Origin: Candidatus Uhrbacteria bacterium
GTDB taxonomy: Bacteria; Patescibacteriota; Patescibacteriia; UBA9934; GWF2-40-263
Reading direction: 5' to 3'
Length of the DNA stretch: 34,488 nucleotides
Assembly (NCBI GenBank): GCA_016188475.1
Contig: JACPHT010000008.1
Coordinates: 1 to 34,488 of the forward strand
The translations under genes were made by a program, and so were the position numbers. Position 1 is the stretch's first letter. Each line of letters opens with the position of its first letter. Below the pieces are notes generated by a model. It did not search any database. It had not been told where the DNA came from and saw nothing but the letters and a program-made list of their open reading frames with translations. This document shows, one piece after another, positions 1-34,488 of the stretch.

Positions 1-1
1 A

Positions 2-133
2 AGATCTGCATTCAAAAACATCACAAAACAAAAACTTGACCGAGTGGTCAAGTTAATAAACAATCGTCCGAGAAAGTGTCTGAGTTACCGAACGCCAGAG
101 GAAGTTTTCAACAAGCGTTCGGCTTCGCGTTAG
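2..133 (+). CDS. IS30-family transposase, C-terminal end only (5' end outside window)
   Basis: Frame starting at base 2 reads RSAFKNITKQKLDRVVKLINNRPRKCLSYRTPEEVFNKRSASR*. 'LNNRPRKxLxYxTPxEVF' is the characteristic IS30-type transposase C-terminus. Missed by the ORF track because the start is off-window. Confidence 0.8.
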   Translation, partial: RSAFKNITKQKLDRVVKLINNRPRKCLSYRTPEEVFNKRSASR

Positions 134-196
134 AATCCACCTACAGCAATGTAGGAAAAAAGTAATGAAGTCAAAATCATGGAGTGAACGGCTTAC

Positions 197-272
197 TTGC
201 TGAGCCTGTCGAAGCAGTAAGTTGTTAATTATTACGACTTGTTTTATTGCCTTCGACAGGCTCAGGCAATAA
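197..272. repeat. Two inverted copies of the dispersed CCTTCGACAGGCTCAGGCAATAA repeat
   Basis: ACTTGCTGAGCCTGTCGAAGCAGTAAG (~197-222) and ATTGCCTTCGACAGGCTCAGGCAATAA (~247-272) in opposite orientation. Confidence 0.85.
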
Positions 273-313
273 CTATTCACAAGGTCAGCTCATGAATAAA
301 ATTTAAATTAAAT

Positions 314-342
314 TTGACAAAATCGCCTTGATAAACTAGATT
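314..342 (+). promoter_or_regulatory. Sigma70-type promoter for the 377..856 gene
   Basis: TTGACA (314-319), 17-bp spacer, TAGATT (337-342). Confidence 0.6.
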
Positions 343-376
343 GCCGATACGTCAATCACCAAGAAAGGAAAAAGAC

Positions 377-856
377 GTGAAACTGAAAGCTGTCGTGACA
401 GAAGGAGCACCGGAACCGGTCGTTAGTGCTATGAGCTCAAAACGATTCGCGATGAGTTTCTTGGTCGATGTTGTGACTGAAATCCTCGGACCTCAAAGCG
501 CTATTGAGCGTCCGGCCGAGTTCTATGTCCAGTGGCCCGATCGCACTGTCTACACCGAAAGCGGATTCGGAGTCGAGCTTCGTCTAACCGGAGTCAGCAG
601 GTATGGTCGGAAAGCATCGCAATTCCACAAAGCACTTGCGAAGCTTCATGATATAGCGAAGAATGAAATCGCCGATGCGCTGGCTACAAGCGCCTGCGGA
701 ACCAGAATTCAGCTCTATACTGTGATCATGCTCGACGGAGATATCGAGACATCGCCTGGATCCGGTGTGTACAGCAGTGTGCTCGAACACGAGGCAGAGT
801 GGGTCGTCGCAGTACGAACCGAAAATCCAATAACCGAAAAGACTCATGAAATCTAG
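377..856 (+). CDS. Hypothetical protein; GTG start at 377 preferred over the TTG at 341
   Basis: ORF 341..856. The TTG at 341 lies inside the predicted -10 box. GTG at 377 has AAAGGA about 7 nt upstream. A rho-independent terminator follows the stop. Confidence 0.65.
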   Translation: MKLKAVVTEGAPEPVVSAMSSKRFAMSFLVDVVTEILGPQSAIERPAEFYVQWPDRTVYTESGFGVELRLTGVSRYGRKASQFHKALAKLHDIAKNEIADALATSACGTRIQLYTVIMLDGDIETSPGSGVYSSVLEHEAEWVVAVRTENPITEKTHEI

Positions 857-868
857 TTTCCTCTCTCG

Positions 869-890
869 CCGCCAACGCTGGCGGTTTTTT
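869..890 (+). terminator. Rho-independent terminator
   Basis: CCGCCA-ACGC-TGGCGG followed by TTTTTT. Confidence 0.85.
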
Positions 891-920
891 GTTACATGAA
901 AATAGTGTAATCTTATTAAG

Positions 921-946
921 AGATCCTTCACTTCGTTCAGGATGAC
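921..946. repeat. Second dispersed repeat family (GATCCTTC..TTCG.TCAGGATGACA)
   Basis: AGATCCTTCACTTCGTTCAGGATGAC. Related copies are at 4547-4616 (interrupted) and 28534-28572 (inside uvrA). Confidence 0.7.
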
Positions 947-1010
947 ACAGTGTATAAGATTGCTTCATGGTGGAGCTGTGTAAGCTGTCGTCACTTCGTT
1001 CATTCTCGCA

Positions 1011-1481
1011 ATGAACATAAATTCATCTATGCTAAAACCACTCAAGTTTATTAAATCACAAAAGTTAATGACAATCGCGACTCGTGGAAGCAAAGATATT
1101 TGGGTTGCGAATGTTTATTTTGGTGTTGATGAAAAATCAACAATTTATTTTATCAGCCAAAAAGATACAAAACACAGCAAGATGATTCAAAAAAATCCAA
1201 ATATCGCTTTTTCAATTGCTTGGTTTGATCCAAAAAATCACAAAAACAGAAAAGCGATTCAAGGACTTGGTGTTTGTCGAGTAGCAAAAAATCCAAAAGA
1301 AATTTCAACTGGAATAAAACTTTTATACAAAAAATTTCCGGATCTTCGAGAAATACTCACTGTAAAATGGATTCTAACAAACGCATGGGGTTCAAAAATT
1401 TGGGTTCTAAAACCAACGCACATGAAATACTGGGACGATGAAATTTACGGCGATGATGAAAGTGAGGAATTTAAATTCTAA
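1011..1481 (+). CDS. Pyridoxamine 5'-phosphate oxidase-like FMN-binding split-barrel protein
   Basis: 156 aa; 'KLMTIATRGSKDIWVANVYFGVDEKSTIYFISQKDTKHSKMIQKNPNIAFSI' is the typical split-barrel N-terminal pattern. Confidence 0.7.
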   Translation: MNINSSMLKPLKFIKSQKLMTIATRGSKDIWVANVYFGVDEKSTIYFISQKDTKHSKMIQKNPNIAFSIAWFDPKNHKNRKAIQGLGVCRVAKNPKEISTGIKLLYKKFPDLREILTVKWILTNAWGSKIWVLKPTHMKYWDDEIYGDDESEEFKF

Positions 1482-1530
1482 TTACTGGCAAACAAAATTT
1501 TATTTTTTTATTGAAACTAATTATAAATAC

Positions 1531-1756
1531 TGCCTTCGACAGGCTCAGGCAATAACTATTTAAATCTCTGCAAAACTCGAACTGAATGCCAAATTTTATT
1601 CCCTGAGCTTGTCGAATGGGTAAAATTTGGCTCATTCATCTACTCCCTCGACGAGCTCAGGCAATAACTTATCAGTAGGTTTAGGCAATAAATTTTCATA
1701 CTAAACTTACTGCCTTTGACAGAGGTTATGGTCGGCAAGCAGGCTCAGGCAATAAC
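1531..1756. repeat. Cluster of four dispersed-repeat copies
   Basis: Copies near 1531-1558, 1599-1620, 1644-1670 and 1710-1756; the last is interrupted. Confidence 0.8.
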
Positions 1757-1810
1757 TAGGTTCTAAGCAGCTTAGGTAATAATTAGATTCTCAATAATCA
1801 ATATAAAAAA

Positions 1811-2191
1811 TCAATCTTTCGATTGTTTGAATTTATTTTTTATCCACACAGGAAGTCCGTCAGCCATGAGAGCAAGTGTCGCAGACAAAATTGCAATGTC
1901 GCGGACAGTTATGTCGTCGATTCCACTGACCATAAGAACAATCACCAAATGAACAGAGCCGATCAAAGCCGCAAGCCACACAAATGAATCAAGTAAAAGC
2001 AAACCGCCGACCACAATGTCCAAAATCGCTGTTCCAATCATTGCTTGTTCAATTGGAATAGGAAGAAGTCCAGCGGCCCATGGTTGAAGAAATCCTCCCC
2101 AAGCTTCTGGTTGCTTGAAAATCAAAACACCGATCCACAAAAACGTAATTGCTGTTCCAACCCTCAAAATGTTAAAAGAAGTTTTGTTCAT
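1811..2191 (-). CDS. DoxX-like small integral membrane protein
   Basis: 126 aa, multi-TM, 'ILRVGTAITFLWIGVLIFKQPEAWGGFLQPW..' DoxX-like pattern. Start overlaps the VKOR stop (ATGA). Confidence 0.6.
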   Translation of the reverse strand: MNKTSFNILRVGTAITFLWIGVLIFKQPEAWGGFLQPWAAGLLPIPIEQAMIGTAILDIVVGGLLLLDSFVWLAALIGSVHLVIVLMVSGIDDITVRDIAILSATLALMADGLPVWIKNKFKQSKD

Positions 2192-2598
2192 AAGCGAGTG
2201 CTAAAAAGTATTATTATTTGCATTATCCAAATAGTGAATGCTGACATCAAGCACCAGAAACACCAAGCGTGAATCACGCGCCACTGTAAAAGCGTGAGAA
2301 AAACAGACATGAATGACGCAACAGCCACAAGGATTTTCAAAAAAATAATCGACAAAAACACTGGTTGAACTTCAATAACCAAAAAAGCAGCAACAAATGC
2401 AATTATGATATATGTCAAAAGACCGAGTATATCATTGTGAACTAAAAAAATTTTGCTGTATTTGCTCGTGAGAACAGTCACACATCCGCCACCAATCGGA
2501 CAAATAGGTTTTTCCGACGCAATTCTTTTTCTAACAAGATAGACGGTCTCACTTATTCCAATTGCTGAAATTGTAAAAAGAAGAGCGAAAGCAGTCAT
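2188..2598 (-). CDS. Vitamin K epoxide reductase (VKOR) family protein
   Basis: 136 aa with TM helices, N-terminal Cys pair region 'CPIGGGC', 'LVHNDILGLLTY', and active-site 'CFWC'. Confidence 0.85.
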   Translation of the reverse strand: MTAFALLFTISAIGISETVYLVRKRIASEKPICPIGGGCVTVLTSKYSKIFLVHNDILGLLTYIIIAFVAAFLVIEVQPVFLSIIFLKILVAVASFMSVFLTLLQWRVIHAWCFWCLMSAFTIWIMQIIILFSTRL

Positions 2599-2617
2599 AA
2601 ATTATATAGCGTAAAGT

Positions 2618-3226
2618 CTATAGATGGACATTCAAAACATAAGCCGGCGTTTTGCAGGAAATTGGTTCACCCCCTGTGACGATTGAATAAACAGTAATTT
2701 CAATTTGATTTTTTTCATTCGCCGCTTTCAAAAGTTTCTTTTCAACATCAGCCAACAAATCTGTGTTGATTGGAAAATCAGCGCCGCCATCAATTGCAAA
2801 CGCTTCACAAATTATGACTTCAGCTTCTTCAACTTCTCCAGCCTCTTTAACTTCTTTCAGTTCAGAAACATATCCTTTCCACCGACTCAAACCGCGAGTC
2901 TGCTCGGCAAAATCTTCAACACCATCCACTCCAATGCGAGTTGAAAGACAATACGGTATTTCACATCCTTCTGTTTCAAACTTCCACAAATTTAATGTGT
3001 CGATTCCGGCTGTTCCCAAACGTTGAGCGATCGGAATGATTTGCTCATCTGCAAGAGCCACTTCTAATTCATTATTTTTTTGCTTGATATTTGAAACTTC
3101 TTTGTCAATGTCACTATTACTTTGATCGCGAACGAAAATAACAACTATAAGAACGACAATAACTAAACTTAAAATATAGATAATCGATCTCGTAAACCCT
3201 CCTGATTTTTTCTTTTTTGTTGGCAT
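2618..3226 (-). CDS. Hypothetical single-TM anchored extracytoplasmic protein
   Basis: 202 aa; Lys-rich N-terminus, one TM helix, then a short coiled-coil-like stretch. Confidence 0.6.
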   Translation of the reverse strand: MPTKKKKSGGFTRSIIYILSLVIVVLIVVIFVRDQSNSDIDKEVSNIKQKNNELEVALADEQIIPIAQRLGTAGIDTLNLWKFETEGCEIPYCLSTRIGVDGVEDFAEQTRGLSRWKGYVSELKEVKEAGEVEEAEVIICEAFAIDGGADFPINTDLLADVEKKLLKAANEKNQIEITVYSIVTGGEPISCKTPAYVLNVHL

Positions 3227-3258
3227 AAAATACTGCCTTCGACAGGCTCAGGCGATAA

Positions 3259-4536
3259 TTAATTTTTCCAATCTTGTCTCACTAATAACTCTTCGGCTCG
3301 CGTAGGTTCTGCCATGATATCTTTCACGGCTTTTTCCATCCGCGCACTCTGTGAACCTTTCACCAAAACAATATCACCCTTTTTAATTTGTGAATCAAGA
3401 AAGCGTCCTGCTTCAACAGAATCAGAAAAATGTTGTGTTTGGTCTTCTCTTAAACCAGCTTCGATTGCACCACGTCGTATGTCACGCGCAATTTCTCCAA
3501 CTGTCACCAAAAAATCAACCCCAACTTCCTGCGTTTTCATTCCAATAATTCGATGTTCTTGTTCACTGTATTGACCAAGTTCGGCCATGTATCCGAGAAC
3601 TGCAATTCGTCTCGAGTTTTCAGCAGGATAAAACTCGCCCAAAACTTCAAGCGCCGAATGCATTGACGCTGGCGCCGCATTGTAACTTGAATCCAAAATA
3701 AGCGAACCTTTGATTCCTGGAATAGGATTCATGCGACCAGGTTCATGTTTTGTTTTTGGCAGAGTAGATATAATTTCTTCATCTGATAAACCCAAATGTC
3801 GAGCAATCGCAATCGCGGCGATAAGAGAACTCGCCGAAGCTTTTCCAAGCATATTTTTGACTTCAACATTTAATCTGCTTTTTTCATTCGTCTCAACTCC
3901 AAAAGATAATTTGGAAAATAATTCCCCGGGTTCAAATGAAAAATCCTCGCGAGTCCAAAGAGAATAATCAACAGCGTGAACATTCGCGATTGGTGAAAAA
4001 CCGTAAGTCAAAACTTTCGCACTTGCATGTCCCGCGAGTCCAAGTACAAGCGGATCATCGGCGTTAAGCACAACCAAACCGTTTTCAGGAACGCACTCAA
4101 TAAGTTTTGCTTTTTCCTCCGCAAGCTGTTCAACTGAACGAAAAAATTCAGCGTGCACTGGAGAAATGCGCGTTAAAACTGCGATACTCGGTTTTGCTGT
4201 TTGGCACAAAACATTCATATCACCAGGATGATCGATCGCGTATTCAAGAACAAACACCTGTGGCATTTTTTTTACTGAAGAAAACAAAATAGAAAGCCAT
4301 CCAAAAATCGAACGGCCGGGCGATAATTTACCAAGAATGGTCAAAGGCAATCCAAACTCGTTGTTGTAATTCTTGATGTTTGGAGCAACATCAAACTTGG
4401 CTGACAAAACTGTCGCGATCGCGTCCCGTGTGGAAGTTTTACCAACAGAACCTGTCACACCAATAATGATTGGATTGTATTTTTCAATCAGCTTACGCGC
4501 TTTTTTAGCAAGTTGTTTTTGGATAAATATTTTCAT
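3259..4536 (-). CDS. murF: UDP-N-acetylmuramoyl-tripeptide--D-alanyl-D-alanine ligase
   Basis: 'GVTGSVGKTSTRDAI' Mur-ligase ATP loop, 'NADDP', 'DSSYNAAPASMHSALEVL', 'LVKGSQSARMEKAV'. ATG at 4536 preferred over upstream 4584, which lies in repeat DNA. Confidence 0.88.
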   Translation of the reverse strand: MKIFIQKQLAKKARKLIEKYNPIIIGVTGSVGKTSTRDAIATVLSAKFDVAPNIKNYNNEFGLPLTILGKLSPGRSIFGWLSILFSSVKKMPQVFVLEYAIDHPGDMNVLCQTAKPSIAVLTRISPVHAEFFRSVEQLAEEKAKLIECVPENGLVVLNADDPLVLGLAGHASAKVLTYGFSPIANVHAVDYSLWTREDFSFEPGELFSKLSFGVETNEKSRLNVEVKNMLGKASASSLIAAIAIARHLGLSDEEIISTLPKTKHEPGRMNPIPGIKGSLILDSSYNAAPASMHSALEVLGEFYPAENSRRIAVLGYMAELGQYSEQEHRIIGMKTQEVGVDFLVTVGEIARDIRRGAIEAGLREDQTQHFSDSVEAGRFLDSQIKKGDIVLVKGSQSARMEKAVKDIMAEPTRAEELLVRQDWKN

Positions 4537-4546
4537 ATTTTTAGAT

Positions 4547-4616
4547 CCTTCGACTTCGGCAAAGTTATTGCCTGAGTTTGTCAAAGGCCATAACTTTGCC
4601 TTCGCTCAGGATGACA
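4547..4616. repeat. Nested repeat: a 42-43 bp palindromic element inserted into a GATCCTTCGACTTCGCTCAGGATGACA repeat
   Basis: GGCAAAGTTAT (4558-4568) and ATAACTTTGCC (4590-4600) are perfect inverted ends; TTCG is duplicated at 4555-4558 and 4601-4604. Confidence 0.7.
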
Positions 4617-4624
4617 TTAAAATG

Positions 4625-6382
4625 TCACTTCCTCACTGGCGGTACTTCGAAATACTGTAACAGAAATTGAGCCATTTCACCAAACAGCGGAGCCGCGGTT
4701 GATTCCGCCCATACAACATCGCGCGGATTGTCAATACGAACAACCATCGTAAACTTCGGATCTTCAACAGGCCCAAAACCGGCAAATGAACCGATCGTGT
4801 AGTCGTTGGAATATCCTATTCCGTCAGTTCGAGCGACTTGAGCTGTTCCGGTTTTTCCTGCGATGTAATATCCGGGAACTCCAGCTCGTTTTCCGTGTCC
4901 GTGCTCAATAACAGAAACTAGCATTGCTCCAAGCATTCTCGAAGTTTTTTCATTTATAACTTGCGCAACGTCTTGCGGTGAACGTTTTTCAACAGTTCCG
5001 TCAGAGTATCGAATCTCATCAATGATCTGCGGTTTCTTCAACATACCTCCGTTTGCGATTGCCGCATACGCCATTGCAATCTGCAAAGGTGTGACAGTGA
5101 TTCCCTGTCCAAACGATGCTGTTGCCGCGTAAATTTCAGATGACTTATCAAGCGAAGAAATATTTCCTGTGGCTTCTGTTTCAAGTTCAACTCCTGTTTT
5201 TTTTCCAAAACCAAACCGTTTCACGTAATCCACAAATGTCTGTTGTCCCATCGAGCGCATTGAAAAAATCATTCCGGTGTTGATTGAATCTTCGAGAACT
5301 TTGGTCATATCAACATCGCCGTAAATTTTTCCTTCCGCGTTTCCGAGCGGCTTTGGCCAACCGTCAACCAACACAGAACCAACATCTGTAAAATGTGTCG
5401 CGGGTGTAACAGCATCAACATCAATAGCCGCGGCCATTGTGATTGGTTTGAAAACCGATCCTGGTTCGTACGAGTCAAAAATAACCGGATTGTTAAACTG
5501 ATCAATGCTTTCAACTTTTGAATAATGATTCGGATCAAAATCCGGAACAGAACACATCGCAAAAATTTTACCCGTTTTCGGATCAAGAATGACAATACTC
5601 CCGCTGTCAGCTCCATGTTTTTCAACAGTTGACGCCAATGACGAACAAGCTTTGAATTGAATCGTGCGATCGATTGTTAGAACAATATCAGCTCCGTCAA
5701 CTGCCGGCTCAAGCGAACGCTCCGCAACAGCAATTAAGCGACCGGCAATATCTTTTTCTGAACGCAAAAATCCCGGTATGCCGGCAAGTATTTGATTGAA
5801 ATACCCCTCAATGCCATATCGACCGGCCTTGTTTCCATCTTTGTCTGAACCGATAAAACCTATCACATTTCCGCCAATTCCTTGCTCTGGATAAAGTCGT
5901 GAAAGTTCACGCGTATAAAAAATTCCGGCAAGTTTAAGCGCTACAACTTGATCCAAGATTTCGTCTGAAACCTGTCGCTCGATTGGTTCGTAAGGATCTG
6001 TTGGTTGATCAAGGCGTGTTTCAAGCGCCGCGATTTTTTCTTCGTCGTATCCAAAAACTTTACCAATCGCTTGCGCTGTTTCATCTGGATTTTTAATTTT
6101 TCGAGGATCTGCGTAAATAAATGCCAAACGTTGGTTGATCGCGAGCGGAACAAGCGTTTCGTCTTTGTAATCGTGAATGAAAACATCTCCGCGTTCTGGA
6201 ATAAGTTCACGCAAAATTTCATGTTGACCGCTTGCGAGCGCTTGGTAAAAACCATGATCAATAATTTGCAAAACAAAAAGTTTCACGCCAATCACAACTG
6301 CGAAAAATAAAATAAATAAACGGAACGCTTCAACACGAGCGTCGCGACGAGATCTAGACATGTCCCGCCAACGTTTTTTCAT
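4625..6382 (-). CDS. ftsI: Peptidoglycan D,D-transpeptidase (FtsI/PBP2-type)
   Basis: 585 aa; N-terminal TM, 'EPGSVFKPITM' (SxxK), 'GKTGTAQV' (KTG) and PBP dimerisation-domain features. Confidence 0.92.
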   Translation of the reverse strand: MKKRWRDMSRSRRDARVEAFRLFILFFAVVIGVKLFVLQIIDHGFYQALASGQHEILRELIPERGDVFIHDYKDETLVPLAINQRLAFIYADPRKIKNPDETAQAIGKVFGYDEEKIAALETRLDQPTDPYEPIERQVSDEILDQVVALKLAGIFYTRELSRLYPEQGIGGNVIGFIGSDKDGNKAGRYGIEGYFNQILAGIPGFLRSEKDIAGRLIAVAERSLEPAVDGADIVLTIDRTIQFKACSSLASTVEKHGADSGSIVILDPKTGKIFAMCSVPDFDPNHYSKVESIDQFNNPVIFDSYEPGSVFKPITMAAAIDVDAVTPATHFTDVGSVLVDGWPKPLGNAEGKIYGDVDMTKVLEDSINTGMIFSMRSMGQQTFVDYVKRFGFGKKTGVELETEATGNISSLDKSSEIYAATASFGQGITVTPLQIAMAYAAIANGGMLKKPQIIDEIRYSDGTVEKRSPQDVAQVINEKTSRMLGAMLVSVIEHGHGKRAGVPGYYIAGKTGTAQVARTDGIGYSNDYTIGSFAGFGPVEDPKFTMVVRIDNPRDVVWAESTAAPLFGEMAQFLLQYFEVPPVRK

Positions 6383-6608
6383 AAAACAAAATAATGGTTT
6401 ATGAACCGTGATTACGAGTCGTCGTTATTCCCTGAGCCTGTCGAAGGGCTAACGACGATAAGCTAAAAATTTATTCCTTCGACAAGCTCAGGAAATAATT
6501 TTTTTAAATTGCGTAATTCACAACCCACTACCTCATTATTCTACCCTTCGACTTTATAGATGTCTAAACACACACTGCTCAGGGCTTCGCGCGACAAAGC
6601 CGCGCTTG

Positions 6609-7049
6609 CTAAATTTCGTTCAAGTCGTCTTCTGAAACAATTCTGCCAAGATACGAATCAGTCTCTCCGGTATTTTCATTGCTTATGATTCGCAACTTTT
6701 CACCGTCAGATGATTCATATTCTGAAAATAGATATCGATCGTCAAGCTCCATGTCTGTCTCTCCATCAGACGATGTAATTTTTCCTGCGCCCTCATAACT
6801 GAATTCATATTCTTTACCGTGTAAAAAAATACTGTCATCAGCTTCAACTTCATCCTCAAGATGGTCAAAAGTTATTAGTTCTTCTTCGTCAGGTGCAACA
6901 GAAAGCATTCCATCTTCGTCGTTAAAAAGCCAATACATCTTTGATCCGTCATCAAGCGTGATCTCCGCGCGACCGACATATTCAAAAGGTTGGTTAAAAA
7001 CACTGACTGTTTCGTTGAGTGGAAGTGAGAGAAGTTCTTGAAGGGTCAT
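6609..7049 (-). CDS. DUF4178-like acidic hypothetical protein
   Basis: 146 aa; 'EYVGRAEITLDDGSKMYWLF' and 'YEGAGKITSSDGETDMELDDRYLFSEYESSDGEKLRI' resemble DUF4178 repeats. Confidence 0.5.
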   Translation of the reverse strand: MTLQELLSLPLNETVSVFNQPFEYVGRAEITLDDGSKMYWLFNDEDGMLSVAPDEEELITFDHLEDEVEADDSIFLHGKEYEFSYEGAGKITSSDGETDMELDDRYLFSEYESSDGEKLRIISNENTGETDSYLGRIVSEDDLNEI

Positions 7050-7055
7050 AGTGAA

Positions 7056-7090
7056 AGGAATGAGGAAGTAGGAAGAAGGAATTAGGAATA
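7056..7090. repeat. Left inverted arm flanking the four-helix-bundle gene
   Basis: AGGAATGAGGAAGTAGGAAGAAGGAATTAGGAATA; partner at 7471-7505. Confidence 0.7.
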
Positions 7091-7091
7091 C

Positions 7092-7463
7092 TCATAAACG
7101 TAAACGTGAAGATTTGATCAAGCCATTAAGTATTTTGTGAACTTTCACACTTTGTGAAAAGATATCTTGATAATTTTTGTCTGTCAAATAATGCACGTCA
7201 TGAGAAAGAATAATTTGATTTTGCAATTCAGTCAAAGAACTGTGAGCTATAGAATAAAATCTGATCTTTTCAGAATAGCTTAATCGTGAAAACCCTTCCG
7301 CAATGTTTGATGTTACTGAAACACCGGCACGGCGCATTTGATTTATCAATGAAAATTTTTCAGACTTCGGAAAATTATTTGTAATTTCATAAACAAACAA
7401 GACGAATTTATGAGCCTCCTGCCAAGCTTCCAAGTCTTGAAATGTTTTAATTTCAGAAGCCAT
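7092..7463 (-). CDS. Four-helix-bundle protein (S23 / 23S rRNA intervening-sequence protein family)
   Basis: 'FQDLEAWQEAHKFVLFVYEITNNFPKSEKFSLINQMRRAGVSVTSNIAEGFSR' is the family signature. Confidence 0.9.
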   Translation of the reverse strand: MASEIKTFQDLEAWQEAHKFVLFVYEITNNFPKSEKFSLINQMRRAGVSVTSNIAEGFSRLSYSEKIRFYSIAHSSLTELQNQIILSHDVHYLTDKNYQDIFSQSVKVHKILNGLIKSSRLRL

Positions 7464-7470
7464 ATCAGCA

Positions 7471-7505
7471 TATTCTTACTTCCTAATTCCTACTTCCTAA
7501 TTCCC
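7471..7505. repeat. Right inverted arm flanking the four-helix-bundle gene
   Basis: TATTCTTACTTCCTAATTCCTACTTCCTAATTCCC; inverted relative to 7056-7090. Confidence 0.7.
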
Positions 7506-7587
7506 TTTTTGGAATGATAACAATCTATACTAATATGTAAAGGCACTAAATAGTCGCTAAATTCAGCCAAATTATTTTGCTCGGCTA

Positions 7588-7616
7588 TTGACAAAAGGTC
7601 GTTTTTATGATATATT
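7588..7616 (+). promoter_or_regulatory. Strong sigma70-type promoter
   Basis: TTGACA (7588-7593), 17-bp spacer, TATATT (7611-7616). Confidence 0.8.
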
Positions 7617-7708
7617 TGTTGCCTACGATGCAGTTCAGGTGAGCTGTGTCGCCTGCCCAGAGATGGGCGCAATGTCCTGAAAGGGACACATTTTCATAGG
7701 AGGTTCCA

Positions 7709-8365
7709 GTGGAGCGCTTGATCGATTCTTGTTCTGTTGTCTCGATTGTGTTCTCTCTCAAAACCGGCGTCGAAACTCTGATAGCTCTCGGTGTTCGAAC
7801 AGTAAACCGCGGCGCCAAGGAAGTGCAGAAGGTGCAGGCGAAGTACGTCGCACAGGCCGAGGAGATCGGTCGCGACGCTTTCCGGCTCGGGCGAACTGAC
7901 AGGAACGGCCAGGCGCTTCCGGACAGCGGCCGTCTGATGTTCGGCCACGAAAAGGCCGTGGGTGGAGCGTTCATGTTCGCAGCTCTCGCGGACGACCTGT
8001 TCACGGCCGGGTACAAGATGGCCGACGTGAACATCCTGCGAGAGGACCATCGAGACCGTCTGTTCGTGAACTTCAAGAAGGACGGCGAGACCGTGGATCT
8101 CCAGCCCGAGGCGAAGCTGGCAGTGGAAGGGATCTTGCGTTCTTGGTGGATCAACCTCCAAGGATTCCGAAACCCGGACGGCCGCTGGACCATCAACGTC
8201 TCCGGTTACCTGTCCATCGGACACGACGCTGATGACAAGAAAATCGTCCGGATGAACCCGAATGGCACGTTCCGTCTCCTGCAGATCCGCCAGCCCACCA
8301 CCACCGCGCCCCAGCCCACCACCGAAAAAGGCGATCGTTCCTTCTTCAGAAAGATATCCTACTAG
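7709..8365 (+). CDS. Hypothetical protein encoded by a GC-rich orphan gene
   Basis: 218 aa, GTG start with AGGAGG at 7698-7703, GC-rich third positions, upstream promoter and downstream terminator. Confidence 0.75.
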   Translation: MERLIDSCSVVSIVFSLKTGVETLIALGVRTVNRGAKEVQKVQAKYVAQAEEIGRDAFRLGRTDRNGQALPDSGRLMFGHEKAVGGAFMFAALADDLFTAGYKMADVNILREDHRDRLFVNFKKDGETVDLQPEAKLAVEGILRSWWINLQGFRNPDGRWTINVSGYLSIGHDADDKKIVRMNPNGTFRLLQIRQPTTTAPQPTTEKGDRSFFRKISY

Positions 8366-8375
8366 AACACTCTCG

Positions 8376-8437
8376 CCCCGTGCGAGCAAAGAACCTCGAG
8401 ATTCTTATCTCGGTTCCGCGCTTCATCGGGGTTTTTT
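8376..8437 (+). terminator. Bipartite rho-independent terminator
   Basis: Inner hairpin GAACC-tc-GAGAT/ATCTC-GGTTC (8391-8416) inside outer CCCCG (8376-8380)/CGGGG (8427-8431), followed by TTTTTT. Confidence 0.7.
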
Positions 8438-8448
8438 GTTTTGTTATT

Positions 8449-8510
8449 TTATTGCCTGAGCTTGTCGAAGGCTATAGAGATTTATTGCCTGAGCTTGTCG
8501 AAGGCTGTAA
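8449..8510. repeat. Two direct copies of the dispersed repeat
   Basis: TTATTGCCTGAGCTTGTCGAAGGCTATAGAGATTTATTGCCTGAGCTTGTCGAAGGCTG. Confidence 0.85.
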
Positions 8511-8522
8511 CAATGTTTTGTG

Positions 8523-8789
8523 TCATTCCCAATTCTTTCCCCACTCTCCAGAGATTAATTTCTCTTTTTTTATTCTTGTCCATCCTTTTATTTGCTTCTC
8601 TCGATTTCTAGCACATTCTAAATCTTCAAATTCTTCCATATACACAACAGATTTCGGCTTATGTTTTGACGTGTAAACAGAACCTTCACCAATGATGTGT
8701 TGCTCCCATCGATCACTTGGACACCAAGTCATTCCAGTGTGGTAAGACCCATCTTCACATTCGATTATGTATACAAACCATTTCCACAT
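8523..8789 (-). CDS. GIY-YIG nuclease-superfamily protein
   Basis: 88 aa; 'WFVYIIECEDGSYHTGMT..W..H' and 'LECARNREKQIKGWTRIKKEKLI'. Confidence 0.9.
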   Translation of the reverse strand: MWKWFVYIIECEDGSYHTGMTWCPSDRWEQHIIGEGSVYTSKHKPKSVVYMEEFEDLECARNREKQIKGWTRIKKEKLISGEWGKNWE

Positions 8790-8801
8790 ATTTATCTTAT
8801 A

Positions 8802-8870
8802 CTGCCTTCGACAGGCTCAGGCAATAAATTTTCATACTGACATACTGCCTTCGACAAGCTCAGGTAATAA
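8802..8870. repeat. Two copies of the dispersed repeat, inverted relative to 8449-8510
   Basis: CTGCCTTCGACAGGCTCAGGCAATAA and CTGCCTTCGACAAGCTCAGGTAATAA. Confidence 0.85.
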
Positions 8871-8875
8871 AATAA

Positions 8876-10297
8876 TTATTTCTCCTCTTCCTGTTCCACC
8901 TTCCGACTCATCACATTTTTTATTTCCTCTGCCAACAGTGTTTTCACCTCGTCCAAATTCCCTGTTCCTAATTCCTTTTTTGAATCAATCTCTTTGCGAT
9001 TCACCCACTCTGGAATCGGATACCCTGTTACAACTTGAAACAACTCTTCCAAAACAGTTGTCGCGTACGCGCCTTTTTGTAAATCAAAACTTACAATCAT
9101 TCCTTCAAGTAAAATTTTATATCCGTGAAACTTCGGATAGATCACAGGTTCAATTGTTGGATTTTTTCCAGCTTGGATGAATTTCATATCTCTCAAAAAC
9201 GAACGATAATTCACAGTGTTGTGTTTTTGCATCCATGGTTTGAAAACAGGATCCATTTCCTGCTCGCGTCCAAACATGAGCGCCAACTCATTTGGCATTT
9301 TTTTTCCAGTCTGCTCCGCGTCAGACAAAACAAGATTCACAAGATAACTTGAATACGCGCGAACCCACATTGACGCTTGCTGGCCAACTGCGTGAATCGC
9401 GTTGAGTTCATTCGGCCGCGTGATCATCGCTTCAATCACCTGAAGCTCAAATCGAAACGTGTATGGCAGAACGGAAAAAATTTCTTTCATATTTTGCCAG
9501 TTGCCATATTGCAACGCGACCTCACGACGTTTGTTTGTAAAAAAAGGCAATTCAAATTCACTTTCTTTTGTGAGATAAGCGCGAACACATTCCTTATATT
9601 CTCCTCGCAAAAGATGCATTCCAAATAAATGCGCGAGAAAACGCGGAGTTCCAAAGCGTTGAACTCCAAAATAATTCATGATTCCGTTTTGCTGAATTGT
9701 TTGAATGTGTTTTGAAAAACTATTCTCGTCAACTGATTTTTCCGTTCGAATAAAAAGCGTAAACCTATTCCCCATCAAATTTCCAACTCCAATCGCGCCT
9801 TTATTTTCTTCGACGTTTCTAAATAAGCATCCTGAAACACGCAATGCTTCAACAGCTTCTTTAATTACGCCACGAAAACTTATACGTTGCGAAGTCAGAG
9901 CAACCGCGTCTTTTATTCCAGCATATCCGATTTGTTTAATCTCAACATGAAGTGTATCGGCCACACGCTGAACAGCATCTAAAGTCGAAATTCCGACTTT
10001 CGTAATATCAGCATAAACAGTTCCTTCGCCTTCTTCATATTCTGGTCGCACCTCTTTTCCATCAACTGAAATTATGTCTCCGCTTGGACGGATTTCTTCG
10101 ACAATAAAATCAAGTGGTGAATATTTGATATATCCTTTTGGGCGTTCACTTTGAATTGCGGTAATTCCAACTCGTTTCAAAAGCGCGCCTTCTTCTTTCA
10201 TCACTGGCGCAAAAAGCTCGGGATGGAGTTCCCTCTGTTTTGTAATGAACGGCTGTTCTTGTTCCCAAAGTTTGTGATCCGAGGCAGAGATGGACAT
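8876..10297 (-). CDS. truD: tRNA pseudouridine(13) synthase TruD family
   Basis: 'IGYAGIKDAVALTSQRIS', 'GNRFTLFIR', 'NYFGVQRFG' are TruD motifs. Confidence 0.88.
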   Translation of the reverse strand: MSISASDHKLWEQEQPFITKQRELHPELFAPVMKEEGALLKRVGITAIQSERPKGYIKYSPLDFIVEEIRPSGDIISVDGKEVRPEYEEGEGTVYADITKVGISTLDAVQRVADTLHVEIKQIGYAGIKDAVALTSQRISFRGVIKEAVEALRVSGCLFRNVEENKGAIGVGNLMGNRFTLFIRTEKSVDENSFSKHIQTIQQNGIMNYFGVQRFGTPRFLAHLFGMHLLRGEYKECVRAYLTKESEFELPFFTNKRREVALQYGNWQNMKEIFSVLPYTFRFELQVIEAMITRPNELNAIHAVGQQASMWVRAYSSYLVNLVLSDAEQTGKKMPNELALMFGREQEMDPVFKPWMQKHNTVNYRSFLRDMKFIQAGKNPTIEPVIYPKFHGYKILLEGMIVSFDLQKGAYATTVLEELFQVVTGYPIPEWVNRKEIDSKKELGTGNLDEVKTLLAEEIKNVMSRKVEQEEEK

Positions 10298-10300
10298 GTG

Positions 10301-10816
10301 TTATTTTTTTATATAAAGATAAATATCAGGCGATCCTTCTGTGCGATCAACATACGACGGTGTCCAATCTGGAATAGGCCACACATAAGAAATCACGCGA
10401 GCGCCGGATTGAAGTTCTGATGTAAGTTTATCACGAAGTTTTTTATAAGTCTCTGGCATGAGAAACATATAAACAACATTGTAAGAAGAAAGATTGTGAT
10501 TAAAAACATCGCCTAGAAAAATTTCAGTGGTTTTCCATTGTAATGATAAAAAATGTGCGACCGCCCACTGCAAAAAGGAAAGTTCAATTCCAAATGTTTC
10601 TGCCTCTGTACGTTTTGCTAAGTGACGACAAACACGACCTGTTCCGCAACCAAGTTCAATGAAACGTTCACCTTTTTTAAGTTGCGCCAATTTTTCAATT
10701 CGACGTAAATCCCGTTTCCATGTAGGAACCCATGGCGCGCCACGAAACGCCGCATACGCGGCTGACGCGAGTAAAATGAAAATGATAGAAAACAAAATCC
10801 ATGTCATAATGAACAC
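10301..10816 (-). CDS. Class I SAM-dependent methyltransferase with N-terminal TM
   Basis: 'GERFIELGCGTGRVCRHLAKR' motif I after an N-terminal hydrophobic helix. Confidence 0.8.
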   Translation of the reverse strand: MFIMTWILFSIIFILLASAAYAAFRGAPWVPTWKRDLRRIEKLAQLKKGERFIELGCGTGRVCRHLAKRTEAETFGIELSFLQWAVAHFLSLQWKTTEIFLGDVFNHNLSSYNVVYMFLMPETYKKLRDKLTSELQSGARVISYVWPIPDWTPSYVDRTEGSPDIYLYIKK

Positions 10817-10942
10817 AGAATATCACGATACTTGATTTTACAAAAAAAATTCATTACGATTGCATTGGTTCGCGTTGAATTCAGAATACGCGACCATGTT
10901 GACATCTTTTCGCGGGTGTGAAAAAACGTCAACACTTTCTTA

Positions 10943-11018
<76 letters not shown>

Positions 11019-11019
11019 A

Positions 11020-11547
11020 TCAAAAATCCAGTCCTTCTCTTGCTTTCACGCCAGAATAAAAATAATGTTTTTGCAAACGCATCTCTGTCACAAGATGCGC
11101 TTTTTTTATAAACGATTCTGGCGCATTGCGACCAGTTAAAATCAATTCTGTTTTTTCTGGCTTGTTATCAATCAAACTTAAAACATCTTTTTCAGAAAGC
11201 ATTCCAAGAGATGTTGTTGAATTTATCTCATCCAAAATTACAAGGTCATAATTTTCGTCAAACAATCGTTTTACTTCTTTCAAGCCACGCTCCGCTTCTT
11301 CTCTATCAACATCTTGAATTGAAAAATCAAACCGACCATTTTTTGGATCAATGCGATCGCGACCTGTTGCTAAATAAAAAATTCCGAGCTTATCTAAAAT
11401 CTTTCGCTCGGAATAATGTGTTCCTCCTTTGTCAAAAAAAATAATTCCAACTTTTTTTTCAATCGCAACAGCGCGCAATGCCTCGCCAAGAGCCGCTGTT
11501 GTTTTTCCTTTGCCGTTTCCTGTAAAAATTTGAATGAGACCAAACAT
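11020..11547 (-). CDS. cobO: Cob(I)yrinic acid a,c-diamide adenosyltransferase (CobO/BtuR family)
   Basis: 'IQIFTGNGKGKTTAALGEALRA' P-loop, 'YDLVILDEINSTTSLGML', 'ELILTGRNAPE'. Confidence 0.88.
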   Translation of the reverse strand: MFGLIQIFTGNGKGKTTAALGEALRAVAIEKKVGIIFFDKGGTHYSERKILDKLGIFYLATGRDRIDPKNGRFDFSIQDVDREEAERGLKEVKRLFDENYDLVILDEINSTTSLGMLSEKDVLSLIDNKPEKTELILTGRNAPESFIKKAHLVTEMRLQKHYFYSGVKAREGLDF

Positions 11548-11562
11548 ATCCCTTCGACAGGC

Positions 11563-12762
11563 TCAGGGAATAATGAACAACGGTTTTGTTGTATCTACTT
11601 CGCTCACATTCATTCTATTTTTTGTTCCATTGTAATAGATCACTTCAACCTTTCCTTTTATCTCTTCCGGCACTGATGCACCGTTCCAAAGAGCAAAAAC
11701 AGTCTTTTTGCCAATCGTAAATTTTACAGCGTGTTCACTTAGACGTTCAACCGTATCAAATCCGTCAATCGTCTTTATTAACAACTCGAAAGTTTGTTCA
11801 GCTTTTTCGCCAGGCCCTCCAGTCGGATCATTTTTCCCAACATCAAAAACTTTTTCCGCGCCATTTGCGAATGCTGAAACATAACCTATGAAAGTTTTTT
11901 GAGCTTTCATATCTTCATCCCAATTCACATCAAGCGAACCAACAAGCGCTTCTGTAACCCAAAAGGATTGCGTATCACGACCAACACCTTTCCAAAAGTC
12001 GTTGTATTCTTTTGTAAAAAACTGATCTGACGCGCTGATGGAATGAATGTTTCCGATATCTCCGCGTGTTCGTTCTGTAAAAAATACTCCTCGCCAATAA
12101 TTTATTGATGACATTTCCATTCCAGACATTCCAGCAAATAAAACTTTCGCGTTCGGACTTGCGGCTTTTATTTCATCAAACGCAAGACGGAAAATTTCCG
12201 CATACGCGCCAGCTCCGGATTGAAAAAAAGTTAAGTCTTTAGTTTGAAGATCTGGTTCGTTTCCGATTTCCCAATGTGTGATTGGATATTTAAGTCCTGG
12301 CATGTCATCAATTCCATCGCCATCATAACGTTCTGCCATTGCACGAACCCAATTTTGAAACGGCTCAACATGACAAATGCTGTACATCTTAATCATCTCG
12401 TCGCCAAACGGATGTTTCACTTTTTTATCTTTTGGATGACAAGCATCTTGATCCCATTGCGCGTATGGCCATATCGTCGCCAAGATCGCTTGATCGCGTT
12501 CTTGCCAATATGAAACTTCGCGATCAGCCTCTGACCAATCGTATGTTTGTCCTTTTTCTTTTTCGATGTTGTCCCACCAAAATGCTCCAGGATGCGGACG
12601 AACCCAACCTCCTGTGATCGGACTTTCTATAACTGGCCCACCAACCAAACGACCAAAATGAGACGCACCGATTGATTGTCGTGGAACTGATTTTGACAAA
12701 CAGCCAACGCCAACGAAGGTCAAAAGAGTCAATAAAGTCAATAGAGTCAATTTAGTTTTCAT
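11563..12762 (-). CDS. Lipoprotein with a glycoside hydrolase (clan GH-A-like) domain
   Basis: Signal peptide with lipobox 'VGVGC'; 'ITHWEIGNEPDLQ' (acid/base NEP motif) and 'SFWVTEALVGSLDVNW' candidate nucleophile region. Confidence 0.65.
   Translation of the reverse strand: MKTKLTLLTLLTLLTFVGVGCLSKSVPRQSIGASHFGRLVGGPVIESPITGGWVRPHPGAFWWDNIEKEKGQTYDWSEADREVSYWQERDQAILATIWPYAQWDQDACHPKDKKVKHPFGDEMIKMYSICHVEPFQNWVRAMAERYDGDGIDDMPGLKYPITHWEIGNEPDLQTKDLTFFQSGAGAYAEIFRLAFDEIKAASPNAKVLFAGMSGMEMSSINYWRGVFFTERTRGDIGNIHSISASDQFFTKEYNDFWKGVGRDTQSFWVTEALVGSLDVNWDEDMKAQKTFIGYVSAFANGAEKVFDVGKNDPTGGPGEKAEQTFELLIKTIDGFDTVERLSEHAVKFTIGKKTVFALWNGASVPEEIKGKVEVIYYNGTKNRMNVSEVDTTKPLFIIP
12719..12754. repeat. 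9-bp x 4 in-frame microsatellite in the lipoprotein signal peptide
   Basis: gtcaaaaga|gtcaataaa|gtcaataga|gtcaattta, encoding LTLLTLLTLLTF. Confidence 0.85.
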
Positions 12763-14135
12763 ATTTCATGAATAGTTTGGCTTTGATTTGTATCCTCTAT
12801 AATAAATCCTCTATTTTTTATTTCCTCTCGCAAACGATCTGATTCTCCCCAATCCTTTTTCACTCGCGCCTCATCGCGTTGCTGTATAAGTTCTAAAACT
12901 TCTTCCGGAATTTCCAATCTTTTTCCAACAAAATCACCCAGACCTAGTCCTAGCACAAAGTCAAATTTTAGAAGCGATTGCGCTCGCGCTGAAGTCGGCA
13001 TTTTTGCGTCTTCAACCATCTCCCACAAAATCGCGAGAGCTTGCGGAGAGTTGAGATCATTGTTGATTGCATTCAAAAATCTTTGTTCGTATTCCGCGCA
13101 ACCAATTTCAGGAGAGTCCCAATCGCGAACGATTTTTCGCAAACGTCGCAAAGCATTTTGCGCTGCCTCAAGAGCGCTCCATGTAAAATTTAACTTCGCT
13201 CTATAATGCGCGCCCAACAAAAAATAACGAAACTCAAGCGGATCAAAACCCTTCGAAACCAAATCATCAATTGTAAAAAGATTTCCAAGCGACTTGCTCA
13301 TCTTTCCACCATCAACTGTTAAAAAATCATTGTGAATCCAAAAACGCGCGTGATAAGCGCCACAACATCCGATTGCTTGAGCAAGTTCGTTTTCATGATG
13401 AACCGGAATGTGATCAATTCCGCCAGTGTGAACATCAAACGGCATACCGAGATATTTAATCGACATCGCGGAACATTCAATGTGCCAACCAGGGAAACCT
13501 TTTCCCCAAGGTGATTCCCATTCCATTTCACGCTGAACACCTGCTGGTGAAAATTTCCACAACGCAAAATCTGTCGCGTTTCGTTTTTCTTTCATCTCAA
13601 CTCGCGCACCAGCTTGTTTTTCTTCACTTTTTTGTCCTGACAAAATTCCGTATTGAGGAAGTTTGGAAGTGTCAAAATAAATTCCATCAGTCGTTTGATA
13701 TGTAAAACCGTTTCGTTCAATATCTTTTATCATTTTAATTTGTTCAGCAATGTGTTCTGTCGCTTTTGGATAATGATGCGCTGGTTTGATGTTTAGACGA
13801 TTCAAATCTCTCAAAAATGCTTTGGTATAAAAATCTGCAATTTCGTACGCTGTTTTTCCTTCACGTTTCATCGCAACAATCATTTTGTCTTCGCCTTCAT
13901 CAGAGTCGCTTGTCAAATGCCCAACGTCTGTGATGTTTATAACGAGTTCAACTTCAAAGTTGTTGTATTCAAAAGTGCGGCGCAGTAAATCTGAACACAA
14001 ATACGCTCGCATATTTCCAATGTGAGGAAACCAGTAAACAGTCGGGCCGCAAGTGTACATTCCAACTTTGCCCTGTTTAAGCGGCTGAAATACCTCAACT
14101 TTTTTGGTGAGAGTGTTGAAAAGTTTAATAGCCAT
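12759..14135 (-). CDS. cysS: Cysteinyl-tRNA synthetase
   Basis: '[22 protein letters not shown]', 'WHIECSAMS', '[19 protein letters not shown]', '[10 protein letters not shown]'. Confidence 0.97.
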
Positions 14136-14136
14136 A

Positions 14137-14274
14137 CCCGGTAGTACAACAATGATATTTACATTTGTTAGTATTTCTTTTGGCTGACATTTGCGCGACT
14201 CCTTATGTAGGGTATCGGACTTACTTCGTAAATGCCACGTAGAACAGGTGACAGATCATTGTTGTCCTACCGGG
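14137..14274. mobile_element. 138-bp MITE-like element with 20-bp terminal inverted repeats
   Basis: CCCGGTAGTACAACAATGAT (14137-14156) and ATCATTGTTGTCCTACCGGG (14255-14274), 19/20 complementary; flanked on both sides by CATA. Confidence 0.6.
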
Positions 14275-14305
14275 CATAGCAAAAAATATTCTAGCATTCG
14301 CGTAC

Positions 14306-14332
14306 GGCCTTCGACAAGCTCAGGCAATAATA
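14306..14332. repeat. Dispersed repeat copy
   Basis: GGCCTTCGACAAGCTCAGGCAATAAT. Confidence 0.8.
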
Positions 14333-14394
14333 AAAAAGCTGGGCAATAAATTTACATACTGCTCATACAACCTTCGACAAGGAAGGAATTTAAA

Positions 14395-14556
14395 GGAGCG
14401 GTCGTACCATGTCGTAGGGAGTCGAGGAGGAGTAAAGAAGCCAACTGCTTGGCTTCGTACCTCCGAGACGGGTTGGAAGATGTCTGGCTGAAAGCCAGAC
14501 CGTACAACACCTGCGGCGAGGAGTCCGCTGGCCCGGAGACATTGTACGACCGCTCT
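14395..14556 (+). ncRNA. Structured RNA candidate of unknown class, four-way junction
   Basis: P1 GAGCGGTCGTAC/GTACGACCGCTC (14396-14407/14544-14555) extended by ATGTC/GACAT; P2 GTCGAGGAGG/CCTCCGAGAC with tandem G.A; P3 GAAGCCAA/TTGGCTTC; P4 GTCTGGCT/AGCCAGAC; P5 GCGG/CCGC. No plausible ORF. Confidence 0.6.
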
Positions 14557-14571
14557 ACTATTTTCTAAAAA

Positions 14572-15111
14572 TTAATACGAATCGTAGTTGCGGCCCAACA
14601 TCACCATAGCCAACAAAGGCATCGAAACCCAAACAGCCTTCGCGATATCACTGACAAAAAACGCTTGCGTTGTGCTTGATAAAACGCCGGCCAAATCATT
14701 TGGAAAAAATGAAAGAGTAACACTGATTAGTAAACCGACGTGTAAGAATGAAAAAATCATCACCTGCCATAAAGGACCTTGAGCGGCCGCGTGACCAAGT
14801 GTTCGAAGCAAAGCTGAATGTGATAAGAAAAAGAAAAGAAGAATAAACACACCAAGAAAAACTGAAACTCGTAATGCAAAAGCGTCATTGATGGAAATTC
14901 GCGCGGTAAAAGCATTTATAAACGGTATATAATTCACTATCGCAAGCGCCATGTAAATCGAAACCAAGATCACGATAATTCGATCACGTCCAAGTGAAAT
15001 TCCATAAATCAGCGATGCAATAACAAAAAATAAAAGAATGAAAAGATCCCAACTTGGCTGAAGCCAGTTGATTCCCGTAAACATTTGAACAAACGATTGG
15101 ATTTGAAACAT
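14572..15111 (-). CDS. Hypothetical multi-pass membrane protein
   Basis: Strongly hydrophobic ORF (14572..15135) with about 4-5 TM segments; internal Met at 15111 preferred. Confidence 0.65.
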   Translation of the reverse strand: MFQIQSFVQMFTGINWLQPSWDLFILLFFVIASLIYGISLGRDRIIVILVSIYMALAIVNYIPFINAFTARISINDAFALRVSVFLGVFILLFFFLSHSALLRTLGHAAAQGPLWQVMIFSFLHVGLLISVTLSFFPNDLAGVLSSTTQAFFVSDIAKAVWVSMPLLAMVMLGRNYDSY

Positions 15112-15301
15112 ACCTCCTTGGGAATAGTATAACACGAAGTGAAAAAGTGGTGGAGTGAAGAAATTGATGAGTTAATCAAGAGTTAAGTTATGGAAGTCAA
15201 GTTAGTCGATTAAGAAAAAACGCCTAAATTAAAAACAGAACATGAACCCATGTCTGCTTCAACTTCATTGACTAATCTGACCACATTTACTCTTCCGACG
15301 C

Positions 15302-15664
15302 TCACTTACTCTCCGCTAATGCGTACGACGGTGTTGAAGACAACACATACGTTGGACGTTCGGCTCGCACAAGCCCAAGCATCTTTGTAGCGCGCTCGAC
15401 ATTCTCAAGCGATTGGGCTTGTTGTGTAACGACCTCAAGTTTTTGATTTCTCAAAGTTAGTTCTGATATTTCTGATTCAATTTCTCTTATTTGATATCCT
15501 TTCGAAACTGACTGGTTGATTTGAATGATATACGTTGCGCCAAAAATCAATAAAAAAACGAAAGAGGCGATATTCAACAATGTTTGATTGGAACGAACCC
15601 AACTAACAGGTGCTGAATGATGAATAACATTCGGACGCGAAAATGATGTTGAGAATGGGGACAT
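15302..15664 (-). CDS. FtsL/FtsB-like cell division protein
   Basis: 120 aa; one TM followed by 'IREIESEISELTLRNQKLEVVTQQAQSLENVERATKMLGLV' coiled coil, directly downstream of rsmH. Confidence 0.6.
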   Translation of the reverse strand: MSPFSTSFSRPNVIHHSAPVSWVRSNQTLLNIASFVFLLIFGATYIIQINQSVSKGYQIREIESEISELTLRNQKLEVVTQQAQSLENVERATKMLGLVRAERPTYVLSSTPSYALAESK

Positions 15665-15694
15665 ACGCGAGTGGGGATCGGTATGATTGTATGA

Positions 15695-16579
15695 TTAAAT
15701 TTTTTCAGCTACTCGGAGTTTTGCGCTTCTAGCTCGAGGATTACTTTTTATTTCCTCTTTGGACGGCTTGATCGCATGTTTGGTCACTACGCTAAGTCGC
15801 GCATTCTCATTCATAAATCTCTTCACGATCCTATCTTCAAGAGAATGGAACGTAATGATTAGCAATCGTCCGCCAGGAGCAAGAAGCTCAACGAAATCGA
15901 GCAACGCGCGCGTTAATTCGTCCAGCTCGTTATTCACCGCGATCCGAAGTGCTTGGAACACTCTGGTTGCCGGGTGAATTTTGCCGGAGGACCGCACAAC
16001 GCGCGACACGCACGCTGCCAATTCCGTTGTGTTTGAAAACTTATGCTGTGAGCGCTCGGCAATTATCGCCTGAGCAACACCACGCGCTTGTTTTTCTTCG
16101 CCATACTGTCGAAAGATACGCGCAAGCTCATCTTCACTCCATGTATTTACTATATCCGCCGCTGTCATCCCTTTTGAGATGTCGTAGCGCATGTCGAGCG
16201 GACCTTCCGCGCGAAATGAGAATCCTCGAGTTGGATCATCCACATGCGATGAAGCAAACCCGAGATCCAAAAGGATTCCATTGACATGAGTAAATTGATG
16301 AGCGTACGCGTGAGCTTTGACATTGGCGTAACTGTCATGAATAAACACAACAGCTTTGCCAAAATTTGATAACTCCTTGCGCGCTATCGCGAGATTTCCA
16401 GCGTCGCGGTCTATCGCAAGAAGTCTGGTTTTGCTTGATGGAACCACAGAGAGGGCGCGCATGAGGATGGCACGCGTATGCCCTCCCTGCCCCACAGTCC
16501 CATCAATAAAACATTGATTCGGCTCCGGTTGAAGGTGATCAAGCACCTCTTGGAGAAGGACAGGTTTATGTATAAACAT
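15695..16579 (-). CDS. rsmH: 16S rRNA (cytosine(1402)-N(4))-methyltransferase
   Basis: 'HKPVLLQEVLDHL', 'FIDGTVGQGGHTRAIL', 'GILLDLGFASSHVDDPTRGFSF', 'RVFQALRIAVNNELDEL', 'ITFHSLEDRIVKRF'. ORF extends to 16627; ATG at 16579 preferred. Confidence 0.95.
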   Translation of the reverse strand: MFIHKPVLLQEVLDHLQPEPNQCFIDGTVGQGGHTRAILMRALSVVPSSKTRLLAIDRDAGNLAIARKELSNFGKAVVFIHDSYANVKAHAYAHQFTHVNGILLDLGFASSHVDDPTRGFSFRAEGPLDMRYDISKGMTAADIVNTWSEDELARIFRQYGEEKQARGVAQAIIAERSQHKFSNTTELAACVSRVVRSSGKIHPATRVFQALRIAVNNELDELTRALLDFVELLAPGGRLLIITFHSLEDRIVKRFMNENARLSVVTKHAIKPSKEEIKSNPRARSAKLRVAEKI

Positions 16580-16651
16580 AATTTTGTTTCCTCCAAATAA
16601 GAAGCCGGAACTGAAGCGTCCTAGCACGCATCATTTCTGACTACTCATTCA

Positions 16652-16678
16652 AGAGCCACGGCTAAAGCCGTGGGCTAC
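16652..16678. repeat. Third dispersed palindrome family (GCCACGGCTAAAGCCGTGGGCTAC)
   Basis: Related sequences at ~26124-26147 (GCCACGACTAAAGCAGTAGATTACA) and ~32633-32657 (TAGCCCACGGCTTCAGCTGTGG). Confidence 0.65.
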
Positions 16679-16729
16679 CATTTCATTTCCGACCTTTTCA
16701 GACTTCTCGGTCCTTTCCGACCTTTTATT

Positions 16730-17161
16730 CTAAAACCCCAACTCTCCCAACTTTTCCGCAACAGAATCAGCATCGCCTTCGACCTTTTTCTTGTAAGTTT
16801 CCCATTTTGCCTCATCCCAAAGTTCAAGACGTGTAAACAAACCAGCTACAACAACATTTTTCTTCATCACCGCATAAGCGCGAAGATACTCTGGAAGCAC
16901 GACCCTCCCCTGTTTGTCCAAAACAACATCCATTGCGCCCGCAAGCATGAGTCGGGCGAATGCGCGGCTGTTGGATTGTCCCAGGGGCAAACTCGCAAGT
17001 TTTTGCGCGAGCTTATCCCACTCCTCCTTGGGAAACAGGAAGAGGGACGTGTCTAGACCACGTGTAACGACTGCTCCTTTTGAGAGCGCTTTGCGAAACT
17101 TTGACGGAATCGCAATGCGGCCTTTGTCATCGAGTGCATGTTTGTATTCACCGATAAACAT
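16730..17161 (-). CDS. mraZ: Transcriptional regulator MraZ
   Basis: 'MFIGEYKHALDDKGRIAIPSKFRKAL' and 'DVVLDKQGRVVLPEYLRAYA' AbrB-like tandem domains. Confidence 0.95.
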   Translation of the reverse strand: MFIGEYKHALDDKGRIAIPSKFRKALSKGAVVTRGLDTSLFLFPKEEWDKLAQKLASLPLGQSNSRAFARLMLAGAMDVVLDKQGRVVLPEYLRAYAVMKKNVVVAGLFTRLELWDEAKWETYKKKVEGDADSVAEKLGELGF

Positions 17162-17212
17162 ATAGAAAGGCAATCAGACAAAAAGTGAGCACCGGGATTC
17201 TTTCATCCCGAT

Positions 17213-17227
17213 CCCCACTTTGTTCCA
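17213..17227 (-). promoter_or_regulatory. Candidate MraZ operator
   Basis: Minus strand reads TGGAA-N5-TGGGG (10-bp phasing) upstream of mraZ. Confidence 0.45.
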
Positions 17228-17331
17228 CCTACAACCATTTTATTCCACTTCAAAACACGCGTCAACAAAAAAACCCACATGGCTGTGGATAAAAAAGAAG
17301 ACAGAGGATGATAAAAGGAGACAAGAGAACA

Positions 17332-19113
17332 TTACTTCAATGTCGGGAAACCTTCGTCAATCAAAACAGGTGTTGTTGAATAATCTAGTTCACCATTTTC
17401 AAACACATCAACAGTGGCGATCATACTGGTGTTTTGTGCTTCACCAAACTGATCAAAAATAAAATTCCCAAGCGAGTAAAAAATCAAACCTTTTTTATAT
17501 CTCTCAACAGGTTGTAAAACATGAGGATGATGACCAAAAATGATATCAGCTCCTGCGTCGATCATTTCATGAGCAAGTAAAACGGTTTCTGGCGTTGGAG
17601 TTGATTGATATTCTTCGCCCCAATGCATTGAAACAACAACCACGCCATGTGATTTTGCCGCAGAAGTGATGGCAGAAAGAACGTCTTGTTTATTGAATGG
17701 TTTTACTAAATTTTCAAAACCCAAAAACGCAAACTCTTGCCCACCAGCAGTCACTGTTTCAATTTTAGCCTCGTTTGAATAGCCACCAACCGGAACAATG
17801 CCTTTTGTGCGCAAAACATCAACCGATTGTTCCCATGCTTCGCGTCCGTAATCTGAATTGTGATTGTTGGCAACAGATAAATGGCTAAATCGCCACTCTG
17901 ACAAAAGATCAACAAGCCTTGGTTCAGCTTCAAAAACATATTCTTTTTGAACTGGCTTGCCTTTGTCCGACAAAACGCTTTCTAAATTTCCGAACAAAAG
18001 ATCGCTGTCGCCTGTCACACTTTTCATTAGCACATCAACTTTTTTCAAATCTGAAGTTATATTTTGATTGATGTGATCATAACTCAATCTTTCTCCAATT
18101 CCTCGCGCAAGCATAATGTCGCCAACAGCGCTGATTCGCGCAAGCGGACGTTTTGAACAATAATAAACAAAATAACTCGTTCCGTCTTTCGGCCCAATAC
18201 CTGACATCAAACGAGAGTTATATTCGTGCCAGCGAGGTTGCGCGAGACAACCTGAATATCCTTTCCAAAATAAAAACGTATCAAGCGCGAAAGATGAGTC
18301 AAGATAATCAGAATTCATTTTATCAATACGATCAAAATCTCTTTCCGCAATAGCTTCTTGAGTTTCAAGATCGTTCGCATCGGAAATTTCAGCTGAAAGA
18401 TAATGACTGAAATCAATACTCGCGATCAATAGAATTTTTTTATCAAGTGAAAATAATTTTCTAACAAACGCATCCGCATCAGTCATGCCAGATCTTGATG
18501 GAGCGATAACTGGAACAACTGGAACGTCGGGAAAATAATAAGCAATGAAAGGCATGTGAGTTGCGATTCCCTGTTCATTTACAAACGATTTTGGTTCAAG
18601 TGAAATTCCCAAATCTTTAATCGTCCGTGCGTCTGTTTGAACATCACCAAAAGGAGTTTTCCAAATACCGTTTGTTGTTTGAACATTTGCATTTCCCTGA
18701 TCCAAATGCGCAGGGCTCACCAAAACAATAACGTCCGGCTTGCTTCGTTTTGATATTTCTAACCAAAATTCATCTATTTTTGAACCAATATCAGTGTGAT
18801 GCGGCAAAATCGCGGCTTGAATTTCAGCATGCGATTTTTCAGAATCGAAATTTGATTGGTCTGTTTTTCCAACTGCGGCAAAAACTTTTTCAATGTTTGG
18901 AATAAAGTCGAGATAAAAAATGGGAACGTTACGAGGAAGAGATCGTTCGTTACTCATTATCCCTTCGACGAGCTCAGGGAATAATGAGTTCACAAAAACT
19001 AAAACCAAAACGAGGGCACATAGAAGCGCCCCCAAAAATTTTATTCCACGAGCTTGTCGAATGGATGAAATTTTTCTTAACCACCTATTCTTGAATCGTA
19101 ATAGTGTTTTCAT
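17332..19113 (-). CDS. Fusion of Memo-like (AmmeMemoRadiSam system protein B) and CapA-like metallophosphatase domains, membrane anchored
   Basis: N-terminal TM; 'AAILPHHTDIGSKI..VLVSPAHLDQG..IASIDFSHYL' (Memo); 'AVGDIMLARGIG..LFGNLESVLSDKG..VANNHNSDYGREAW..HWGEEYQSTPTPETVLLAHEMIDAGADIIFGHHPHVLQPVERYKKGLIFYSLGNFIFDQ' (CapA/PgsA). Confidence 0.88.
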   Translation of the reverse strand: MKTLLRFKNRWLRKISSIRQARGIKFLGALLCALVLVLVFVNSLFPELVEGIMSNERSLPRNVPIFYLDFIPNIEKVFAAVGKTDQSNFDSEKSHAEIQAAILPHHTDIGSKIDEFWLEISKRSKPDVIVLVSPAHLDQGNANVQTTNGIWKTPFGDVQTDARTIKDLGISLEPKSFVNEQGIATHMPFIAYYFPDVPVVPVIAPSRSGMTDADAFVRKLFSLDKKILLIASIDFSHYLSAEISDANDLETQEAIAERDFDRIDKMNSDYLDSSFALDTFLFWKGYSGCLAQPRWHEYNSRLMSGIGPKDGTSYFVYYCSKRPLARISAVGDIMLARGIGERLSYDHINQNITSDLKKVDVLMKSVTGDSDLLFGNLESVLSDKGKPVQKEYVFEAEPRLVDLLSEWRFSHLSVANNHNSDYGREAWEQSVDVLRTKGIVPVGGYSNEAKIETVTAGGQEFAFLGFENLVKPFNKQDVLSAITSAAKSHGVVVVSMHWGEEYQSTPTPETVLLAHEMIDAGADIIFGHHPHVLQPVERYKKGLIFYSLGNFIFDQFGEAQNTSMIATVDVFENGELDYSTTPVLIDEGFPTLK

Positions 19114-22100
19114 TTGAGAAGTTTATAAGCGATGGATCACGCGAAGCGCGAATTGAAGCCGGTTCTGCTTTGAACGTTCCTGTATTTAATACTCGCGCAT
19201 AATACGTAATCATGTTTCGTGGACAATATTGAGAATACCAATTTACACTTGCGAAGAATGTCAGTGTTTGATCAGTATCGGTTTCAGGATACGTCACACA
19301 ATAATCACCAATTTCAATTCCTCCGCGCCAAGTTACCGGCGTTAGACCTGATGGCACACTTTCTGTAATCTGAAATACTTCTTTTGGAAGCGAGGCATCG
19401 ATTTGAAATGTCAGTTCAACTCGAACCAAATCATTTTCTTTGAAACTCGTGATATCTTTTTTGGTTTTTGGATCGATAAATCGACGTTTCACTGAAATCT
19501 TATCGTATACATTAGGAAAAGAAGAAATTGGTTTTTGATACGACGTGATAACAGAAACGCTACCTGAAGTTACAGTTGGTTGCAGTTTCGATAACTCTTC
19601 AGCTGACACAGCTATTGTTGATGAATTTCCATACGCAAGTTCAACAGTTTTGGTTTCTCCACGAAGATTGAACGATACTTTCGAAGCCCCAGACTTTATA
19701 AAAGGCAATGCCGATTTGATTGTCGCTAGTTCTTCCAACACAGTGAGTGTTTGACCTTGAGCTTGATTTTCAACATACGCGCGAAGTCCATCGCGATCTT
19801 GCACTTCATTAAACATTGCGGCAAGAAGCGCGAGTTGAGCGTTTGCCTCTTTTGTTTCTTCCGGGGTTTCACGTTCGACCCAAACATATTTTAATTCTCG
19901 TTTTGCAGACTCCATCAATTTTTCATAAATATCACGCGCGCTTTCTTTGTCTCCCGAATAGGCATACGCGATCGCGAGCGCAAGCCTTGCTTCATCAGTA
20001 AGTTCCTGTTTTGCGAAACGTTTTGCTTCAGACAAAATCGGTGTATCCAACGCGGCAAGTCCGGCATAAGCCCATGCCGCTTCAACTGGTGAAAGAACAC
20101 GATCTGAATCAACACCATACAACCACGAAAGCAAAGCTCCGCGCATTTCTGTTTCATCAAACGGCGTTTCTTTCAACAAAGCGATTTTTGCGGTCAAGAT
20201 TGGATCAAAATCAGAATACGGCAGTAACCTTATCCCTCCACTTTGATAAGAACCAATGTCAAGTTCTGGAATTGAAACATTCGTTGAAAAAACGTCATTC
20301 AAAACTTTTGTTGCGACAAAACGAACCGTCGCTTCATCAGCGCGATCACCATATCGCCAAGACATCCACGCTAAATCGCGATAATACTTTCCGACATTCC
20401 CATCAACAAAAGTAACATAAGTCAAACCTTGCTCTGCGCCAGACAATTTTGTGTCAGTTTGAAGTATTTGTTCCTCAACGACTGGAACCGACAATCGTGA
20501 TTTCACAATTTTAATTGGATATGCAACCGCGTCTTTAAGCGATCCTGTTTGCGCTTTGATAGTAATTGTGTGCGCACCTTCCGTAAGTTTCGGAAGCGCT
20601 AAATGAGCGCGCGCTCCGACAGTTGTATTCAAAACCGAGCTTGCTTTCTGATCGTCAACAAATAATTCGTAATGAATTGGATCTGTAATTTTTGTTTGCG
20701 TTCCTGCGGCTGTTGCTAAAATCTCCGGTTGATCTTCTGTAAGATATGTTGGCTGAACAGAGGCGTTAATAAAGAACGGTAAAGTTGTCGCGATATTTTT
20801 TGTGATAATACCTGCTTGCAAACCTTTTGTATCAATCGCTTGTGTTGTAAAACGCCACGACGTGATGTTGTCTGGAAGTGGAATTTGAACATTCGCAATT
20901 CCTTCATTGTTTGTTTGAACTTTGATAAACGCGGCAGTGTCAACAAAGTTGCTTCGTATTTCGCCTTCTCCGCCTCCTCCACCTTCAGCGCCGCCAAATC
21001 CCAATTCGCGCTTGTGGCTTGAGATGATTCCTGAAATTCCGCTTGGCAATCGTTGATACAACACATTCAATGGATCAACGTACTCTGGAAAAACCGCGAA
21101 GTATGCCTCATCAACAACACTTATATTTACTTCGGCTGAAACCGGATTTCCATTCTTATCTTTCACAACAACTTGAACATTCGCGTTCTGGCCTGGCCTG
21201 TATTGCTCCTGTTCAAGCACAAGATCAACATCCAGTTTGCGACTTAATTTGTCAAAATCAACTCGATGTCCGCTTGTATATCCAAATCGTGAATTGACAG
21301 TTACATATCCGTCGCCAGTAAACAAAACTCCAAAAACAGTCACGTTCGGAATATGTTGTTCACCAAATGTAAACGAATATTCTGGCGCTGAAGAAAACGA
21401 GTATTGTTTAATTCCTTGTTGAGCTTCAATGAAAAGGAACTTCCCGTTTTTGATCATTTCAAACTTCTTTCCAAACTGACGAACTTCCAATTTAACTTCT
21501 TCTCCAATTTTATAATCGAATTTTTGCGCGTTTTCAATGTCTGTTTGAGGATCGAAGAATGTTAAATACGGATCAGAATAATCAACACCGCCTGCATAAT
21601 TTTCATTGCTGAATGGATAAACAGACGCGATATCTGTCCGACCTTGTGAATCGGTTGCTGAAAGGCGTATTTCATAAGATGCATCAGGACGATTCGCATT
21701 AAACTGCACAGAGGCTTTTCCTTGCGCATCAGTCACGACTGTTCCGGAATAAACATCATTCTCACGTCGCTCGTAACGAAAATTCTCACGAACGATCTTG
21801 CGAATAAAATCGTAAGTGTTTTCAGTTTTAATTTTTTCGTAATAAATTTCTTTTGCACTAACTTTGACCGAAGTATTTGGACTTACATTCTTATAATCTT
21901 CTGTTCGATCGTCTGAATCAGTTATTTGCACTTGGCGCGTGTCAACATTCACTGTTGCAACACCATCTTTGATTTTTCCATCACCTAAAACAACTATTGA
22001 AGATGAATAAATATAGAAATTACTGTACGCATCAACTGGCTCTAATCCGGGTTCGGATAAAGACGCTTGATTATAAGAAGAGTCAACATTCGTAATTTGA

Positions 22101-24208
22101 AGCGTTCCTGAAGCGGTCCCTTCAGCAGAAAGAACAACAGGAATTTTTGTATACCAATCACCGACATTTACTGTTTTTCCAACAACAGGTGTGCCATCAA
22201 AGTAATTTGATTTAACCATAAACCCGATTGATTCGCCTTTTATAACGGCTTTTTTGTCAAACTTAAGATCAAGCGTGTAAACCGGCTTGCGATATTCCTG
22301 AACCTGAATTGAACGCGACAAAACAGACAAATCACCATACTCAACCGAAAGAGTAAGAGAATCGGCAATCATGTCCGGTAAAGTCAACTCGCCAATGAAC
22401 GTTCCTTCTGGAGAAATCTGAACATCAACAGAAGAATATTCAATACTATCGCTCGAACTATTTTCATATGAATAACCAAAAACCCATGATGTCAATTTAA
22501 TCTTGGCGGTTTTTGGAAGTGACTGTCCGTTGCGCGGTTTTGCAAAACCCCAAACATGAACTGTGTCGCCAGCTTTATAAACAGTGCGATCGCTGTATAG
22601 ATAGCCCCAATAATTATCGTCTACTGATACGCTATTTGGCCCATCCCACCACCCATCCAATCCCCAGCCGTAATTGCTAGATTCAAGCAAAAGAAGAAGT
22701 GAACGATCTCCTGAAATAACTTCTGTGAACTTTGCCTCTGGCGCGAAAGAAATGCGCGCCACTCCTTCGTTGCTTGATACAACAACTGGAGAAGTTTCAA
22801 AAGTTTTTTCATTTTCTGAAATTAATTTAATTCCTTCAACTTGAGCGCTCGCAAGCGGTTGTTTTGTGTTAGTATCGTGCGTCCAAACAAGAGAATAATC
22901 TCCATCTGATTCAACAACTGTCGCGCTTATTGAAACTGATTGAATGAAAAGCCAAGCATCTTTGCCTTTGTAAGTTGCAACAACTCCGTAATAACCTTCA
23001 TCCAAACCAATTGGCAGGCGATAGATTGGTCCGTAATCAGAATCAACAACTTCCGGAGAAAAAATTCCTATTGATTTCAAATCTGAAAGATTGATATATT
23101 CTTTGAACGATCTGTTGTAACGCCATCTATCAATTGTTGATTCAAGAAAACTCTTTCTAAATGTTTCATAAGTTGGAAACTGATAAACTTGCAAAGAAAC
23201 GTTTTCAAGAGATTGAGACTCGTAATAATCTTCTGTTCCCATTTTTAATTCAGTTTTTTCTTGCGGTGTCACTGTAACGTCGTGATCAAAAAAATCGATG
23301 TATGAACCTCGTTCTAATTGACGGTCAGTTTCAAACTTGAAAGTATAATCTTTCGCCAAAGTTTCTGAAGATGAATCTGGCGTAAGCGAAGATGAAATGC
23401 GAACTTCGTAAACAGCGCTTGGTGTGAGAGCATCCGGGACAAATACAATACTTCGACGATTTTTTTCAAAATGACCTTTTACAGCAGGTGTGATTGAAAA
23501 CGCTTTTTCAAAATCACTTGTTGTTACGTTTTCGTGACTGAAAACAACTTCGATCCCGCTATCGAGCGGAACACGGGAAGTTTTATTACCGGGAATTGTG
23601 TTCAAAACTTGAAACGATTTCTTAACTTGAAATGCCCATTCGTACGGTCGTTCGCGCGCTGTTCCATCCGCTTGTGGAGTTTGTGAAATTAAAATGAATC
23701 GAACCATTTGACCTTGATCGAGTGGCTTTGCAAAAGTAACTCGTGCGTGATGCTCGTCTATTTTGTTTAGCTCGAATTCAACGTCAATATCAGTTGAAAG
23801 ATACTTTTTCAAAAAATCCATCTGAATCTCATCTTTGCTTTCAATAATAAAATTAGTTGCTGGATCAACACCAAGTGAATCTTCTTGTTCAGCAATGAGC
23901 GTAAAATTATCCTGCGCGTACACGACAGGAACTGATCGCAAGAATGGACCGAACACGAGCATAACAACGATCACGACAATAAGCGCGGCGAAACCTCCTC
24001 CTGCGAGCTTTGGAGAAAGCCTATGAAACCAAGATAATGAAAAGCGCATAGATGTGTTGTGTCTGGCCTCGAGAATTCGCTGTTTTAGCGCTTCTTTGAA
24101 ACCTTGACGGGCGTGAATATCTAAAGATTGAGTGATTCGAGCAAAAAGCTCGTTCACTTTCTTAAACGGATCACGCTCGTTTTCATTACGCAGGTTAGGA
24201 TTTTTCAT
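19085..24208 (-). CDS. Membrane-anchored alpha-2-macroglobulin-like protein with cytoplasmic anti-sigma-like N-terminus
   Basis: ~1.7 kaa. Cytoplasmic ~75 aa, TM 'GGGFAALIVVIVVMLVFGPFL', Big_5/SbsA-type Ig region, MG domains ('YWGYLYSDRTVYKAGDTVHVWGFAKPR'), Gly-rich bait-like segment 'GFGGAEGGGGGEGEIRSNF', 'TSWRFTTQAIDTKGLQAG', helical C-terminal domain. Confidence 0.9.
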   Translation of the reverse strand: MKNPNLRNENERDPFKKVNELFARITQSLDIHARQGFKEALKQRILEARHNTSMRFSLSWFHRLSPKLAGGGFAALIVVIVVMLVFGPFLRSVPVVYAQDNFTLIAEQEDSLGVDPATNFIIESKDEIQMDFLKKYLSTDIDVEFELNKIDEHHARVTFAKPLDQGQMVRFILISQTPQADGTARERPYEWAFQVKKSFQVLNTIPGNKTSRVPLDSGIEVVFSHENVTTSDFEKAFSITPAVKGHFEKNRRSIVFVPDALTPSAVYEVRISSSLTPDSSSETLAKDYTFKFETDRQLERGSYIDFFDHDVTVTPQEKTELKMGTEDYYESQSLENVSLQVYQFPTYETFRKSFLESTIDRWRYNRSFKEYINLSDLKSIGIFSPEVVDSDYGPIYRLPIGLDEGYYGVVATYKGKDAWLFIQSVSISATVVESDGDYSLVWTHDTNTKQPLASAQVEGIKLISENEKTFETSPVVVSSNEGVARISFAPEAKFTEVISGDRSLLLLLESSNYGWGLDGWWDGPNSVSVDDNYWGYLYSDRTVYKAGDTVHVWGFAKPRNGQSLPKTAKIKLTSWVFGYSYENSSSDSIEYSSVDVQISPEGTFIGELTLPDMIADSLTLSVEYGDLSVLSRSIQVQEYRKPVYTLDLKFDKKAVIKGESIGFMVKSNYFDGTPVVGKTVNVGDWYTKIPVVLSAEGTASGTLQITNVDSSYNQASLSEPGLEPVDAYSNFYIYSSSIVVLGDGKIKDGVATVNVDTRQVQITDSDDRTEDYKNVSPNTSVKVSAKEIYYEKIKTENTYDFIRKIVRENFRYERRENDVYSGTVVTDAQGKASVQFNANRPDASYEIRLSATDSQGRTDIASVYPFSNENYAGGVDYSDPYLTFFDPQTDIENAQKFDYKIGEEVKLEVRQFGKKFEMIKNGKFLFIEAQQGIKQYSFSSAPEYSFTFGEQHIPNVTVFGVLFTGDGYVTVNSRFGYTSGHRVDFDKLSRKLDVDLVLEQEQYRPGQNANVQVVVKDKNGNPVSAEVNISVVDEAYFAVFPEYVDPLNVLYQRLPSGISGIISSHKRELGFGGAEGGGGGEGEIRSNFVDTAAFIKVQTNNEGIANVQIPLPDNITSWRFTTQAIDTKGLQAGIITKNIATTLPFFINASVQPTYLTEDQPEILATAAGTQTKITDPIHYELFVDDQKASSVLNTTVGARAHLALPKLTEGAHTITIKAQTGSLKDAVAYPIKIVKSRLSVPVVEEQILQTDTKLSGAEQGLTYVTFVDGNVGKYYRDLAWMSWRYGDRADEATVRFVATKVLNDVFSTNVSIPELDIGSYQSGGIRLLPYSDFDPILTAKIALLKETPFDETEMRGALLSWLYGVDSDRVLSPVEAAWAYAGLAALDTPILSEAKRFAKQELTDEARLALAIAYAYSGDKESARDIYEKLMESAKRELKYVWVERETPEETKEANAQLALLAAMFNEVQDRDGLRAYVENQAQGQTLTVLEELATIKSALPFIKSGASKVSFNLRGETKTVELAYGNSSTIAVSAEELSKLQPTVTSGSVSVITSYQKPISSFPNVYDKISVKRRFIDPKTKKDITSFKENDLVRVELTFQIDASLPKEVFQITESVPSGLTPVTWRGGIEIGDYCVTYPETDTDQTLTFFASVNWYSQYCPRNMITYYARVLNTGTFKAEPASIRASRDPSLINFSNENTITIQE

Positions 24209-24795
24209 ATTTGCTTGGTTTTTGTAAGAAATTCCTGACATTTTTTCAAACCTCGATAGAGCAACACGCCGACATGGTTGGCTGAAATGTTCATCATATT
24301 GGCAATTTCTTGATGATTGTATTCACCAAAAAACTTGAGTTGAATAACTGTTTGAGTTCGCGAATCAAGTTTTGAGAGAACTAAATTCAAAACCTCTCTC
24401 AAACTCGCAATGTCGATTTCTTGATTTGTCGATGGCTGTGCTGACGGTTCTGTATGAATTTCTGGATCAAACGAAACAACTGGTTTGTGTGAACGATAAT
24501 GATCGATCAAAGTGTTGCTAGCGATTTGATACAACCAAGATTTGAATGATGTTTTCCAAATGAATCGTGCGCGAGACGCAAACGCTTTCAAAAAAATGTT
24601 AGAAACAAGATCTTCCGCAACCTCGCGAGCGCCAACGCGACGAACAATAAACGCGTAAATCCTTTCAAAATATCGCTCATACAAAATCTCAAACGCGTGA
24701 TCATCGCCGTTTTTCATTCTTTTGCACAATTCTTCTTCTGAAAGCTCTTTATCTTCAATTCTAATACCGCCGCCAAGAAGATTAACGGCAGTCAT
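24205..24795 (-). CDS. ECF-type RNA polymerase sigma factor
   Basis: Region 2 'FEILYERYFERIYAFIVRRVGAREVAEDLVSNIFLKAF', region 4 'LDSRTQTVIQLKFFGEYNHQEIANMMNISANHVGVLLYRGLKKCQ'. ATGA overlap with the A2M-like gene. Confidence 0.92.
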   Translation of the reverse strand: MTAVNLLGGGIRIEDKELSEEELCKRMKNGDDHAFEILYERYFERIYAFIVRRVGAREVAEDLVSNIFLKAFASRARFIWKTSFKSWLYQIASNTLIDHYRSHKPVVSFDPEIHTEPSAQPSTNQEIDIASLREVLNLVLSKLDSRTQTVIQLKFFGEYNHQEIANMMNISANHVGVLLYRGLKKCQEFLTKTKQI

Positions 24796-24851
24796 TATTA
24801 TCCTTAACGGAAAAGTGAGAAAAAAATTACACGATGTCACAATAAGATTGT

Positions 24852-26096
24852 CTATCGGCTCACATCTCTAAGTTTGCGATGATATTGTACAGCAAAACGG
24901 TGTGCTTCGTCGCGAGCGCGTTGCAACAACTCTTTTTTACGATTAACCAGACTTAACAATTCTAAGTTTGTGTGATCGAACACAAAACGATCTTGTTTTC
25001 TATCAAAACCTTTTGCGATTCCGACAACGGGAATTATTATATTCATTTCTTCCAAAATTTTCCGCGCTCGATTTACTTGCCCTTCTCCACCATCGATAAT
25101 TATAACTTGCGGCAAAGACCAGGCGTTCGGAAAATTTTTTGCTCGCAATAAACGCCGTCTCAAAACTTCTTCCAACATCGCAACATCGTTTGACCCTTTT
25201 ACTGTTTTAATTTTAAATTTTCTGTATTGTTTTTTTGATGGTTTGCCTTCTTCAAAAACAACCATCGAACCAACAGCGGACGTTCCTGAAATGTTGCTTA
25301 TGTCATAGGCTTCAATACGACCTTGAGAATCGTTATCAATATCGTCTTTCGAAATGAGAGCGATATCTTGAATGTGCTCGAGCGCGAACAAATGACGTTT
25401 TAATTCAGCGGCTTTTTCAAAACGTAACTCTTTTGAAGCAAGCTTCATATCGCGTTCAATTTGACGAATAATCTCTTTTTTCTTTCCTTCAAAAAACAAA
25501 ATCAATTGACGGATAATGGCTCGATAATCTTTTTTTGAAATCGATCCAATGCACACGCCAGGACATTTTCCAATGTGAGAATAAAAACACGGTCTTGTTC
25601 TTCCGGTCACCTCTGGAGGCTGACATTCACTCCATGGAATTGCTTTTCGAATAATATCAAGCGCTTTCTTGAGCGATGCACTGCTTGTGTATGGTCCAAA
25701 CACTTTCAAAAAATTTTTTGAAGATGTATGTTCCAACTCATGTCCTCGAATTAGCGTCGGTCTAGGAAATGGTTCGTTCGTTATTGCTAAATACAAAAAA
25801 CTTTTATCATCGCGTTGTAAAATGTTGTACTTTGGTTTTTTGGCTTTGATTTGATTTGCTTCAAGAATAAGCGCTTCGATAACAGTCGGTGTTGTAATAT
25901 ATTCAATTCGCGCAATATGCAAAACCATTTCCGCGATTCTATCGCTTGCTGGTTTTGTAAAATAAGAATTGACACGGTTTCGCAAAGACGTTGCTTTTCC
26001 AACATACAAAAGCGCGCCGGTTTTATTATAATAAAGGTAAACACCTGGTTTATCAGGAATGCTATCTTTCTTAATTTTAATCTTGTTTGGAATCAT
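24852..26096 (-). CDS. uvrC: Excinuclease ABC subunit C (short form)
   Basis: GIY-YIG 'PDKPGVYLYYNKTGALLYVGKATSLRNRVNSYF', UVR motif, 'IEAYDISNISGTSAVGSMVVFEEGKPSKKQYRKFKI', 'IIIDGGEGQVNRA', ends 'RDEAHRFAVQYHRKLRDVSR'. Confidence 0.93.
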   Translation of the reverse strand: MIPNKIKIKKDSIPDKPGVYLYYNKTGALLYVGKATSLRNRVNSYFTKPASDRIAEMVLHIARIEYITTPTVIEALILEANQIKAKKPKYNILQRDDKSFLYLAITNEPFPRPTLIRGHELEHTSSKNFLKVFGPYTSSASLKKALDIIRKAIPWSECQPPEVTGRTRPCFYSHIGKCPGVCIGSISKKDYRAIIRQLILFFEGKKKEIIRQIERDMKLASKELRFEKAAELKRHLFALEHIQDIALISKDDIDNDSQGRIEAYDISNISGTSAVGSMVVFEEGKPSKKQYRKFKIKTVKGSNDVAMLEEVLRRRLLRAKNFPNAWSLPQVIIIDGGEGQVNRARKILEEMNIIIPVVGIAKGFDRKQDRFVFDHTNLELLSLVNRKKELLQRARDEAHRFAVQYHRKLRDVSR

Positions 26097-26187
26097 AGGA
26101 AAACTTTTTCAACAATTATACTTGCCACGACTAAAGCAGTAGATTACAATACTTTATACTATAAAAATTGAATATAAAACCATACTT

Positions 26188-26679
26188 ATGAAAAAATATT
26201 TATTGATTTTATTCACACTCGCATTAATAGGCGCCGGCTGTACGGCAACTCCAACAAAAGACACACAAACAACCAAAGAAAACAAACAGACTTCCGCAAA
26301 CTCGAACTCACAAACAGTAATTACTGATAATGGTGTTGAGGCAACTTTTGAAACAGAGCCTATAAAAAACGATGATGAAAAAATCGTTGACGTTGTTCTT
26401 GGAAGTCCGGCTGAAGTTAATGTTGACATGGAAGCATCAAACTTTGCGTTAACACCAAACACAATCTCTGCGGCTCCGGGACAAAAAATCAAAATCACAT
26501 TCACCAAAAATTCCGGATTCCATACATTTGTAATTGATGACATTGATCTCAAATTCGCAATCAAGGAAGGTGAAGCGCTAACATTTTCTGCGCCTACAAC
26601 TCCTGGAACATATGCGTTTTACTGTGATGTCGGATCACACAGAGCAAATGGAATGGAAGGAATGTTGGTGGTGAAATAG
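26188..26679 (+). CDS. Cupredoxin-domain lipoprotein
   Basis: Lipobox 'LIGAGC'; type-1 Cu ligand pattern H (GFHTF) ... 'YCDVGSHRANGMEGMLVV' (C, H, M). Confidence 0.85.
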   Translation: MKKYLLILFTLALIGAGCTATPTKDTQTTKENKQTSANSNSQTVITDNGVEATFETEPIKNDDEKIVDVVLGSPAEVNVDMEASNFALTPNTISAAPGQKIKITFTKNSGFHTFVIDDIDLKFAIKEGEALTFSAPTTPGTYAFYCDVGSHRANGMEGMLVVK

Positions 26680-26682
26680 TTT

Positions 26683-29229
26683 TTACTTCTTCAACACTCT
26701 CTTCAAATACTGTCCTGTGTAACTTTTTGCGTGGCGCGCGATTTCTTCTGGTGTGCCAGCAAACACAACTTCCCCGCCTTGATCTCCGCCCTCTGGTCCA
26801 AGATCAATGATCCAATCTGCTGTTTTTATTACATCCAAATTGTGTTCAATCACAACAACAGAATTTCCTTTATCAACAAGAAGATGTAAAACTTCAAGCA
26901 ATTTTTTTACATCAGCAAAATGCAAACCAGTGGTTGGCTCGTCAAACAAATAAAGCGTGCGGCCTGTTTGACGTTTGGCAAGTTCTGTCGCGAGTTTAAT
27001 GCGTTGCGCTTCGCCGCCAGAAAGCGTTGGAGCCGGCTGGCCAAGTTTTATGTATGACAAACCGACTTCGTTCAGTGTTTTAAGAATATCAGAAACCATT
27101 GGAATATCTTTAAAAAATTCACTCGCTTCTTCAACAGTCATTTCAAGAACATCAAAAATGTTTTTATTTTTATAATCAATTTCCAAAGTTTCACGATCAA
27201 ATCGTCGTCCTTTACAAACATCGCATTTCACATAAACGGTTGGAAGAAAATGCATTTCAATCGCGATCATCCCGTGGCCTTCACAGTTTTCACAACGTCC
27301 GCCCGGACGATTAAAACTAAAACGTCCGGGCTTGTATCCTCGATATCGCGCTTCTGAAGTTGCGGAAAATAATTCTCGAATCGGACCCCACGCTCCAGTG
27401 TACGTTGCCGGATTTGAACGCGATGTTCGGCCAATAGATGATTGATCTATCAAAATCGCTTTATCAAGATACTCAAGACCGAGCACTGCTTTGTGCGCGC
27501 CAGGAGTGTGTTTACTTCCGTACAATCGTTTGGCGATTGTTTTATACATTGTTTCGTAAGCAAGCGTTGATTTACCAGAACCAGAAACTCCAGTAATACA
27601 AACGAAACGTCGAAGTGGAATGTCAACGTCTATGTTTTTCAAATTGTTAGCGCTCGCTCCGCGAATTTTTATTACGTCCTTGGCAATTGTTCGACGATGT
27701 TTTGGAACTTCAATCTTTTCATCACCACGCAAAAACGCGGCAGTCAATGATTTTTTATCTTCAAAAATTTTAGGCGTCTCGCCAGCGGCAATAATTTCAC
27801 CTCCATGTCTCCCAGCTCCAGGCCCAATCTCAACCATATAATCGGAAGCAAGAATCGTATCTTCATCATGTTCAACAACAATCACAGTGTTTCCAAGATC
27901 CCGCAAACGTTCGAGTGTTTCAATCAAACGATCGTTATCACGTTGATGCAATCCGATTGTTGGTTCGTCCAGGACATACATCGCGCCAACAAGCCGCGTT
28001 CCAACTTGTGATGCAAGACGAATGCGCTGTGCTTCTCCTCCGGAAAGTGAACCAGCCATACGATCAAGTGAAAGATAATGCAATCCAACATCCATCATAA
28101 ATTGAAGACGATTTTGAATTTCTTTCAAAATCGAACTTGAAATTTCTTTTTGTTTTTCTGTCAATTTGAGATTTTGAACAAATTTTGTCGCGTCATCAAT
28201 CGACATTTTTACAACATCAACGATCGATTTATTACCAACACGAACAAATAAAGCTTCGTTTCGCAAACGCGCGCCAGTACATTTTCCACAAAGCTCTTCG
28301 CTAAAAAGTTCCGCAGTTCCAAGACCCCCGCATTGTTCACAAGCCCCGTGTGGAGAATTAAACGAAAATAAACGCGGCTCTATTTCCGGAAAAGAAAATC
28401 CGTCTTTTGGACAACTATATTTTGAAGACAAAAGTTGTTCATTACCATCTGGATAAACGATAGTCGCTACGTCGTTGCCTCGATTAACAGCAGTTTCCAA
28501 TGCTTCTGCAAGACGCTGACGAAAATCCAAAAGAGATCCTTCGACTCGCTGATGCTCGCTCAGGATGACAGGAACTGGAATTGTATCAATCACAACTTCG
28601 ATTGTATGTTGTTGATAACGAGCAAGTTTAATGTGCTGATCCAAACGAAATTCTTTTCCATCAATCCTCACTCGCGCAAAACCTGAATTATACAAATCGT
28701 ATAACAATTGATAGTACTCGCCTTTCCGCCCAAGTACGACCGGCGCGAGAATTTTTATCGATCCCTTTCTTCCATCTTGGTCCTTTTGGTCTTCTCGGAC
28801 CTTCCCCAACACGACATCCACCATTTCTTCATTTGTGAGTTTTTGAATTTCTTTTCCGCACTTCACGCAGTGTGGCTGGCCAATCCTCGCAAACAAAACA
28901 CGCAAATAATCATAGACTTCAGTAATTGTCGCGACAGTTGAGCGCGGATTGTTGGAATGCGCTTTTTGATCAATCGAAATCGCCGGAGACAAACCCTCAA
29001 TTTCATCAACGTCTGGTTTTTCCATTTGACCCAAAAACTGTCTAGCATATGCGGACAGAGATTCGACATATCGTCTTTGACCTTCTGCGAAAATTGTATC
29101 AAAAGCCAAACTTGATTTTCCGGAACCGGAAACTCCCGTAAAACAAATCAACTTGTTGCGCGGAAGTTCAAGCGAGATATTTTTTAGATTATGTTCCCTC
29201 GCGCCCTTGATTATTATTTTATCTTGCAT
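26683..29229 (-). CDS. uvrA: Excinuclease ABC subunit A
   Basis: '[61 protein letters not shown]', two ABC signatures '[11 protein letters not shown]', Zn fingers. ATG at 29229 preferred over 29367. Confidence 0.97.
28534..28572. repeat. Dispersed repeat copy inside the uvrA reading frame
   Basis: AGATCCTTCGACTCGCTGATGCTCGCTCAGGATGACAGG, translated on the minus strand as [13 protein letters not shown]. Confidence 0.85.
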
Positions 29230-29319
29230 ATATATATCCACAAATAAAGTTTGACAAATATAGCTCAATATGATTGAATATAAATAGTGAGTGAAGAAAA
29301 ATATTCTCGTTGTCACATT

Positions 29320-29352
29320 AAGATCCTCCTGTTTATTCTGGGGGATCTTTTT
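29320..29352 (+). terminator. Rho-independent terminator upstream of the tRNA-like sequence
   Basis: AAGATCCTCC / GGGGGATCTT (10 bp with one G.U) and T-run 29348-29352. Confidence 0.7.
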
Positions 29353-29369
29353 GTTTACCCGAGCCAAAA

Positions 29370-29446
29370 GGGCTCATTGAAGTAACTGGTAACTTCACTC
29401 GCTTTGACAACGAGAATTACTGGTTCAAATCCCGTTGAGTCCACCA
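29370..29446 (+). tRNA. tRNA-like sequence, anticodon ambiguous; degenerate tRNA or tRNA-like RNA
   Basis: Acceptor GGGCTCA/TGAGTCC, D arm GAAG/CTTC with GG, anticodon arm CTCG..CGAG around CTTTGACAA, T loop GGTTCAAATCC, terminal ACCA. Defects: C.A closing pair or 9-nt anticodon loop; T.C mismatch in T stem. Confidence 0.55.
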
Positions 29447-29535
29447 TCGATTTATTTCGATGTGCCAGTAATTTTGCCCTGGCTCGGGACCACCACCCCA
29501 CTCCATCAATTCGATGGAGTGGTTGAGATATCAAA

Positions 29536-31545
29536 TTATTTCTTTAACAAATCAATTTCATCTCTCAAAATCGCCGCGGTTTCAAAATCCAACATCCGCG
29601 TCGCTTCTTTCATTTCTTGCTCTTTTTCTTTAATTACTTGTTTAATTTCGTGTGGCTCGGCAGTTAGCTCAAGCTCTAAAATTCGTTCCGATGTTTCCTG
29701 TTTTTCTCCTCCAAGATTGCCTCGAATATCCTTGATTTCTTTTTGAATACTTTGCGGAGTTATGTGATGTGTCTTATTATATTCGATTTGAATTTTGCGT
29801 CTGCGATCTGTTTCTTTAATCGCGCGTTTGAGCGATCCTGTCATTTGATCCGCGTACAAAATAACTTCTCCATTTATATTACGAGCCGCGCGTCCAATTG
29901 TTTGAATGATCGACGTTTCTGAGCGCAAAAAACCTTCTTTATCAGCATCCAAAATCGCGACGAGCGTTACTTCAGGCAGATCCAATCCCTCACGAAGCAG
30001 GTTCACACCAATCACAACGTCATACGCGCCCTTTCGCAAATCAGAAAGAATCGTGATGCGATCAAGAGTTTCAACATCAGAATGAAGATATTGAACTTTG
30101 ATATTTTTTTCTTTTAAGAACTCCGTCAAATCTTCCGCCATTTTTTTTGTAAGAGTTGTGACGAGCACACGTTCCTTTTTTGGAACACGATTTTCGACTT
30201 CTTTTATCAAATCACCAACTTGGCCATCGTTTGAGTCTGTCGGTGTGATAGGACGCACTGTAATTTTTGGATCAACAAGCCCTGTTGGACGGATAACTTG
30301 CTCAACAACTTGTTGAGAAACTTTTTTTTCGTAAACACTTGGCGTCGCGCTTGTAAAAATTACCTGACCAATCTTTTTTTCAAACTCATTAAACTGAAGC
30401 GGACGATTATCAAGCGCTGACGGCAAACGAAAACCATGCTCGATCAAAGTTTTTTTTCGAGCCTGATCCCCATTGTACATTCCGGAAACTTGAGGAACAG
30501 TCACATGAGACTCATCAATGATAGTTAAAAAATCTTTCGAAAAATAATCGATGAGTGTTTTTGGAGCTTCGCCTGGCGAACGCCCGTCGAAATAACGTGA
30601 ATAATTTTCAATTCCATTGCAATAACCGATTTGTTCGATGAGCTCAAGATCATATCGTGTGCGTCGACTCAATCGTTCTGCCTCAAGAATTTGTCCAGAC
30701 TTTTCTAATTCTTCCAAACGATTTTTTAGTTCCTGGCGAATCGCGCGAATCGCACTTTTTTGTTTTGAACTTGAAACAACATAATGTTTAGCTGGAAAAA
30801 TCCAAATGTTATTAACTGCCTTTCGAAGTTTCCTCGTTATTGGATCAAGTTCATGAATCGAATTTACATAATCTTGCTCAAACAACAAACGATAGATAAT
30901 TTCTTCATTCATCGGCATTATCTCAAGCACATCGCCCTGAACTCGAAAATGTCCGCGAGTTAAATCAGAGTTCGTTCGTTCAAATTGCATTTCAACAAGT
31001 CGTCTCATCAATTCCTCCCTCTTGGACATCTGGGCCATCTTGGACATCTGGGCATTTTCTTCAATTCCAACATGTAACATTTCATTCTCATACGCTTCCG
31101 GACTTCCCAAATTATAAATACAAGAAACTGATGCGACAACAATAACATCTCTTCTGCTTAACAACGCTTGCGTTGCCGCGTGTCTTAAACGATCAATCTC
31201 CTCATTTATCATTGATTCTTTTTCAATGTATGTATCGGTTCGCGGCATGTATGCTTCAGGTTGATAGTAATCATAATAACTTACGAAATACTCGACAGAG
31301 TTTTCTGGAAAAAATTCTCGAAACTCGTTGCAAAGTTGAGCCGCAAGTGTTTTGTTGTGCGCAATCACAAGTGTCGGACGCTGAATTTGTTCGATCACAT
31401 TCGCAATCGTAAAAGTTTTTCCAGAACCGGTAACTCCAAGCAAAGTTTGAGCGCGATTTCCAGCTCGAACACCGACCATTAGTTGCTCAATGGCTTTTGG
31501 TTGATCACCGGCAGGTTGAAATTTAGAGCGAAGTTTAAATTCCAT
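29536..31545 (-). CDS. uvrB: Excinuclease ABC subunit B
   Basis: '[10 protein letters not shown]', '[18 protein letters not shown]', '[21 protein letters not shown]', '[19 protein letters not shown]', '[10 protein letters not shown]', C-terminal UVR motif. Confidence 0.97.
31018..31053. repeat. 18-bp x 2 tandem repeat in uvrB
   Basis: cctcttggacatctgggc / catcttggacatctgggc, encoding [11 protein letters not shown] on the minus strand. Confidence 0.85.
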
Positions 31546-31644
31546 AAATCAAATTTCCCATCGAGTTGAAACTCTATGGGATGAGGTGAGCAAATATATC
31601 TTCATTATAACGATACCACAAGTACGAACAAACGTCGAACAAAT

Positions 31645-31678
31645 AAAAAACTCACGTGATCAGATCGATCTTGTGAGT
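31645..31678 (-). terminator. Rho-independent terminator for the 31678..32545 gene pair
   Basis: Minus strand GACTCACAAGATCGATCTGATCACGTGAGTTTTTT. Confidence 0.75.
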
Positions 31679-31869
31679 CAAGAAATATAGTGATTCCACG
31701 CGCAATTACGCAAACATGCGCGTTCAATTTCTTTTGAAAAAGCATCGCCATTATCGATGATGGCTTGTGCTTCGTCAAAAGTCATATTTGGAAACTCGCT
31801 AACTATAATCGCGAAAATGTCAGCAAGTAGTTCACCACTGATTGGCTTAACCTCATAGTCATGCTTCAT
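31678..31869 (-). CDS. Small hypothetical protein related to the N-terminal domain of the neighbouring gene
   Basis: 63 aa 'ISGELLADIFAIIVSEFPNMTFDEAQAIIDNGDAFSKEIERACLRN' aligns by eye with the N-terminus of 31859..32545. Confidence 0.6.
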   Translation of the reverse strand: MKHDYEVKPISGELLADIFAIIVSEFPNMTFDEAQAIIDNGDAFSKEIERACLRNCAWNHYIS

Positions 31870-32545
31870 TAGAATCCCTCACTATCACTTCGACAAGCCA
31901 TCGCCATGTATCATCTTTTGCTAAGTCAGCTCTACTGAAGTGAACGTTGCCAATCTTGTTAAAGTAGCTGGGAATATAAGTATCAGGACGTTTATCGAGT
32001 TCCCAGCTTGAATCGCAGATCCCAATCGGACCTTCATTGTCGTGTTGACGATACTTTGTCATGAAAGCAATCAACCACTGACAATGTGGAATCCTGCCAT
32101 GTGACTGAAGTTGTCTCCTGACAGATTCAATGTTACCGAAACGTCCGATTCGAACAAGCTTGAAACGACGGGTGTATTTCCCAATAATCGTAACGCCGGA
32201 ATATTTCCACCCTGTCATTCCTTTACAACAGTCTTCCGGCTGTATCTCATCAGCGTCAAGAGTAAGTTCAAATTCCACATTGTCAGCTGGTATGTTTTGA
32301 GCAGCAACACTGGTTGATCGTTGTGATGGGGATCCAGCTCTATACTTCGGAATGTATTTTTTTAAAAACACGCGTCTGATATCTGCGGCAAACGCCTTAC
32401 GATTTTTTATGATCGCGTGAGCGTCAACGTTGGAAAGTCTTTCAATCGGAATCGCGTGTTCGATGATAGTGCAAATTGTTCCGACTTGTTCGCCGGTTAT
32501 TAAGTTTGTTGCGCATTGAACATCTTTCATGAGATATTTCTCCAT
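31859..32545 (-). CDS. Hypothetical protein with repeated N-terminal helical domain
   Basis: 228 aa; 'ITGEQVGTICTIIEHAIPIERLSNVDAHAIIKNRKAFAADIRRVFLKK' N-terminal domain plus an unrecognised C-terminal domain. Confidence 0.65.
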   Translation of the reverse strand: MEKYLMKDVQCATNLITGEQVGTICTIIEHAIPIERLSNVDAHAIIKNRKAFAADIRRVFLKKYIPKYRAGSPSQRSTSVAAQNIPADNVEFELTLDADEIQPEDCCKGMTGWKYSGVTIIGKYTRRFKLVRIGRFGNIESVRRQLQSHGRIPHCQWLIAFMTKYRQHDNEGPIGICDSSWELDKRPDTYIPSYFNKIGNVHFSRADLAKDDTWRWLVEVIVRDSNEA

Positions 32546-32679
32546 GTTTGTTGGTTTGAAGGTACAAAACTAACGCTCAAGACTAGCATTTTGAACTTTT
32601 ATTGTCAATTGTCAGAAAGGTTGTATGAAATTGTAGCCCACGGCTTCAGCTGTGGTGTTGAAAAGTTATAAAGGGTTAT

Positions 32680-32705
32680 TGGCTAACGGCTAATGGCTAA
32701 AGGCT
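32680..32705. repeat. Heptamer tandem repeat
   Basis: ggctaac|ggctaat|ggctaaa|ggctc. Confidence 0.7.
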
Positions 32706-32716
32706 CACTTCCCAAC

Positions 32717-32744
32717 AAAAAAAGCGCGAGGATAAACCTCACGC
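32717..32744 (-). terminator. Rho-independent terminator of the VWA gene, overlapping its stop codon
   Basis: Minus strand GCGTGAGG-TTTAT-CCTCGCGC followed by TTTTTTT. Confidence 0.8.
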
Positions 32745-34487
32745 AGTGCGAGCGGCCAGAACGACCGCTGTGAAAACTTTAACCAGCTCTTTGTTGAGCT
32801 CGTTCCATGAGTCAAAGAAAAGCTCAATTGGATACGTTCGTGGCGCAATATCTATACCGACCAGAATCCTCATCGGAAGAATGCCACGCGCGAGAAGCGC
32901 GTCAGTTTCTTTTTTCACTGCCGCAATATGTGCAGGCGCGCCATCGCACGTTGTGATGAGAAGTTTGCGTGGTCGCCGAATCCCTTGTAGCCAGTTTCCT
33001 GCCACACGGATTCCAAGTTCCTCCTGTGTTCCACCTCTGCATTCAACGCCAGCGATCCCATTGTTCGCTTGCGCAGAACCGCAGTCAAACACTTGATCGT
33101 GAAAGGCAAAGAAAGCTGACTCAACAGAGCGATAATGTGGAAGAATCGCCTCGTTGAGCGCAACAGCGAGTTCTGTTGCAGCGTTCAAAGCTGACATTGA
33201 TCCGCTAACGTCAGACAGGAATGCAATTCCGACATCAAGACGCTGTTCACGCAGTTCGATCTGCATACAGTCGCCTCGGCCAGTCACAAGAATAGGTAGA
33301 GCTTCAATATCGAATTCCCCGCGCGTCAAGCCAGTTAGCCGATGCACTTCTGGAATACTCAAACGCTGAATGATTTCACTCAAACCGCGAACTTGCGATC
33401 TGACTTTTGAAAGTATCGGACGATACGCAACTGGATTTGGTGGAACCTTCACAACTGGAAGTGTCTTTCCAGCGCCTGCACCAGAGCCAAAAAATTTTCC
33501 AGCTCCTGATCCAGTCTTTTTAGAGACAACAGCCAATTGGCTTGGAAGAACAGCAAGACTCTTTCTTCGACGGATTGACAGCTTGCTTGCCATCATCTGT
33601 CGAAACAGTCTTGCGAGTTTAGGATCAGACCTGTTTCCAGAAATCGCTTTCTGAAGAGCTTGCATAAACTGTTTAAAGTTCTGCTCGCTTTCAAAAATTT
33701 CCTGCTCTCGTTTTTTATCTTCCTCTGTCGCGTTATCACGCAAGATTTGAAGGATGTGTTTGGAAGCTGTAAGCAGACATTCGTAACGACACTTGTGTGC
33801 GTTCACGCGCCTGACTGCTCGAAGCGCAATGTTTACACATCTGCACACAATAGCGTGTTTCGGTCTTGTTCGTTTCTTGATCGCGTAAACGAAATCGATG
33901 AACACTGACGTCTCACACCCAAGCGAAGTTCCGTTCAAACTCTTGATTGTCTCTCCGGTCTTGGAATCTTTGGATTCACCCGGAAGCAAGTAACCAAGCC
34001 GTCTGAAAATAGGATCTTTATTACCTGGAAATTCCTTCACCTGTTTGTCATCAGCTCGACGATCCATTATCAGGTTGAGGATGTTGGCAAGTACATCTCC
34101 GCCTTCTTCTTGCGCTCGAGTAAGAAGAGCGGCTCCATTTCGATCGTAGCGAATATGCCCTGCCTCGTGCAAACCTCGTCCAAAACCGGCTTCGATCTGA
34201 CCTTGCAAGAATGGTTCCGGATTGAAATTGATTACAGAACAGCAGTCTGTTGAAGCTGTTCCGTTTCCTACAAGTTCAAGACGTACGCCACCTTCTGCGA
34301 TCGCGAGTATTCGAGCAAGCATCTCATCCACAAACGGTTCAATGTCAGACGGTTCAAACACTGGTTCCGGAGGTGGTGCTGGCTGTTGTGAAACAAGCCT
34401 TAACTGAACAGGCTGTGTTGAATTCGAGGATGAAATTACATTGGACAATGGTTCAGACTCGCGCCTGATCTTGGCCAGCGTAATTGC
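32739..34487 (-). CDS. HExxH + VWA domain protein (DUF2201/CobT-like putative metallopeptidase), 5' end beyond window
   Basis: 'GLHEAGHIRYD' (HExxH), 'NLIMDRRAD', MIDAS-like 'FLSDVSGSMSAL'. The frame stays open upstream of the TTG at 34448 to the window edge (AITLAKIRRESEP-). Confidence 0.75.
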   Translation of the reverse strand, partial: AITLAKIRRESEPLSNVISSSNSTQPVQLRLVSQQPAPPPEPVFEPSDIEPFVDEMLARILAIAEGGVRLELVGNGTASTDCCSVINFNPEPFLQGQIEAGFGRGLHEAGHIRYDRNGAALLTRAQEEGGDVLANILNLIMDRRADDKQVKEFPGNKDPIFRRLGYLLPGESKDSKTGETIKSLNGTSLGCETSVFIDFVYAIKKRTRPKHAIVCRCVNIALRAVRRVNAHKCRYECLLTASKHILQILRDNATEEDKKREQEIFESEQNFKQFMQALQKAISGNRSDPKLARLFRQMMASKLSIRRRKSLAVLPSQLAVVSKKTGSGAGKFFGSGAGAGKTLPVVKVPPNPVAYRPILSKVRSQVRGLSEIIQRLSIPEVHRLTGLTRGEFDIEALPILVTGRGDCMQIELREQRLDVGIAFLSDVSGSMSALNAATELAVALNEAILPHYRSVESAFFAFHDQVFDCGSAQANNGIAGVECRGGTQEELGIRVAGNWLQGIRRPRKLLITTCDGAPAHIAAVKKETDALLARGILPMRILVGIDIAPRTYPIELFFDSWNELNKELVKVFTAVVLAARTA

Positions 34488-34488
34488 A

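Follow-up and report, generated by a model that had tools for sequence, protein, structure and literature searches.

REPs are extragenic and are found, in either orientation, between genes that are codirectional or convergent (PMC3733652). We analyzed a 34,488-nucleotide stretch of Candidatus Uhrbacteria DNA (the window) and found at 14395-14556 (+) an element built on a hairpin repeat, called family A for simplicity, which shows this REP-like placement and shares with GTAG/CGTC-tagged REPs and their REPIN/BIME pairs that it is a short extragenic palindrome present in tens of copies and able to form larger composites. Family A differs from REPs in three respects: it has no fixed unpaired GTAG/CGTC end tag, its GNAG being located within the tip with a variable N (G in 29, T in 14, A in 10 and C in 5 cases); its stem is variable and its tip conserved; and several carriers contain no RAYT (REP-associated tyrosine transposase). 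With MITEs it has in common that it is non-coding, has inverted-repeat ends, is dispersed in multiple copies, undergoes nested insertion and is polymorphic between sister genomes (empty sites, one solo/composite site), but it differs from them in having neither a target-site duplication nor a fixed terminal sequence, and no autonomous parent transposon with the same ends was seen among the copies. We consider 14395-14556 to be, with a probability of roughly 0.7, a composite copy within a family of palindromic, REP/MITE-like DNA repeats that are non-autonomous. In favor of this reading are the size and the patchy spread of the repeat family, the covarying stems, the solo/composite and empty sites, the occurrence of the core within two hairpin families, the inverted tips, the position downstream of genes without a preferred orientation, and the G.T excess. 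Counting against it are the missing target-site duplications, the lack of a precise excision boundary, the absence of RAYT or RVT_1 genes from some carriers, the persistence of several copies at orthologous sites, and the strict tip conservation, which could reflect an RNA function.

The element is located in the gap between the start of cysS at 14135 (12759-14135, minus strand) and the end at 14572 of a second minus-strand gene without a Pfam match (14572-15135). Folding of the plus strand as RNA gave a minimum free energy of -85.9 kcal/mol against an average of -55.1 for 200 shuffled sequences (0/200; z -7.35), confirming the architecture described in the initial annotation, namely an outer stem, an ATGTC/GACAT helix and three hairpin domains. 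The minus strand folds comparably (-80.6, z -8.0), so that energy does not choose between the strands. In the predicted fold, an outer stem of 13 pairs (12 Watson-Crick pairs and G14395.U14556) is followed by a C.U mismatch, the 5-bp ATGTC/GACAT helix, an internal loop and a GGG/CCC helix, beyond which the structure opens into three arms, the 8-bp P3, the 8-bp P4 and P5. The tandem sheared G.A pairs proposed for P2 held in part: the G.A and A.G contacts are present on the plus strand, but they belong to a 3x3 GUA/GGA internal loop with a U.G contact between them rather than to a pure tandem. Only chance ORFs of 50-52 aa cross 14395-14556, as anticipated from the sequence, and an Rfam search yielded no match even at E<=10 and no family above the gathering threshold, in agreement with the earlier statement that the class was not recognizable. 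Neither a promoter-like (sigma-70-like) site on the plus strand nor a terminator-like site was found near the element. Its parts are as follows.

14395-14556 (+): composite palindromic repeat consisting of a family A hairpin and a nested core, plus being the tip-sense strand (fold z -7.35; copies in this and two sister genomes)
14395-14413 (+): 5' arm of the outer stem (P1 14395-14407, P2 14409-14413), pairing with 14538-14556; compensatory changes across the family
14538-14556 (+): 3' arm of the outer stem, pairing with 14395-14413; compensatory changes across the family
14414-14419 (+): internal-loop side GTA plus GGG, conserved part of the family A tip (GNAGGG is kept in solo copies)
14420-14511 (+): nested core with the P3 and P4 hairpins, missing from solo copies and also found inside family B hairpins (comparison of solo copies and of the solo/composite site)
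14437-14456 (+): P3 tip GAAGCCAACTGCTTGGCTTC, a hairpin motif that also occurs by itself in this and related genomes
14482-14500 (+): P4 tip GTCTGGCTGAAAGCCAGAC, reverse-complemented in one other copy (alignment of composites)
14512-14537 (+): P5 hairpin together with the 3' portion of the family A tip (TGCGGCGAGGAGTCCGCTGGCCCGGA), matching the tip that is conserved in solo copies
6431-6492 (+): empty family B REP pair with the AAGGG..AACGACGA linker that at other places in the genome has received the core (sequence comparison)

The basic unit of family A is a hairpin of 17-27 bp with a variable stem and the strictly conserved tip GNAGGGAACARCGGCGANNAGTCCGYTGGCCCGGA. A BLAST search with 14395-14556 against its own genome (G000, 893 kb in 10 contigs) returned 46 matches, among them three further near-full copies at 87-90% identity and five copies of the inner part alone (query 26-135), the remainder including numerous short hits on the outer arms. 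This genome contains four composites with the core in a family A tip, 14395-14556 included, and 27 solo copies according to a covariance model; composites of the same type are carried by two sister genomes. In 14395-14556 the ~92 nt of the core follow GGG and split the solo tip, and it is the presence of the core inside the tip which creates the four-way junction. At one orthologous site, a solo hairpin in the sister genome G001 (L059; GTAGTGA-ACA-ACGGCG) corresponds to a composite in G000 (L185). The same core is found within five copies of another REP-like pair, CCTGAGCTTGTCGAAGG...CCTTCGACAGGCTCAGG (family B), at the junction AAGGG..AACGACGA, a motif similar to the family A junction. The family B 17-mer CCTGAGCTTGTCGAAGG occurs 88 times in the 434 kb of sequence covered, about half of the genome, often as inverted pairs (REPIN/BIME-like). 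The comparisons show that an independent core of ~92 nt was inserted into, or lost from, the family A tip at GNAGGG/AACGRCGA.

Hairpins are nested within hairpins in this system. In one copy (L017) the P4 position is taken by a whole family A hairpin. Within the window, family B is also present at 1602-1671, in addition to 6431-6492, and some family B pairs hold the core of 14395-14556. Several family A hairpins (L020, L023, L026, L028, L034) are themselves enclosed by a larger repeat, whose outer arms resemble GATCGTTCGGATCCTCTGTTC / GAACAGAGGATCCGAACGATC; this adds a further nesting level. A long hairpin of the CCAGTTCAATGAAGCC.. type with the P3 tip AAGCCAACTGCTTGGCTT is also present directly 3' of tRNA genes in the own and a related genome (L036, L037, L049), possibly serving as a tRNA terminator.

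The initial annotation had taken the element for a stand-alone structured RNA. A new ncRNA or riboswitch class of ~162 nt would fit the strength and complexity of the fold and the missing Rfam match, but the four-way form is a mere composite of hairpins that occur separately, the locus contains no element in the sister genome G002, though both flanks align, and there is no promoter. Instead, the element belongs to a dispersed repeat that has ~30 relatives in this genome and is randomly oriented to genes, and the solo/composite and empty-site comparisons largely refute the stand-alone reading, which we regard as extremely improbable.

Family A was searched in 43 genomes of the GTDB family with the covariance model. 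Besides G000, the same genus contributed 16 copies in G001 and 27 in G002, another genus of the family 23 in G015 and 10 in G027, and single copies were found in G006, G060 and G019. The remaining 35 genomes lack the repeat, so that its spread is patchy, with 8/43 carriers. The exact tip was also present in public genomes whose titles read Candidatus Uhrbacteria, Candidatus Parcubacteria or simply bacterium. Neither the tip nor P3 had an exact match in viral contigs, leading us to reject a phage origin. Several copies occupy conserved orthologous sites, pointing to slow movement or to a local role. A rival explanation is a chromosomal DNA site, i.e. a mark for the nucleoid, for segregation or for replication, to which a host protein would bind via the extruded hairpin, and the moderate copy number in several carriers (16-27), the persistence at orthologous sites and the asymmetric, conserved tip are compatible with it. 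The absence of the repeat from 35/43 genomes of the same family and an orientation bias relative to GC skew that was not significant (30 vs 25) make this explanation very unlikely. An apparent clustering of orientations by contig, suggestive of a replication-strand bias, likewise failed when set against GC skew.

Covariation was determined on two sets of sequences. In the first set (24 sequences, not fitted to any model), 24/27 stem pairs were changed on both sides, and sliding the partners as a control reduced the paired share from 84% to 32-43%. In the second set (74 distinct model-aligned sequences, an alignment which leans towards structure and includes some reverse-strand hits), two-sided changes were observed in 21/21 stem pairs and in 497 cells as compared to 72-164 with slid partners. 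The compensatory changes by which the annotated structure was to be judged are thus present; among seven composites they affect P1/P2, the GGG/CCC helix and P5, while P3 and P4 show next to no variation. In G050, P3-like hairpins retain the fold with stems of another sequence (GGCGG/CCGCC in place of GGAGG/CCTCC), and these few sequences hint that P3 may covary as well. In the inner 18 stem pairs of copies found by the tip alone, we counted 15 G.T against 3 A.C pairs (p = 0.0075), and 44 against 8 in a wider set derived partly from BLAST or the model, indicating that the tip-sense strand is the folding strand, which at 14395-14556 is the plus strand favored from the outset. The wobble bias does not separate RNA from single-stranded DNA. 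By analogy only, strand-specific recognition of ssDNA hairpins, as with the subterminal hairpins of IS200/IS605, would explain a bias confined to one strand; family A differs from these elements in that no Y1 transposase adjoins the copies examined and several carriers contain no NF047646 match.

The main rival to the repeat reading is a structured RNA module in 3' untranslated regions, acting as a stabilizer of mRNA ends or as a bidirectional terminator with a protein-binding tip. Gene contexts were counted with a crude ORF caller, excluding 26 ambiguous cases, and the 37 unambiguous copies were located between codirectional (29), convergent (7) and divergent (1) genes, with at least one gene upstream of the copy in 36/37 cases. 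This position downstream of genes, together with the strong covariation, the tolerance of G.U on one strand and the strict conservation of the tip, would fit a 3' module, and an RNA function could be an alternative cause of the tip conservation. Between codirectional genes, however, the tip is read in sense in 15 and in antisense in 14 cases, an even split which speaks against a role in the upstream gene's transcript. Tips are also inverted between orthologs, and the surroundings of 14395-14556 have no promoter or terminator signature. Taken together, we consider the 3' module unlikely.

Further comparisons between sister genomes bear on the dynamics of the repeat. Several solo copies of G001 and G002 correspond to empty sites in G000. 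Of nine orthologous sites occupied by a hairpin in both genomes, three have tips of opposite orientation, and in one composite the P4 tip is reverse-complemented. Flank matches were no commoner than in shuffles, i.e. no target-site duplication was detected, and the empty sites, which are diverged, did not reveal a precise excision boundary of family A.

Two candidate mobilizing enzymes were rejected. RAYTs are encoded in G000 (3) and G002 (2), but not in the carriers G001, G015 and G027, and the surroundings of the three G000 RAYT genes contain other palindromes; a REP mobilized by RAYTs was discarded on both counts. Mobilization by a reverse transcriptase was discarded since RVT_1 is missing from the carrier G027 and common in non-carriers.

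In the composite-repeat reading, the unit would act as a folded single strand, most likely as ssDNA during replication, and would be recognized via its tip. Stem complementarity may be kept by selection on the fold, by hairpin template-switching or by both, and template-switching may flip the tips as well; small inversions along with repair of the arms would be expected from such switching during replication. Effects on neighboring mRNAs (a hairpin at the 3' end, stability, termination) would then be a by-product. Going one step further, we tentatively raise the rather doubtful possibility of a class of hairpin-based mobile DNA in CPR genomes in which the conserved tip and not the ends would be the recognition signal, folded single strands would be copied or moved without RAYT or RT, stems would be re-copied and thereby kept complementary, and hairpins would be inserted into the tips of other hairpins. 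Irrespective of this, a strong fold with covariation, the usual evidence for functional RNA, can stem from a palindromic repeat family, and comparative RNA screens in CPR genomes should control for palindromic repeats. For these small genomes, we also document hairpin repeats nested in one another, tips that become inverted and stems that turn over by compensatory changes.

A separate inverted repeat of 146 bp is located at 14133-14278 (-), between cysS and its likely promoter. Its ends read TATG-CCCGGTAGG...CCTACCGGG-TATG (CCGTG-TATG at the end of the copy at the L31 gene), and copies were found in three genomes of the genus (L205-L223). In 20/21 copies with a readable right end, this end coincides exactly with an ORF start codon, and in the remaining one it lies on a tandem copy upstream of ftsA; the orientation of the element to the gene is always the same. 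According to Pfam, the target genes encode IF-3 (infC), L35 (rpmI), IF-2 (infB), GyrB (gyrB), S12 (rpsL), L31 (rpmE), FtsA, SecD, SecF, GrpE, RimK, riboflavin kinase, a class I tRNA synthetase, a protein kinase, transporters and others, cysS being the target of the copy at 14133-14278. In G002, cysS starts with TATG and lacks the element. The two flanking TATG motifs resemble a target duplication of the start codon. Inside the element are an AGGAG-like site, similar to a ribosome-binding site, and, 54 nt upstream of the target ATG, a further ATG, which in several copies is in frame with the gene and would add an 18-residue extension such as MSVKETLTNISIIVVLPG. The small ORF 14190-14125 (-), which contains three Cys codons and overlaps the cysS start, has the look of an attenuator leader; a Cys-codon attenuator leader peptide at 14280-14131 was nevertheless rejected, because the region is really the MITE, whose inverted repeat supplies the tandem TGT codons common to all copies. 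No such start-codon element was found in a non-exhaustive literature search, and this 146-bp MITE-like element is apparently undescribed and probably more novel than the composite at 14395-14556. It could also matter more, as a mobile element which positions itself precisely at the start codons of essential genes. Another contig contains a diverged cousin (L225:2704-2828), which likewise abuts an ORF start.
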